Shown here: positions 1 to 64,000 of the stretch, piece after piece
How positions within the stretch are numbered: position 1 is the stretch's first letter
Layout: the number at the start of each line of letters is the position of its first letter
Position numbers and translations under genes: made by a program
Source of the DNA: Polaromonas sp. 39-63-25
GTDB taxonomy: Bacteria; Pseudomonadota; Gammaproteobacteria; Burkholderiales; Burkholderiaceae_C
Direction of reading: 5' to 3'
Length of the DNA: 64,000 nucleotides
NCBI RefSeq assembly: GCF_002278925.1
Contig: NZ_NCJH01000001.1
Span: forward strand, 124,001-188,000
The notes under the pieces: model-generated
Told to the model about the DNA's origin: nothing
What the model saw: the letters and a program-made list of their open reading frames with translations, nothing else
Database searches by the model: none

Positions 1-66
1 GGCATCGGCGTCACCGCCGACGCGCCGGACATCACCATCGGGGTCAAGTTCCCCTTCAGCTTCTGA
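1..66 (+). CDS. C-terminal end of an unidentified protein (partial)
   Basis: Only the last 21 codons and a TGA stop are in the window; the gene begins to the left. The visible tail alternates hydrophobic and polar residues and ends in Phe (FPFSF). A terminal aromatic residue of this kind is typical of the last strand of outer-membrane beta-barrels, so an outer-membrane or secreted barrel protein is possible. That is inference from a very short piece and no family can be named. Confidence 0.45.
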   Translation, partial: GIGVTADAPDITIGVKFPFSF

Positions 67-218
67 CCTTGCCGGCGTCGGTCAGCACCACAGCGCGATG
101 GCAACGCTCGAAGCGGGCCGTGCCCGGCTTCAAGCGGTTGGATCTGCCGGGTGACCGCCGATCGGGTGAGGACCAACTCGGCTGCCTCGTGCGTGAAACC
201 GAAAGGGAGGCCTGCCAT
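67..218 (-). pseudogene. Remnant of a LysR-type regulator helix-turn-helix
   Basis: From an ATG at 218 the minus strand reads FTHEAAELVLTRSAVTRQIQ and then PLEAGHGPL. This matches the conserved N-terminal helix-turn-helix of LysR-family regulators (AAExLxxTQSAVSRQIxxLE). About 106 nt in, the reading frame must shift by one base near position 113 to continue as FERCHRAVVLTDAG, the next conserved LysR stretch. After that the homology ends at the stop codon of the neighbouring plus-strand gene. The whole effector-binding domain is missing. This is a decayed, frameshifted fragment about 45 codons long. The remainder of this gene-free stretch (219-370) shows nothing I recognise. Confidence 0.6.
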
Positions 219-370
219 GCTTGACGATTCAAGGCCCTTTTTCCCTGCCCCTTCCCCACCATGCGACGTTCGGTGTGTCCGGTGCCGCCGGCGTACAAAT
301 CCTCCGCCACGAAAAAACCAGCCGGAGGGCGGCGCGCCCCCGTAGACGGCTACCGTCCTGTGCCCCGGCC

Positions 371-730
371 TCAGGAGCAGACGGCTTCGACGTTGTTGCC
401 GTCGGGGTCGATCAGGAAGGCGGCGTAATAGGTCGGGCTGTAATCCGGACGCGGGCCGGGTCCGCCGTTGTCGCTGGCGCCGGCTTTCAGGCCGGCTTTG
501 TAAAAGGCGTCAACGGCTTTGTGGCTGGCTGCACGGAACGCGATGTGGGTGCCGGGACCCTTGGCGCCCTGGGACGCATAAAGCCACAAGGCCGGTGCGT
601 CGGCCGGGCCGATGCCGGCGTAGCTGTCGTCGTGCGAGCTCAGCACATGGCCCAGCGGTGCGAGAGCGGCTTCGTAGAAACGGATGCTGGCTGCGAGGTC
701 CCTGACCTTTATGCCGAGGTGGTCGTACAT
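371..730 (-). CDS. VOC-family (glyoxalase/bleomycin-resistance-like) protein
   Basis: A 119-residue single-domain protein of the vicinal oxygen chelate superfamily. It opens with YDHLGIKV and has the SIRFYEAAL helix, THIAFRA near residue 61 and a C-terminal [10 protein letters not shown]. Likely metal ligands are H4, H62 and E115, the usual His/His/Glu pattern. Members include glyoxalases, extradiol dioxygenases and fosfomycin- or bleomycin-resistance proteins; the substrate cannot be read here. Its start overlaps the 3' end of the upstream AraC gene by 22 bp, so the two are probably translationally coupled at the end of a long minus-strand gene run. Confidence 0.85.
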
Positions 731-1626
731 GGTGATTTCCTGCTTGAAGAGTGGATCAAGCGGTCATCATCGAGCAGTGCGGCCATGCGGTCTTGGAGAA
801 TCTTGCGCTCTCCTTTCAGGCCTTTTCTCGCGGCCTGGCGGAAGGCACGCGGCGAGACGCCGGCCGCGCGGTGGAAGGTGCGCACGAAGTTGCTGAGATC
901 GGCAAACCCGACGTCCAGCGCCACATCGGTGACAGGCCGGTCGCCGCTGGCCAGCAGCCGCGCAGCGTGGCGCAGCCGGGAGCGCACCAGGTACTGGTGC
1001 GGCGAGACGCCGAGTACTCGCGAGAACAGCCGCAAAAAATGAAACGGGCTCAACCCCGCCTGGCTGGCGGCGTGGGCCAGGGCGATGTCTTCCTGCGAAT
1101 GGGTGGTGATCCACATCGCCGCGTCCACGGCGCGCCGGCGGTCTCTGGCGGTGGCGCGCTGCGGCGTTGCCTTGCGGCCTGTCACCACGTCTACAAAACG
1201 GGAGGCGAACCACAGACCGGCTTCGTCCAGGCCGACATCGCTCTCCTTGCAGGCCGCCGCCTGCGCCAACTCGCCCAGCACCATGAGTTCGGGCAAAGGC
1301 GGCAGGCCGCCGGTGCGCCAGGTGACGGCGTCGCCGCCGATCAGGTCGACAAAACCCGGCGAGAGATGGAAAGCCAGGCATTCGTCGCCGCAGACATGGT
1401 GGTCATGGGTGCACATGAACTCGTCGCCCGGGTGGCCCACCAGCACCGAGCCGGCGACCAGCTCATAACTCTCGCCGCGCGTGCGATAGCCGAAACTGCC
1501 CTTGCGTACGTACGACACCGAGTAGCCGCTGTGCACCTCGGTGAATGGCCTGGCGTCGGGACCGGTGCTGCAGCGGTAGTCAACGACCTCGATGGGGCCG
1601 GACTGCAGTGCGGTGGCGGTCAGCAT
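709..1626 (-). CDS. AraC-family transcriptional regulator
   Basis: A 305-residue regulator. The N-terminal half is a cupin-like sensing domain (residues about 1-150, with a HHVCGDEC segment). The C-terminal double helix-turn-helix of about 100 residues includes the AraC signature around [18 protein letters not shown] and GVSPRAFR. I chose the ATG at 1626 because AGGAGAGG lies just upstream; a longer reading to 1755 would run into the upstream SDR gene. It sits 13 bp after the SDR gene and overlaps the VOC gene, so it is co-transcribed with possible targets. The ligand is unknown. Confidence 0.85.
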
Positions 1627-1639
1627 GAACGCCTCTCCT

Positions 1640-2545
1640 TCAGGCCTCGCGCAAGGCCTTCTTGAGCTCCTCGCCAATCTCCGGCTTGTGCGCAAACGGG
1701 TTGGTCGGGTTGCGCGCCTGCAGGATGTCTTCCAGCCGCGTCTGCACCGAGCCAATGGCCTTGGGGTGGCTGTAGATGTAGAACTGGTTGGCGGCGATCG
1801 CGTCGAACACCTTTTGTGCCACGTCGGCCGCCGTCACCTTGCCGGAGCCGACCGCCTTGTCGCTCATGGCCTGGCCGATCAATTGGCTTTTGGTCGGCCT
1901 GGCGGCCGGCAGCTCATCGGGCCGGTTGCGCTGGCTCTGGCTGATGCCGGTGGGCACGAAGAAGGGGCACAGCACCGAAGCGCTGATCTGGTCGGTGACC
2001 AGCGCGAGGTCCTGGTACAGGGTTTCGCTCATGCTGACCACCGCATGTTTGCTGACGTTGTATATGCCCATGTTGGGCGCATTGAGCAGCCCGGCCATGC
2101 TCGCGGTGTTGACGATGTGGCCCTGCCAGGCCGGGTCTTTTTTGGCGGCTTCCAGCATCATGGGCGTGAACACACGCACGCCATGCGCCACCCCCATGAG
2201 GTTGACGCCGATGACCCATTCCCAGTCCTTCAGCGTGTTCTCCCAGATCAGGCCCCCTGCCCCGACACCGGCGTTGTTGAAGACAAAATGCGGCGCGCCG
2301 AAACGTGCCAGCACGGCGGCGCCCAGCGCTTCGACCTCGGCGGCTTTGGACACGTCGAGGCGGAAAGCCAGCACCTGCGCGCCGGCGGCGGTCATTTCAG
2401 CCGCGGCCTTGTCGAGCGCATCCTGCTGCACATCGGCGAGCACGAGGTTCATGCCGAGCCGTGCGCCTATGCGTGCGCACTCGAGGCCGAAGCCCGAGCC
2501 TGCACCGGTGAGAACGGCGGTTTTGCCTTTGAAGTCACTGATCAT
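1640..2545 (-). CDS. SDR-family oxidoreductase
   Basis: A 301-residue classical short-chain dehydrogenase/reductase. The cofactor motif TGAGSGFG is at residues 13-20, NNAG at 90-93, and the catalytic Ser149 and Tyr162-x3-Lys166 are present. An Asp after the second strand (LADVQQ) favours NAD(H). Length is slightly above the 250-residue norm because of a C-terminal extension. The start ATG overlaps the stop of the upstream acetyltransferase gene as ATGA, which indicates operon membership. In a fatty-acid-type gene block it may act on a hydroxyacyl intermediate or an alcohol, but the substrate is not established. Confidence 0.9.
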
Positions 2546-3012
2546 GTTTGCTCCTGAAATGAAAGGGGTCGCAGCATCTCCACATGCGGAATGCCGTCTT
2601 CGATGTAGGGGTCTCCTGCTTTCGCAAAACCGTGCTGCAAATAAAATTTCTCAAGCCGTGCCTGCGCGCCTATACGGATGGGCTGCGCACCCCACTGCTC
2701 AACTACGCAGGCGATGGCCTGGCGCATGAGCTCGTGGCCCTGGCCGCTTCCGCGCAGGATCTGGCGGGTGATCACGCGCCCTATGCTCGCTTCGGCAAAC
2801 TTCACACCGGGAGGAAAGCAGCGCGCATAGGCTACCAGCCCGCCATCGGCGGTACCCAGAAGGTGCACGGCCGCGTGGTCTGCACCGTCCATGTCCTGAT
2901 AGATGCCGGCCTGCTCCATCACGAAAACTTCCGTGCGAAGCTGCAGGACGTCATAAAGCTCGGTAGTGGTCAGCGCCGCAAAGGGGACAGACCGCCAGGT
3001 GATGCCGCTCAT
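2542..3012 (-). CDS. elaA: GNAT-family acetyltransferase, ElaA type
   Basis: A 156-residue protein. The N-terminal segment ELYDVLQLRTEVFVMEQ followed by YQDMDGADHAAVHL is characteristic of the ElaA subgroup of GCN5-related N-acetyltransferases. The acetyl-CoA-binding region is GRVITRQILRGSGQGHELM (about residues 78-96), containing the RGxGxG-type loop. The biological substrate of ElaA is unknown. It overlaps both neighbours by 4 bp (GST upstream, SDR downstream), so it lies inside a tightly packed operon. No sign of truncation. Confidence 0.85.
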   Translation of the reverse strand: MSGITWRSVPFAALTTTELYDVLQLRTEVFVMEQAGIYQDMDGADHAAVHLLGTADGGLVAYARCFPPGVKFAEASIGRVITRQILRGSGQGHELMRQAIACVVEQWGAQPIRIGAQARLEKFYLQHGFAKAGDPYIEDGIPHVEMLRPLSFQEQT

Positions 3013-3962
3013 GCCTGGGCGACAGTCTTCATGGCATAACCGATGCGCGGGAAGTGCACATGCAGCGTGCCGGCGCGCTCGTCGGTGCGGCTCAAGGTGT
3101 AGTGCGTACGTGTCGCGGCGATCAGCTCACCTTCGGTGGGCTCGGGGCCGAAACTTTCGGCCGTGATGCTGACGCGGCTGCCCAGCGGAATGCCATGTTC
3201 GTCCTGGAAGGTGCTGTCAGTCAACAGGCCGTGGCCGACCGGCATGGGGTCGGCAGCTGCCGCTGCAGCGATGGCCTGGACCGCATCGAATTTTTCCATG
3301 CTGCCGTGGCCGATGGCGGCCATGCGGTCCATCCACTCGAGTACGGCCGGCGTGAGCTGCAGGATGTCGGCTACCACGGGCGTGCGCACCCGGGTGAACC
3401 ACAGCGGGTGGTAGGCGGAAAAGTCGGCGATGCAGGGCACCTGGCCGAGCAGGAAAGGTTGTTCGTCGAGCATGTCCGACAAGCGCCGCAAGTAGGACTT
3501 GTAAGCCGCGGCTGCATCGGCCGGACGCAGCCGCGTCATGTTGAAACTCATGGCCTTGCGGTCTTCGCCGAAAGCCCTGGCGGCCTCGGGGGGCGCGCCG
3601 GCAAACATGTGCGCAGCGCCTTTGGGGCCCAGGTTGTGCGCCATGGCGGCCCAGAACAGTGTGCTGTCGGCCCACTGCGCGATGATGCGCGCCAGACCCT
3701 TGCCCGGCTCGGGGTAGAGCGAAGGCGCGGGCTGCAGGTGCTCGAGCACATCGGCGATCAGCGCGCTGTCGCAATAGATGTCGGCACCGACCTGCAAAAA
3801 CGGTGTCTTGCGGTAGCCACCGGTTAGCGCCAGCACGTCGGGCTTGGGCATGATGCTGGGGATGATCACCGACTTCCAGGCCAGTTGCTTGTAGCCGAGG
3901 ATGAGGCGGACCTTCTCGGAAAACGGCGAGGTCGGGTAGTGGTGAAGAATCAGGTCGGCCAT
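3009..3962 (-). CDS. Glutathione S-transferase family protein
   Basis: A 317-residue protein with an N-terminal thioredoxin-fold domain: LHHYPTSPFSEKVRLIL at residues 5-21, the cis-Pro segment YRKTPFLQVG and the DSALIADVLE glutathione-contact region. A long helical domain follows. There is no N-terminal active-site Cys; a Ser or Tyr near residue 10-14 may serve. At 317 residues it is longer than the usual 200-230, with about 90 extra C-terminal residues of unknown role. GGAGCT precedes the ATG. It overlaps the elaA-like gene by 4 bp. A detoxification role is inferred from the family only. Confidence 0.85.
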   Translation of the reverse strand: MADLILHHYPTSPFSEKVRLILGYKQLAWKSVIIPSIMPKPDVLALTGGYRKTPFLQVGADIYCDSALIADVLEHLQPAPSLYPEPGKGLARIIAQWADSTLFWAAMAHNLGPKGAAHMFAGAPPEAARAFGEDRKAMSFNMTRLRPADAAAAYKSYLRRLSDMLDEQPFLLGQVPCIADFSAYHPLWFTRVRTPVVADILQLTPAVLEWMDRMAAIGHGSMEKFDAVQAIAAAAAADPMPVGHGLLTDSTFQDEHGIPLGSRVSITAESFGPEPTEGELIAATRTHYTLSRTDERAGTLHVHFPRIGYAMKTVAQA

Positions 3963-3978
3963 GGGAGCTCCAGTTGAC

Positions 3979-4047
3979 CGTCATCCCGGGCTTGACCCGG
4001 GATCCATGACGGTGTGCCAGGGATGGATTGCGGATCAAGTCCGCAAT
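3979..4047. repeat. Tandem pair of intergenic palindromes
   Basis: Two related hairpins lie in the 100 bp between the aidB-like gene and the GST gene. The first has the core CCCGGGCTTGACCCGGG (3985-4001) flanked by GTCAT and ATGAC. The second has the core ATTGCGGATCAAGTCCGCAAT (4027-4047), a near-perfect 21-bp palindrome. Both share a central CTTGA/TCAAG loop. The layout resembles short interspersed palindromic repeats scattered in proteobacterial genomes. They could form stable stems in the operon mRNA. Confidence 0.7.
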
Positions 4048-4062
4048 GACAGGAACACAAAT

Positions 4063-5703
4063 TCATCGCGGCATGGCGCGGTTGATCAGGGCGTCGAAAT
4101 CCACATCGGCGCCCAGAGTGCCGAAAGCCTGGCCCCAGTCGCCGCCCAGCCGTGAATCGCAGAAAGCCTCGAACACGGCGGCGGGCGCGCTCTGGTACAG
4201 CAGCGCGGCCTGCACGGCCAGCGCCACGTCCTGCGCCAGCCGCCGGGCCTCCATTTCGTTGGCCATCTCCTCGACACGGGTCGGCAAGGCCGCGGCCAGC
4301 CGGTCCAGCGCCGGGTGGGCGCCTTGGGCGGGTGCCAGTTCCTGCGCCAGTGCGGCGGCGGCATCGGCCTTGCGCAGTGCGCGCAACAGGTCCAGCGCCA
4401 TGATGTTGCCGGCACCTTCCCAGATCGAGTTGAGCGGCATCTCGCGGTAGATGCGGGCCATGATGCCTTCGCCGCCCTCCTCCACATAACCGTTGCCGCC
4501 CAGGCATTCCATGGCTTCCTGCGCAAAGTGGCTGCCGCGTTTGCAGATCCAGAACTTGGCGACCGGCGTGAGCAGGCGCGCCATCGCCTGTTCGTGCGGG
4601 TCGGCGCTGTGGTCAAAGGCCCGGGCCAGCCGGATGGCGAGCGCGGTGGCCGCTTCGGATTCGAGTGCCAGGTCGGCCAGCACGTTGCGCATCAGCGGCT
4701 GGTCGATCAGCGGCCGGCCGAAGGCTTCGCGCTGCGCGCAATGGTTCAGCGCAATGCTCAACGCCTGGCGCATCAGGCCACTGGTGCCGAGTGCACAGTC
4801 CAGCCGCGTCATGGTGCCCATCTCGAGGATTTGCGGCACACCGCGGCCTTCCTCGCCGACCAGCCAGGCGGTGGCGCTATTGAACTCGACTTCGGAGCTT
4901 GCGTTGGCCTTGTTGCCGAGTTTGTCTTTCAGGCGCTGGATGTGGGTCGTGTTGAGGCTGCCGTCCGGCAGGACGCGCGGAATGAAAAAGCAGCTCAGTC
5001 CTGCGGGCGCCTGGGCCAGCACCAGGAAGGCGTCGCACATGGGCGCCGAGAAAAACCACTTGTGGCCGGTCAGGCGAAAGCGCTGGCCCCACCCGTCGCT
5101 GCCATCGGGCACGGCCTGCGTCGTGTTGGCGCGCACGTCGGAGCCGCCCTGCTTCTCGGTCATGCCCATGCCCATGGTCACACCGGTTTTTTCCGAGAAC
5201 AGCTTGAGCGCCGGGTCGTAGGCACGGCTGGTGAGCCGGGGTGCCCAGTCGGCGTGGATGGCGGCGTTGTCGCGCAGCGCCGGCGTGACCGCGTAGGTCA
5301 TGGAGATCGGGCACAGGATGGACGGCTCCAGCTCGGTGAAAAGCATGAAACCGGCGGCTCTGAGCACGTGGGGTGATGCGCCTTCGCCGTTCCAAGGCGT
5401 GCCGTGCAGCCCCGCCTTGGTGGCAGCATCCATGAGCACGTGATAACTCGGATGAAACTCCACCTGGTCCACCCGCCGGCCAAAGCGGTCGTGGCTGTGC
5501 AACTGCGGCGTGTGCGTGTTGGCCAGGCGCGCATGCGTTTGCATCTCCGCACTGCCAAGGTTTGCTCCCAGCGCACTCAGCTCCGCCGTCGCCAGCTGCG
5601 GCGCATTGAATTTCAGCGCATCGCGCAGGCCGCGGTTGGTGTCGAACAGGTTGTAGTCGACCAGCGGCTCGGGCTGGTTGAAGACTTCGTGGGTGACATT
5701 CAT
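4063..5703 (-). CDS. aidB: AidB-like acyl-CoA dehydrogenase family protein
   Basis: A 546-residue flavoprotein of the acyl-CoA dehydrogenase superfamily. The N-terminus (THEVFNQPEPLVDYNLF, then GRRVDQVEFHPSYH) matches E. coli AidB, as does the length (541 in E. coli). The FAD-binding stretch GMGMTEKQGGSDVRAN and the C-terminal CLGGNGYVEEGG are present. AidB is linked to the adaptive response to alkylation and has weak isovaleryl-CoA dehydrogenase activity. Here it sits in a beta-oxidation-like block, so a catabolic role is also possible. AAGGGATGCC precedes the ATG. Assignment to the AidB subgroup is firm; function in this organism is not. Confidence 0.88.
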   Translation of the reverse strand: MNVTHEVFNQPEPLVDYNLFDTNRGLRDALKFNAPQLATAELSALGANLGSAEMQTHARLANTHTPQLHSHDRFGRRVDQVEFHPSYHVLMDAATKAGLHGTPWNGEGASPHVLRAAGFMLFTELEPSILCPISMTYAVTPALRDNAAIHADWAPRLTSRAYDPALKLFSEKTGVTMGMGMTEKQGGSDVRANTTQAVPDGSDGWGQRFRLTGHKWFFSAPMCDAFLVLAQAPAGLSCFFIPRVLPDGSLNTTHIQRLKDKLGNKANASSEVEFNSATAWLVGEEGRGVPQILEMGTMTRLDCALGTSGLMRQALSIALNHCAQREAFGRPLIDQPLMRNVLADLALESEAATALAIRLARAFDHSADPHEQAMARLLTPVAKFWICKRGSHFAQEAMECLGGNGYVEEGGEGIMARIYREMPLNSIWEGAGNIMALDLLRALRKADAAAALAQELAPAQGAHPALDRLAAALPTRVEEMANEMEARRLAQDVALAVQAALLYQSAPAAVFEAFCDSRLGGDWGQAFGTLGADVDFDALINRAMPR

Positions 5704-5736
5704 GGCATCCCTTTCAACGGCGGAGAAAATGCCGTG

Positions 5737-6753
5737 TCAGACCAACTTGACTAACTGCTTGCCGAAATTTTTGCCCTTCAGCAGGCCAAGAAAAGCTTCC
5801 GGAGCCGCAGCGATGCCCTGCGCAACGGTCTCGCGCGGCTTGAGCTTGCCGGTGCCAACCAGCGTGCCGAGTTCCTTCAGGGCCTCGGGCCAGACTTCCA
5901 TGTGTTCGCTGACGATGAAGCCCTGGATTTTCAGGCGATTCGTCAAAATCAGTTGCGGATACGTCATGGGCAGCGGCTGGCCGTCATAACCGGCGATCAT
6001 GCCGCACAGCGCGATGCGGCCGAAAGCGTTCATGCGCGTGAGCACGGCGTCCAGGATCATGCCGCCGACGTTCTCGAAGTAGCCGTCGATGCCGTCGGGA
6101 CAGGCTTCCTTGAGCGCCTTCGACAGCGAAGCCGCGTCCTTGTGCAGCTTGTAGTCGATGCAGGCGTCAAAGCCCAGTTCATCGACGGCGTATTTGCATT
6201 TGTCCGGCCCGCCGGCAATGCCGACGGCGCGGCAGCCGCGCGCCTTGGCGAGCGCCCCGAAGGCACTGCCCACGGCGCCGGTGGCGGCGCTGACCACCAC
6301 GGTCTGGCCGGCTTTCGGCTCAATGATTTTCACCAGGCCGTACCAGGCTGTGACGCCGGGCATGCCCACGGCGCCCAGGTAATGCGACAGCGGCACATGG
6401 GTAGTGTCGACCTTGCGCAGGGCGCCAGGCTGGGTTGCATCGACCACGCTGTACTCCTGCCAGCCGCCCATGCCGACCACCTTGTCGCCGACGGCGAACT
6501 TCGGGTTTTTCGACTCGACCACCTCGCCGGCCGTGCCGCCACCCATGACCTGGCCCAGGGCCTGCGGCTGGGCATAACTCTTGGCGTCGTTCATGCGGCC
6601 GCGCATGTAGGGGTCCAGGCTCAGGTAGTGGTGGCGCACCAGCACCTGGCCGTCCGCCAGCGCGGGCGTGTCGCTGCTGACAAGCTTGAAGTTGCTGGCG
6701 ACGGCTTCGCCGCTGGGACGGTTGTCGAGAAGGATTTGCTGGTTGAGTGGCAT
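5737..6753 (-). CDS. NADP-dependent oxidoreductase, CurA/YncB type
   Basis: A 338-residue zinc-independent medium-chain dehydrogenase/reductase. It opens NQQILLDNRPSGEAVASNF, has the DPYMRGRM motif near residue 47, and the NADP site AATGAVGSAFGALAKARG in the middle, as in curcumin/prostaglandin and alkenal reductases. These reduce the C=C bond of alpha,beta-unsaturated carbonyls with NADPH. AGGAGA lies upstream of the ATG. It is 33 bp upstream of aidB and apparently in the same operon. The specific enone substrate cannot be inferred. Confidence 0.88.
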   Translation of the reverse strand: MPLNQQILLDNRPSGEAVASNFKLVSSDTPALADGQVLVRHHYLSLDPYMRGRMNDAKSYAQPQALGQVMGGGTAGEVVESKNPKFAVGDKVVGMGGWQEYSVVDATQPGALRKVDTTHVPLSHYLGAVGMPGVTAWYGLVKIIEPKAGQTVVVSAATGAVGSAFGALAKARGCRAVGIAGGPDKCKYAVDELGFDACIDYKLHKDAASLSKALKEACPDGIDGYFENVGGMILDAVLTRMNAFGRIALCGMIAGYDGQPLPMTYPQLILTNRLKIQGFIVSEHMEVWPEALKELGTLVGTGKLKPRETVAQGIAAAPEAFLGLLKGKNFGKQLVKLV

Positions 6754-6771
6754 GGGGGTGTCTCCTGGTGT

Positions 6772-6826
6772 GCTATAAATTTGCGAGCTACTGGCGCCCG
6801 TGGGACAAGGGCTGAAGCACGATTTG
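6772..6826 (+). repeat. 55-57 bp interspersed element, copy 1 (intergenic)
   Basis: Reads GCTAT at the start, GAGCTACTGGCGCC in the middle and GGGCTGAAGC near the end, the same order and spacing as the copies at 30133, 33295, 47032, 50768 and 54435. It fills most of the 97-bp gap between the thioesterase and CurA-like genes and so lies in the presumed operon mRNA. Confidence 0.7.
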
Positions 6827-6850
6827 TCTTGTAAAAATATGTTTTTTCCA

Positions 6851-7291
6851 CTAATCCGTCGAAATGACGGTCTGGAGGGCGTTCACCCCTTTGGGGCCTA
6901 CGGGCAGGCGTTTGACGTACTTGAAGGTGCCGGTGGCATGCGAGCAGATACGGCCCTGGTCGTCGTACACCGTGCCTTCGGTGAAGGCCATGGTTGCTGT
7001 GCGGTGGATCAGCCGGCCCTTGGCTGTCAGCTTGCTGCCGTCACCGGGCGCCGGGCGCATGAAGCTGGTTTTCATCTCGATGGTGACCACGCCCATGTCC
7101 TGCTGCACACTGCGCGCCGCCGTTGCCATGACCACGTCCTGCAGCGTCATCAGTGCGCCGCCGTGCGTGACATGAAACGAGTTCAGGTGCTCGGCCAGGG
7201 GCGTGTAGTCGATCTGCGAGGCCCCGCCTTCGAACAGCACGAGCTCGAAACCGAGGTGATGGACAAAGGGAATCTCGACGCCGAATTTCAT
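6851..7291 (-). CDS. PaaI-type hotdog-fold thioesterase
   Basis: A 146-residue hotdog protein. The segment NSFHVTHGGALMTLQDVVM (about residues 37-55) contains the HGGxxxxLxD signature of PaaI-like acyl-CoA thioesterases, with the catalytic acidic residue in LQD. A second conserved stretch, TIEMKTSFMRPAPG, follows. Such enzymes release CoA from acyl- or aryl-CoA and can relieve CoA trapping. It is one of two hotdog thioesterases in the block (the other is at 10399). AGGAAAA precedes the ATG. Substrate chain length unknown. Confidence 0.88.
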   Translation of the reverse strand: MKFGVEIPFVHHLGFELVLFEGGASQIDYTPLAEHLNSFHVTHGGALMTLQDVVMATAARSVQQDMGVVTIEMKTSFMRPAPGDGSKLTAKGRLIHRTATMAFTEGTVYDDQGRICSHATGTFKYVKRLPVGPKGVNALQTVISTD

Positions 7292-7424
7292 ACTTGTTTT
7301 TCCTGTGGGTGTAGCGAGCGGGCGTCAGGCGAGGCGGACGGAGCGCAGGAACCGGAACGTACCCCGGCACGTGAGGATTCCGGGCACCGCCCAACGACGC
7401 ATCACGCCTGCGCAGTAGCCCACG

Positions 7425-8216
7425 CTAGCCGCCTGTGACGGCGGAGACGCCGCCGTCCACGGCCAGCCACTGCGCGGTGATGTGTTTGCCGGCGTCCGAC
7501 GCGTACAGCACACACAGGCCCTTGAGGTCTTCGTCGTCGCCCAGGCGCTGCAGCGGCGCGTGGGCGGCCAGTTTTTCCTCGCCCAGGGCCTTGAGCGTGC
7601 CCACCGTCATTTTGCTCGGGAAAAAGCCCGGGCAAATCGCGTTGACGGTGATGTTGTACTTGCCCCATTCGCAACCCAGTGCGCGCGTGAAGTTGATCAC
7701 CGCCCCTTTGGACGTGTTGTAGGCCACGGTGGTCATCTCGGGCGGGTTGCCGCCCAGGCCGGCGATGGAGGCCACGTTGATGATGCGGCCGGAGCGCCGC
7801 GCGATCATGCTGTGTTTGGCGATGTGCTGGCTCAGGATGAAGTAGCCGCGGATGTTCAGGTTCATGACCTTGTCCCAGGCTTCGACCGGGTGGTCTTCGG
7901 CCGGCGCGCCCCAGGCGGCGCCCGCATTGTTGACGAGGATGTCTACATGGCCGAAGCGCTTGATGGTTTCATCGGCCAGCGCGCGGATGTCCGCTTCTTT
8001 CGAGCAATCGGCAGCGATCCAGTCCACGGCTATGCCGGCCGCCTTCAGCGTGGCGGCCGACTCTTCGAGGTCTTCTGCCTTGCGCGAACTCAGCATGATT
8101 TTGGCGCCGGCTTCGCCCAGCGCCTGCGCCAGCTGCAGGCCCAGGCCGCGTGAACCGCCGGTGACGAGGGCGGTCTTGCCGGTGAGGTCGAACAGCTGCT
8201 GGATGGTACGGGTCAT
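7425..8216 (-). CDS. SDR-family oxidoreductase
   Basis: A 263-residue classical SDR. The cofactor motif TGGSRGLG is at residues 19-26, NNAG at 96-99, and the catalytic Ser150, Tyr166 and Lys170 are present. An Arg in SSRKAEDLEE after strand 2 suggests NADP(H). Close relatives are annotated as gluconate 5-dehydrogenase-like or 3-oxoacyl-ACP-reductase-like enzymes, names that do not define the substrate. AAGGAGCCCC lies before the ATG. It is about 80 bp downstream of the small membrane protein gene in the beta-oxidation block. Confidence 0.9.
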   Translation of the reverse strand: MTRTIQQLFDLTGKTALVTGGSRGLGLQLAQALGEAGAKIMLSSRKAEDLEESAATLKAAGIAVDWIAADCSKEADIRALADETIKRFGHVDILVNNAGAAWGAPAEDHPVEAWDKVMNLNIRGYFILSQHIAKHSMIARRSGRIINVASIAGLGGNPPEMTTVAYNTSKGAVINFTRALGCEWGKYNITVNAICPGFFPSKMTVGTLKALGEEKLAAHAPLQRLGDDEDLKGLCVLYASDAGKHITAQWLAVDGGVSAVTGG

Positions 8217-8295
8217 GAGGGGCTCCTTGTTGTTGGGGAAGATGGGAACGAGTGTCGCGCAAAGCGCGCCTGCCGGCTGTCGCAGGCCGGACGGG

Positions 8296-8526
8296 TCAGT
8301 CGCTGCTGGTCAGGCGGGAACGCACGTAGATCAGCACAAAACCGATGGCCGCCGCGATGCCGCCAGCGACCACCATGGACCAGCCGAGGGCGGCATCCAT
8401 GCGCTGCACCGACAGGCCCAGCACCAGCGTGAGCAGCCCGCCGTAAATCAGGATCCAGATCAGCTGCTGCAGCCGGGCAATCGACTTGCTCGACGTGGTG
8501 CTACCCGATTCCTTGAAAAATCCCAT
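8296..8526 (-). CDS. Small two-helix membrane protein
   Basis: A 76-residue protein with a short polar N-terminus (GFFKESGSTTSSKSIARLQQ) and two predicted transmembrane segments (about residues 21-40 and 46-66). I chose ATG 8526 because it shares one base with the stop codon of the upstream acyl-CoA dehydrogenase (TGATG), which implies translational coupling. I do not recognise a family. Coupling to a dehydrogenase hints at a membrane-associated partner role, which is speculation. Confidence 0.7.
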   Translation of the reverse strand: MGFFKESGSTTSSKSIARLQQLIWILIYGGLLTLVLGLSVQRMDAALGWSMVVAGGIAAAIGFVLIYVRSRLTSSD

Positions 8527-10376
8527 CAGAACGCCTCCTCCGGCAAGTCGGCACAGGTCAGGTCGCGGTCTGCAACCACCTGGAGCCAAGCGTCGATTTT
8601 AGGCAATTCGTAGTGATAAAAGTAGCGCACCGCGCCCAATTTACCGGCGGTAACAGCTATGGATTTTGTAGCATCGGCCTGCAGCGCGGCAAGCGCCACA
8701 TCGAGCCAGATCCAGGCCAGCACGGTGTGGCCGAAGCCTTGCATATAAGGGACGGCGTTGGCCTGCGCATCCTGCGGGTTGCCGGTGGCCCAGGCGGCCT
8801 GGGTGGTCGTGCCGACCTGCTGCAGCGCCTGGCCCAGCGCCTTGGCATATGCCGCGAGTTCCGGCACCTGGGCGGCGCGCGTTATCGTGGCGCTGATACG
8901 CGCGGCCAGCAACTGCAGGCCCTTGCCGCCCTCCATCAGCACCTTGCGGCCCAGCAGGTCGGTGGCCTGGATGCCGTGCGTGCCTTCATGGATCATGTTC
9001 AGGCGGTTGTCGCGCCAGTACTGTTCGACGGGGAAGTCACGCGTGTAACCGTAGCCGCCGTGGATCTGGATGGCCAGTGAATTGGCCTCCAGACACCATT
9101 CGCTGGGCCAGCTTTTGGCGATCGGCGTCAGCACCTCCAGCAGCAGCCGGGCCTCATCGGCCGCCTGCGCTTCGGCGGTGTGCTGCTCGTCCACCAGGCG
9201 GGCGCAATACAGTTCCAGCGCCAACGCACCTTCGCAATAGGCCTTTTGCGCCAGCAGCATGCGTTTGACATCGGCATGTTCGATGATGCGCACCTGCGGC
9301 TGGGCCGAGTCCTTGCCCGCCGGTCCCACCGGCCTGCCCTGCGGCCGGTTCTTCGCATAGTCCAGTGACGCGTAGTACCCGGCCATGCCCAGCATGACGG
9401 CCGCCGTCCCGACGCCGATGCGGGCCTCGTTCATCATGTGGAACATGCAGCGCAGGCCTTCATGCGGCTTGCCGACCAGGTAACCGACGGCGCCTGCAAC
9501 CGGTCGTCCTGAGCCTGCCGAAGGGACCGGGTATTTGCCTTCGCCGAAGTTGAGCAGCGTGTTCGTGGTGCCGCGCCAGCCCAGCTTGTGGTTCAGGCCG
9601 GCCAGCGCCACGTCATTGCGTTCGCCGGTCAGCTGGCCATCGGTGCCCACCATTTTCTTGGGCACGATGAACAGCGAGATGCCGCGTGTGCCGGGAATCA
9701 GCTTGCCGTCCGGCCCGGGGATCTTGGCCAGCACCAGGTGGATGATGTTTTCGGTGAGCTCGTGTTCACCGCTCGAGATCCACATCTTGTTGCCGGTAAG
9801 CCGGTAGCGCGGGCCCAGCGCCTCGGCTTCGAAGTTGTCACCGTCCGGCACGGCGCGTGTCGTGATGTCGCTCAGCGAGGAACCGGCCTGCGGCTCGGAC
9901 AGGCACATGGTGCCGGAAAAACGCCCGGAAAACTCGTTGCGTGCAAACACCTCTTTCTGCGCTTCGGTGCCGTGCACCAGCAGCAGGTTGGCGTTGCCCT
10001 TGGTCAGCAGGCTGGAGCCTATGCTGACCGAGGCCATGGCGAAAAAGCAGTTGGCCGCCGCCTCGATGGTGTAAGGCAGCTGCATGCCGCCTTCGTCGTA
10101 ATCCTGCGCGGCGCTGAGCATGCCGGAGCCGGCGTAGGCTTTGTGCGCGTCATGTGTGGCCTGCGGCAGAATGACTTTTTCGCCGTCGAAATGCGGCTCC
10201 TGGGTATCGACCAGCCGGTTGAAAGGCGCAAATTTTTCCCGCGCGATACGTTCGCAGGTGTCGAACACCGCGTCGAAGGTTTCGCGCGAATGGTCGGAAA
10301 AACGCTCGCGCTGGTTCAGCGACTCGGCGCCCAGCCACTGGTAGAGCAGGAAATCAAGGGTGGGTCTCAGGCTCAT
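8526..10376 (-). CDS. Acyl-CoA dehydrogenase with C-terminal extension
   Basis: A 616-residue FAD-dependent acyl-CoA dehydrogenase of the long subfamily: an N-terminal cap (LRPTLDFLLYQWLGAESL), the catalytic core with LSEPQAGSSLSD and GNKMWISSGEHE, then QIHGGYGYTRDFPVEQYWRD, and about 130 further C-terminal residues ending in RYFYHYELPK. Such proteins introduce the alpha,beta double bond in acyl-CoAs and feed electrons to ETF. I chose ATG 10376 because upstream codons lack homology. Residues 284-292 are encoded by an interspersed DNA repeat (see 9501). The gene lies 22 bp after a thioesterase gene and one base into the next gene. Confidence 0.92.
   Translation of the reverse strand: MSLRPTLDFLLYQWLGAESLNQRERFSDHSRETFDAVFDTCERIAREKFAPFNRLVDTQEPHFDGEKVILPQATHDAHKAYAGSGMLSAAQDYDEGGMQLPYTIEAAANCFFAMASVSIGSSLLTKGNANLLLVHGTEAQKEVFARNEFSGRFSGTMCLSEPQAGSSLSDITTRAVPDGDNFEAEALGPRYRLTGNKMWISSGEHELTENIIHLVLAKIPGPDGKLIPGTRGISLFIVPKKMVGTDGQLTGERNDVALAGLNHKLGWRGTTNTLLNFGEGKYPVPSAGSGRPVAGAVGYLVGKPHEGLRCMFHMMNEARIGVGTAAVMLGMAGYYASLDYAKNRPQGRPVGPAGKDSAQPQVRIIEHADVKRMLLAQKAYCEGALALELYCARLVDEQHTAEAQAADEARLLLEVLTPIAKSWPSEWCLEANSLAIQIHGGYGYTRDFPVEQYWRDNRLNMIHEGTHGIQATDLLGRKVLMEGGKGLQLLAARISATITRAAQVPELAAYAKALGQALQQVGTTTQAAWATGNPQDAQANAVPYMQGFGHTVLAWIWLDVALAALQADATKSIAVTAGKLGAVRYFYHYELPKIDAWLQVVADRDLTCADLPEEAF
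9501..9526 (-). repeat. 25-bp interspersed repeat B, copy inside a coding sequence
   Basis: On the minus strand it reads CCTTCGGCAGGCTCAGGACG and then ACCGG, nearly identical to the intergenic copies at 15835 and 22506. Here it is in frame within the acyl-CoA dehydrogenase and encodes PSAGSGRPV, in the variable loop just before the conserved GAVGYLVG segment. Confidence 0.7.
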
Positions 10377-10398
10377 GGGTATCCGATCTGGAGGAAGT

Positions 10399-10830
10399 TC
10401 AGGTGACGCTGCTTTTGCCTGGCAGCCGGACGATCGTGCCTTGGGCCACGGCGCAGAGTTTTTCCTGGCCGCCCACCACCACAAACACGTCGCAGCGGCA
10501 CACTGCCTGCGATTTGCCGACATGCACCGCCTCGGCGCGCGCAATCAGGCGCTCGCCGACCGCGGGCCGCACATAGTTGATCTTGAATTCGGAGGTGACG
10601 ACGGCCCAGTCCAGAGTCGTGCCGCCGGCATAGGTCAGCGCGTTGTCGGCCGCGTAACTGACCACGCCGCCGTGCACAAAACCGTTTTGCTGAAGGATGT
10701 TCGGCGCTATCGGCACCTGAAGTTCGCAGCGCCCGACGGACAAGGCATGCAGCTCGGCGCCTATTAACACACTGAAAGGCTGCAGGGCCAGAAACGCCTG
10801 CCCTTTCTGAAGGAGCAGGGTTTCATCCAT
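10399..10830 (-). CDS. PaaI-type hotdog-fold thioesterase
   Basis: A 143-residue hotdog protein. ILQQNGFVHGGVVSYAADNA (about residues 44-63) holds the HGGxxxxxxD motif and is followed by TSEFKINYVRPAVGERL. These features mark the PaaI/YdiI group of acyl-CoA thioesterases. I chose ATG 10830, which lies 14 bp after the thiolase stop; upstream codons show no homology. Position between the thiolase and the acyl-CoA dehydrogenase suggests CoA recycling during beta-oxidation. Substrate range unknown. Confidence 0.88.
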   Translation of the reverse strand: MDETLLLQKGQAFLALQPFSVLIGAELHALSVGRCELQVPIAPNILQQNGFVHGGVVSYAADNALTYAGGTTLDWAVVTSEFKINYVRPAVGERLIARAEAVHVGKSQAVCRCDVFVVVGGQEKLCAVAQGTIVRLPGKSSVT

Positions 10831-10844
10831 GCGTTGCCCGCCTC

Positions 10845-12020
10845 TTACAGGACTTCGAAAATGCCGGCCGCACCCATGCCGCCGCCAATACACATGGTCA
10901 CGCAGACACGTTTGGCACCGCGGCGCTTGCCTTCGATCAGCGCGTGGCCGGTCAGGCGCTGGCCGCTGACGCCGTAGGGGTGGCCGACCGCAATCGCGCC
11001 GCCGTTGACGTTGAGCTTGTCCATCGGAATGCCCAGCTTGTCGCGGCAATAAATCACCTGCACGGCAAACGCTTCGTTGAGCTCCCACAGGTCGATGTCG
11101 CTGACCTTCAGGCCCAGGCGCGCCAGCACCTTGGGGATGGCGTAGACCGGGCCGATGCCCATTTCGTCAGGCTCGCAGCCGGCAACCGCAAAACCGAGGA
11201 AGCGGCCCAGCGGTGCCAGGCCTTTTTTCTCGGCCACTTTTTCATCCATCACCACCACAGCGCCGCCGCCGTCGGAGAACTGGCTTGCATTGCCGGCCGA
11301 GATCACGCCGCCGGGAACGGCGGGCTTGATGCCGCTGATGCCTTCCTTGGTCGTGCCTTCGCGAATGCCTTCATCCTTGCTGACCGTCACCTGCTTGGTG
11401 GTCAGGCCCATCACGGCGTCGGCCACACCCATGGTGACGGTGATCGGTGCAATTTCCGCGTCGAACAGGCCGGCAGCCAGGGCTGCCGAGGCTTTTTGCT
11501 GGCTGGCGGCGCCGTATTCGTCCATCTGCTCGCGCGAGATGCCGTAACGCTTGGCGACCTGCTCGGCCGTCTGCAGCATGTTCCAGTAAATCTCGGGCTT
11601 GTTCTTGACCAGCCACGGGTCGGCCAGCATGTGGGTGTTCATTTCCTGCTGCACGCAGGAAATGCTCTCAACGCCACCGGCCACATAAATGTCGGCTTCA
11701 CCGGCAATGATGCGCTGCGCGGCCAGGGCAATGGTCTGCAGGCCGGACGAGCAGAAACGGTTGACGGTCATGCCCGACACGGTGATGGGGCAGCCGGCGC
11801 GCAGCGCGATCTGGCGCGCAATGTTGGCGCCCGTCGCGCCTTCGGGGTTGGCGCAGCCCATGATCACGTCCTCGACCTCGCCGGCCTCGATGCCGGCGCG
11901 CTGGATCGCGTGTTCAACCGCGTGGCCGCCCAGGGTGGCCCCATGGGTCATGTTGAAGGAGCCCTTCCAGCTTTTGGCCAGGGGGGTGCGGGCGGTGGAA
12001 ACGATTACAGCTGAAGTCAT
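10845..12020 (-). CDS. Acetyl-CoA acyltransferase (thiolase)
   Basis: A 391-residue thiolase. The nucleophile C90 is in NRFCSSG, and the second active-site pair is H347 (AVGHPYG) and C377 ([10 protein letters not shown]). Size and motifs match degradative and biosynthetic thiolases (about 390 residues). It cleaves 3-ketoacyl-CoA with CoA, or condenses two acetyl-CoA. The gene is 15 bp downstream of the FadJ-type gene, forming the usual hydratase/dehydrogenase plus thiolase pair of a beta-oxidation complex. CGGAGA precedes the ATG. Confidence 0.95.
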
Positions 12021-12035
12021 GAAAATCTCCGTGAA

Positions 12036-14135
12036 TTAATTGAACGTCTTGCCTTCGGCGGCCAGCTTGGCCAGCAGCGGTGCCGGTTGCCAGAACTTGG
12101 CGTCGTCCAGTGGATTCTGGGCAAAACGCTTCATGCTCTGCACCACGTTGAACAGGCCCACCTGGTCGGCGTAATTCATGGGGCCGCCGCGGTAGATCGG
12201 GAAGCCGTAACCCATGAGGTAGACCATGTCGATGTCGCTGGCCCTGGACGCAATGCCCTCTTCCAGAATGTGCGCCGCCTCGTTGACCAGCGCGTAAACC
12301 AGGCGCTGCACGATTTCCTCGTCGGAAATCTTGCGTGGCGTGATGCCCAGCGATGCGCGGTGGTCTTCAATCATCTTGACCACTTCGGCATTCGGAATCG
12401 CATCGCGCTTGCCGGGCACGTAGTCGTACCAACCCGCACCGGTTTTCTGGCCGAAGCGGCCCTTCTCGCACAGCAGATCGGCGGTCTTGCTGTATTTCAT
12501 GTCCGGCTTTTCCTGGTAGCGGCGTTTGCGGATGGCCCAGCCGATGTCGTTGCCGGCCAGATCGCCCATTCGGAACGGGCCCATGGCCATGCCGAATTTC
12601 TCCATGGCTTTGTCGACCTGCGCGGGCGTGCAGCCTTCGTCGAGCAGGAAGCCGCCCTGGCGGCCGTACTGCTCGATCATGCGGTTGCCGATGAAGCCGT
12701 CGCAGACGCCGGACACCACGGCGGTTTTCCTGATCTTCTTGCTGACAGCCATCACCGTAGCCAGTACGTCCTTGGCGGTCTTCTCACCGCGAATGACTTC
12801 AAGCAGCTTCATCACATTGGCCGGGCTGAAGAAATGCATGCCGACCACGTCCTGGGGACGCTTGGTGAAGGCCGCGATCTTGTTGACGTCCAGCGTCGAA
12901 GTGTTGGAGGCCAGGATGGCGCCGGGCTTCATCACGCGGTCGAGTTCCTTGAATACTTTTTCCTTGACGCCCATTTCCTCGAACACGGCCTCGATCACCA
13001 TGTCCGCGTCTTTCAGCTCGTCGTAGCTCAGCGTGGTGCTGAGCAGGCCCATGCGCTGCTCGTATTTGTCCTGCTTGAGCTTGCCTTTCTTGACCTGGGC
13101 TTCGTAGTTCTTGCGGATGGTGGCAAGGCCCTTGTCCAGCGCTTCCTGCTTCATCTCCAGCATCTTGACGGGGATGCCGGCGTTCAGGAAATTCATGGCA
13201 ATGCCACCGCCCATGGTGCCGGCGCCAATGACAGCGATGGACTTGATCTCTCGTTTGGGTGTAACTTCCGGCACATCCGGAATTTTGGACGCGGCACGCT
13301 CAGCTGCGAAAATATGGCGCAGCGCCTTGCTTTCCGGGGTCCACATCAGGTTGATGAAGATCTCGCGTTCAAACAGCATGCCTTCGTCGAATTTTTTCTT
13401 TGTCGCAGCTTCCACGGCATCCACACACTTGACCGGGGCCGGGAAGTTTTTCGCCATGCCCTTGACCATGTTGCGCGCAAACTGGAAGTAGGCGTCACCG
13501 CCGGGGTGTTTGCAAGGCAGGTTGCGCACCAATGGCAAGGGGCGCGTGTCGGACACGGCCTGGGCAAAGGCCAGCGCTTCCTGGGCCAGTGATTCAGCGG
13601 AGGCAGCCATCCTGTCAAACAGCTTCTGGCCCGGGATCTGGGCCAGCAACTCACTCTTGACCGGCTCGCCGCTGACGATCATGTTCAGCGCCGGCTCGAC
13701 ACCGAGCGCGCGCGGCAACCGCTGTGTGCCGCCGGCGCCGGGGATCAGGCCGAGCTTGACTTCAGGCAAGGCCACGTTGGTGCCGGGCGCCGCGATGCGG
13801 TAGTGGCAGCCGAGCGCGAGCTCCAGCCCGCCGCCCATACACACCGAGTGCACTGCTGCTACCACGGGCTTGGACGAGTTTTCCACGGCCAAGATGACGC
13901 TGAGCAGGTTGGGTTCGGCCAGCGCTTTTGGCGAGCCGAACTCCTTGATGTCGGCGCCGCCGGAAAAAGCCTTGCCTGCACCGGTGAGCACAATGGATTT
14001 GACGGCCGCATCGGCGTTGGCTTTTTGCAGGCTGTCGGTGATGCCCACCCGGGTGGCATAACCCAGGCCGTTGACCGGTGGGTTGTCGAGGGTGATCACC
14101 GCGACACTGCCGTGGACTTCGTATTTGGCTGTCAT
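12036..14135 (-). CDS. fadJ: Bifunctional enoyl-CoA hydratase / 3-hydroxyacyl-CoA dehydrogenase
   Basis: A 699-residue fusion enzyme. The N-terminal crotonase domain (about residues 5-190) has GAGKAFSGGADIKEFG and CMGGGLELALGCHYRIA plus LGLIPGAGGTQRLPRALG, placing the two catalytic Glu residues. The NAD-binding dehydrogenase domain starts near residue 295 with SIAVIGAGTMGGG, followed by the dehydrogenase C-domain (FIGNRM). It carries out the second and third steps of beta-oxidation. FadJ and FadB types are hard to separate; I use fadJ loosely. AAAGGAAAAG precedes the ATG. A TetR-type palindrome lies about 75 bp upstream. Confidence 0.93.
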   Translation of the reverse strand: MTAKYEVHGSVAVITLDNPPVNGLGYATRVGITDSLQKANADAAVKSIVLTGAGKAFSGGADIKEFGSPKALAEPNLLSVILAVENSSKPVVAAVHSVCMGGGLELALGCHYRIAAPGTNVALPEVKLGLIPGAGGTQRLPRALGVEPALNMIVSGEPVKSELLAQIPGQKLFDRMAASAESLAQEALAFAQAVSDTRPLPLVRNLPCKHPGGDAYFQFARNMVKGMAKNFPAPVKCVDAVEAATKKKFDEGMLFEREIFINLMWTPESKALRHIFAAERAASKIPDVPEVTPKREIKSIAVIGAGTMGGGIAMNFLNAGIPVKMLEMKQEALDKGLATIRKNYEAQVKKGKLKQDKYEQRMGLLSTTLSYDELKDADMVIEAVFEEMGVKEKVFKELDRVMKPGAILASNTSTLDVNKIAAFTKRPQDVVGMHFFSPANVMKLLEVIRGEKTAKDVLATVMAVSKKIRKTAVVSGVCDGFIGNRMIEQYGRQGGFLLDEGCTPAQVDKAMEKFGMAMGPFRMGDLAGNDIGWAIRKRRYQEKPDMKYSKTADLLCEKGRFGQKTGAGWYDYVPGKRDAIPNAEVVKMIEDHRASLGITPRKISDEEIVQRLVYALVNEAAHILEEGIASRASDIDMVYLMGYGFPIYRGGPMNYADQVGLFNVVQSMKRFAQNPLDDAKFWQPAPLLAKLAAEGKTFN

Positions 14136-14210
14136 TTGCTTTTCCTTTGTTGCGTGTTACCCGGCCGTTGGCGGGATCAGGTGATGATTCTCAAACGGTT
14201 TGGCGTCCAA

Positions 14211-14230
14211 AATAGTACGACCGTTCTATT
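14211..14230. promoter_or_regulatory. Putative TetR-family operator upstream of the fadJ operon
   Basis: The 20-bp sequence AATAGTACGACCGTTCTATT is an inverted repeat with 8 of 10 matching pairs (AATAGxACGx on each side). Spacing and composition resemble operators of TetR-family regulators of fatty-acid and branched-chain acid catabolism. It lies in the 171-bp gap between livF and fadJ. No TetR gene is in the window, so the regulator would act in trans. Confidence 0.5.
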
Positions 14231-14306
14231 TGCCATTGTAGAAGGCTGACCAGGCACCGCAAGCCTTGCCGGCGCCTGACTTGTCCCTGTCGTGACAAAG
14301 CCTGCC

Positions 14307-15002
14307 TCAGACTTCCAGCCACTCCTTGCGGGTGTAGGCGTCAGCGCGCAGGCTCTCCGGCGTGCCCTCAAACACGATGCTGCCATGACCCATGACCAGC
14401 GCCCGGTCTGAAATCGCCATGGCAATTGTCAGCTTCTGCTCGATCAGCAGTACCGAAATCCCCTTGGCCTTCAGGGTCTGCAGGTACTGGCCCACCAGTT
14501 CGACAATCTTGGGCGCCAGTCCTTCGGTCGGCTCGTCGATGATGATCAGGTCCGGGTCGCCCATCAGCGCGCGGCACAGCGTGAGCATCTGCTGCTCGCC
14601 GCCGGACAGCACGCCGGCCTCGGTGTGCTGGCGTTCCCTGAGGCGCGGGAACATCTGGTACATGTCTTCAAACGACCAGCGGCTGCCCTTGCCCTTGCCC
14701 TTCTGGCCCAGCATCAGGTTCTGGTGCACGGTGAGCGTCGGGAAGATGTCGCGGTTCTCCGGCACATACCCGATGCCCAGGTGGGCGATCTCATAGGCCT
14801 TCTGCCCGGTGATCCGCTTGCCTTTCCACTGGATGTCGCCTTCGCACTCCACCAGGCCCATGATGGCCTTGGCCGTGGTGGAGCGCCCCGAACCGTTGCG
14901 CCCCAGCAAGGCCACAATTTCACCGGGCTGGACGCCAAAGTGGACCCCGTGCAGAACGTGGCTCTTGCCGTAATAGGCGTGGAGGTTTTCTATTTTGAGC
15001 AT
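14307..15002 (-). CDS. livF: Branched-chain-type ABC transporter ATP-binding protein LivF
   Basis: A 231-residue ABC ATPase of the LivF type. It has LSGGEQQML (signature) and LIIIDEPTEGLAP (Walker B). The P-loop reads GRNGSGRST (about residues 34-42): the normally invariant Lys is Arg40. It pairs with LivG to power the importer, whose known cargos in the family include branched-chain amino acids, amides, urea and aromatic or other carboxylic acids. The ATG follows the livG stop by 2 bp, so the two are coupled. It is the last gene of the transporter set. Confidence 0.92.
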   Translation of the reverse strand: MLKIENLHAYYGKSHVLHGVHFGVQPGEIVALLGRNGSGRSTTAKAIMGLVECEGDIQWKGKRITGQKAYEIAHLGIGYVPENRDIFPTLTVHQNLMLGQKGKGKGSRWSFEDMYQMFPRLRERQHTEAGVLSGGEQQMLTLCRALMGDPDLIIIDEPTEGLAPKIVELVGQYLQTLKAKGISVLLIEQKLTIAMAISDRALVMGHGSIVFEGTPESLRADAYTRKEWLEV

Positions 15003-15004
15003 GT

Positions 15005-15775
15005 TCAGTGTCCTCCCGCCTGGGAATCGGCCACGGCAGAGCCCAGATAGGCCTCCTGCACGCGGGGATTGGCGCGTACCGCTTCGGGCACGTCAAAGGC
15101 CAGTACTTCGCCATAGACCACCACCGCGATCTTGTCGGCCAGCCCGAAGACCACGCCCATGTCGTGCTCGACCGTGAGCAGGGTCTTGCCGGTCGTCACC
15201 TCCTTGATCAGGCTGATGAAGCGGCTGGTCTCACTGCGGCTCATGCCGGCGGTCGGCTCGTCGAGCAGGATGACGTTGGCGCCGCCGGCAATGGTGATGC
15301 CGATCTCCAGCGCGCGCTGCTCCGCGTAGGTCAGGTTGATGGCCAGCACGTCGCGCTTCTTGTCGAGCTTGATCATCTGCATGAGTTCCTCGGCGCGCTC
15401 GTTCGCATCGTCGAGGTCGGCCAGGAACTTCAGGAAGGTGTATTTGTAGCCCAGACTCCAGAGCACGCCGCAGCGCAGGTTCTCGAACACGCTGAGCTTG
15501 GGGAAGATGTTGGTGATCTGGAAGCTGCGCGACAGGCCGGCCCGGTTGATCTCGAACGGCTTCTTGCCGTCAATGCGCTGGCCGTTGAGCAGCACCTCGC
15601 CGCTGGTAGGCGCGAAGCGTCCGCTGATCAGGTTGAACAGCGTGGATTTACCCGCACCGTTCGGGCCGATGATGCCGACCCGTTCGCCGGCGGTTACTGC
15701 AAGATTGACGCCGCGGATGATTTCGGTCTTGCCGAAACTCTTGCGCAGGTCTTTGAGTTCAAGTGCGTAGGTCAT
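15005..15775 (-). CDS. livG: Branched-chain-type ABC transporter ATP-binding protein LivG
   Basis: A 256-residue ABC ATPase with a normal Walker A GPNGAGKST (K43), a signature-region segment LTYAEQRALEIG in place of canonical LSGGQ, Walker B NVILLDEPTAGMS, and the C-terminal helix typical of LivG (VREAYLG-like, here RVQEAYLG). It forms a heterodimer with LivF on the cytoplasmic side of the LivHM permease. A 111-bp gap carrying repeats separates it from livM, unlike the tight spacing elsewhere in the set. Confidence 0.92.
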   Translation of the reverse strand: MTYALELKDLRKSFGKTEIIRGVNLAVTAGERVGIIGPNGAGKSTLFNLISGRFAPTSGEVLLNGQRIDGKKPFEINRAGLSRSFQITNIFPKLSVFENLRCGVLWSLGYKYTFLKFLADLDDANERAEELMQMIKLDKKRDVLAINLTYAEQRALEIGITIAGGANVILLDEPTAGMSRSETSRFISLIKEVTTGKTLLTVEHDMGVVFGLADKIAVVVYGEVLAFDVPEAVRANPRVQEAYLGSAVADSQAGGH

Positions 15776-15834
15776 ATTGTTTTATGCAGGGCCAGAGCGC
15801 CGTTCACCACGGGATCAGCGTACTTCCGGGGGCA

Positions 15835-15860
15835 TCCTTCGACAGGCTCAGGACGAACGG
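15835..15860 (-). repeat. 25-bp interspersed repeat B, intergenic copy
   Basis: On the plus strand it reads CCTTCGACAGGCTCAGGACG followed by AACGG, in the livM-livG gap. It matches the in-gene copy at 9501 and the copy at 22506. Confidence 0.7.
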
Positions 15861-15869
15861 AAGGAAGAA

Positions 15870-15886
15870 GTGACAAGCGTGGGGGC
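15870..15886 (-). repeat. Repeat A, short 5' fragment directly after livM
   Basis: On the minus strand GCCCCCACGCTTGTCAC begins at the base after the livM TGA stop. It is identical to the first 17 bases of the longer repeat-A copy at 22382 and close to those at 24516 and 49190, but it breaks off after this. Confidence 0.65.
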
Positions 15887-17176
15887 TCATAGACTTTCCC
15901 TGCGCTTGATTTCTTTTTCAATGTATTCCTGGATCTCGCCCCACTCATGCAGGAACTGCCGGCGCGTGACCTCGAACAGCCCGAGTCCGGTCAGCATGAC
16001 AAGTGCCGCACCGAACCAGCTGTTGACGCTTTTGGCATCCAGCGACACGCCCAGGAATTCCAGCTGGGACCCCAGCGTGGTGTTGAGCTGCAGGTGGTAA
16101 ACCATTTCAATCATGGCGCCGGCGCCCAGCAGCAGAACCAGCGCGGTGACCGCCAGCGCCAGGTAGCTGACCCACAGCTGCCTGAGCTTGCCATACATCG
16201 CCACGCGCAGGTTCATCATGATCAGGCTGGCAATGCCGCCCGGGGCGTACATGACCATGAACAGGAAAATCAGGCCCAGATAAAGCAGCCAGGCCTTGGT
16301 GAACTCGGACAGCAGCACAAAGGCCAGCACCATGAGGATGGCGCCAATGATGGGCCCGAAAAAGAAGGTGGCGCCACCCAGGAAGGTGAACAGCAGGTAG
16401 GCCCCCGACCGTGCGGCCCCGACCACTTCCGCGGTGACGATCTCGAAGTTGAGCGCTGCCAGCCCGCCCGAGATGCCGGCAAAAAAGCCGGCAATGATGA
16501 AGGCGATGTAGCGGACCTTCTGGGTGTCGTAACCCACAAACTCCACGCGTTCCGGGTTGTCGCGCACGGCATTGAGCATGCGGCCCAGCGGGGTGCGCGT
16601 GAAGGCGAACATGGCGCCGACGGCGACGAAGGTATAGGCGGCGATCAGGTAATACACCTGGATCTGCGGACCGAAGGTGATACCCAGCCTGGCACCGCCG
16701 GTCACCCGGTTGCCTGACACGCCACCCTCCCCGCCAAAAAATTCCGGGATCATCAGCGACAGCGCAAAAACAAGTTCACCCAGGCCCAGCGTGATCATGG
16801 CAAAAGTCGTGCCGGACTTGCGGGTGGTGACATAACCGAACAGCACCGCAAACCCCACGCCGGCCAGCCCGCCCACCATGGGCACCAGCGACACCGGCAG
16901 CGGCAAGGAGCCGTTGCCGACACTGTTGAGCGCATGAATGGCCAGAAACGAGCCCAGGCCGGTGTACACCGCATGGCCGAAACTCAGCATGCCGCCCTGC
17001 CCCAGCAGCATGTTGTAGGACAGGCAGGCGATGATGGCAATGCCCATCTGGGACAGCACCGTCATGGCCAGCCCGCTGCCAAACATCAGCGGCGCAACGG
17101 CGAGAACCAGGGCGAACAGCCCCCAGGTGAGCCAGCGCCCGATGTTGAGCGGCGCAAATTGGTAGTGGTTTTTCAT
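15887..17176 (-). CDS. livM: Branched-chain-type ABC transporter permease LivM
   Basis: A 429-residue polytopic membrane protein with the LivM hallmarks NMLLGQGGMLSFGHAVYTGLG (about residues 55-75) and ITLGLGELVFA. The usual LivM length is about 320-360. Here about 100 extra C-terminal residues carry one or two more hydrophobic segments (LALAVTALVLLLGAG and FGAALVMLTGLGLF) and a charged tail. It pairs with LivH to form the membrane channel. The ATG follows the livH stop by 3 bp. Confidence 0.92.
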   Translation of the reverse strand: MKNHYQFAPLNIGRWLTWGLFALVLAVAPLMFGSGLAMTVLSQMGIAIIACLSYNMLLGQGGMLSFGHAVYTGLGSFLAIHALNSVGNGSLPLPVSLVPMVGGLAGVGFAVLFGYVTTRKSGTTFAMITLGLGELVFALSLMIPEFFGGEGGVSGNRVTGGARLGITFGPQIQVYYLIAAYTFVAVGAMFAFTRTPLGRMLNAVRDNPERVEFVGYDTQKVRYIAFIIAGFFAGISGGLAALNFEIVTAEVVGAARSGAYLLFTFLGGATFFFGPIIGAILMVLAFVLLSEFTKAWLLYLGLIFLFMVMYAPGGIASLIMMNLRVAMYGKLRQLWVSYLALAVTALVLLLGAGAMIEMVYHLQLNTTLGSQLEFLGVSLDAKSVNSWFGAALVMLTGLGLFEVTRRQFLHEWGEIQEYIEKEIKRRESL

Positions 17177-17179
17177 GAA

Positions 17180-18214
17180 TCAGCCCTCCCGCTTGCCCAG
17201 CAGGCCGCGGGGCCTGAAGATCAGGATGAGCACCAGGAACAGGTAGGGAAGGATGGGCGCCACCTGCGACAGCGTGAGCTTGATGTAGGAGTTGTCAGCC
17301 ACGCCTGCGCTGAGCGGCAAGCCGATCTGTTGCGCCAGGGTCGCCAGCGAATAGTCGAAAGCCACGGCAAAGGTCTGGATGACGCCAATCAGCAAGGACG
17401 CCACGAACGCCCCCGACAGGGAGCCCATGCCGCCGACCACGACCACCACGAAGATGACGGAGCCCACGGTGGCGGCCATCGCCGGTTCCGTGAGAAAGGT
17501 GCTGCCGCCGATCACGCCCGCCAGACCCGCCAGGGCGGAGCCCGCGCCGAACACCATCATGAACACGCGGGGCACGTTATGGCCCAGGGACTCGACCGCT
17601 TCCGGATGTGTCAGCGCGGCCTGGATCACCATGCCGATGCGGGTGCGGGTCAGCAGCAGCCAGACGGAAGCCAGCATCACCAGTGCGACCAGCATCATGA
17701 AGCCCCGGGTGGCGGGAAACGGCGAGCAGACAATCCGCACGGCAGCATCGGCTGCGCTGCACATCTCCGCAGGCGCGGTACCCCAGATCAGGCTCAGGCC
17801 CTTGACGGAATCGTTGATCAGGGTGAAGACAGGCCCCTGAAGTACGGCGGGCGGGTGGAACTCGACGGCAATGCGGCCCCAGATCAGCTGCACCAGCTCG
17901 ACAATCACATAGGACAGGCCGAAGGTGATCAAGAGCTCGGGCACATGCCCGAACTTGTGCACCTTGCGCAAAAACTGGCGCTCAAACAATGCGCCCAGGG
18001 CACCGACCACGAGGGGGACGGCGACCAGCGCCGGCCAGAAGCCGACGAACTGGGCCACGGTGTAGCCCACATAGGCGCCCAGCATGTAAAAACTGGCGTG
18101 CGCAAAATTCAGGACGCCCATCATGCTGAAAATCAGCGTGAGCCCGGAACTGAGCATGAACAGCAAAAGCCCGTAGCTCAGCCCGTTCAGCATCGAGATG
18201 ATGAAAAACTCCAT
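17180..18214 (-). CDS. livH: Branched-chain-type ABC transporter permease LivH
   Basis: A 344-residue inner-membrane permease. It begins FFIISMLNGLSYGLLLFMLSSG, then MGVLNFAHASFYMLGAYVG, the LivH signature, with GMGSLSGAF near residue 260 and a C-terminal RPRGLLGKREG. It is longer than the usual 290-300 residues because of a periplasmic-type loop near residues 115-165 that contains two Cys. CAGGA precedes the ATG. It follows livK after an 82-bp gap that holds a hairpin. Confidence 0.92.
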   Translation of the reverse strand: MEFFIISMLNGLSYGLLLFMLSSGLTLIFSMMGVLNFAHASFYMLGAYVGYTVAQFVGFWPALVAVPLVVGALGALFERQFLRKVHKFGHVPELLITFGLSYVIVELVQLIWGRIAVEFHPPAVLQGPVFTLINDSVKGLSLIWGTAPAEMCSAADAAVRIVCSPFPATRGFMMLVALVMLASVWLLLTRTRIGMVIQAALTHPEAVESLGHNVPRVFMMVFGAGSALAGLAGVIGGSTFLTEPAMAATVGSVIFVVVVVGGMGSLSGAFVASLLIGVIQTFAVAFDYSLATLAQQIGLPLSAGVADNSYIKLTLSQVAPILPYLFLVLILIFRPRGLLGKREG

Positions 18215-18236
18215 TCCTGCCGACCTTCCTCAACGG

Positions 18237-18279
18237 TAAAAAATAAAAGAGCCCGATACGGCAGACCCGCTCGGGCTCT
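18237..18279 (-). terminator. Hairpin between livK and livH (attenuator-like terminator)
   Basis: On the minus strand AGAGCCCGA pairs with TCGGGCTCT (9-bp perfect stem, 14-nt loop) and is followed by TTTATTTTTTA. It has the form of a rho-independent terminator placed just after the binding-protein gene. In this family such a site commonly lets the binding protein be made in excess over the permeases. Confidence 0.75.
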
Positions 18280-18296
18280 GTTTCAAGCGCTTTTGA

Positions 18297-19529
18297 TTAC
18301 GGGCGCTTCATCTGGCAGCTGGTCGGCGTGCTTGAGACATAGTTGGGGTATTCCTTCAGCGGGGCCATCGTCATACCGGTCTTCTCGGGGCTGTAGGGGT
18401 ACTTGGCGTCTGCCTTTTGCCAGACCGACATGTACAGCGGTTGCTGCAACTGGTGGTCGGTCTTGCGCATTTCGACTTCACCGTTGAAGCTCTTGACCTT
18501 CAGGCCTTCCATCGCGGCGGCCACTTTCACCGGATCAGTGGATTTGGCCTTGGCCATGGCGGCGCCCAGCATCTCGAAGATACGGATGGTGGAGCCGGTG
18601 TAGAAGTCGTCGTTGTACTTGGCGTTGAACTCCTTCATCCACTTGTCCATCTGCCCACCCATGTTGTAGTGGTTGTAGGCGATCTGGTAGACGCGGCCGG
18701 CACCGTTGTTGCCCAGCGCGGTCGGGGTGCCCGTGACGCCGGCGTAGTAGGTGAAGAACTTGCCGGTGTAGCCGTTTTCATTGGCGGCCTTGATCAGCAG
18801 CGAGAGGTCGGAACCCCAGTTGCCGGTGATCACGGTGTCGGCGCCCGAAGCCTTGATCTTGGCGATGTAGGGTGCGAAGTCGCGCGTCTGTGCCAGCGGA
18901 TGCAGGTCTTCGCCCACGATCTGGATATCCGGACGCTTGCGCGCCAGGGATTCCTTGGCGTATTTGGCGACCTGGTGGCCGTGGGAGTAGTTCTGGTTCA
19001 GCAGGTAGACTTTTTTGATGTCTTTCTGGTCAGCCATGAAACTGGACATGGCTTCCATTTTCATCGACGTGTCGGCATCAAAGCGGAAGTGCCAGTAGCT
19101 GCACTTGCTGTTGGTCAGGTCCGGGTCCACGGCCGAGTCGTTGAGATAAAGCACTTCCTTGCCGGGATTGCGCTCATTGTGTTTGGTGACAGCATCCGTC
19201 AGGGCCATGGCGACCGAGGAACCGTTGCCCTGAATGATGTAGCGCGCGCCCTGGTCGATGGCGGCTTTCAGCGCGTTCAGGCTTTCTGCGGGGCTGAGCT
19301 TGTTGTCGATGGGCGTGACTTCGAACTTCACGCCGGCCGGGTTGCCGGCGCCGCTGAATTTTTCGGCAAAAAACTGGTAGCCCTTGATCTGGCTGACGCC
19401 CACCGGCCCGAGCAACCCGGTCAGCGGGTCAATCCTGACCATTTTGACGGTCTCGCCCTTTTGGGCGAAGGACACACCGGCAACCATCATCATGGCTGAC
19501 GCTGCAACAATTTTCATGGTCAATTTCAT
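18297..19529 (-). CDS. livK: Branched-chain-type ABC transporter substrate-binding protein
   Basis: A 410-residue periplasmic binding protein. I chose ATG 19529: AAGGAGACA lies upstream and a clear signal peptide follows (KLTMKIVAASAMMMVAGVSFA, cleavage after residue 22). The mature part has the type-1 periplasmic-binding fold (DPLTGLLGPVG, SPAESLNALKAAIDQGARYI, IVGEDLHPLAQTRDFAPYIA). It delivers the ligand to LivHM. Ligand identity is not evident. The adjacent acyl-CoA ligase suggests a carboxylic acid rather than an amino acid, which is inference. Confidence 0.93.
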   Translation of the reverse strand: MKLTMKIVAASAMMMVAGVSFAQKGETVKMVRIDPLTGLLGPVGVSQIKGYQFFAEKFSGAGNPAGVKFEVTPIDNKLSPAESLNALKAAIDQGARYIIQGNGSSVAMALTDAVTKHNERNPGKEVLYLNDSAVDPDLTNSKCSYWHFRFDADTSMKMEAMSSFMADQKDIKKVYLLNQNYSHGHQVAKYAKESLARKRPDIQIVGEDLHPLAQTRDFAPYIAKIKASGADTVITGNWGSDLSLLIKAANENGYTGKFFTYYAGVTGTPTALGNNGAGRVYQIAYNHYNMGGQMDKWMKEFNAKYNDDFYTGSTIRIFEMLGAAMAKAKSTDPVKVAAAMEGLKVKSFNGEVEMRKTDHQLQQPLYMSVWQKADAKYPYSPEKTGMTMAPLKEYPNYVSSTPTSCQMKRP

Positions 19530-19604
19530 CAAATGTCTCCTTGTTAACTGATACAGGCAGAGTACAAGTTTTTGTGCGCTGCAGCGTAGGGGATTGCCCG
19601 TAAA

Positions 19605-19697
19605 AACCGGCCTGGCTATCGCGCAGGTGACAAAGCGCCGCGGCAGAAAAATCCGGACATTCTGCAGCGCGGAATGAACCGCGCAGCCAGGCCGGTT
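19605..19697. repeat. 13-bp perfect inverted repeat with a 67-bp loop
   Basis: AACCGGCCTGGCT at 19605-19617 is matched exactly by AGCCAGGCCGGTT at 19685-19697, 22 bp after the stop of the ligase gene on the minus strand. The interior is GC-rich with smaller pairings. It may form a long stem in the ligase-livK mRNA or mark a mobile remnant. No T-run follows, so it is not a classic terminator. Confidence 0.6.
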
Positions 19698-19719
19698 GCC
19701 GGCCGCGGCAAGGTTGGCG

Positions 19720-21348
<1,629 letters not shown>

Positions 21349-21691
21349 GGTTTTGTTTCCTTTCTTGTCCGGTAAAAATTCTGCGCCGTTAGGCAACCTG
21401 GTAACCGCATGCATGGTAACGCCCGCGACGCGGATTCCGGCCCCACCAGCGCCTCAATCAGCACCTCGGCGACAGCGCAGGGAAGGTGTCTCGGTTTTTC
21501 TTGACGTGCATCACGGTCGGGCAGTTGCCGGGCTCGCCACGCGAATGGCCATGGCGCACTGTGCACCGCCGCGTCCGGTGCCGGCAAGAGATGTCGTTGC
21601 TCCGACAGTTTCTAGGTACAAACCCCATGACGCCCGGACATTCCCCTACCAACCAGGGGGGTGCCCCGCGGCTGCGCAGACAATCGCCCCC
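21349..21691. other. Divergent intergenic region, ligase / Crp-Fnr regulator
   Basis: 343 bp with no gene. It must hold the promoter of the leftward ligase-liv operon and that of the rightward regulator. A repeated GGTAAC half-site occurs twice (near 21400 and 21415). No FNR-type TTGAT-N4-ATCAA or CRP consensus is visible. The only clear promoter element is the -10-like box at 21679. Confidence 0.5.
21679..21684 (+). promoter_or_regulatory. -10-like GACAAT, 7 nt before the crp/fnr-type ATG
   Basis: GACAAT is followed by CGCCCCC and the ATG. A start site 6-7 nt downstream of the hexamer would fall on the ATG and give a leaderless mRNA. No ribosome-binding site is visible. The same arrangement recurs upstream of selO, ispZ, map and dapC. 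Confidence 0.45.
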
Positions 21692-22381
21692 ATGTCACTC
21701 GAAGAAGCCGTTTTCCCGCACCACCGCTTTCTGCGCGGCCAGCCGTGGTTTGCCGCGCTGCCCGCCGACACCCAGACCCGCCTGCTGGAGCGCACCCTCA
21801 CGATGTCGGGCCGCAAAGGCGAGGTCATGCTGGCGGCGGGGTCGCCGGTCAAGGGCTGGTACGCCGTGCTGTCAGGGCTGGTCAAGCTGCAAAGCACCTC
21901 CTGCGCCGGTCGGGTGTCGGCTTTTCTCGGGGTGCCGGACGGCGAATGGTTTGGCGAGGGCTCGGTCCTGAAAACCGAGCCGCGCCGGTATGACGTGATT
22001 GCCCTGCGCGACACCCTGCTGCTGTGCCTGCCGCGCGCCCAGTTTGATGACTTGCTGGCCCACAGCCTGCCCTTCAACCACTTTCTGGTGGCGCACCTGA
22101 ACCGGCGCCTGGGCCAGGCCATGACCCTCATCGAGGCGGAGCGCCTGCGCTCCCCGGAGCAACGTGTGGCCCTGTACCTGACCCGGGTGTTCTGGCAGGG
22201 CCGGCGCCGGCTGGTACTGTCGCAGGAAGAACTCGGCCACCTGGCCGGGCTGTCGCGGCAGACGGTCAACCGCGCCCTCAAGACGCTGGAGCAGGAAGGC
22301 CTGGTGTCGCTGGAGTTTGGCCGTGTCGCCATGCTCGACGAACAGGCCCTGGCCGCATACGCTGTCCGGACCGAGGGATAA
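21692..22381 (+). CDS. Crp/Fnr-family transcriptional regulator
   Basis: A 229-residue regulator. The N-terminal cyclic-nucleotide-binding-type beta-roll spans about residues 15-130 (KGWYAVLSGLVKL, GEWFGEGSVL). The C-terminal winged helix has LSQEELGHLAGLSRQTVNRA and LKTLEQEGLV. There is no N-terminal Cys cluster, so it is not a classic oxygen-sensing FNR. ATG 21692 was chosen by homology; no Shine-Dalgarno is apparent. Being divergent from the acyl-CoA ligase it may control that operon. The effector is unknown. Confidence 0.88.
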   Translation: MSLEEAVFPHHRFLRGQPWFAALPADTQTRLLERTLTMSGRKGEVMLAAGSPVKGWYAVLSGLVKLQSTSCAGRVSAFLGVPDGEWFGEGSVLKTEPRRYDVIALRDTLLLCLPRAQFDDLLAHSLPFNHFLVAHLNRRLGQAMTLIEAERLRSPEQRVALYLTRVFWQGRRRLVLSQEELGHLAGLSRQTVNRALKTLEQEGLVSLEFGRVAMLDEQALAAYAVRTEG

Positions 22382-22477
22382 GGCCCCCACGCTTGTCACT
22401 TCGCGTACTGCGCTGCCCCCCGAGGGGGCCGCTGTGCCTGCGGCCCGGCGAAGCCGGTTCCGCGGCCCCGGCTGGTC
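22382..22477 (+). repeat. Repeat A, short form, directly after the crp/fnr-type stop
   Basis: Begins GGCCCCCACGCTTGTCACTT immediately after the TAA and carries two strong hairpins: CCCCCCGAGGGGG, and GGCCCGGCGAAGCCGG followed by TTCCGCGGCC. Other copies are at 24516, 43051, 49190 and 56456, with a fragment at 15870. It could act as a transcription terminator or mRNA 3' stabiliser. Confidence 0.75.
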
Positions 22478-22505
22478 GGGATCGAAGTCCACGTTCGCGC
22501 AATTC

Positions 22506-22530
22506 CGCTCGTCCTGAGCTTGTCGAAGGA
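22506..22530 (+). repeat. 25-bp interspersed repeat B, intergenic copy
   Basis: Reads CGCTCGTCCTGAGCTTGTCG followed by AAGGA, the inverse orientation of the copies at 9501 and 15835. It lies in the gap before selO. Confidence 0.7.
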
Positions 22531-22580
22531 TGCCCCGACGCGCCTTTAACCCCACCGGCACGGGGCTGCTTGTGCCATAG

Positions 22581-22586
22581 GACAAT
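22581..22586 (+). promoter_or_regulatory. -10-like GACAAT, 6 nt before the selO ATG
   Basis: GACAAT is followed by GACCGC and the ATG, with no Shine-Dalgarno sequence. A transcript started at the normal distance would begin at the ATG. Confidence 0.45.
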
Positions 22587-22592
22587 GACCGC

Positions 22593-24071
22593 ATGAACTC
22601 TGTCATCGGCGAGCCGCTTGCGGCGATCCCAGGCCTGAAATGGGCCAACCGCTTTGCCCGGCTGGGCACGGATTTTTATACCGACCGCCTTCCCAGCCCC
22701 CTGCCCGCACCTTATTGGGTCGGCCGCAACCAGGCCTTGGCCCGCGAGCTGGGTCTGGACGAGGCCTGGTTTGAATCGCAGGAAGCGCTGGCGCTGTTCA
22801 CCGGCAACCAGGTGGCCGCGGGCTCGCAGCCTCTGGCCAGTGTCTACAGTGGCCACCAGTTCGGCCAGTGGGCCGGCCAGCTTGGTGATGGCCGGGCCAT
22901 CCTGCTGGGCGAGATTTCCACCCCCGACGGACCGCAGGAAGTGCAGCTCAAGGGCGCCGGCATGACGCCCTACTCCCGCATGGGGGATGGCCGCGCCGTG
23001 CTGCGCAGCTCGATCCGCGAATATCTCTGTTCGGAGGCCATGCACGGCCTGGGCATCCCGACCACACGCGCCCTGTGTGTCACCGGGTCTGACGCCAGGG
23101 TCCGCCGCGAAGAGATCGAAACGGCGGCCGTGGTGACACGCACCTCGCCGAGTTTCATCCGCTTCGGACACTTCGAGCATTTCAGCTACAGCGACCAACA
23201 CGGGCAGCTCAAGGTGCTGGCCGATTTTGTGATCGACCACTTTTACCCGGCCTGCCGCGAGAGCGCCCAGCCTTATGCCGCCCTGCTGCAGGCCGTCAGC
23301 GAACGCACGGCCCACCTGATGGCGGCGTGGCAAGCCACCGGCTTTTGCCACGGCGTGATGAACACCGACAACATGAGCATCCTGGGACTGACCGTCGACT
23401 ATGGTCCTTTCCAGTTTCTCGATGCGTTTGACCCCGGCCACGTCTGCAACCACTCGGACACCCAGGGCCGCTACGCCTACAACAAGCAGCCCAACATCGC
23501 CTACTGGAACCTGTTTTGCCTGGGGCAGGCCCTGCTGCCGCTGATCGAGGCGCAGGGCCAGGCGCTGGCCGCGCTGGAGTCCTACAAGACCGTTTTCCCC
23601 GAGGCGCTGGAGGCCCGCATGCGCGCTAAGCTGGGCCTGGCGGATGCCCGCCCGCAAGACAAGGCCCTGATCGAAAACGCCTTCAAACTGCTGGCCGCGG
23701 ACAAGGTGGACTACACCATCTTCTGGCGCCGCCTGTGCCGTTTCGGCACGCCGCAGGGGCGTGAAGCGGTGCGCGACCTGTTTCTGGACCGGCCCGCCTT
23801 CGATGCCTGGGCGCTACAGTATTCAGAGCGCCTTGCGCACGCCGATATTGGGCTGGTGGCCGATTTGATGCTTAAAAGCAATCCGAAGTACGTGTTGCGC
23901 AACCATCTGGGCGAACAGGCGATCCAGGCTGCGAAACTAAAAGATTTTTCCGGGGTCAACACCTTGCTGACCCTGCTGCAGGCCCCATTTGACGAACATC
24001 CCGGCCACGACAGCCATGCCGGTTTTCCGCCCGACTGGGCGGCCTCCATCGAAATCAGCTGCAGTTCGTAA
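22593..24071 (+). CDS. selO: SelO / YdiU protein adenylyltransferase
   Basis: A 492-residue pseudokinase-fold enzyme that transfers AMP from ATP to Ser, Thr or Tyr of proteins. Recognisable stretches are [20 protein letters not shown] (about residues 81-100), [20 protein letters not shown], the [13 protein letters not shown] catalytic loop and the metal-binding DYGPFQFLD. It ends SCSS like E. coli YdiU (478 residues), so there is no selenocysteine at the C-terminus. In E. coli, SelO links to redox homeostasis and S-glutathionylation. The next gene is msrB, 33 bp downstream. Confidence 0.93.
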
Positions 24072-24104
24072 GCAGGATTAAAGATCGTCTCGAAAGGTAG
24101 AACC

Positions 24105-24515
24105 ATGCCCCCGAAAATCCAGAAAACAGATGCCGAGTGGAAAGCCCTGCTCGCCGAGAAGGGCGCCGAGCCCGGTGCTTTCGATGTGACCCGCCACGCG
24201 GCCACCGAACGCGCCTTCACCGGCAAGTACGACAAGACCTTTGATCCGGGCACCTACCGCTGCATCTGCTGCGACGCCGAACTGTTCGACGCCTCGACCA
24301 AGTTTGACGCGGGCTGCGGCTGGCCCAGCTTTTCACAGGAAGTCAAAGAAGGCGCGATCGAAGAACATGTGGACCGCGCCTACGGCATGACACGCACCGA
24401 AACAGTCTGCGCCAATTGCGGTGCCCACCTGGGCCATGTGTTCCCGGACGGTCCCACACCCACCGGCCTGCGCTACTGCATGAATTCCGCCTCGCTTGAT
24501 TTTCAGAAAAAGTGA
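24105..24515 (+). CDS. msrB: Peptide-methionine (R)-S-oxide reductase MsrB
   Basis: A 136-residue reductase of the R epimer of methionine sulfoxide. Zinc-binding pairs are C53/C56 and C102/C105. The catalytic C125 is in LRYCMNSAS, and C71 in CGWPSF is a likely resolving Cys. GHVFPDGP and [10 protein letters not shown] are diagnostic. The length is normal for a single-domain MsrB. GAAAGG precedes the ATG. Proximity to selO and bolA suggests a redox-stress group. Confidence 0.95.
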
Positions 24516-24694
24516 CAAAGCCCCCACGCTTGTCGCTGCGCGTACTGCGCGAGGCCTTGCAGGCCGCGGCTCGCGAGACGCTTCGCCTCTGTCGCCTGTC
24601 CAAAGCTGCCCAAGCAGCTTTGGAGCCGCAGGCTCCAGCCCCTCGGGGGCGCTGCGCCTGCGGCCCGGCGAAGCCGGTTCCGCGGCCCCTGCTT
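24516..24694 (+). repeat. Repeat A, long form, after msrB
   Basis: Starts 5 nt after the msrB TGA with GCCCCCACGCTTGTCGCT. It contains an extra internal stretch of about 85 bp (AGGCCTTGCAGGCCGCGGCT, then CCAAAGCTGCCCAAGCAGCTT with a perfect AAGCTGC/GCAGCTT stem) before ending like the short copies (GGCCCGGCGAAGCCGGTTCC). It fills most of the msrB-ispZ gap. Confidence 0.75.
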
Positions 24695-24717
24695 GAAAAG
24701 AACGGGGCGTTGCCCCT

Positions 24718-24723
24718 GATAAT
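24718..24723 (+). promoter_or_regulatory. -10-like GATAAT, 6 nt before the ispZ ATG
   Basis: GATAAT is followed by CTGCCC and the ATG. A TTGAAA at about 24693-24698 could be the -35, though the 19-bp spacer is long. No Shine-Dalgarno is visible. Confidence 0.5.
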
Positions 24724-24729
24724 CTGCCC

Positions 24730-25350
24730 ATGAAAATTCTGTTCGATTTCCTGCCCATTCTTCTTTTCTTCGGCATGTTCAAGTACGCCGAGGCCAACAC
24801 CGCCTGGTCGGCCCAGACGGCGACCGACTGGCTTGGCTTCATGGTCTCCGGCGGCGTGGTGGGCACCGCCGAGGCGCCGGTGCTGCTGGCCACCGTGGTG
24901 GTGATCCTGGCCACCCTGGCACAAATCCTCTGGCTGGTGGCGCGTGGCCGCAAGATAGACACCATGCTCTGGGTCAGCCTGGCTCTGGTGACCCTGCTCG
25001 GCGGTGCCACGATCTATTTCCACAGCGAAAGCTTCATCAAGTGGAAACCTACGGTGCTCTACTGGGTCATGGGCGGCGCGCTGCTGGTCGGGCAGCTGGT
25101 GTTCGGCAAAAACGGCATCCAGTCGCTGATGGGCGCGCAGATGACGCTGCCCGACGCCATCTGGCGCAAGGTCAACTACAGCTGGATCGCGTTTTTCGCG
25201 GTCATGGGTGTGCTCAACCTGTGGGTGGCGTTCAACTTCCCCACGGCCACCTGGGTCAACTTCAAGCTGTTCGGCGGCATGGGCCTGATGCTGGTTTTTG
25301 TGCTGGCACAGGCGGTTTTCCTGAACAAACACGTCAAGACCGAGCCATGA
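24730..25350 (+). CDS. ispZ: Septation protein A / inner-membrane protein YciB
   Basis: A 206-residue membrane protein of the IspZ/YciB family. It begins MKILFDFLPILLFFGMFKYA and has five or six predicted transmembrane helices. WRKVNYSWIAFFAVMGVLNLWVAF is the family's C-terminal signature. In enterics YciB works in cell-envelope integrity and septation. It overlaps the start of bolA (the ATG of bolA lies in the ATGATG that includes the ispZ stop), so the pair is translationally coupled. Confidence 0.93.
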   Translation: MKILFDFLPILLFFGMFKYAEANTAWSAQTATDWLGFMVSGGVVGTAEAPVLLATVVVILATLAQILWLVARGRKIDTMLWVSLALVTLLGGATIYFHSESFIKWKPTVLYWVMGGALLVGQLVFGKNGIQSLMGAQMTLPDAIWRKVNYSWIAFFAVMGVLNLWVAFNFPTATWVNFKLFGGMGLMLVFVLAQAVFLNKHVKTEP

Positions 25351-25652
25351 TGCCCTCCACCCCATCTACCCCCTCCACCGCCCTGCCCGTACATGCGGCC
25401 TGGCTTGAGGAGCAGTTGCGCGAGCGCCTGAGCCCGAGCCTGCTGGAAGTGATCGACGAAAGCGCGGCGCATGCCGGCCACGCCGGCGCCAATGCCCAAG
25501 GCTTCGGCAGCCACTTTCGCGTGCGGATTGCGAGCCCGGCGTTTGCCGGGAAAAGCCGCGTGGCCTGCCACCGGCTTGTGTATGATGCACTGCAAAATTC
25601 CATAGACCAGGGCCTGCATGCACTGGCCATTGAAATCATTAAACCGCCCTGA
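25347..25652 (+). CDS. bolA: BolA-family protein
   Basis: A 101-residue protein with the BolA fold: LLEVIDESAAHAGHAGAN, then GFGSHFRVRIASPAFAGKSRVACHRLVYDAL, the conserved stretch with the invariant His (CHR) and a second His upstream that can help bind a [2Fe-2S] cluster with a monothiol glutaredoxin. Two adjacent ATGs (25347 and 25350) are possible starts. It overlaps ispZ. Known roles are iron-sulfur trafficking and stress morphology. Confidence 0.9.
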   Translation: MMPSTPSTPSTALPVHAAWLEEQLRERLSPSLLEVIDESAAHAGHAGANAQGFGSHFRVRIASPAFAGKSRVACHRLVYDALQNSIDQGLHALAIEIIKPP

Positions 25653-25711
25653 TTTGGGCACCCCGGAAACGGGGCCGCTTTCTACCCCTCCAAAGAGTCC
25701 CCAAGGAAACC

Positions 25712-26497
25712 ATGAAAAAGCATCTTTTACTGGCAAGCGCGCTGACCGGCCTGATGGCTGTGGGCGCATCGGGTGCATTTGCCCAGAACATTGCCATCGT
25801 CAACGGCAAGGCCGTGCCCAAGGCCCGCGTGGACGCGCTGGCGCAGCAACTGGCGCGCTCCGGCCGTCCGGTGACGCCCGAAATGCAGGGCCAGATCAAG
25901 GAAGAAGTCATTGCCCGCGAAGTGTTCATGCAGGAAGCCGAAAAACTCGGCCTGTCGGCCAGCGACGACTTCAAGGCGCAGATGGAACTGGCCCGCCAGG
26001 CCATCCTGATCCGCGAGCTGTTCGCCGATTTCCAGAAAAAAAACCCGGTGACCGATGCCGACCTCAAGGGCGAGTACGACAAGTTCGTCGCAGCCAACGG
26101 CGGCAAGGAATACAAGGCGCGCCACATCCTGGTGGAAAAGGAAGACGAAGCCAAGACCATCATCGCCAGCCTGAAAAAAGGCGGCAAGTTTGAAGACATC
26201 GCCAAGAAGTCTTCCAAAGACGCCGGCTCCGGCGCCAACGGCGGCGACCTGGACTGGGCCAACCCGAGCAGCTATGTGCCCGAGTTTGCCGAGGCCATGA
26301 CCAAGATGAACAAGGGCCAGCTGACGGACGTGCCGGTGAAAACCCAGTTCGGTTACCACGTCATCCGCGTGGACGACATCCGCACCGCCCAGCTGCCACC
26401 GTTTGAAGAACTCAAGCCGCAGATCGCCCAGCAGATGCAACAGCAAAAACTCGCAGCCTTCCAGCAAGGCCTGCGCGATAAGGCCAAGGTCGAGTGA
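25712..26497 (+). CDS. Periplasmic parvulin-type peptidyl-prolyl isomerase
   Basis: A 261-residue exported foldase. The signal peptide is KKHLLLASALTGLMAVGASG with cleavage near AFA-QN (residue 24). A SurA/PrsA-like N-region contains KEEVIAREVFMQEAEKLGL. The parvulin domain, about residues 130-225, has ARHILVEKEDEAKTII, GGDLDWANPSSYVPEFAEAM and FGYHVIRVDDIR. It probably helps outer-membrane or secreted proteins fold. AAGGAAACC precedes the ATG. A hairpin terminator follows 34 bp downstream. Confidence 0.92.
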   Translation: MKKHLLLASALTGLMAVGASGAFAQNIAIVNGKAVPKARVDALAQQLARSGRPVTPEMQGQIKEEVIAREVFMQEAEKLGLSASDDFKAQMELARQAILIRELFADFQKKNPVTDADLKGEYDKFVAANGGKEYKARHILVEKEDEAKTIIASLKKGGKFEDIAKKSSKDAGSGANGGDLDWANPSSYVPEFAEAMTKMNKGQLTDVPVKTQFGYHVIRVDDIRTAQLPPFEELKPQIAQQMQQQKLAAFQQGLRDKAKVE

Positions 26498-26531
26498 TCA
26501 CCGGGGCAGGCTCAAGCGCCTGCCAACCTTG

Positions 26532-26560
26532 AAAAAAAAGCGGCTCGAGGGCCGCTTTTT
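26532..26560. terminator. Bidirectional rho-independent terminator
   Basis: An AAAAGCGGC/GCCGCTTTT stem (26537-26559) around a TCGAGG loop, with an A-run on the left and a T-run on the right. It therefore works in both directions and serves the convergent isomerase (plus) and catalase (minus) genes. Confidence 0.9.
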
Positions 26561-26575
26561 ACATCTGCCCGGGGC

Positions 26576-28996
26576 TCAGACCAGGGGCGGGTCGGTTTCC
26601 CTTGCTGCATGACGCGGCCCGGCGAGCGCAGCCATGAAAGTCTCGATCGTGCTGGAGGCCGTGGCGGCGTCGGCCATGAGCAGGCCGGGGTCGGCCTTGC
26701 CGCCCGGCAAGGTGGCCGGCAGCCCGGCCTTGTCGATCAGGGCGCGTGAGGCGCCCAGCACCAGCAGGGTTTTGCCGTGGCGGTACTGGTCCTTGATGAA
26801 CTCCATGGTGTGCCCATCCCTGGCCAGCGCCGCCGCCGCCTGCTCGCCGTCGGGCAGCACCAGGGCGTCAAACAGGAAGCCGGGTTCATTTTCCAGGGAA
26901 GCGTCCGCCTCCAGGGTATCGCCTTCCAGCGTGGCCACCGGTCCAATGCGCGGCGCCACCAGGCGCGGCACGGCGCCCTGCGCAAACAGCGCGGCCTGCA
27001 CTTTCGCGATCGAGTCGCCGGCCACGCCGGGCGCGACCAGAACAGCCACTTTGCGGCCCTGGATGGAGCCGTCACCGGGCCTGGCCAGCAGGGACAGCGT
27101 CGGCGACACCGTGACTTCGGGCTTGGCCGGCTTGGCGAGTGCCCGCGGCAGCGCCGCCGGCAAGGTCTCCATGCCCAAGCCGTCGGCCACCTCGCGCGCC
27201 AGCGCCTCCGAGGCATTGCGCAACGAGCCCACCATGCGTTCGCGGATGGCCGGCACGGTGACCTTGCTCAACTCGAAGCGGAAGGCGGCCGCGATGTGCG
27301 CCTGCTCGACCGGCGTCTGGCTTTCATAAAACAGCGTGGCCTGCGTGTAGTGGTCGGCAAACTTCTCGGGCTTGCCGCGCACCTTGGCCTGGTCCTCTTT
27401 GGCCTGCAGGCGGGCGGCCACCGACACAAAACCTTGCGCCGCACCGGCCTGGAAGGGGCAACCGCCGGCCAGCGAGTTGGGCTCATAGGCGACCCGGCCG
27501 CGGTGGATGGCCTGGCGGTGCATGCCGTCGCGCTGGTTGTTATGTACCTGGGCAATCGGCGCGTTGATCGGGATCTCATGGAAGTTGGGCCCGCCCAGCC
27601 GCGAGATCTGGGTGTCCACGTAGGAATGGATGCGCCCGGCCAGCAGGGGGTCGTTGGAAAAATCAATGCCCGGCACCACATGCGCAGTACAGAAAGCGAC
27701 CTGCTCGGTTTCCGCAAAAAAATTGTCGGGGTTGCGGTTGAGCACCATGCGGCCGACCTTCTGCACCGGCACCAGTTCTTCCGGTATGAGCTTGGTGGCA
27801 TCCAGGATGTCGAAGCTGAATTCCTCCGCCTGCGCTTCGGTGAAGATCTGCACGCCCAGTTCCCATTCGGGGTAAGCGCCGGATTCGATGCGTTCCCACA
27901 GGTCGCGGCGGTGGAAGTCGGGGTCGGCGCCCGAGATCTTCACCGCCTCGTCCCACACCAGGGAGTGCGTTCCGTATTTCGGCTCCCAGTGGAACTTGAC
28001 GAACACCGACTCGCCCGCCTCGTTGACAAAGCGGTAGCTGTGTACCCCGAAACCCTGCATGGTGGCGTAACTGCGCGGGATGGCGCGGTCGGACATCACC
28101 CACATCAGCATGTGGGTGGACTCGGGCATCAGAGAGACGAAGTCCCAGAAGGTGTCGTGCGCACTGGCGGCTTGCGGCATCTGGTGGTGCGGCTCGGGTT
28201 TCACGGCGTGCACCAGGTCGGGAAACTTCATCGCATCCTGGATGAAAAACACCGGCATGTTGTTGCCGACCAGGTCCCAGTTGCCCTCGTCGGTGTAGAA
28301 CTTCACGGCAAAGCCGCGCACGTCGCGCGCCGTGTCCTTGGAGCCGCGCTCGCCGGCCACGGTCGAAAAGCGCACGAACACCGGGGTGATCTTGCCGGCT
28401 TCCTTGAACGGCGCCGCCTTGGTGAAACGCGTCAGCGGTTCATAAGCTTCGAAAAAACCGTGCGCAGCCGAGCCGCGCGCATGCACGATGCGCTCGGGAA
28501 TGCGCTCGTGGTCGAAGTGGGTGAGTTTTTCCCGCAGCACAAAGTCTTCCAGCAGGGCCGGGCCACGCAAACCGAACTTGAGGGAGTTCTGGTTGTCGGC
28601 GATGGCCACCCCCTGGTTGGTGGTGAGGACGCGGCCGGCCGAATCAACGCGCACGCGGTCCAGCGGCTCGATGGTGGCGTTGAGGCCTTCCGGCGCGACG
28701 CTGCCGGTTTTTTCGGAGCCGTTTTCCTCGGTCAGGGTGCTGCCGCCGGGCAGCCTCGACTCGGGCTTTACCGTGGCCCCGCGCTGGGGGGCGATGGCGT
28801 TGGCAAAGCCGTGCTCGGCAGCTTTGGTGGGGTTGTGCGGCATGGCCGCCACCAGGGACTCCACCTGAGCCATCTTCTCTGCGGGCAGGTCGGCACCGGT
28901 GTCGGAGGGCAAGTGCGCGGGGCCAGTGTCGGTGTTGCGTGCAGCGGCTTGGGCGCCCGGCTTGCGTTTGTCGGCCGGCGGATTGGTTTTGGGCAT
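26576..28996 (-). CDS. katE: Large-subunit (clade 2) catalase
   Basis: An 806-residue haem catalase of the HPII type. After an N-terminal arm of about 150 residues come [15 protein letters not shown] (catalytic H172), [17 protein letters not shown] (catalytic Asn) and [11 protein letters not shown] (haem-ligand Tyr). The C-terminal region (about residues 640-800: [29 protein letters not shown]) is the flavodoxin/DJ-1-like domain of large catalases. ATG 28996 was chosen because upstream codons have no homology. It decomposes H2O2 in the cytoplasm. It is convergent with the isomerase gene. Confidence 0.95.
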
Positions 28997-29223
28997 GGTT
29001 TTGATGATGTTGGTAGAGGCAAAATCGCCAACAATCACGCTAAGATTGCGCCCCGCTGCGCTGTGTAGGACACGGTCCTGAGCGCAGGACGGAAAACCGG
29101 AGGGTGCGCCCACTGGGCAAGCAGGCGACCCGCGGGGCTTTCCGGTTGACGAAGGCTGCGCCACACCTTCGCCACCGGCACCTGTCGCCGGGCTGGCTTT
29201 CCCTGGCCGGGCTTACTCGTCCG

Positions 29224-30057
29224 TCAGGCGGGTACGGCCGGTGCTGGCGCCTCCCAGGCGAAGCTGCTGCGGTAGGCATGCCAGCTCGCGTGGCCCAGCC
29301 AGGGGCCGACCACCAGCAGACCCAGCGCCCAGGGCAACAGCATCGCGCCCAGGACCAGCAGCACGATCAGCGCCCCCCAGACCAGCATGGGTCCTGTGCG
29401 CCCCGCCACCACCTGGATGCTGGCAATGCCGGCGGTGATGGCATCGGTGTCGCGGTCCAGGATCATCGGGATGGACACCACGCAGGTGGAAAACACCAGT
29501 CCGGCGAAAACGCTGCCCACCACGGTGTATACCGCGATGAACTGCCAGTTCTGGGGATTGAACACCGCCTTCAGCACGCCGGCCGTGCTCGGCATGCCGG
29601 TGTTGAAAAACACGGCAAAAACGACCAGCGAGGCCCTGCCCCACAGCAGTTCCAGCAACATCACCACCAGCACCAGCATGCCCATGCTGCCCAGGTGGCT
29701 GTCCCAACAGGTCAGCGAGGCGCCCAGGCTTTGCGGCAGCCCCTGCTCGCGCCGCCGGCTGGACTCGTACAGCCCCATGGCCAGGAAGGGGCCGACCAGA
29801 AAACAGCCCGACACAAAGGACATGGTGTACTGCGGCAGGTTGCGGAACACCGCGCCCAGCACCACGGCCATGAGCCAGAAACAGATGCCATAAAACAGCG
29901 CAATGCCGCGCGCCGCCCTCAGGTCGCGCCAGCCGGCGCGCAGCCAGCGCACGGGGTCGCCCAAGCGCAGCGGCTGCAGTACGCGAACCTGCGGCGCTGG
30001 CGGCATGGCAAGGGCGGCGGTGGTGGTGGACTCGGGGGGATGGGCAGAGGCGTTCAT
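29224..30057 (-). CDS. DUF2189-family integral membrane protein
   Basis: A 277-residue polytopic membrane protein with about six hydrophobic segments (e.g. ALFYGICFWLMAVVLGAVF, LVLVVMLLELLWG, VLVWGALIVLLVLGAML-like). The N-terminal VRVLQPLRLGDPVRWLRAGWRDL and FVSGCFLVGPFLAMGLYE match the DUF2189 family, whose function is unknown. It stands alone between purL and katE. A palindrome and a repeat copy lie upstream. Confidence 0.8.
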   Translation of the reverse strand: MNASAHPPESTTTAALAMPPAPQVRVLQPLRLGDPVRWLRAGWRDLRAARGIALFYGICFWLMAVVLGAVFRNLPQYTMSFVSGCFLVGPFLAMGLYESSRRREQGLPQSLGASLTCWDSHLGSMGMLVLVVMLLELLWGRASLVVFAVFFNTGMPSTAGVLKAVFNPQNWQFIAVYTVVGSVFAGLVFSTCVVSIPMILDRDTDAITAGIASIQVVAGRTGPMLVWGALIVLLVLGAMLLPWALGLLVVGPWLGHASWHAYRSSFAWEAPAPAVPA

Positions 30058-30100
30058 GCGGCATTGAACCGCGCGCAGCGCCCCGGCGCATCAGGGCCAA

Positions 30101-30118
30101 CCCGGGGCAAGCCCCGGG
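30101..30118. repeat. Perfect 8-bp hairpin downstream of purL
   Basis: CCCGGGGC-AA-GCCCCGGG forms an 8-bp stem with a 2-nt loop, between purL and the DUF2189 gene. There is no T-run, so its status as a terminator is uncertain. Confidence 0.6.
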
Positions 30119-30132
30119 TGGCATGCTGAGAT

Positions 30133-30188
30133 GCTATCTTTTAAATAGCAGTCAGCGCACATCCAAAAAGGGCTGGAGGCCTATTTCA
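30133..30188 (+). repeat. 55-57 bp interspersed element, copy 2 (contains the purL stop)
   Basis: GCTATC, then AAATAGCAGTCAGCGC, then GGGCTGGAGGCC and TATTTCA. The last eight bases overlap the 3' end of purL. The TAG stop codon of purL (minus strand) is formed by the CTA of the element's GGCCTATTT end. Confidence 0.75.
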
Positions 30189-33100
30189 CCCATTTCCTGG
30201 CATTGCGCCAGATCTCCATCCACGGGCTGGACGCGCTGATGTCCTGGTCCGTCCAGCTCAGCTGCACATTGCGGAACACACGTTCGGGATGCGGCATCAT
30301 GGCGGTGAAGCGGCCGTCGGCGGTGGTTACGGCGGTCAGGCCGCCGGCACTGCCGTTGGGATTGGCCGGGTAGGCTTCGGTCGGCTGGCCGTGGTGGTCG
30401 GTGAAACGCATCGCGGCAATCACCTTGGCGGCGTCGCCACGGTAGGCAAAGTTGGCATACCCCTCGCCATGCGCCACCGCAATCGGCAGGCGGCTGCCGG
30501 CCATGCCCTGCAGGAAGAGACTCGGTGAGTCGAGCACTTCGACCAGGCTCAGACGGGCTTCGAAACGCTCGCTGCGGTTGGTGGTGAACCGCGGCCAGGC
30601 CTCGGCGCCGGGAATGATGTCGGCCAGCTCGGCAAACATCTGGCAGCCGTTGCACACGCCCAGGCCAAAGGTGTCGGGGCGCCCGAAAAACGCCTGGAAC
30701 TGGTCCGACAGCGCGGGGTTGAAGGTGATGGAACGGGCCCAGCCGATGCCAGCGCCCAGGGTGTCGCCGTAGCTGAAACCGCCGCACGCCACCACGCCGG
30801 TGAAGTCGGCCAGCTGCGCGCGGCCGGTCTGCAGGTCGGTCATGTGCACGTCGCAGGCCTCGAAGCCGGCCTGGGTGAAGGCGTAGGCCATTTCCACATG
30901 CGAATTGACGCCCTGCTCGCGCAGCACCGCGACCCGGGGCCGCGACAGGTTCAGCGCCGGCGCCTGCGGGCGCTTGGCCGGGTCGAACGTCAGATGGACG
31001 TGCAGGCCGGGGTCCAGCGGATCGCCGGCCGCCGCATGTTCGGCATCTGCGCAGGCCGGGTTGTCGCGCTGCTGGTTGATTTTCCAGCTCACGGCGTCCC
31101 AGACCTGGTGCAGGTCCTGCAGCTTCGCGCTGAAGACCGCCTTGGTATCGCGCCAGACCTGGATCTCGCCCTTGCCCACCTCAAGCGAGGCATGTTGTGG
31201 CCGGGTCTTGCCGATGAAGTGGCTGAATCTGGACAGGCCGTGTTCGCGCAGGGTCTGCATCACGGCATTGCGTGCCTCGGTCCGCACCTGGATAACGACA
31301 CCCAGTTCTTCGTTGAACAGAGCCTTGAGCGTGAGCTCTTCCCGGCGCGCGCCGACCTGCGACGCCCAGTTCTTGCTGTCGCCGGTGTCCATGCGGCTGT
31401 CGGAAATGCCGTCGCCTTCGAGCAGCAGCATGTCGACGTTGAGCGAGACGCCCACATGGCCGGCAAAAGCCATTTCGCAGACCGTGGCCAGCAGGCCGCC
31501 GTCGCTGCGGTCGTGGTAGGCCAGCACCTGCCCCTGGGCGCGCAAGGCATTGATGGCCTTGACCAGGTTCACCAGGTCTTGCGGGTCCTCGAGGTCCGGC
31601 ACGGCGCCGTCTTCGAGCTCGAGTGTCTGCGCCAGGATGGAGCCGCCCATGCGGGCCTGGCCCTTGCCGAGGTCGATCAGGATCAGTGTGCTGTCGGCCT
31701 CCGATGCGTCGAGCTGCGGCGTCAGCGTGCCGCGCACGTCGGCCAGCGTCGCAAACGCGCTGACGATCAGAGATACCGGCGAGGTGACCTTTTTGCTGGC
31801 GCCATCGTCGCTCCAGACCGTGCGCATGGACAGCGAATCCTTGCCGACCGGAATCGACACGCCCAGGGCCGGGCACAGTTCCATGCCGACCGCCTTGACG
31901 GTTTCATACAGTGCGGCGTCCTGGCCCGGCTCGCCGCAAGCGGCCATCCAGTTCGCAGAAAGCTTCACACGCGGCAGCTCGATCGGCGCGGCCAGCAGGT
32001 TGGTGATGGCTTCGGCCACCGCCATGCGGCCGGAGGCGGCGGCATTAACGACGGCCAGCGGCGTGCGTTCTCCCATGCTCATGGCTTCGCCGGCAAAACC
32101 CTGGTAATCGGCCAGCGTCACCGCACAGTCGGCCACCGGCACCTGCCAGGGCCCGACCATCTGGTCGCGGTGCGTCAGGCCGCCCACGCTGCGGTCGCCG
32201 ATGGTGATCAGGAAACGTTTGGAGGCCACGGTCGGGTGGCTCAGGACGGCGATCACGCTTTTCTGCAGGTCGACGCCTGTCAGGGCCAGGGGCTTGATCT
32301 CATTGCGCACGGACTTGACGTCGCGCAGCATCCTGGGCGGTTTGCCCAGCAGCACGTTCATTGGCATGTCCACTGGGGCTGCGGCCTCCTTGTCGGAGAG
32401 CACCAGTTGTTTCTCTTCCGTCGCGACACCAATCACCGCAAACGGGCAACGCTCGCGCTCGCAAAAAGCCTGGAACTGCGGCAGCGATTCCGGCGCAATC
32501 GCCATCACATAACGCTCCTGGCTTTCGTTGCTCCAGATTTCCTTGGGCGACAGGCCGCTTTCTTCCAGTGGCACGGCACGCAGATCAAAACGTGCGCCGC
32601 GCCCGGCGTCGTTGACAAGTTCGGGGAAGGCGTTGGACAAGCCGCCGGCGCCCACGTCGTGGATGGCCAGGATGGGGTTGGCGCTGCCGAGCTGGGCACA
32701 CTGGTTGATGACTTCCTGGGCACGTCGCTCGATCTCCGGGTTGCCGCGTTGCACCGAGTCGAAGTCGAGTTGCGCCGCATTGGCGCCCGAGGCCATGGAA
32801 CTGGCCGCGCTGCCGCCCATGCCGATACGCATGCCGGGCCCGCCGAGCTGGATCAGCAAGGTGCCAGCCGGGAACAGGATTTTCTTCGTGAGGCCGGCGT
32901 CAATCGTGCCGACGCCGCCGGCGATCATGATGGGCTTGTGGTAACCCCAGCGCTGGCCGCCCACGGTCTGCTCGTACTCGCGGAAGTAGCCGGCCAGATT
33001 CGGCCTGCCGAACTCGTTGTTGAAGGCCGCGCCGCCCAGCGGGCCCTCGGTCATGATCTGCAGCGGGCTGGCGATGTGCTCCGGCTTGCCATACCCCTCA

Positions 33101-34215
33101 CCCTTGCCGTCAAACAGGCGGGACACGGTAAAACCGGTCAGGCCGGCCTTGGGGCGGGAGCCGCGCCCGGTCGCGCCTTCGTCGCGGATTTCGCCACCGG
33201 CACCCGTCGATGCGCCAGGGAAAGGTGAAATCGCCGTCGGGTGGTTGTGCGTTTCCACCTTCATCAGCACATGGGTCAAGACATCGTTCGTAGCGCTATA
33301 ACTTTGATAGCTGGTAGCGCCCACCCCTTCTGGGCTGGAGGCCGATTTGGCATAGAAGCGCTGGACCGGCAGGCCTTCCATGACCGAGGCGTTGTCCGAA
33401 TAGGCCACCACCGTGTGTTGCGGGTTGAGTTTTTCGGTGTTGCGGATCATGCCGAACAGGCTTTTGTCCTGGGCCACGCCGTCGATCGTGAAATCGGCGT
33501 TGAAAATCTTGTGGCGGCAATGTTCGCTGTTGGCCTGGGCGAACATCATGAGTTCGACATCGGTCGGGTTGCGCTGGAGCCCGGTGAAGGCGGTGACCAG
33601 GTAATCAATTTCGTCGGCTGCCAGCGCCAGGCCGAACTCGCTGTTGGCCGCTTCCAGTGCCGCCTTGCCACCGGCCAGCACGTTGATGGTCTGCAGCGGC
33701 GCGCCCTGCAGCTCGGTGAACAGGCCGGCAGCCTGCGCCCGGTCGGTCATCACACTTTCCGTCATGCGGTCGTGCAGCAAGGCGGCGACCTGGTCGCGCT
33801 GGGCGTCACTGAGGGCCGTCTTGCTGAAAAAGCCCGATTTGAGGGTCAACCGGTATTCGGTGATACGTTCGATGCGCTTGATGGCCAGCCCGCAGTTGTG
33901 GGCGATGTCGGTGGCCTTGGAGGCCCAGGGCGAGACCGTGCCGAAACGCGGCGAGACGATGAACAGCAGCGCTTCATCCTCGTTCGCGGTACTCGCTGGG
34001 CAGGGATCGCCGTAAGTCAGCAGCGCCGCCAGCCGGGTTTTGAGTGCTTCGTCAGGCGGTGACCCGATGGCCACCAGGTGCACGAAGCGGGCGCTGATGC
34101 CCGCGATCTTGCCCTCGATGGCTTGCAGGCGCGGCAGGAGTTGCTGGACGCGAAAGTCGCTCAGGGCGCTGATGCCGTGGGCGTCGCCCTCGAAAGTCGT
34201 CAGATGCAGGGTCAC
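30181..34215 (-). CDS. purL: Phosphoribosylformylglycinamidine synthase PurL
   Basis: A 1344-residue single-chain enzyme for step four of purine synthesis (FGAR + Gln + ATP to FGAM). It has [39 protein letters not shown] and [16 protein letters not shown] in the synthetase part. The C-terminal glutamine amidotransferase has [16 protein letters not shown], the Cys of GVCNGCQMF and the His/Glu of [12 protein letters not shown] prefer GTG 34215, which gives the family-like start TLHLTTFEG; an in-frame GTG at 34275 is possible. About residues 289-307 are encoded by an interspersed repeat. Confidence 0.96.
33295..33350 (+). repeat. 55-57 bp interspersed element, copy 3 (in frame inside purL)
   Basis: GCTATAACTTTGATAGCTGG, then TAGCGCCC and TGGGCTGGAGGCCGATTTGG. 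The element is antisense to purL. The purL strand through it reads [18 protein letters not shown], between the conserved VQRFY and [13 protein letters not shown]. By recall, E. coli PurL has about ten fewer residues here and no similar sequence. Confidence 0.8.
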
Positions 34216-34411
34216 GGTGGCGGTGGCCTTGTAGTGGGAGGTGGGCAGCTCACAAGCTGTTTTGGGGTTTAGCACCGCCTGCAGGCGCAGAAGGCTGGGG
34301 GAGTCGCGTTAACCCGTAATTTTATCAGTGAGTCGGTGCCGGGCCGCGGCCGGCCGGGCCCGCCAAAGACCGGGCAAAGAGGGGTGCCATGCAGCGCCGG
34401 TGTGGCAGTGG

Positions 34412-34417
34412 GATAAT
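34412..34417 (+). promoter_or_regulatory. -10-like GATAAT, 6 nt before the map ATG
   Basis: GATAAT is followed by CTCCCC and the ATG, with no purine-rich ribosome-binding site. Spacing predicts a transcript that begins at or next to the ATG. Confidence 0.5.
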
Positions 34418-34423
34418 CTCCCC

Positions 34424-35296
34424 ATGAGTATTACGTACAAAGACGCAGCAGGCATCGAGGGTATGCGGGTCGCCTGCAAACTGGCTTCCGAGGTGCTGGA
34501 CTACCTGACGCCCTTCGTGAAGGCCGGTGTCACCACCCGGGAAATCGACAAACTCGCCAACGACTACATGGTCAATGTGCAGGGCACCGTGTCGGCCACG
34601 CTGGGTTACCAGCCGCCCGGTTACCCGCCCTACCCGGCTTCGTTGTGCACCTCGCTGAACCACGTGGTCTGCCACGGCATTCCCAACGACAAGCCCTTGC
34701 GCAAAGGCGACATCATGAACATTGATGTCACCGTGATCACCAAAGATGGCTGGTTCGGCGACAACAGCCGCATGTACATGATCGGCGACGTGTCGATTGC
34801 GGCCAGGCGCCTGTGCAAGGTCACTTACGAGGCCATGTGGCACGGCATCATGCGTGTCAAACCCGGTGCCCGTCTCGGCGACATCGGGCATGCGATCCAG
34901 ACCTTCGCGGAAAAACAGGGTTTCACCATCGTGCGCGAGTTCTGCGGCCACGGTATCGGCAAGCGTTTCCACGAGGAGCCTCAGGTGCTGCATTACGGCC
35001 GCCCCGGCACACTCGAAGAGCTCAAGCCCGGCATGACTTTCACGATCGAGCCCATGATCAACGCCGGCAAGCGCGACATCAAGGACGGCCCCGAAAAAGA
35101 CGGCTGGACCATCGTGACGCGCGACCACTCGCTGTCGGCGCAGTGGGAGCACACGATCCTGGTGACCGAAACCGGCTATGAAGTGCTGACGCTGTCGGCT
35201 GGCAGCCCGGCCATTCCTGACTTTGTGCCACAGCCGGCGCCGCAGGCGGCCGCGGCGAAGGCCGAGACCCCCTCGACCGCCGATTCGGCCGCCTGA
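34424..35296 (+). CDS. map: Type I methionine aminopeptidase
   Basis: A 290-residue di-metal enzyme that removes the N-terminal Met from nascent proteins. Metal ligands can be placed in [20 protein letters not shown] (two Asp), [15 protein letters not shown] (His), FTIEPMIN (Glu) and [19 protein letters not shown] (Glu). [13 protein letters not shown] supplies the substrate-site His. The tail beyond about residue 265 is an Ala/Pro-rich extension. ATG 34424 was chosen by homology. It lies 46 bp before glnD, the common map-glnD order. Confidence 0.96.
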
Positions 35297-35342
35297 GCCG
35301 GCTGCGCCCCGCGCCCTCCCGCGCCCACAGCGCCTGCTGCCC

Positions 35343-37985
35343 ATGCTTTCCGCGCTGCCCCCTGCTTCGTCGTCCACCACCGAACCGGCCCGCTTGCGCG
35401 AGCATTACCGGGCCGGCAAAAAAGCTCTGCTGACCTCGCTGGCCGGCAGCGGCGCATCCACACGAGGCATCCGCAGCCTGCTGCGCAAGCTGGCCCGGCA
35501 CACCGACGACACCTTGCGCCAGCTCTGGCAACGCGCCGGATTCCCGGCCGGCTACTGCCTGGTGGCGGTCGGCGGGTTTGGCCGGGGCGAGCTGTTTCCG
35601 CATTCCGACGTCGACGTCCTGCTGCTGCTGCCTGACGATGCCCGGGTGGACAGCGATGCGGAGCTGAAGACCCGGATCGAGAGCTTCATCGGCAGTTGCT
35701 GGGACACCGGCCTGGAGATCGGCTCCAGCGTGCGCACGGTCGGCGACTGTGTCGAGGAAGCCGCCAAGGACGTGACGGTGCAGACCTCGCTGCTCGAAGC
35801 GCGGCTGCTGGCGGGCTCCAGAACGATGTTTGCTGCCCTGTTGAGGCAGCTTGAGGGCGTGCTGGACCCGCAGGCCTTTTTTGTAGCCAAGACACTGGAG
35901 CAGCGCCAGCGCCACAACAAATTCGAAGACACGCCCTACTCCCTGGAGCCCAACTGCAAGGAGTCCCCGGGCGGACTGCGCGACCTGCAGGTCATCCTCT
36001 GGGTGGCACGCGCGGCCGGGCTGGGCAAGTCCTGGGACGACCTGGCGCGTAACGGGCTGGCCACGGCCTTCGAGGTCCGCCAGATCAAGGCCAACGAAGC
36101 CCTGCTGAGCCTGATACGCGCCCGCCTGCACCTGCTGGCCGGCCGGCGCGAGGACCGCCTGGTGTTCGACCTGCAGACCGTGGTGGCCGAGTCCTTCGGT
36201 TATGCAACGGTGACCCACAGCGACACCGGACGGGTGGTCTCGCGCGCCAGCGAAGCGCTGATGAAGCGCTTTTACTGGACCGCCAAGGCGGTGACCCAGC
36301 TCAACCAGATCCTGTTGCTCAACATCGAGGAGCGCCTCAACCCCAGCGGGCAGGCGCCGCAGCCGATCAACGAACGCTTCCTGAACAAGGCCGGCATGAT
36401 CGAGGTGGCCAGCGATGACCTCTACCTGGCCCACCCGCACGCCATCCTTGAGACCTTTCTGGTCTACCAGACCACCGTGGGTGTCAAGGGCCTGTCGGCC
36501 CGCACTCTGCGCGCGCTGTACAACGCACGCGGCGTGATGGACGCGCGCTTCAGGCGCGATCCGGTCAACCGCGACACTTTCCGGCAGATCATGCAGCAGC
36601 CCACGGGCATCACCCATGCGATGCGCCTGATGAACCAGACCTCGGTGCTGGGCCGCTACCTGTGGGTGTTCCGCCAGATCGTCGGGCAGATGCAGCACGA
36701 CCTGTTCCACGTCTACACGGTGGACCAGCACATCCTGATGGTGCTGCGCAATGTGCGGCGCTTTTTCATGGCCGAACACGCGCATGAATACCCGGCGTGT
36801 TCGCAGCTGGGGGCCGGCTGGGACAAGCCCTGGATCCTGTACATCGCCGCCCTTTTCCACGACATTGCCAAGGGCCGTGGCGGCGACCATTCCGACCTCG
36901 GCCGCAAGGACGTGCGGGTGTTTTGCCGCCAGCACGGCATTGCCGCCGAAGACGCCAAGCTGATCGAGTTCCTGGTGGGCGAACACCTGACAATGAGCCG
37001 CATTGCCCAGAAGGAAGACCTGAGCGATCCGCAGGTCATTGCCGGGTTTGCCAAACGTGTCGGCAACGAGCGTTACCTGACCGCGCTTTACCTGCTCACC
37101 GTGGCCGACATCCGCGGCACCAGCCCCAAGGTGTGGAATGCCTGGAAAGGCAAGCTGCTCGAAGACCTCTACCGCTACACGCTGCGCGTGCTGGGCGGGC
37201 GTGCGCCCGATGCGGACGCCGAGGTCGAGGCCCGCAAGCGCGAGGCCCTGACCATCCTGGCCCTGCATGCCGAACCCTTCGAGGCGCACAAGGCCCTGTG
37301 GGACTCGCTGGACGTCAGCTACTTCATGCGCCACGAGGCCGGCGACATTGCCTGGCATGCGCGCCACCTGTCGCGCCATGTGGGCACGGCCAAATGTATT
37401 GTGCGGGCGCGCCGCTCGGCCGCCGGCGAAGGCCTGCAGGTACTGGTGTACACGCCTGACGCGCCCGACCTGTTTGCCCGCATCTGCGGTTATTTCGAGG
37501 AAGCCGGTTTCAGCATCCTGGACGCCAAGGTCCACACCGCCAAGCCCACCAGAGGTACAAGCGGTTATGCGCTGGACACCTTCCAGGTGGTCAGCCCGAC
37601 CCTGGCCGACCACTACCGCGAACTCGTGGCCATGGTCGAAGCTGACCTGGACCGCGCCATTGAAGAAAATGGCCCACTGCCGCCGCCGGGCAAAGGCCGG
37701 GTGTCGCGCCGCGTCAAGAGTTTCCCGATCACGCCGCGCGTGGACCTGCGCCCCGACGAAAAAGCCCAGCGCTGGCTGCTCAGCGTCTCGGCCAGCGATC
37801 GCGTGGGCCTGCTGTATTCGATCGCCCGCGTGCTGGCCCGCCACCGCATCAACCTGCAACTGGCCAAGGTCACCACCCTGGGCGAACGTGTGGAAGACAC
37901 CTTCCTGATCGACGGGCCGGAGCTGCAGCACAACAAGGCGCAGATCGCCATCGAGACCGAACTGCTCGAAGCCCTCGGGGCCTGA
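35343..37985 (+). CDS. glnD: Bifunctional uridylyltransferase/uridylyl-removing enzyme GlnD
   Basis: An 880-residue PII-uridylylating sensor of glutamine. The nucleotidyltransferase motif [20 protein letters not shown] is at residues 77-96. The HD-type uridylyl-removing domain near residue 505 has [17 protein letters not shown]. Two ACT domains lie at the C-terminus (about 695-780 and 812-880: [40 protein letters not shown]). It sets the state of PII and thereby of GlnE/GlnA and NtrB. ATG 35343 avoids a long Pro/Arg-rich non-homologous extension. Confidence 0.95.
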
Positions 37986-38125
37986 GCGTACCAGCAGTCA
38001 CAGGCCGGTTCGGCCGCTTTCCGTCCATCCTGGGCCCCATGCTTGAAGAATATTTACTTATTTAAATCAACAGGTTAAACGATTTTCTTCATGTTACACA
38101 TGATCACTGTTTGAGGCTTGTGATG

Positions 38126-38168
38126 GGCTGCCAGAAGCAGACAATGAACGAACAGCGGACTGGCAGCC
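38126..38168. repeat. 9-bp inverted repeat in the gap before the OmpA-like gene
   Basis: GGCTGCCAG (38126-38134) and CTGGCAGCC (38160-38168) form a perfect 9-bp stem with a 25-nt loop, in an unusually AT-rich gap (38045-38110) for this genome. It would lie in the 5' untranslated region of the next gene, 55 bp before its ATG. Confidence 0.5.
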
Positions 38169-38223
38169 AGGAAAAAAATGGTGGCCAGCCCCGCAACCGG
38201 ACATTTCACCGAAGGAGCTTGCC

Positions 38224-38754
38224 ATGCATGCCCAGACACACACCCTGTTGACCCGTGAGCAGCAGTTGCACGCCTCGGGCGAATGCGACGACGACGGCCG
38301 GCCCCTGGCCCGTCAGGTCTTTTTTGAACCCGACAACTGGCTGGTGCCCGAGAGTTATGACGACCTGCTGGCCGCCCACGCGGCCTGGCTGGCCGACCGG
38401 CCCGAGCAGCGGGTGCTGGTTTCCGGCCACAGCTACGGCACCGGTAGCCACCGCTTTTTCTGGTTGATGGGCGACCGCCGCGCCATGGCCGTGCGCTCGG
38501 CGCTGATCAAGGCCGGCGCCGGATGCAAGCAGGTGCTGATCCAGAGCCGGGGCGCGGCCCGGCCGCTGATCGAGCTGGCCGGTGAAGAAGTCGCGCAGTA
38601 CCGCCGCCGTGTCACGCTGGACTACCTGGACGCCCGTATCGAGACCACGCCGCCGGTGCCACCCGAAGGTTCCGCCGCTTGGTGGCGCTCGGTGTTCGGT
38701 TCCGGCGGCAAGGCGCGCCTGCCGGCCGACCGCCCAGCGACTCAGGCCGGGTGA
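38224..38754 (+). CDS. OmpA-like domain protein without a signal peptide
   Basis: A 176-residue protein whose central part (about residues 40-140) follows the OmpA/Pal peptidoglycan-binding pattern: FFEPDNWLVPESYDDLLAAH, ADRPEQRVLVSGHSYGTGSH and GDRRAMAVRSALIKAGAG, then AQYRRRVTLDY. These parallel FDxDSxxLxP, VLxEGHxDxxG and LxxRRAxAVxxxL. Unlike normal members it has no signal peptide or lipobox, and the N-terminus is polar (HAQTHTLLTREQQLHASGE). AAGGAG lies 9 bp before the ATG, which makes the start firm. Its location in the cell is therefore unclear. Confidence 0.7.
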   Translation: MHAQTHTLLTREQQLHASGECDDDGRPLARQVFFEPDNWLVPESYDDLLAAHAAWLADRPEQRVLVSGHSYGTGSHRFFWLMGDRRAMAVRSALIKAGAGCKQVLIQSRGAARPLIELAGEEVAQYRRRVTLDYLDARIETTPPVPPEGSAAWWRSVFGSGGKARLPADRPATQAG

Positions 38755-38772
38755 AACCCCACTTGGAAAGAC

Positions 38773-39312
38773 TCAGTCGTCCTCAGACGCATCCAGGCCC
38801 GGGAACAGCACCTCGGTGTAGCCGAACTGCGTGAGGTCCCGGATGCGCATCGGGTACAGCACCCCCATCAGGTGGTCACACTCGTGCTGCACCACCCGTG
38901 CGTGAAAGCCATCCACCGTGCGGTTTATCGGATCGCCGTAAGGGTCGAAGCCGGTGTAGCGGATGCTTGAGAAGCGCGGCACCACGCCGCGCAGGCCGGG
39001 CACCGAAAGACATCCCTCCCAGCCGTTTTCCATGTCGTCCGACAAGGGCGTGATGACCGGATTGAGCAGCACCGTGCGCGGCACCAAGGGCGCGTCGGGG
39101 TAACGCGGATTCACCGCATCCGTGCCAAAAATCACCAGCTGCAGGTCCACACCGATCTGCGGTGCGGCCAGGCCGGCACCGTTGACGGCGCGCATGGTTT
39201 CGAACATGTCGGCCACGAGCAGGTGCAGTTCATCGGTGTCGAAACCCGTCACGGGCTGGGCCACCCGCAGCAGGCGCGGGTCACCCATTTTGAGAATGTC
39301 GCGTACGGTCAT
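38773..39312 (-). CDS. def: Peptide deformylase
   Basis: A 179-residue metalloenzyme that removes the formyl group from nascent chains. All three motifs are intact: [10 protein letters not shown] at residues 45-54, EGCLSVPG at 99-106 (metal ligand C101) and HECDH at 143-147 (H143, H147, catalytic E144). AGGATTTTC precedes the ATG at 39312. It is convergent with the OmpA-like gene, 18 bp apart. It complements map functionally, though the two are 3.5 kb apart. Confidence 0.96.
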
Positions 39313-39411
39313 GAAAATCCTGTGTGCTCTGTCGTCAAAACGTCGAGCATACAGAAAGAGAAAGAAAGAAGGCGGGACGGCCGTGTTGCCCGCTGCACGG
39401 CAAAATGGGGA

Positions 39412-39861
39412 ATGTCCGAACCATCCCGCCGCCAGCCGGCCCTTCCCGCCGAGCCGGCCGCCCCGCTTCCTCTGGTGACGCGCTGGACGCTGCTGGTTCT
39501 GGCGCTGCTGAGCCTGGCCCTGGGCGTGATCGGCATCTTTGTGCCGGTGCTCCCCACCGTGCCTTTTGTCCTGCTCTCGGCCTGGGCGGCTGCCCGCAGC
39601 TCGCCGCGCCTGCTGGCCTGGCTGGAAAGCCATACCTCCTTTGGACCCATGCTGGTCGAGTGGCGCCGCGGCGGTGTGGTGCGCCGGCGCGCCAAATGGG
39701 CGGCCACGGCGGTCATGGGCGTGAGCGCCGCCATCATGCTGGTGGTGGTGCAGCACCGCTGGGTGGCCGTGCTTGCCATCGGCTGCATGGCGGGTGTGCT
39801 GGCATGGCTGTGGCGCCGGCCCGAACAATTCAGTGACGAAGCTGTGCCGCCGGAAACCTGA
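39412..39861 (+). CDS. ybaN: YbaN/DUF454-family inner-membrane protein
   Basis: A 149-residue membrane protein with a Pro/Ala-rich N-terminus and three to four hydrophobic segments. [20 protein letters not shown] (about residues 33-52) followed by [20 protein letters not shown] and a short [15 protein letters not shown] are the DUF454 signature. Function is not known. ATG 39412 follows AAAATGGGGA. It ends 5 bp before the convergent ligA stop. Confidence 0.85.
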
Positions 39862-39866
39862 ACGGT

Positions 39867-43048
<3,182 letters not shown>

Positions 43049-43050
43049 GA

Positions 43051-43234
43051 CATGACCCCCACGGTCGCGCACTTCGTGTCGCTCTCGAGGCCTTGCAGGC
43101 CGCCGCTCGCCAGAGGCTTCGCTTCTGTCGCCTGTCCAAAGCTGCTCAAGCAGCTTTGGAGCCGCAGGCTCCAGCCCCTCGGGGGCCGCTGCGCCTGCGG
43201 CCCGGCAAAGCCGGTTCCGCGGCCCCTGCTTGAC
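43051..43234 (+). repeat. Repeat A, long form, between smc and zipA
   Basis: Begins ATGACCCCCACGGTCGCGC and ends GGCCCGGCAAAGCCGGTTCC, with the same extra internal stretch as the copy at 24516 (AGGCCTTGCAGGCCGCC, then CCAAAGCTGCTCAAGCAGCT). It is the only copy whose left end does not follow a recognised gene's stop in its own orientation; instead it abuts the presumed zipA start. Confidence 0.75.
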
Positions 43235-43271
43235 TGGGAAACCCTCAGTGAGCGTGCTTTACAGACATTCG

Positions 43272-46200
43272 TCATGCCGCCTCCGCGAAACCAAGCGCTG
43301 CTTCCATGTCGACGGCCACGATGCGCGAAACGCCCTGCTCCTGCATGGTCACGCCGATCAGTTGTTCGGCCATTTCCATGGCGATCTTGTTGTGGCTGAT
43401 AAAGAGGAACTGGGTTTCCTTGCTCATGCTGGCCACCAGCTTGGCATAACGCTCGGTGTTGGCGTCGTCCAGCGGTGCGTCCACCTCGTCGAGCAGGCAG
43501 AACGGTGCGGGGTTCAGTTGGAAAATCGCAAACACCAGCGCAATCGCGGTCAGGGCCTTTTCGCCGCCCGACAGCAGGTGGATGGTCTGGTTTTTCTTGC
43601 CCGGCGGCTGGGCCAGCACCTGCACGCCGGCGTCGAGGATTTCCTCGCCGGTCATCACGAGTTTGGCGTTGCCGCCGCCGAACAGGCGCGGGAACATCTC
43701 GCCGAAATGGCGGTTGACCGTCTCGAAGGTGGTTGACAGCAGGTCGCGCGTTTCGGCGTCGATCTTCTTGATCGCATCTTCCAGCGTCGTCATGGCCTCG
43801 TTCAGGTCGGCCGACTGGGCATCGAGGAACTGCTTGCGTTCGCGGGCGCTGCTGAGTTCGTCCAGCGCGGCCAGGTTCACGGCGCCCAGGGACTGGATGT
43901 CGCGGTTGATGCGGTCGATCTCGCCCTGCAGGCCGGTCAGGCGCACATTGCCGGTCTGGATGGATTGTTCGACGGCAGCCAGGTCGGCCTGCGCATCGGC
44001 CAGCAACTGCGCGTACTGCTCGAAACCCAGGCGCGCGGCCTGCTCCTTGAGCTGGAACTCGGTAATGCGCTGGCGCAGCGGATCGAGTTCGCGCTCGAGC
44101 TGCAAGCGGCGCTCATCACTGGCGCGCAGCTTGGTGGTCAGGTCGTCGTACTGGCTGCGTTTGGCGCCGAGGTCGGCTTCGCGCTCGAGCTTGACGTTGA
44201 GGGCGTCCTGCAGGCCAGCCTGGGCCGCGGCGTCCGTCAGGCGCGAGAGTTCCTCTTTGGCGCGTTCTTCCTCGCCGGCAATCGACGCGGCCTGCTGCGC
44301 GGCGATGTCGATGGAGCGCGTCAGCTCGTCGCGGCGCGAGGCCAGGCTGCGCAGCGCAAATTGCGCTTCCTGCGACTGGCGCTCGAGGGCGCGCTGCTGC
44401 TCGCGTGACTCGTTCAGTTTGCGCTCGGCCTCGATGACGCGGTCGTCGAGCTGGGCGTGGCGCTCCTGGCTGTCGGCCAACTGCATGTCCAATTCTTCAA
44501 AGCGGCCTTCGGCCGTCACCCTGCGCTCCTGCAGGTCGTTCATCTGCGCGTCGATTTCAGCGAGGTCGCCGGCAATCTGCTCGCTGCGCGCCCGGGTCTG
44601 TTCGGCCAGCTGGGTCAGGCGCAGCACCTCGACCTGCAGCTCGTGCGTGCGGCTCTGGCCTTCGGCGGTTTCGCGGCGCGCCGTGGCCAGGCGCTGCGCC
44701 GCATCGGCGTAGGCGGCTTCGGCGCGAATCAGGGCACTGCGTGCCTCGTCGCTGATCAGGGCCTGGGCACGCAGCTGTTTTTCGAGGTTTTCGATTTCCT
44801 GCGCCCTGGCCAGCAGGCCGGCCTGCTCGGAATCCTGGGCGTAAAAACTCACGCTGTGCAGCGTGACCGCGTGGCCACTTTTCACGTAAATGACTTCACC
44901 GGCCTGCAACTGATGGCGTGCCGCCAGCGCTTCATCGAGGCTGGCCGCGGTCAGGCAGCCGTGCAGCCAGTCGCCCAGCAGCGCCGTCTGGCCGGCATCA
45001 CCGAGGCGCAGAAAATCGGCCAGGGGTTTGAGGCCGCTGGCGGAAGCGCTGGCCGGTGCGGTGGCCGTTGGCGGTGAATAAAACGACAGTTTGGCCGGCG
45101 GTGTGTCGCGCCCGTCTGTGCCCGCAAAACCACGCACCATGTCCAGGCGCGAGACTTCCAGCGCGCCCAGCCGCTCGCGCAGCGCGGCTTCGAGGGCATT
45201 TTCCCAGCCCTGCTCGATGTGGATGCGGCTCCACAGGCCCTGCAAGCCATCAAGGCCATGTTTGGCCAGCCAGGGCTTGAGCTTGCCGTCGGTCTTGACT
45301 TTTTCCTGCAACGCCTTGAGCGCTTCCAAACGCGCCGACAGCTCGGCCTGCCGGGCCGATTCGGTGTTCACGGCCTGCTGTTTGTTGCGCCGGTCTTCGT
45401 CGAGCTGGGGCACGCTGTCGGTCAGCTCGTGCAGTCTGGCCTCGGCTTCGTCCTGCGCTTCCTTCGCCGCGGCGAACTGGGTGTTCAGATTGACGAGGCG
45501 CGCTTCGTCGGGTGCGTTGAGGGCGTTTTTGTCCGCGGTCAGGCGCTCGTGGCGCAGGCTCAGGGTGCGTGACTGTTCCTCGATGTTGCGCTGGTCGGCC
45601 GCCAGCACCTGGATCTGCTGCTGCACCTGGCCTACGCTGGTGCGCTGCTCATTGGCTTTGGATTGCGCGGCACGCAGCGCTTCTTCGAGGGCGGGCAACT
45701 GCCCGGCCTGGTCTTCGCTCTGCGCGGCCAGCAGCTCGGCCTGCTCTTCAGCCTGAATCGCCCGCTCGGTCAGGGTTTCGGTTTCCAGCGCGGCATCTTC
45801 CTTGCGCGCGGCCCACTGGCTGGTCTGTTCCTTGAGTTGCGCCAGGCGCTGCTCGACGCGTTGCCGGCCTTCGACCACAAAACGGATTTCGGCCTCGAGC
45901 CGCCCGACTTCGGCGCTGGCTTCGTACAGCTTGCCCTGAGCCTGGTTGACCTGGTCGCCGGCGGCGTAATGCGCCTGGCGGATGGTTTCCAGGTCGGCTT
46001 CGATATGGCGCAGGTCGGCGATGCGGCTTTCGAGGTCGTTGACCGACTTGGCGGCATCGGCCTTGACCTTGGCCTGGTCGGCCTCGCTTTCGGCGCGTTT
46101 GAGGAACCAGAGCTGGTGCTGCTTGAGCGTGGCGTCGGCGTGCAGCGTGTTGTAACGCAGCGCAACCTCGGCCTGTTTCTCGAGTTTTTCGAGGTTGGCA

Positions 46201-46805
46201 TTGAGCTCGCGCAGGATGTCCTCGACGCGGGTCAGGTTCTCGCGCGTGTCGCTCAGGCGGTTGGCGGTTTCGCGCCGGCGTTCCTTGTACTTGGAGACAC
46301 CGGCCGCTTCTTCGAGGAACAGGCGCAGCTCTTCGGGCTTGGATTCGATGATGCGGCTGATCGTGCCCTGGCCGATGATGGCGTAGGCGCGCGGGCCCAG
46401 ACCGGTGCCGAGGAACACGTCCTGCACGTCGCGCCGGCGCACCGGCTGGTTGTTCAGGTAGTAGCTCGAGGTGCCGTCACGTGTCAGCACGCGCTTGACG
46501 GCAATTTCGGCGAACTGGCCCCACTGGCCGCCGGCACGGTGGTCGGCATTGTCGAACACCAGCTCGACGCTGGAGCGGCTGGCCGGCTTGCGCAGATTGG
46601 TGCCGTTGAAGATCACGTCCTGCATGGATTCGCCGCGCAACTCGCTGGCCTTGCTTTCGCCGAGCACCCAGCGCACGGCGTCCATGATGTTGGACTTGCC
46701 GCAGCCGTTGGGGCCGACCACACCGATCAGCTGGCCCGGCAGCACGAAATTGGTCGGCTCCGCGAACGATTTGAAGCCGGATAACTTGATTGAATTGAGA
46801 CGCAC
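43272..46805 (-). CDS. smc: Chromosome partition protein SMC
   Basis: A 1177-residue SMC ATPase. Walker A GPNGCGKSN is at residues 31-39 and DAVRWVLGE follows. Two long coiled-coil arms (about 165-500 and 660-1010) flank a hinge (about 510-650, with WLAKHGLDGLQGLWSRI and VSRLDMVRGF). The C-terminal head has HLLSGGEKALTAIAL and FCLLDEVDAPLDDAN. It condenses and segregates the chromosome. The start is GTG at 46805. It heads a probable smc-zipA-ligA unit. Alignable over its full length with no frameshift. Confidence 0.96.
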   Translation of the reverse strand: MRLNSIKLSGFKSFAEPTNFVLPGQLIGVVGPNGCGKSNIMDAVRWVLGESKASELRGESMQDVIFNGTNLRKPASRSSVELVFDNADHRAGGQWGQFAEIAVKRVLTRDGTSSYYLNNQPVRRRDVQDVFLGTGLGPRAYAIIGQGTISRIIESKPEELRLFLEEAAGVSKYKERRRETANRLSDTRENLTRVEDILRELNANLEKLEKQAEVALRYNTLHADATLKQHQLWFLKRAESEADQAKVKADAAKSVNDLESRIADLRHIEADLETIRQAHYAAGDQVNQAQGKLYEASAEVGRLEAEIRFVVEGRQRVEQRLAQLKEQTSQWAARKEDAALETETLTERAIQAEEQAELLAAQSEDQAGQLPALEEALRAAQSKANEQRTSVGQVQQQIQVLAADQRNIEEQSRTLSLRHERLTADKNALNAPDEARLVNLNTQFAAAKEAQDEAEARLHELTDSVPQLDEDRRNKQQAVNTESARQAELSARLEALKALQEKVKTDGKLKPWLAKHGLDGLQGLWSRIHIEQGWENALEAALRERLGALEVSRLDMVRGFAGTDGRDTPPAKLSFYSPPTATAPASASASGLKPLADFLRLGDAGQTALLGDWLHGCLTAASLDEALAARHQLQAGEVIYVKSGHAVTLHSVSFYAQDSEQAGLLARAQEIENLEKQLRAQALISDEARSALIRAEAAYADAAQRLATARRETAEGQSRTHELQVEVLRLTQLAEQTRARSEQIAGDLAEIDAQMNDLQERRVTAEGRFEELDMQLADSQERHAQLDDRVIEAERKLNESREQQRALERQSQEAQFALRSLASRRDELTRSIDIAAQQAASIAGEEERAKEELSRLTDAAAQAGLQDALNVKLEREADLGAKRSQYDDLTTKLRASDERRLQLERELDPLRQRITEFQLKEQAARLGFEQYAQLLADAQADLAAVEQSIQTGNVRLTGLQGEIDRINRDIQSLGAVNLAALDELSSARERKQFLDAQSADLNEAMTTLEDAIKKIDAETRDLLSTTFETVNRHFGEMFPRLFGGGNAKLVMTGEEILDAGVQVLAQPPGKKNQTIHLLSGGEKALTAIALVFAIFQLNPAPFCLLDEVDAPLDDANTERYAKLVASMSKETQFLFISHNKIAMEMAEQLIGVTMQEQGVSRIVAVDMEAALGFAEAA

Positions 46806-47031
46806 GGCGGACCCTGTTTTTATTCCTGGCGCTGGGAGATGCCTGAAGCTAAGCTGTTGATTTGCATGGCATTTTTCTGGAACGCCCGGCTTGCTTCAGG
46901 CAATGCACAGCCCGCAATGTTACCCGAGCCCGACGCCCGGGCCGCTGTAAAAAATGGTGACCGGGGCCATGCGGGGCGCAGTGGCGGTGGCGGTGCCCCC
47001 TTCCGTGCCCGGTTCTTGCCGGAATTCATGC

Positions 47032-47088
47032 ATCAAAATGGCCTCCAGCCCTTGTCTGCCATGCGCAGTCAGCTATTTTTTTCGTAGC
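47032..47088 (-). repeat. 55-57 bp interspersed element, copy 4 (intergenic)
   Basis: On the minus strand GCTACGAAAAAAATAGCTGA, then CTGCGCATGG, then AAGGGCTGGAGGCCATTTTG. This is the cleanest copy in the window and is close to the consensus GCTAy-n7-TAGCTG-n3-GCGC-n11-GGGCTGGAGGCC. Confidence 0.8.
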
Positions 47089-47138
47089 AAATCGGCTGTT
47101 GAGGCTGGCCAGCCGCCACCCGCGTGGTGTTCACACGG

Positions 47139-47144
47139 GATAAT
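47139..47144 (+). promoter_or_regulatory. -10-like GATAAT, 7 nt before the dapC ATG
   Basis: GATAAT is followed by CCGGGCC and the ATG. A transcript begun at the usual distance would start on the ATG. No Shine-Dalgarno is visible. Confidence 0.5.
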
Positions 47145-47151
47145 CCGGGCC

Positions 47152-48351
47152 ATGAATCCATTGTTGAAACGCCTGCAGCCCTACCCCTTCGAGCGGCTGC
47201 GCCAGCTCCACGCCGACGTGACGCCGAACCCGGCTTACCGCCCCATCAGCCTGGGTATTGGCGAGCCCCGGCATGCGACGCCGGAACTGATCAAGGCCGC
47301 CCTGAGCGCCAGCCTGGCCGGGCTGGCCAGTTACCCGGCCACCGCCGGCGAACCGAAACTGCGCCAAGCCATGGCCGACTGGCTGCAACGCCGTTACGGC
47401 CTGGCGCTGGACCCGGCCACGCAAATCCTGCCGGTCAACGGCTCGCGCGAGGCCTTGTTTGCGCTGGCACAGACGGTGATAGATCCGACGCAAGCTGGTG
47501 CGACGGTGGTCAGCCCGAACCCGTTTTATCAAATCTACGAGGGCGCGGCGCTGCTGGCCGGTGCGGACACCTGGTTCGCACCCAGCGACCCGGCGCGCAA
47601 CTTCGCGGTGGACTGGGCCGCCGTGCCGCAGGATGTCTGGGCAAAAACGCAGCTGCTGTTTGTCTGCTCGCCCGGCAACCCGACCGGCGCGGTCATGGGC
47701 CTGGACGAATGGAAGCTGCTGTTTGAACTGAGCGACCGCTACGGCTTTGTGATTGCCTCGGACGAGTGTTACAGCGAAATCTATTTCCGTGAGGAGCCGC
47801 CGCTGGGCTCCCTGCAGGCCGCGGCGCAACTGGGCCGGCACGACTTCAAAAACATCATCGCGCTGACCAGCCTTTCCAAACGCAGCAACGTGCCGGGCCT
47901 GCGCAGCGGCTTTGTGGCCGGTGACGCGGCGCTGATCAAGCCTTTTCTGCTGTACCGCACCTACCACGGCAGCGCCATGAGTCCCATCGTGCAGGCGGCC
48001 AGCATCGCCGCCTGGAACGACGAGAAACATGTGGTGGAGAACCGCGCGCTGTACCGCGAAAAGTTTGCCCGGGTCACCCCTCTGCTCGCCAGCGTCATGG
48101 ACGTGGCCCTGCCTGACGCCGGCTTCTACCTGTGGGCGCAGATTCCGGCACGTTTTGGCAACAACGACCCTGCGTTTTCGCGCGAACTGCTCGCTCTTTA
48201 CAATGTGGTGGTGTTGCCCGGCAGTTACCTTGCCCGCGAAGCCCGGGGCCACAACCCCGGTACCGGGCGCATCCGCATGGCGCTGGTGGCTGAAACCGCT
48301 GAATGTGTTGAAGCTGCCGAAAGAATCGTTCAATTTATCCAATCCACCTGA
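47152..48351 (+). CDS. dapC: Succinyldiaminopimelate transaminase DapC
   Basis: A 399-residue PLP-dependent class I/II aminotransferase. The PLP lysine is K243 in LTSLSKRSN. Flanking motifs are [52 protein letters not shown] and the C-terminal RIRMALVAE. It makes N-succinyl-LL-DAP-6-ketopimelate and the diaminopimelate precursor interconvert in lysine and peptidoglycan synthesis. The DapC assignment rests on motif content and on dapD following 10 bp downstream, with dapE nearby. Confidence 0.93.
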
Positions 48352-48361
48352 TCTGAAAAAA

Positions 48362-49189
48362 ATGAATCAAGACCAACTGCAAAGCATCATCAACGCCGCC
48401 TGGGAAGACCGCGCCAACCTCTCGCCGCAGGCTGCGTCCAAAGAGGTCCAGGAGGCGGTGGAGCACACGATTTCCGAACTCAACGGCGGCCGCCTGCGCG
48501 TCGCCACGCGCCAGGGTGTGGGCCAGTGGACCACGCACCAGTGGATCAAGAAGGCCGTGCTACTGAGCTTTCGCCTGAAAGACAACGTGCTGATGCGCGC
48601 CGGTGACCTGGGGTTTTATGACAAGGTGCCGACCAAGTTCTCGCACCTGAGCGAGCAGGAAATGAAGGAAAGCGGCGTGCGTGTGGTGCCGCCGGCCGTG
48701 GCCCGCCGCGGCAGTTTCATCGCCAAGGGCGCGATCCTGATGCCCAGCTACGTGAACATCGGTGCCTATGTGGACGAAGGCACCATGGTGGACGCCTGGG
48801 CCACCGTCGGCAGCTGCGCGCAGGTCGGCAAAAATGTGCACCTGTCCGGTGGTGTCGGCCTGGGCGGTGTGCTCGAACCCCTGCAGGCCAACCCGACCAT
48901 CATTGAAGACAACTGCTTCATCGGTGCGCGCTCCGAAGTGGTTGAAGGCGTGATCGTCGAGGAAAACTCCGTCATTTCCATGGGTGTCTACATCGGCCAG
49001 AGCACGCCGATTTATGACCGGGAGGCGGATACCGTGACCTATGGCCGCATTCCGGCCGGTTCTGTTGTCGTGTCGGGCAACCTGCCCAAGGCCGGCGGCA
49101 AATACTCGCTGTATTGCGCGGTGATCGTCAAGAAGGTGGATGCCAAGACCCGTGCCACGACCAGCCTGAACGATCTCCTTCGTGACTAA
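48362..49189 (+). CDS. dapD: Tetrahydrodipicolinate N-succinyltransferase DapD
   Basis: A 275-residue trimeric acyltransferase with a left-handed beta-helix of hexapeptide repeats ([40 protein letters not shown]). [20 protein letters not shown] and [18 protein letters not shown] are conserved active-site stretches. It succinylates tetrahydrodipicolinate with succinyl-CoA, the step before DapC. The ATG lies 10 bp after dapC, so the pair is an operon. Confidence 0.96.
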
Positions 49190-49289
49190 TGGCCCCCACG
49201 CTTGTCGCTTCGCGTACTGCGCTGCCCCCCGAGGGGGCGCTGCGCCTGCGGGCCGGCGAAGCCGGACCCGCGGCCCCGGCTGGTAAAGA
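49190..49289 (+). repeat. Repeat A, short form, directly after dapD
   Basis: Begins TGGCCCCCACGCTTGTCGCT at the base after the dapD TAA. It has the CCCCCCGAGGGGG hairpin and the GGGCCGGCGAAGCCGG stem. It separates dapD from the pilus ATPase gene. Confidence 0.75.
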
Positions 49290-49347
49290 CAGGGCTGCGG
49301 CTTGTGTCTTGTGTCTCCTCTGAATGATTGATTGATCGGAACCGACG

Positions 49348-50547
49348 ATGACTGCGCAGACCATGAGCACGATGGAACGTATCCTGCGTTTGATGGCCGA
49401 TAAAAAGGCCTCCGACGTCTATCTGTCGGCGCATTCGCCGGCCCTCATCAAGATCAACGGCGAGGCCATTCCGATCAACAGCCAGATCCTGCCGCCGGAC
49501 GCGCCGCGCAACCTGCTGGCGGAGGTGTTGCCTCCCGAGCGCATCGAGGAGCTCGAAGAACTCGGTGAGCTCAACATGGGCTTTCCGCTGGCCGGCGTCG
49601 GCAATTTCCGCATCAGCGGTTTCAGGCAGCGCAGCACCTATGCGGCCGTGATCCGCTACGTGCCCGGTGAGATTCCGCCGCTCGAGAGCCTGAACGTGCC
49701 GCCCATCCTGGCCGACCTGATCATGGAAAAACGCGGCCTGCTGCTGATGGTGGGCTCCACCGGCGCCGGAAAAAGCACCACCCTGGCGTCCATGATGGAC
49801 CACCGCAACGCAACCATGCCGGGCCACATCCTGACGATCGAAGACCCGGTCGAGTTTTTGTTCACCAACAAGAAGTCGGTGGTCAACCAGCGCGAGGTCG
49901 GCAGCGACACGCAGTCGCTGCAGGTGGCGCTGAAAAACGCGTTGCGCCAGGCGCCCGACGTGATCCTGATCGGCGAGATCCGCGACCGCGAAACCATGTC
50001 AGCCGCGATTGCCTATGCGCAGTCGGGTCACCTGTGCCTGGCCACCATGCATGCCAACAACAGCTACCAGGCGCTCAACCGCATCCTGAGTTTTTACCCG
50101 GTCGAGGTGCGCAACACCATGCTCGGCGACCTCGGCGCGGCCATGAAAGCCATCGTCTCGCAGCGCCTGCTGCGCACGCAGGCGGGCGGCCGCGCGCCGG
50201 CAGTGGAGGTCATGCTCAACACCAAGCTGATCTCCGAGCTGATCGAAAAAGGCGACTTCTCCGGCGTCAAGGAAGCGATGGAAAAGTCCATGGCCGAGGG
50301 CTCGCAGACCTTCGAGCAGGACATCGCCAAGCTGATCGTTGACGGCACCGTCACGCGCAAGGAAGGCCTGCTGCATGCCGACTCGCCGACCAACCTGATG
50401 TGGCGCCTGGAAAACGACTTCGCCATGGCCGCCAAGGCGGCACAAGAGCCCGAAGAAGATGAGGACGACGAAGCCTCCTTCACAGAGATCACGCTCGACG
50501 TTCGTCACGACACCAAGACCGGCAACACCGGTTATGGCAACCTGTAA
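49348..50547 (+). CDS. pilU: Type IV pilus retraction ATPase, PilU type
   Basis: A 399-residue secretion-type ATPase. The N-domain (KKASDVYLSAHSPALIKING) is followed by Walker A GSTGAGKST (136-144), the Asp box TIEDPVEFLF, Walker B DVILIGEIRDRETM and the His box HLCLATMHANNSYQALNRIL. The long C-terminal part (EAMEKSMAEGSQTFEQDIAK) and acidic tail EPEEDEDDEA fit PilU better than PilT (about 345 residues). PilU assists PilT in pilus retraction. pilT is not in the window. Confidence 0.88.
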   Translation: MTAQTMSTMERILRLMADKKASDVYLSAHSPALIKINGEAIPINSQILPPDAPRNLLAEVLPPERIEELEELGELNMGFPLAGVGNFRISGFRQRSTYAAVIRYVPGEIPPLESLNVPPILADLIMEKRGLLLMVGSTGAGKSTTLASMMDHRNATMPGHILTIEDPVEFLFTNKKSVVNQREVGSDTQSLQVALKNALRQAPDVILIGEIRDRETMSAAIAYAQSGHLCLATMHANNSYQALNRILSFYPVEVRNTMLGDLGAAMKAIVSQRLLRTQAGGRAPAVEVMLNTKLISELIEKGDFSGVKEAMEKSMAEGSQTFEQDIAKLIVDGTVTRKEGLLHADSPTNLMWRLENDFAMAAKAAQEPEEDEDDEASFTEITLDVRHDTKTGNTGYGNL

Positions 50548-52673
<2,126 letters not shown>

Positions 52674-52745
52674 GACTTGCGTCTCGGGCCGTCATTGGGG
52701 CGCAGCGCGCCGACTGGCTATTTTTCTTGTGTCTGCTTGGTTTAA

Positions 52746-54767
52746 ATGATTACCCTTAAAAACGTGGTGCTGCGTCGCGGCGCCAAAGTGATTCTCGACA
52801 GCGCGTCTGTCACCCTCAACCCCGGCGAAAAAGTCGGCCTGGTGGGGCGTAACGGCGCGGGCAAGTCCTCGCTGTTTGCCATGCTCAACGGCACGCTGCA
52901 TGAAGACGGCGGCGAGTTCTACATCCCCGCCCAGTGGCGCATGGCGCAGGTCGCCCAGGACATGCCCGAAACCGAACAAAGCGCCACCAGCTACGTGATT
53001 GAAGGCGACGTGGTGCTGCAGGCCGCGCAGGCCGAGGTCGACGCCGCCGAAGCCAGCGGTGACGGCGACCGCATGGCGCATGCCTACATGGAGCTCTACG
53101 ACTCGGGCGCGCACGACGCGCCGGCCAGAGCCCAGGCGCTGATCCTCGGCCTGGGTTTCAAGCTCAGCGAGCTCGACAACCCGGTCAACAGTTTTTCCGG
53201 CGGCTGGCGCATGCGCCTGCAGCTGGCGCGCGCGCTGATGTGCCCCTCCGACCTGCTGCTGCTCGACGAACCGACCAACCACCTGGACCTGGACGCGCTG
53301 GTCTGGCTGGAAGCCTGGCTCAAGCGTTACCAGGGCACCATGCTGGTCATCAGCCATGACCGCGAGTTTCTCGATGCCGTGACCGATGTCACCGTGCACA
53401 TTGAAGGCGCCAAGCTGACCCGTTACGGCGGCAACTACAGCAAGTTCGAGGATCTGCGCGCCGAGCAGATGGCGCTTCAGCAGGGTGCCTTCAACAAGCA
53501 GCAGGACAAGATTGCCCACCTGCAGAAGTTCATTGCCCGTTTCAAGGCCAAGGCCAGCAAGGCCAAGCAGGCGCAAAGCCGGGTCAAGGCGCTGGACCGC
53601 ATGGAGAAAATTGCGCCGCTGCTGGCCGAAGCCGACTTCACCTTCGAATTCAAGGAACCGGCCAACCTGCCCAACCCCATGCTCTCGATGCAGCATGTCG
53701 ATTTCGGCTACCCGCCGCCAGCCGATGCGCCCGCAGGCACACCACCCACGGTCATCGTGCAGAACGTCAGCAAGTCGGTGCTGGCCGGCCAGCGCATCGG
53801 CATCCTGGGCGCCAACGGCCAGGGCAAGTCCACCGTGGTCAAGACCATCGCGCGTGCGCTGGCGCCCATTAGCGGCGAGATGACCGAAGGCAAAGGCCTG
53901 AACATCGGCTACTTCGCGCAGCAGGAGCTCGACGTGCTGCGTCCGGCCGACAATCCGCTGGAACACATGATCCGGCTGGTCAAGGAAGTCACCGCCGCCG
54001 GCAAGATAGGCAGCCAGCCAACCCGCGAGCAGGACTTGCGCAGCTTTCTGGGCAACTTCAATTTCGGCGGCGACATGGTCAAGCAGGCCGTCGGCAGCAT
54101 GAGCGGCGGTGAAAAAGCCCGCCTGGTGCTGTGCATGATCGTCTGGCAACGCCCCAACCTGCTGCTGCTCGATGAGCCGACCAATCACCTGGACCTGGCC
54201 ACACGTGAAGCCTTGTCGATGGCGCTCAACGAGTTTGAAGGCACGGTCATGCTGGTCAGCCACGATCGCGCTCTCCTGCGAGCCGTGTGCGACGAGTTCT
54301 GGATGGTCTCGCGTGGCGGCGTCGCGCCGTTCGACGGCGACCTCGACGACTACCAGCGTTACCTGCTCGACGAAGCCAAACGCCAGCGCGAAGAAGCCAA
54401 AAAATCCACCAGTACCGCTGCACCGGCTGCAGCCGCTACCAAAACAGTAGCTGCCAGCGGAACAGCAACGCCGGCTGCAGCCACTTTTGACGCCAAAAAA
54501 CCGGCCAGCAAGAAGGACGACGCGCAGCGCCGGCAACAGCAGTCGGACACGACCAAGCCGCTGCGCAAGGAACTGGAAAAAATCGACGCGCGCATGCAGT
54601 CGCTGAGCGCGGAACGCGACAGCCTGCAGGCCTCGCTGGCAAGCACCACCGCGCCTGCGGAAATGGCCCAGTCCGGCAAGCGCCTGAAGGTGATAGCCAC
54701 CGAACTGGGCACGCTGGAAGAGCGCTGGCTGGAACTCACCGAGCAGATCGAAACCTCGCTGGCCTGA
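52746..54767 (+). CDS. yheS: ABC-F ATPase, YheS type
   Basis: A 673-residue soluble protein with two ABC domains: Walker A1 GRNGAGKSS (34-42), signatures FSGGWRMRL and MSGGEKARL, Walker B LLLLDEPTNHLDLD twice, and a second P-loop GANGQGKST near 355. The inter-domain linker FKAKASKAKQAQSRVKALDR is the ABC-F ribosome-interaction region. A C-terminal coiled coil covers about 605-670. It is most similar to E. coli YheS, a translation-associated ABC-F. An Ala/Thr-rich linker at about 564-582 is encoded by an interspersed element. Confidence 0.93.
   Translation: MITLKNVVLRRGAKVILDSASVTLNPGEKVGLVGRNGAGKSSLFAMLNGTLHEDGGEFYIPAQWRMAQVAQDMPETEQSATSYVIEGDVVLQAAQAEVDAAEASGDGDRMAHAYMELYDSGAHDAPARAQALILGLGFKLSELDNPVNSFSGGWRMRLQLARALMCPSDLLLLDEPTNHLDLDALVWLEAWLKRYQGTMLVISHDREFLDAVTDVTVHIEGAKLTRYGGNYSKFEDLRAEQMALQQGAFNKQQDKIAHLQKFIARFKAKASKAKQAQSRVKALDRMEKIAPLLAEADFTFEFKEPANLPNPMLSMQHVDFGYPPPADAPAGTPPTVIVQNVSKSVLAGQRIGILGANGQGKSTVVKTIARALAPISGEMTEGKGLNIGYFAQQELDVLRPADNPLEHMIRLVKEVTAAGKIGSQPTREQDLRSFLGNFNFGGDMVKQAVGSMSGGEKARLVLCMIVWQRPNLLLLDEPTNHLDLATREALSMALNEFEGTVMLVSHDRALLRAVCDEFWMVSRGGVAPFDGDLDDYQRYLLDEAKRQREEAKKSTSTAAPAAAATKTVAASGTATPAAATFDAKKPASKKDDAQRRQQQSDTTKPLRKELEKIDARMQSLSAERDSLQASLASTTAPAEMAQSGKRLKVIATELGTLEERWLELTEQIETSLA
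54435..54490 (+). repeat. 55-57 bp interspersed element, copy 6 (in frame inside yheS)
   Basis: GCTACCAAAACAGTAGCTGC, then CAGCGG and CCGGCTGCAGCCACTTTTGA, sense to the gene. It encodes ATKTVAASGTATPAAATFD in the flexible linker between the second ABC domain and the C-terminal coil, where length variation is tolerated. Confidence 0.75.
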
Positions 54768-54837
54768 GTCGGCGTTGGGCGCACGGGTTGGGCTTGCGGC
54801 TCTAACCCCGCCGGGCATTTCGCGCTAAAGTGCACTC

Positions 54838-55341
54838 ATGCCCACCGCCCTCCAGATGGCTTCCGACGACGCGGCCCTTGCGGCCGCGGTGATTCGCAGC
54901 CGCAAGCTGCTCAACAAACGCGCCATGGTCGCTGCCGCGGCCAGCGCCGTGCCGGTGCCCGGCCTCGACTGGGCGGTCGATGCCGCGATGCTGTCGAAGC
55001 TGATTCCTGAAATCAACCGCGAGTTTGGCCTCACGCCGCAGCAGCTCGACCAGCTCGATCCGAAAAAGCGCGACCAGGTCCAGAAAGCGGTCACCCTGGT
55101 CGGCTCGGTCCTGATCGGCAAGTTCATCTCCAGAGACCTGATCCTCAAGGCTGCCACCAAAATCGGCATGCGGCTGACCACCAAACAACTCGCCAAGTAC
55201 GTGCCCTTCGCGGGTCAGATCGTTGCCGCCACCGTCGGTTATGCGGCCATCCGTTATCTGGGCGAGGAACACATGAAAGACTGTATTCGCGTGGCGCAGC
55301 AGGCGCAGCTGGAAGTGCCTCTGCTGGGCTACTCTGCCTGA
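54838..55341 (+). CDS. DUF697-like protein
   Basis: A 167-residue protein with two matching hydrophobic hairpin regions: MVAAAASAVPVPGLDWAVDA (about residues 30-49) and KYVPFAGQIVAATVGYAAIR (about 121-140), separated by LTPQQLDQLDPKKRDQVQKA. This resembles DUF697 proteins, in which such Pro-Gly hairpins insert in or lie on membranes, often with GTPases. Function is unknown. A TAAAGT lies 6 nt before the ATG and no ribosome-binding site is seen. A terminator for the opposite strand follows. Confidence 0.65.
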   Translation: MPTALQMASDDAALAAAVIRSRKLLNKRAMVAAAASAVPVPGLDWAVDAAMLSKLIPEINREFGLTPQQLDQLDPKKRDQVQKAVTLVGSVLIGKFISRDLILKAATKIGMRLTTKQLAKYVPFAGQIVAATVGYAAIRYLGEEHMKDCIRVAQQAQLEVPLLGYSA

Positions 55342-55415
55342 ATATCCTTTGCCGGCCACGCAGCCGTGAGGATATTGCCGATGACTTGAAACGAAGTAAG
55401 GATCAAACACCAGGC

Positions 55416-55452
55416 AAAGAAAAAGCGCCTGACTTTGCAGTCAGGCGCTTTA
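55416..55452 (-). terminator. Rho-independent terminator of tRNA-Lys
   Basis: On the minus strand AAAGCGCCTGAC pairs with GTCAGGCGCTTT (12-bp perfect stem, 6-nt loop) followed by TTTCTTTG. It begins 7 nt after the CCA end of the tRNA. Confidence 0.88.
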
Positions 55453-55458
55453 AAAATT

Positions 55459-55534
55459 TGGTGGGGCCTGCGGGGGTCGAACCCACGACAAACGGATTAA
55501 AAGTCCGCTGCTCTACCAACTGAGCTAAGGCCCC
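55459..55534 (-). tRNA. tRNA-Lys (anticodon UUU)
   Basis: A 76-nt cloverleaf on the minus strand: acceptor GGGGCCT pairing with AGGCCCC, D-arm GCTCAGTTGGTAGAGC, anticodon arm GCGGA-CTTTTAA-TCCGT with anticodon TTT, T-arm GTGGGTTCGACCCCCGC and an encoded CCA end. It lies downstream of tcdA with its own promoter and terminator. Confidence 0.97.
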
Positions 55535-55580
55535 AAGGATTTCTCCCTGGTCTGTACTGCGTAATGCAGAACAGCCTCAA

Positions 55581-55609
55581 ATTATAGCGTCATTTTTTGG
55601 CTCTTTAAA
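55581..55609 (-). promoter_or_regulatory. Promoter of tRNA-Lys
   Basis: On the minus strand a perfect -10 TATAAT (55586-55581) with TTTAAA 17 bp upstream as a weak -35. It lies just after the tcdA stop and 47 bp before the tRNA 5' end. The leader contains a short CTGCATTACGCAG palindrome. Confidence 0.65.
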
Positions 55610-55612
55610 AAA

Positions 55613-56437
55613 CTACTCAGCAATTTTGTTGAGCACCCAACCTGCAGCACACAAACCGAAGGCCGATGTCACGCTGACCACCGATCCATAGCCATGACAA
55701 TTGAGGCTGCCATCGCCCGATGCATCGTCCTGAATCTCGCATGCATCCAGCGCAGCGTCAGCCCCCGAGGCCAGGGCCGCGGGCTGCATCACCGCCTCGC
55801 GGCTGAACACACAGGCCACACCGATCTTTCCCTTGCGCGCCGCGCCCTGCTCCCTGCGCAGGCGGTAACGCAGCTGTGCGAGCAGCGGGTCGTGCGTGAC
55901 CAGCGACAGGTCTTCAATATCAACCTTGTGCGCGTGGCGCTTGCCACCGGCAGCACCGACGCTGATGAAGTTGACTCTGTGGCGCATCGCCCATGCGGCC
56001 ATGGCGGTTTTGGCCCGGACCTGGTCGCAGGCATCGATGACCGACACCGCGTTGCTGCCGTGCGCATCCAGCCCTGCAATCATCGGCCAGTTGGCGGCAT
56101 CGACAAACTCCTCGATGCAATGCACCACACACCCGGGATGGATGTGCGTTATGCGTTCGCGCATCGCCTGGACCTTGGCCTGCCCCAGTGTGGTGTCGAG
56201 CGCGTGGATCTGGCGGTTGATGTTGGACTCGGCGATGTGGTCCAGGTCAATCAGCGTCAGCCTGTCCACGCCGCTGCGCGCCAGGGCTTCGGCGGCCCAG
56301 GAACCCACGCCGCCCAGGCCCACCACTACCACATGGGCCGCGCGAATTTTTTTTGCGCCTGACACGCCATACAGACGCGCCAGCCCGCCGAAGCGCCGCT
56401 CCAGGTCGGCAGGGAGTTCAGAAGAAATTTCAGTCAC
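55613..56437 (-). CDS. tcdA: tRNA threonylcarbamoyladenosine dehydratase TcdA (CsdL)
   Basis: A 274-residue E1-like enzyme that cyclises t6A37 to ct6A37 in ANN-decoding tRNAs. RFGGLARLYGVSGAKKIRAA, then VVVGLGGVGSWAAEALARSG (nucleotide-binding GxGxxG), LIDLDHIAESNINRQIHAL and VIDACDQVRAKTAM are all TcdA hallmarks. The C-terminal GSVVSVTSAFGLCAAGWVLN closes the family match. I prefer GTG 56437; a TTG at 56464 would extend it 9 codons into repeat-A DNA. The next feature downstream is tRNA-Lys(UUU), a t6A-type tRNA. Confidence 0.9.
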   Translation of the reverse strand: MTEISSELPADLERRFGGLARLYGVSGAKKIRAAHVVVVGLGGVGSWAAEALARSGVDRLTLIDLDHIAESNINRQIHALDTTLGQAKVQAMRERITHIHPGCVVHCIEEFVDAANWPMIAGLDAHGSNAVSVIDACDQVRAKTAMAAWAMRHRVNFISVGAAGGKRHAHKVDIEDLSLVTHDPLLAQLRYRLRREQGAARKGKIGVACVFSREAVMQPAALASGADAALDACEIQDDASGDGSLNCHGYGSVVSVTSAFGLCAAGWVLNKIAE

Positions 56438-56455
56438 AGGCAATTTCCCGCCGGG

Positions 56456-56522
56456 ACGCCCCAAGGGAAATCAGCCCCCTCGGGGGGCAGCGAGGACACG
56501 CCAGTGCCGAGCGTGGGGGCCA
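56456..56522 (-). repeat. Repeat A, truncated copy after the yeeE-type gene
   Basis: On the minus strand TGGCCCCCACGCTCGGCACT begins right after the TGA of the upstream gene and contains the CCCCCCGAGGGGG hairpin. It then diverges into GATTTCCCTTGGGGCG, so the 3' half typical of the other copies is missing. Confidence 0.7.
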
Positions 56523-57632
56523 TCAACTTTCCAGCCGCCAGATCTGGTATTTCAGCCCCGCCACAGCACCGGCGATGATGGCCGCGACAGCCACGAAACT
56601 GGTGGCGCTCAGCGTGGAGATGCCGGACAGGCCCTGCCCGATGGTGCAACCCATGGCGGTTACGCCGCCCACCCCCATCAGCACGGCCCCGACCAGGTGA
56701 TTGGCGGTGTCTTCGGTATTTCGAAAGCCTTCCCAGCGGAAGCTGCGTGACAGCAGGGAATACAGCGCCGAGCCAACGACCACGCCAAACACGGACACAA
56801 CACCCAGCGTCAACAATTTGGTCTTGTCACTGAAAAATATCAGCCAATCGATGGTGTAGGCCATCGGAGCCACAAAACTCAGGGCTTCCATGCGGCCGGA
56901 ATTGGTCACCAGAAACGTCTCCTCCAGCGTTTCCGGATGCTCTGCGACATAAGCCATGTGACCGCTGAGCCACCACATGGCGGTAATCAGCAGGCCAATG
57001 CCGAGTCCGGCGAGCAGGTTGTCAAAGCGGAGAAACTCCGGGCCGGCCAGCGCCCAGACGATCAGGCCCCCACCCAGCACCCCGGCCAGCACCAGTCCGG
57101 CCAGCACCGGTGACACACCAAGCAAACCGGTCGCCCAGTTGGACAAGGCGGCGTTGCCGGAAAAATCGATGGCCACACGATCTACCGTGGCCACGCGCAG
57201 CACCGCCGTGATGCCCTTGAGTGTGGCAAATGCGGCCACCGCCATGACCACAAACACCACCAGTGATTTGAGGTTGCCGCCACCTATGCGCACCAGCGTC
57301 TTGCTGCCGCAGCCCGAAGCCAGCACCATGCCAAAGCCGAACAGCAGGCCGCCGACCAGCGCGGACAGCCAGATGAAGCGGTTCGAGGCATATATCGCTT
57401 TGGCCGGGTCGATCAGCCCGGCCGCGGCCAGGCCGTAAAAGCCGATCATGGCCACGCCGATGGCCATGCCCCACACACGCATGCGTGTCCAGTCACCCAT
57501 GTTGACAATGTCGCTGACCGCACCCATGGTGCAGAAGTGGGTTCGCTGGACAACGGCGCCGAACAGCACCGCCAGAATGAAGGCCGCCCAGAGAACCTGG
57601 GCGGTGAGTGTGTTGAGCTGGGAGATATCCAT
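56523..57632 (-). CDS. YeeE/YedE-family sulfur-compound transporter
   Basis: A 369-residue membrane protein with about nine to ten transmembrane segments. Conserved Cys motifs mark the family: QRTHFCTMGAVSDIV near residue 30, VLASGCGSKTLVRIGGGN near 105 and AMGCTIGQGLSGISTL near 330. In the best-studied member (TsuA) such cysteines pass thiosulfate through the membrane. The actual sulfur substrate here is unknown. No TsuB/TusA-like partner lies next to it. GGAGATATCC precedes the ATG. It is 55 bp upstream of cpoB on the opposite side of a clear strand-continuous run. Confidence 0.85.
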   Translation of the reverse strand: MDISQLNTLTAQVLWAAFILAVLFGAVVQRTHFCTMGAVSDIVNMGDWTRMRVWGMAIGVAMIGFYGLAAAGLIDPAKAIYASNRFIWLSALVGGLLFGFGMVLASGCGSKTLVRIGGGNLKSLVVFVVMAVAAFATLKGITAVLRVATVDRVAIDFSGNAALSNWATGLLGVSPVLAGLVLAGVLGGGLIVWALAGPEFLRFDNLLAGLGIGLLITAMWWLSGHMAYVAEHPETLEETFLVTNSGRMEALSFVAPMAYTIDWLIFFSDKTKLLTLGVVSVFGVVVGSALYSLLSRSFRWEGFRNTEDTANHLVGAVLMGVGGVTAMGCTIGQGLSGISTLSATSFVAVAAIIAGAVAGLKYQIWRLES

Positions 57633-57687
57633 CGCCCGATTTTAGGGGCTGGGCAGGAAGTGCGCTGCCCTGCCGCCTGCGAAGTCT

Positions 57688-58455
57688 CTACTTGAGCCTG
57701 GCCAGGCGTTCCTTGGCGACCGAAGCGGCTTCCGACTGCGGGTAGGCCTTGAGCAGGTCTTCCAGCGTCTTGCGCGCCGCCTTGACGTCCTTGAGCTCGA
57801 CCTGGCAGTTGGCCACGGCAAGCACGGCTTCGGGGGCGCGCATATGCTCGGGGTCGGCGGCCACCAGCGCGCGGAAATTGACCAGCGCGTCGCGGTAGTT
57901 GCGCAGCGCGTACTGTGCGTTGCCGAGCCAGAACAGCGCCGGCGCCTTGTAGCCGCTTTGGGGATACCGCTTGAGAAAATTGGTGAAGGCGGCCTGGGCC
58001 GGCGCGAACTCGCCCTTGCGCAGTACTGCCAGCGCAGCCTCGAACTCCTGCTTTTCTGCCGGGTCTGCCACGAACTCACGGCCGTCAACACTGACCTTGG
58101 ATGGCTCGAACCGGCTGAGCCGGTCATTCACGCCCTGTGACAAATCCTTTTGCATGCGCTGGACTTCGGCGAGTTCGCGGGCAAACTGCTCGTCCTGCCC
58201 GCGCATTCTGGCCAGTTCGCTGCGCAACTGGTCGATCTGGCTGGACAACTCGAGCAGGCTGCGGCGCAGCTGCGCGGTTTCATCACCGGACTTGCGCAGC
58301 TCGGTCGTTGTGGCATCGAGCCGCTGGCGCAGTTCAAGAATCGCCTTGCGGGCTTCATCATCCTCGAACAACGCCGCATGGGCGTTGAACGCCATGACGC
58401 AGGCTAGCGCACACGCCACGGCTCCCAGCGAAGTCCGGAAGTTCTTCAAGGTCAT
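57688..58455 (-). CDS. cpoB: Cell-division coordinator CpoB (YbgF)
   Basis: A 255-residue periplasmic protein. The signal peptide TLKNFRTSLGAVACALACVM ends near NAHA-AL (residue 28). A coiled coil at about 32-108 (AILELRQRLDATTTELRKSG and following) mediates trimerisation. Tetratricopeptide repeats occupy about 135-255 (FNFLKRYPQSGYKAPALFWL-like TNFLKRYPQSGYKAPALFWL, then KTLEDLLKAYPQSEAASVAK). It links peptidoglycan synthesis with Tol-Pal constriction. It lies 10 bp downstream of pal, as usual. Confidence 0.93.
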   Translation of the reverse strand: MTLKNFRTSLGAVACALACVMAFNAHAALFEDDEARKAILELRQRLDATTTELRKSGDETAQLRRSLLELSSQIDQLRSELARMRGQDEQFARELAEVQRMQKDLSQGVNDRLSRFEPSKVSVDGREFVADPAEKQEFEAALAVLRKGEFAPAQAAFTNFLKRYPQSGYKAPALFWLGNAQYALRNYRDALVNFRALVAADPEHMRAPEAVLAVANCQVELKDVKAARKTLEDLLKAYPQSEAASVAKERLARLK

Positions 58456-58464
58456 GGCTGCAAC

Positions 58465-59007
58465 TTAACGGTAGTTGAATTCGGCGCGGCGATTTTTGGA
58501 GTAGGACTCTTCATCCGAGCCCGTCACGGCAGGTTTTTCCTCGCCGAAGCTGACCGCTTCGACCTGCGCATCGGTGGCGCCCAGCAGGCCCAAGGCGCGG
58601 CGCACGGCCTCGGCACGTTTCTGCCCCAATGCCAGGTTGTACTCGCGGCCGCCGCGCTCATCGGTGCTGCCTTCAATCACCAGCTTGCGGGCCTTGTTGG
58701 CGCTGAGGAAACGCGAATGGGCTTCCACCGTCGCCTGAAATTCCGGCTTGATGACAAAACTGTCGTAGTCGAAGTAGATCACGCGGGCTGCACCGGGCGG
58801 GCCAGCGAGCGAAGGATCGGTGGCACCGATCAGGACAGGCGCCACATCGCGGCCGGTCACGCCGGCTGCGTCGCCGGTTCCCGGTGCGGTGGTGACCGGG
58901 GTCCGGTTTTCGACAGGCACCTCATTGAGTTTGACGCCCGAGCTGCAGCCGACCAGTGCGGCGCTCAGGGTGATGATGGAGGCGAGTGAGATCAGGATGC
59001 GCTTCAT
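58465..59007 (-). CDS. pal: Peptidoglycan-associated lipoprotein Pal
   Basis: A 180-residue outer-membrane lipoprotein. The lipobox LVGC is at residues 18-21, followed by a flexible linker. The OmpA domain has IYFDYDSFVIKPEFQATVEA, LVIEGSTDERGGREYNLALG, KRAEAVRRALG and the final YSKNRRAEFNYR. A Ser replaces the commoner His in EGHTDERG. It anchors the outer membrane to peptidoglycan with TolB. It is 52 bp downstream of tolB and 10 bp upstream of cpoB. Confidence 0.95.
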   Translation of the reverse strand: MKRILISLASIITLSAALVGCSSGVKLNEVPVENRTPVTTAPGTGDAAGVTGRDVAPVLIGATDPSLAGPPGAARVIYFDYDSFVIKPEFQATVEAHSRFLSANKARKLVIEGSTDERGGREYNLALGQKRAEAVRRALGLLGATDAQVEAVSFGEEKPAVTGSDEESYSKNRRAEFNYR

Positions 59008-59059
59008 GAATGTGTACTTTCCGTAAAAAATAAAAAGGGGTTGGGATCAAGGTGACTGG

Positions 59060-60382
59060 TTACCTCTGGAAAGGTCCCCAGTCAGGCTCACGTATGTCTC
59101 CGGCGGCGCCGGTCAGGCGGGCTTTGATCTTGCCGTCCAGGGTGGTGGTCAGCAGGGCTTCCCTGCCCTGTTGCTGGGTGGCATAGACGATCAGCCGGCT
59201 GTTCGGCGCAAAACTGGGGCTTTCATCGGCGCTGGTGTCGGTGATCGAGATGGCGGTTCCCTTGCCGAGGTCCATCAGGTGCAGCTTGAAGGCGCCACCT
59301 ATGCGTGAAATATAGGCCAGCCAGCGGCCATCCGGGCTCAGGGCCGGCGATATGTTGTAACTCCCGGTAAAGGTGACACGTTCGATATTGCCGCCGCCGG
59401 CTCCCATGCGGTAGATCTGCGGCGAGCCGCCGCGATCACTCACGAAATAGACGTATTTCCCGTCCGGTGAAAACGCCGGCTCGGTGTCGATGCTGGCCGA
59501 TTGGGTCAAGCGGCGCGCCTCGCCGCCTGTCGCCGGAATGGCATACAGCTGCGAGCCGCCATCCCGGCTCAGCGTCGCGACCAGCTGGTTGCCGTTGGGC
59601 GCCCATGCCGGCGCGCTGTTGGAGCCGCGGAAGTTCGCCAGCAGGCGGCGTTTGCCCGAGGCCACATCGTGGGCATAAATCACCGGCTTGCGCGACTCGA
59701 ACGACACATAAGCCAGCTGCGCGCCGGTGGGCGACCACGCCGGGGAGATGATGGGCTCGGGGCTGGTCAGCGCCGACTGGGCGCCTTCGCCATCGGAGTC
59801 GGCCACCCACAGGTTGTAACGCGGGCCGACCTTGGTCACATAGGCGATGCGGGTGGAGAAAACGCCTTTCTCGCCGGTCAGTTTTTCATAAACAAAGTCG
59901 GCAATGCGATGCGCCGACAGGCGCAGGTCGCCCTGCGGTATCACGTAGCTTTGCCCGCCGAGGTCCTGCCCGCGCACCACGTCCCAAAGGCGGCAGCGAA
60001 CGTCGAAGCGGCCATCGGCCAGACGCGTCACGCTGCCGGTCAGCAGAGAATCGGCGGCGCGCTGGCGCCACACGGACAGGTCGGGCCGGGAGTTTTCGTC
60101 CAGGTTCTGGCCGGCAGTATCGACCGCACGGAATTGGCCGCTCCGCTCCAGGTCGGCCTGCACAATGGCGGCGATTTTCTGCGGCGACTGTGCATCACCG
60201 CGAAAGCCGGCAATGGCAATCGGCAACTGGGTCAGGCCGACGCCCGACACCTCGACCCGGAACTGGGACCAGGCGGGTTGTACCGCCAGGACGCCCAGGC
60301 TGCCGGTCAGTCCGGCGATGAAGCTGCGACGGCCTGTTGACAGGCCCCGAATCGAATAAAGGTCAGGTTTTTTGAGGTGCAT
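59060..60382 (-). CDS. tolB: Tol-Pal system protein TolB
   Basis: A 440-residue periplasmic protein: an N-terminal domain (about 45-165) and a six-bladed propeller with repeats such as SPAWSPTGAQLAYVSFESRK, APAWAPNGNQLVATLSRDGG and EPAFSPDGKYVYFVSDRGGS. The export signal GRRSFIAGLTGSLGVLAVQP with a twin Arg looks more like a Tat signal than a Sec one. Its ATG lies 20 bp inside the 3' end of the upstream glycosyltransferase gene. tolQ, tolR and tolA are not upstream as they usually are. Confidence 0.95.
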   Translation of the reverse strand: MHLKKPDLYSIRGLSTGRRSFIAGLTGSLGVLAVQPAWSQFRVEVSGVGLTQLPIAIAGFRGDAQSPQKIAAIVQADLERSGQFRAVDTAGQNLDENSRPDLSVWRQRAADSLLTGSVTRLADGRFDVRCRLWDVVRGQDLGGQSYVIPQGDLRLSAHRIADFVYEKLTGEKGVFSTRIAYVTKVGPRYNLWVADSDGEGAQSALTSPEPIISPAWSPTGAQLAYVSFESRKPVIYAHDVASGKRRLLANFRGSNSAPAWAPNGNQLVATLSRDGGSQLYAIPATGGEARRLTQSASIDTEPAFSPDGKYVYFVSDRGGSPQIYRMGAGGGNIERVTFTGSYNISPALSPDGRWLAYISRIGGAFKLHLMDLGKGTAISITDTSADESPSFAPNSRLIVYATQQQGREALLTTTLDGKIKARLTGAAGDIREPDWGPFQR

Positions 60383-61127
60383 TTTTCTGGTTCAAACAAT
60401 ACAGGGTGAAGTACTTGCCGAATGCGGCTTGGGCCTGCATGGCACACACGGCAAAACCCATGCTGCCGTCGAGGATGCCGAGGCGAAAAAAATAGCTTTT
60501 GACGAAAGCGACCACACCCGATATTACCGCCCTCGGCATGGAGCTGGACCTGCCGCGCGCATGCGCCTGCGTGGCCCAGGCCAGGCTGTATTGCTCCAGC
60601 TTGCGCCAGTAGTGGGCGGGTGTCGGGTAACTATAGTGAAGCAACTTGGCGTTCAGCCGTGAAACAGCGCCGGAGCTCAGGATCACGCGCTCATGCACCA
60701 GATCGTCGCTGAACCGGGCCTGTCCGCGCCGGAAAAGGCGCAACACCGGGTCAGGCGTCCATCCACAGTGGTGAATCCACTGGCCGCAGAACTGGGTAAG
60801 GCGGGGAATTTCAAAGGCGTCGGCCGCGCCATGGAGGACCGCTCTCTGGATCTCTGCGGCCAGCTCGGGCGTCACACGCTCATCCGCATCGATGGACAGC
60901 ACCCATTCCCCGGTGGCCAGGCCCAAGGCGAGATTTTTTTGCGGACCAAAGCCGGGCCAGGCTCCGGTTTCGGTCACTTCCGCCCCGAAGGCTCTGGCAA
61001 TGGCGCGCGTGTTGTCGGTGCTGTCGTTGTCAACCACGACCCACTGGTCGGCGAACCGCACGGACTCCAGGCATGCCTGCAAATTGGCCTCTTCGTTTTT
61101 CGTGATGATGATGACAGAAAGAGTCAT
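60363..61127 (-). CDS. LPS-core-type family 2 glycosyltransferase
   Basis: A 254-residue GT-A glycosyltransferase of the WaaE/KdtX subgroup. TLSVIIITKNEEANLQACLE at the N-terminus, VVVDNDSTDNTRAIA, NLALGLATGEWVLSIDADER (metal-binding DAD near residue 81) and the C-terminal KSYFFRLGILDGSMGFAVCA are typical of LPS core glucosyltransferases. It probably adds a sugar to the inner core. It is divergent from msbA, supporting an envelope-glycolipid role, and overlaps tolB. Confidence 0.85.
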   Translation of the reverse strand: MTLSVIIITKNEEANLQACLESVRFADQWVVVDNDSTDNTRAIARAFGAEVTETGAWPGFGPQKNLALGLATGEWVLSIDADERVTPELAAEIQRAVLHGAADAFEIPRLTQFCGQWIHHCGWTPDPVLRLFRRGQARFSDDLVHERVILSSGAVSRLNAKLLHYSYPTPAHYWRKLEQYSLAWATQAHARGRSSSMPRAVISGVVAFVKSYFFRLGILDGSMGFAVCAMQAQAAFGKYFTLYCLNQKNAPQKT

Positions 61128-61434
61128 GGGAGCGCAGGTGTTGGTGAGGTTCGCAAGCCAGCCGCCCTAATTTAACGCTCCGCAAACAAGCTGTTGATTG
61201 TGGGCGCTGCCAGCGGAGGTATTTGTAGGAAATGGCCGCCAATTGTTCCACGATAATGCAGGCTTGCTCACTTCACGGTCCTGATGCGGCGCCCATGCCA
61301 AATATCGCAGCCCTTTCCCGCACCGTCACTGCTGACCTGTTCCCGGCTCCCGGTGGGGTGTCTGCGACTGGCTGCCAGATGCACATGCGCCTGGCCGTGG
61401 TTGCCCCGGCCAGGGCCGGCGACGAGGTTCCGGT
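61128..61434. other. Divergent intergenic region, glycosyltransferase / msbA
   Basis: 307 bp between divergent starts. A -10-like GATAAT lies at 61252-61257 on the plus strand without an evident -35. A 68-codon open frame (61232-61438) with a nearby AGGAA overlaps the msbA TTG start by its stop; whether it is translated is unknown. No operator or RNA structure is recognised. Confidence 0.45.
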
Positions 61435-63249
61435 TTGACGACCGGCCCCGAGCAGACCGCCGCTGCCGCCACGGGTGCGGTGTCACCGGCACCCATCGGC
61501 CAGCGCCTGCGCCGCATCTGGCCTTATTTCAGCCAGTCACCGAGCGCCTGGGCCATCGCCGTTGGTGCCACCGTGGTGGCTTCCGCCACCGAGCCGCTGG
61601 TGCCCGCCCTGTTGCAGCCCCTGCTGGACAAAGGTTTCCGCAAGGGGGGCATCGATATCTGGATGGTTCCCGTGTCGCTGCTGCTGCTCTTCGGCGTGCG
61701 CGGCTTCGCGGGTTTTCTTGCGCAAATTGCGCTGGCCAAGGTCACCAACATCGGCTTGCTGGAATTGCGCAAGGCCATGTTCCGCAAGCTGATGACCGCC
61801 CGTCTGGACCTTTTTTCGAACCAGTCCGCCAGTGCGCTGGCCAACACCGTGGTCTACGAGGTGCAAAACGGCTCGTCCATGCTGGTCAACTCGTTGATGG
61901 GCCTGGCCCGGGACACCCTGACCCTGCTGGCGCTGTCCAGTTACCTGCTTTACCTGAACTGGCGGCTGACCCTGATTGTCACGCTGCTGATTCCGGCCAT
62001 TGCCTGGGTCATGCGTGTGCTCTCCAGCCGCCTCTACAAACTCACCAAGGCCAGCCAGGCGGCCACCGACTCGCTGGCTTATGTGGTGGAGGAAAACGTG
62101 CTGGCGCACCGCGATGTCCGGCTGCATGCGGCGCAGGAGAGCCAGGCCACGCGTTTTGCGCAGCTCAGCGATGCCTTGCGGCGCCTGTCCATGAAATCGG
62201 TGGTGGCCTCAGCGGCCATGACCCCGGCCACGCAGATGCTGGCGGCGGCGGCCCTGTCGGCCGTCATTTCTGTCGCCCTGCTGCAAAGCTCCACCGACAC
62301 CACCTCTGTCGGCTCGTTTGTGGCTTTTGTGACCGCCATGCTGATGCTGGTGGCACCGATCAAGCACCTGTCGGAGGTCGCCAGCCCGATCACACGCGGC
62401 CTGGCGGCGCTGGAACGCGGACTGGACCTGATGGAGAAAACGCCTGACGAGCCAGGTGGCGATTTTTCGAAACCGAGGGCGGAAGGGAAGATCAGTTTCA
62501 TCAATGCGCGTGTGGCCTACAACGACGATGGCGCGCCCGCGGTGGACGCGCTGAACCTGACCATCACCCCCGGCGAAACCGTGGCCCTGGTCGGTGCTTC
62601 AGGTGCGGGCAAGACCACACTCGTCAATCTGCTGCCGCGTTTTGTCGAGCCCACCTCCGGAAGCATCGAGCTCGACGGCCATGAACTGCGTGAATGGCAG
62701 ATCGACGCATTGCGCGGCCAGTTCGCTCTGGTCAGCCAGCACGTGGTGATGCTCAACGACACCGTGGCCGCCAATGTGGCGCTGGGCATGGCGATGGACA
62801 GGGACAAGGTGCTGGTCTGCCTGAAGGCTGCCAACCTGGAACGTTTTGTGGCCGAGCTGCCGCGGGGCGTGGACACGCTGGTGGGCCACAACGCCACGCA
62901 GCTGTCGGGCGGCCAGCGCCAGCGCCTGGCGATCGCCCGCGCCCTGTACAAGGACGCGCCGGTGCTCATTCTGGACGAAGCCACCTCGGCGCTGGACACG
63001 GAATCCGAGCGCGCGGTGCAGGAAGCGCTGCAGCGGCTGATGCGCAACCGCACCACGCTGGTCATTGCGCACCGCCTCTCCACGGTCCAGCACGCCAGCC
63101 GCATCGTGGTGATGGATGCCGGCCGAATCATCGAAACCGGCACACACGCCGAACTCATTGAACGCGACGGCCCCTATTCCCGCCTCTACAAGCTCGGGCT
63201 GTACGACGCCGATCTATCGCAAAGTCCCCCCGTGGCGCAACTTTCATGA
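61435..63249 (+). CDS. msbA: Lipid A export permease/ATP-binding protein MsbA
   Basis: A 604-residue half-transporter: six transmembrane helices in about 25-325, then an ABC domain with Walker A GASGAGKTT (about 386-394), LSGGQRQRLAIARALYKDAP and LILDEATSALDTESERA. The loop VALVSQHVVMLNDTVAANVA-like ALVSQHVVMLNDTVAANVAL matches MsbA. It flips lipid A-core across the inner membrane. No ATG is available; TTG 61435 with GAGG upstream fits best. It overlaps the next glycosyltransferase gene by ATGA. The neighbours support MsbA over a generic multidrug exporter. Confidence 0.9.
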   Translation: MTTGPEQTAAAATGAVSPAPIGQRLRRIWPYFSQSPSAWAIAVGATVVASATEPLVPALLQPLLDKGFRKGGIDIWMVPVSLLLLFGVRGFAGFLAQIALAKVTNIGLLELRKAMFRKLMTARLDLFSNQSASALANTVVYEVQNGSSMLVNSLMGLARDTLTLLALSSYLLYLNWRLTLIVTLLIPAIAWVMRVLSSRLYKLTKASQAATDSLAYVVEENVLAHRDVRLHAAQESQATRFAQLSDALRRLSMKSVVASAAMTPATQMLAAAALSAVISVALLQSSTDTTSVGSFVAFVTAMLMLVAPIKHLSEVASPITRGLAALERGLDLMEKTPDEPGGDFSKPRAEGKISFINARVAYNDDGAPAVDALNLTITPGETVALVGASGAGKTTLVNLLPRFVEPTSGSIELDGHELREWQIDALRGQFALVSQHVVMLNDTVAANVALGMAMDRDKVLVCLKAANLERFVAELPRGVDTLVGHNATQLSGGQRQRLAIARALYKDAPVLILDEATSALDTESERAVQEALQRLMRNRTTLVIAHRLSTVQHASRIVVMDAGRIIETGTHAELIERDGPYSRLYKLGLYDADLSQSPPVAQLS

Positions 63250-64000
63250 CAATTTCCATCAGTGGTTTCACCTTCATCCGCAACGGCGTCGAGCTGGGCT
63301 TCCCGTTTGAAGCCTCGATCCGCTCCCTGTTGCCGCTGGTCGACGAATTCGTCGTCGCGGTGGGCCGCGGCAACGACGAAACGCTGGCGCGCGTGCTGGC
63401 GATTGGCGACCCGAAAATCCGCGTGATCGAAACCGTCTGGAACGAACGCATGGCCGACCGCGGCTTTGTTTACGCGCAACAGAAGATGATTGCGCAGTAT
63501 TCCTGCACCGGCGACTGGGCCTTCTACCTCGAGGGCGACGAGGTGGTTCACGAGGAGGACCTGGCCGCGATCCGCGCCAGCGTCGAGAAGCACCATGGCA
63601 ACCCGGCGGTGGAAGCGCTGGTCTTTGATTACCACCACTTTTACGGCTCCGCACAGTGGGTCTCGGTCAGCCCCGGCTGGTACCGCCGCGAGTGCCGGCT
63701 GATCAGGAACACCATCCGCTCCTACGCGCCCGACGGCCAGTACTGGCTGGTGACCACCGAGCACAAGCGACCGCGCAACCCGCAGGCGGCACTGGCCAAC
63801 GCCCACATCTACCACTACGGCTGGATTCGCCGCAATGAGGACATGCAGAAAAAGCTCGACCAGGTCAGCAAGTACTGGGCCGACTCAACGACCATGCAGA
63901 TCAAGTACAGCCAGTTCGATGCGCGCGCCCTGGAAGCTTTCAAGGGAACCCACCCGAAAGTCGTGCAGGAATGGCTGCTCACGGGCGCCGAGCAGGACCT
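63246..64000 (+). CDS. Glycosyltransferase family 2 protein (partial, runs off the window)
   Basis: At least 251 codons remain open to the right edge. The N-terminus is TISISGFTFIRNGVELGFPF, then SIRSLLPLVDEFVVAVGRGN and a metal-site-like EGDEVVHEEDL near residue 95. This is a GT-A-like fold, with the rather aromatic HIYHYGWIRRNEDM near residue 190. The ATG overlaps the msbA stop as ATGA, so the gene is coupled to msbA and probably acts in LPS or surface-glycan assembly. The acceptor and sugar are unknown. Confidence 0.8.
   Translation, partial: MTISISGFTFIRNGVELGFPFEASIRSLLPLVDEFVVAVGRGNDETLARVLAIGDPKIRVIETVWNERMADRGFVYAQQKMIAQYSCTGDWAFYLEGDEVVHEEDLAAIRASVEKHHGNPAVEALVFDYHHFYGSAQWVSVSPGWYRRECRLIRNTIRSYAPDGQYWLVTTEHKRPRNPQAALANAHIYHYGWIRRNEDMQKKLDQVSKYWADSTTMQIKYSQFDARALEAFKGTHPKVVQEWLLTGAEQD

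Follow-up and report, generated by a model that had tools for sequence, protein, structure and literature searches.

A repeated DNA motif of about 60 bp in purL and other core genes of Polaromonas and its relatives: a candidate uptake-type signal

The motif in purL and its copies

The window, by which we mean the whole analysed stretch of 64,000 nucleotides from Polaromonas sp. 39-63-25, contains the gene purL and inside it one copy of a repeated DNA motif, with further copies spread over the window (Table 1). Read in frame, the purL copy encodes an 18-residue peptide within a loop of PurL, and the alignment with Salmonella PurL (PDB 1T3T) showed the loop with its insert to be 11 residues longer, in agreement with the roughly ten extra residues that the initial annotation had given relative to the E. 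coli enzyme. In 33 rows of the PurL alignment the 18 insert residues follow the pattern K-x13-Q-x-Y-S/A, and the closest named relatives of the protein are from Polaromonas. An AlphaFold2 prediction for a 451-residue PurL fragment with 35 sequences reached a mean pLDDT of 57.7, insufficient for placing the loop.

Table 1: Genes, motif copies and GC-rich repeats in the window
Feature	Position	Strand	Remarks
purL, phosphoribosylformylglycinamidine synthase, 1364 aa	30181..34275	-	identified by translation and PDB 1T3T alignment
Motif copy in purL	33294..33355	+	antisense to purL; 61.8 bits, E 2.3e-18 in the window
Motif copy that overlaps the stop codon of purL	30132..30191	+	51.8 bits
selO, protein adenylyltransferase SelO/YdiU, 492 aa	22593..24071	+	
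Motif copy on native selO codons	23812..23870	+	43.4 bits; absent from the initial annotation
Motif copy, not called coding	47030..47089	-	46.9 bits; present in G055
Motif copy, not called coding	6771..6834	+	46.3 bits; present in G055
Motif copy, not called coding	50761..50823	-	40.5 bits; present in G055; absent from the initial annotation
GC-rich repeat of PurL loop 2 (L045 type)	22388-22468, 24645-24688, 43175-43225, 49197-49276, 56449-56515		

The copies were scored with a sequence-only model (R1) of 65 positions at 0.863 bits each, built from 34 copies of the own genome with the purL and selO copies excluded; two of the 36 copies selected for it are absent from its alignment. Although the model was built without it, the purL copy ranks third among the best 150 own-genome matches scored, all of which have E ≤ 4.8e-9. 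In 20 preset 20-kb stretches (400 kb of the own genome) 48 of the 63 listed matches reached at least 20 bits, and scaling to 4.83 Mb gives about 580 copies expected genome-wide. From the bit score, the rank, the E values and this expected number we conclude that the repeated element described in frame inside purL by the initial annotation is real and lies far beyond chance. An own-genome BLASTN search with a 116-bp query found 38 places including the query itself, and marginal matches of the model in the window start at 41082 (12.5 bits) and 54434 (12.0 bits).

The three further copies that had been named before, at 6772, 30133 and 47032, were all recovered by the model. They had been called intergenic, which holds in so far as the first and the last are not called coding, but the copy at 30132 overlaps the stop codon of purL. 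They had also been described as sharing blocks in the same order and spacing; the copy at 6771 is without the exact TAGCTG and GGAGGCC blocks. The copy at the 3' end of purL is also present in relatives, for example at the loci L010, L011, L013, L016 and L040.

The Polaromonas consensus, GCTAy-N(~8)-ATAGCTG-N3-GCGC-(N~11)-GGGCTGGAGGCC-n-ATTT, spans about 60 bp and consists of several conserved blocks with loose bases between them, and the copies are mostly of 0.4–0.6 GC. Partial copies are one-sided, as 17 of 103 hits keep the left part alone (ending by position 46) and none of the 103 the right part alone; a few matches without the left part were seen elsewhere (L042, L117). Copies occur on both strands (22 plus and 17 minus in 400 kb of the own contig C52), and regular spacing between them was not found (P 0.10 and 0.76). 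At least seven of 39 copies lie inside coding frames compared to 52% of 2000 random positions judged by the same rule, the seven being a minimum because the rule missed the selO copy; the copies are thus underrepresented in genes yet not excluded from them. Weaker copies overlap the genes for HscA, an asparaginase and a glycine-oxidase-like protein. Beyond the own genome, matches with E ≤ 1e-5 were found in 31 of 100 genomes of the same GTDB family, almost all from different genera, and a BLASTN search of plasmids and phages gave no motif match at E ≤ 0.01. A dense group of five same-strand matches within 1.6 kb is present in Acidovorax temperans (L213 1278-2812, with starts at 1278, 1535, 2173, 2435 and 2755).

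As some copies could form a short GCTAT/ATAGC hairpin, a structured RNA in the purL mRNA or its antisense transcript was considered as an explanation, but the consensus fold has three pairs, none of them with both sides changed, and copies are found in either orientation within genes. The Rfam search with eight loci gave one match, of E 0.36 and away from the motif. We therefore rejected a structured RNA, which would be a very improbable cause of the motif. The same fold, with three predicted and no covarying pairs, speaks against the likening to palindromic elements in the initial annotation.

Conservation of DNA and protein in core genes

In order to compare DNA and protein in the purL insert we used 30 rows of the PurL alignment (435 pairs), from which L058 had been dropped, as well as L129, L133 and L166 as probable duplicates. 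The amino-acid identity is 0.60 in the insert and 0.87 in the rest of PurL, whereas the codon identity at conserved residues is 0.80 in the insert and 0.65 in the rest. The codon-matched excess of the insert is +0.229, while purL windows of equal length have a mean of -0.003 (sd 0.046) and none of the 207 reaches the insert. Two codons that are rare in the host are invariant in the insert, namely CAA (30 of 30 rows, compared to 0.23 of the glutamine codons elsewhere) and AAA (30 of 30, compared to 0.35 elsewhere). As codon identity, codon-matched excess and fixed rare codons agree, the DNA of the purL insert is shown to be more tightly held than its peptide, the opposite of a conserved peptide with divergent DNA. 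Column by column, conservation in purL is weakly correlated with conservation in the family (rho 0.22, p 0.08) and strongly with the match to the family consensus (rho 0.60); in place of this comparison we rely on the codon-matched test. If a peptide of PurL were simply conserved as such, without a cause at the DNA level, this would account for a similar loop peptide in many relatives, but it does not fit host-rare and more conserved codons in a peptide whose own conservation is below that of the remaining protein, and closely similar DNA stands at 149 other scored places of the own genome. The own-genome matches and the codon-matched test refute this explanation, to which we give next to no credence.

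Three further core enzymes, MoeA, SelO and LpxB, were analyzed in 17 motif-rich genomes (at least 26 copies) and 13 motif-poor genomes (at most nine copies), counting any match with E ≤ 0.5. A match in a loop of MoeA was found in 16 of the 17 rich genomes and in none of the 13 poor ones, at a second place of MoeA in 14 of 17 and 0 of 13, in SelO in 15 of 17 and 0 of 13 and in LpxB in 15 of 17 and 1 of 13, the last with 11 bits; one or two of these matches are absent in G042, G036, G045 and G047. The MoeA loop is 23 aa longer than in E. coli MoeA. The MoeA segment has 57–65 residues in 15 rich genomes and 40–51 in 12 of the 13 poor ones, and it reaches 87 and 114 residues in two rich genomes with extra repeats. 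In the poor genome G028 (nine copies) it has 59 residues without a motif match, and the MoeA loop of the rich genome G042 is likewise without one.

At the other places the length does not change: the SelO segment has 45 aa and the LpxB segment 52 aa in 30 of 30 genomes, and the second place of MoeA is of constant length among the same 30. At the motif, the alignment of LpxB with its E. coli counterpart is free of gaps. SelO is two to three residues shorter within the motif than the proteins of E. coli and P. syringae, so that its gaplessness holds against near relatives only. Third codon positions in the strong columns of the motif match the consensus in 186 of 221 cases in rich but 57 of 169 in poor genomes for SelO, and in 129 of 153 and 39 of 117 cases for LpxB (84% against 33–34% for both genes); at the second place of MoeA the counts are 158 of 221 and 48 of 169. 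We read this as the motif having been written onto native codons in SelO, LpxB and the second place of MoeA. In moeA and, partly, in purL, the alignments show the motif as an apparently added loop.

Persistence, joint loss and lineage versions

To follow individual copies between sister species we compared the own contig C52 (1-400000) with a contig of G055 at about 93% DNA identity. Both flanks could be matched for 19 of the 39 own copies, and all 19 are present in G055. In the reverse comparison 21 of the 42 G055 copies are present in the own genome and none has an empty site. Clean empty sites are therefore absent among the assessable copies of the two species, and recent mobility was rejected. 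Copies are shown to be retained at orthologous positions, among them fixed ones in the core genes purL, moeA, selO and lpxB.

The presence of the purL copy follows the abundance of the motif. Among the 50 genomes behind the named loci, a match at purL site 1 is found in all 13 motif-rich genomes (at least 25 matches) and in none of the 37 motif-poor ones (0–8 matches); by eye, motif-like stretches are kept in purL of the poor genomes L144, L150 and L178. After extending the copy counts with 46 genomes of the same genera, we used a PurL tree of 89 of the 129 aligned rows, the others being duplicates or without a copy count, with the insert columns removed and thresholds of 20 copies and 13 bits. 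It contains 35 rows that are rich with the purL copy and 52 that are poor without it, L025 (rich without) and L049 (poor with) being the exceptions. Each trait changes 12 times on the tree, and of nine independent pairs about eight are in favor of a joint change and none against it (p about 0.008). Some of the genomes are incomplete MAGs, and as one Polaromonas-trained model was used for both traits, a strongly changed version of the motif would look poor in both. A case of loss is seen in G031, the sister of L131/G162 on the tree, with one match compared to 93. When the five highest-scoring copies within 200 kb of G162 were compared with G031, the purL copy of G031 was found to be decayed with a 21-base deletion, and of the other four one is half-retained and three are gone or replaced. 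The half-retained copy points to a loss of the family in G031 and not to a lineage that had always been without it. Lineages that lose the family genome-wide are shown to lose the purL copy too.

The motif also differs between lineages. From 54 matches in 400 kb of Acidovorax temperans we derived an Acidovorax consensus using 25 of them (22 were unused and seven of L213 left out), which reads GCGCTT...AAGCGC (GCGCTT...AAGCGCTAGAG) compared to GCGCCC...AAGGGC (GCGCCC...AAGGGCTGGAG) in Polaromonas. In A. temperans and A. facilis, GCGCTT and AGCGC stand in the purL copy and also in the selO and lpxB stretches. As AAGCGC or a near form is also found in lpxB of five Polaromonas genomes (G047, G060, G024, G045 and G036), lpxB is not a clean marker of the version.

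These results make the selfish insert proposed in the initial annotation only partly right. A repeat family does occupy an essential enzyme, but a simple insertion is at odds with the 19 of 19 assessable copies shared with the sister species, with the native codons of SelO and LpxB and with versions that track the lineage. A more elaborate form of the idea, in which an old mobile REP- or RPE-like repeat has become immobile and its copies are kept alike by gene conversion, would explain the residues added to the MoeA and purL loops and the MoeA match in rich genomes, most of which have the longer loop; gene conversion would also give a lineage-specific consensus, and in-frame inserts of unrelated GC-rich repeats do occur, both in the MoeA loop concerned and in further loops of PurL. 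It is harder to reconcile with the constant length and the third-position matches of SelO, LpxB and the second place of MoeA, with the lack of empty sites among the 19 assessable copies and with the lack of a covarying palindrome. We regard such an old repeat as possible but rather unlikely.

Orthologous persistence, lineage versions and joint decay would also be expected if the motif were the site of a DNA-binding protein, for instance a chromosome-organising one, with ordinary selection maintaining hundreds of such sites and the versions tracking the specificity of the protein. The occurrence in both orientations agrees with this, as does an orientation trend in the complete genome G149, where the first half has 5 plus and 21 minus copies and the second 20 plus and 14 minus (60 of 149 matches, with the origin assumed at base 1). 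In free-arc permutations a replication-linked orientation was not significant (p 0.12 for G149 and 0.06 for G125), and the GC skew of G125 is too weak for placing the origin. Hundreds of selected 60-bp sites, some of them in core enzymes, would also be a heavy load, and no protein is known for the motif. We regard such a binding site, too, as possible but rather unlikely.

A candidate uptake-type signal and other repeats

Our best guess for the motif is a long signal of the DNA-uptake type, a function that we infer and hold tentatively, with somewhat less than even confidence. It is favored by the writing of codons in place, the lineage versions, the one-sided partial copies and the joint decay. 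The motif would be recognised as duplex DNA in either orientation, most likely by the DNA-uptake and transformation machinery, and sequences carrying it would be favored. Alleles with the motif would be preferentially taken up and recombined, so that point mutations towards the motif might be driven up, genes included, and short loops could grow around it. Once the uptake specificity is lost, the copies would be expected to decay.

To our knowledge, uptake sequences are firmly known from only two families. The USS of Pasteurellaceae and the DUS of Neisseriaceae resemble the motif in being dispersed over genes and intergenic regions in either orientation, with coding copies that exist and non-coding ones that are commoner. 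Likewise shared are the apparent position on native codons of some genes without a change in length, the existence of lineage versions and partial copies of which one part is kept; as in USS and DUS, the motif is also strongly over-represented across the genome and has lineage dialects. Dialects of DUS are a precedent for such versions (PMC3630211), and for the Haemophilus USS it has been argued that they are "not insertions" (PMC1626085), the same kind of argument as we use here. The differences are considerable. Instead of a short core of 9–12 bp we find about 60 bp and a model of 65 positions, and the motif occurs about once per 8 kb compared to about once per kb, a density close to one per kb being described for known uptake sequences (PMC1626085). 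Residues have been gained in two genes, and the role in uptake is in our case one that we infer. Against our reading count the much greater length of the motif, a density lower by a factor of about eight than that of known uptake sequences, the lack of regular spacing and the residues gained by MoeA and purL, since USS do not usually add any.

Published competence data touch the same group. A. temperans and A. facilis are reported as naturally competent (PMC4212676), and with at least 105 and 104 matches, respectively, both are motif-rich. According to the same source A. temperans is transformed by DNA of its own species only and DNA of A. facilis fails, and for the relative Verminephrobacter eiseniae selective DNA binding is described (PMC4212676). 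Since the two Acidovorax species have the same version in purL and A. temperans is nevertheless not transformed by A. facilis DNA, another barrier would be needed.

Other dispersed repeats share some features with the motif. Rickettsia palindromic elements (RPE), described as palindromic elements of about 150 bp (PMC10969869), are likewise dispersed repeats read in frame in unrelated genes, but the motif has about 60 bp, no covarying palindrome and no sign of recent mobility, and in some genes it is present without a change in length. REP/BIME and other interspersed repeats also have hundreds of copies mostly outside of genes; they differ from the motif, which is without a conserved hairpin, has copies in genes and is lineage-matched in its in-gene sequence. 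The Betaproteobacterial repeat element BRE is described from Bordetella and Comamonadaceae including Polaromonas, with some coding copies, with 75–91 bp and 69% GC in Bordetella and with at most 29 copies per genome (PMC3110155). It shares with the motif a Polaromonas host and some copies within coding sequences, but was rejected on a comparison by description rather than by letters, since the motif has about 60 bp, mostly 0.4–0.6 GC and about 580 copies.

No description of the motif was found in the literature searched, which was mostly open access, and in this respect the initial annotation, which knew of none for the family, still stands. It is possible, and we lean slightly against it, that what we see here is a class of genome-wide DNA signals not described before, namely a multi-block motif of about 60 bp that is kept in lineage versions at hundreds of positions, a good part of which are common to several species, in about one third of the sampled genera of one family, which rewrites codons and amino acids of core enzymes, grows loops elsewhere and has a putative reader machinery whose loss leads to joint decay. 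If this is right, core enzymes have their protein sequence shaped by a DNA signal common to many genera of the Comamonadaceae, and the versions of the motif may mark partners of DNA exchange. It would then be a third case of uptake sequences, with a very long motif and in a group including published competent strains. If the motif is instead the site of a binding protein or a repeat that has been homogenised, it would still be an unusually clear constraint at the DNA level overriding coding sequence.

Besides the motif, several unrelated repeats were observed as in-frame inserts in two further PurL loops, near residues ~631 and ~1100 of P0001, in several of the loci L031-L056 as well as in L133, L144, L149, L152 and L159. 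Their peptides include SPEGRG..LPLGEGRGEG, AAAPSGGSEPHEVGSV, RPEPVEG..STGSARTE and VIPAQAGIH..DSRLRGNDG. The DNA of these loop-2 and loop-3 repeats is GC-rich, with inverted repeats seen by eye, and an RPE-like in-frame insertion fits better for them. We conjecture that the GC-rich repeat of about 90 bp in these two loops may be BRE, which is known here by description. In 740 kb of the own genome, BLASTN gave 41 matches (E ≤ 1e-4) to the repeat of the L045 type (Table 1). In L011, L013, L015, L016, L041, L130 and L139 the loop near residue ~1100 carries the purL motif in another frame. Two Limnohabitans loci (L137 and L140) have a long repetitive insert (GVQRSAFSVQRGDGVQRSAFSVERE...) in the loop near ~631, and their genomes have no motif match. 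Beside the motif in the MoeA loop, one PQGETAP-GGSEPH-VGSV repeat is present in L347 (G050) and two in tandem in L351 (G038).

Some PurL relatives were unusual in other ways. G025 has a second purL (G025:C4:21690-25733) with 79% identity and one internal TAG, and G044 has two overlapping divergent purL pieces, which are due to either duplication or mixed assembly. Two actinobacterial loci, L198 and L205 (Propioniciclava and Flexivirga), carry a PurL that is about 62% identical to the betaproteobacterial protein over nearly its full length, the result of either transfer or contamination.
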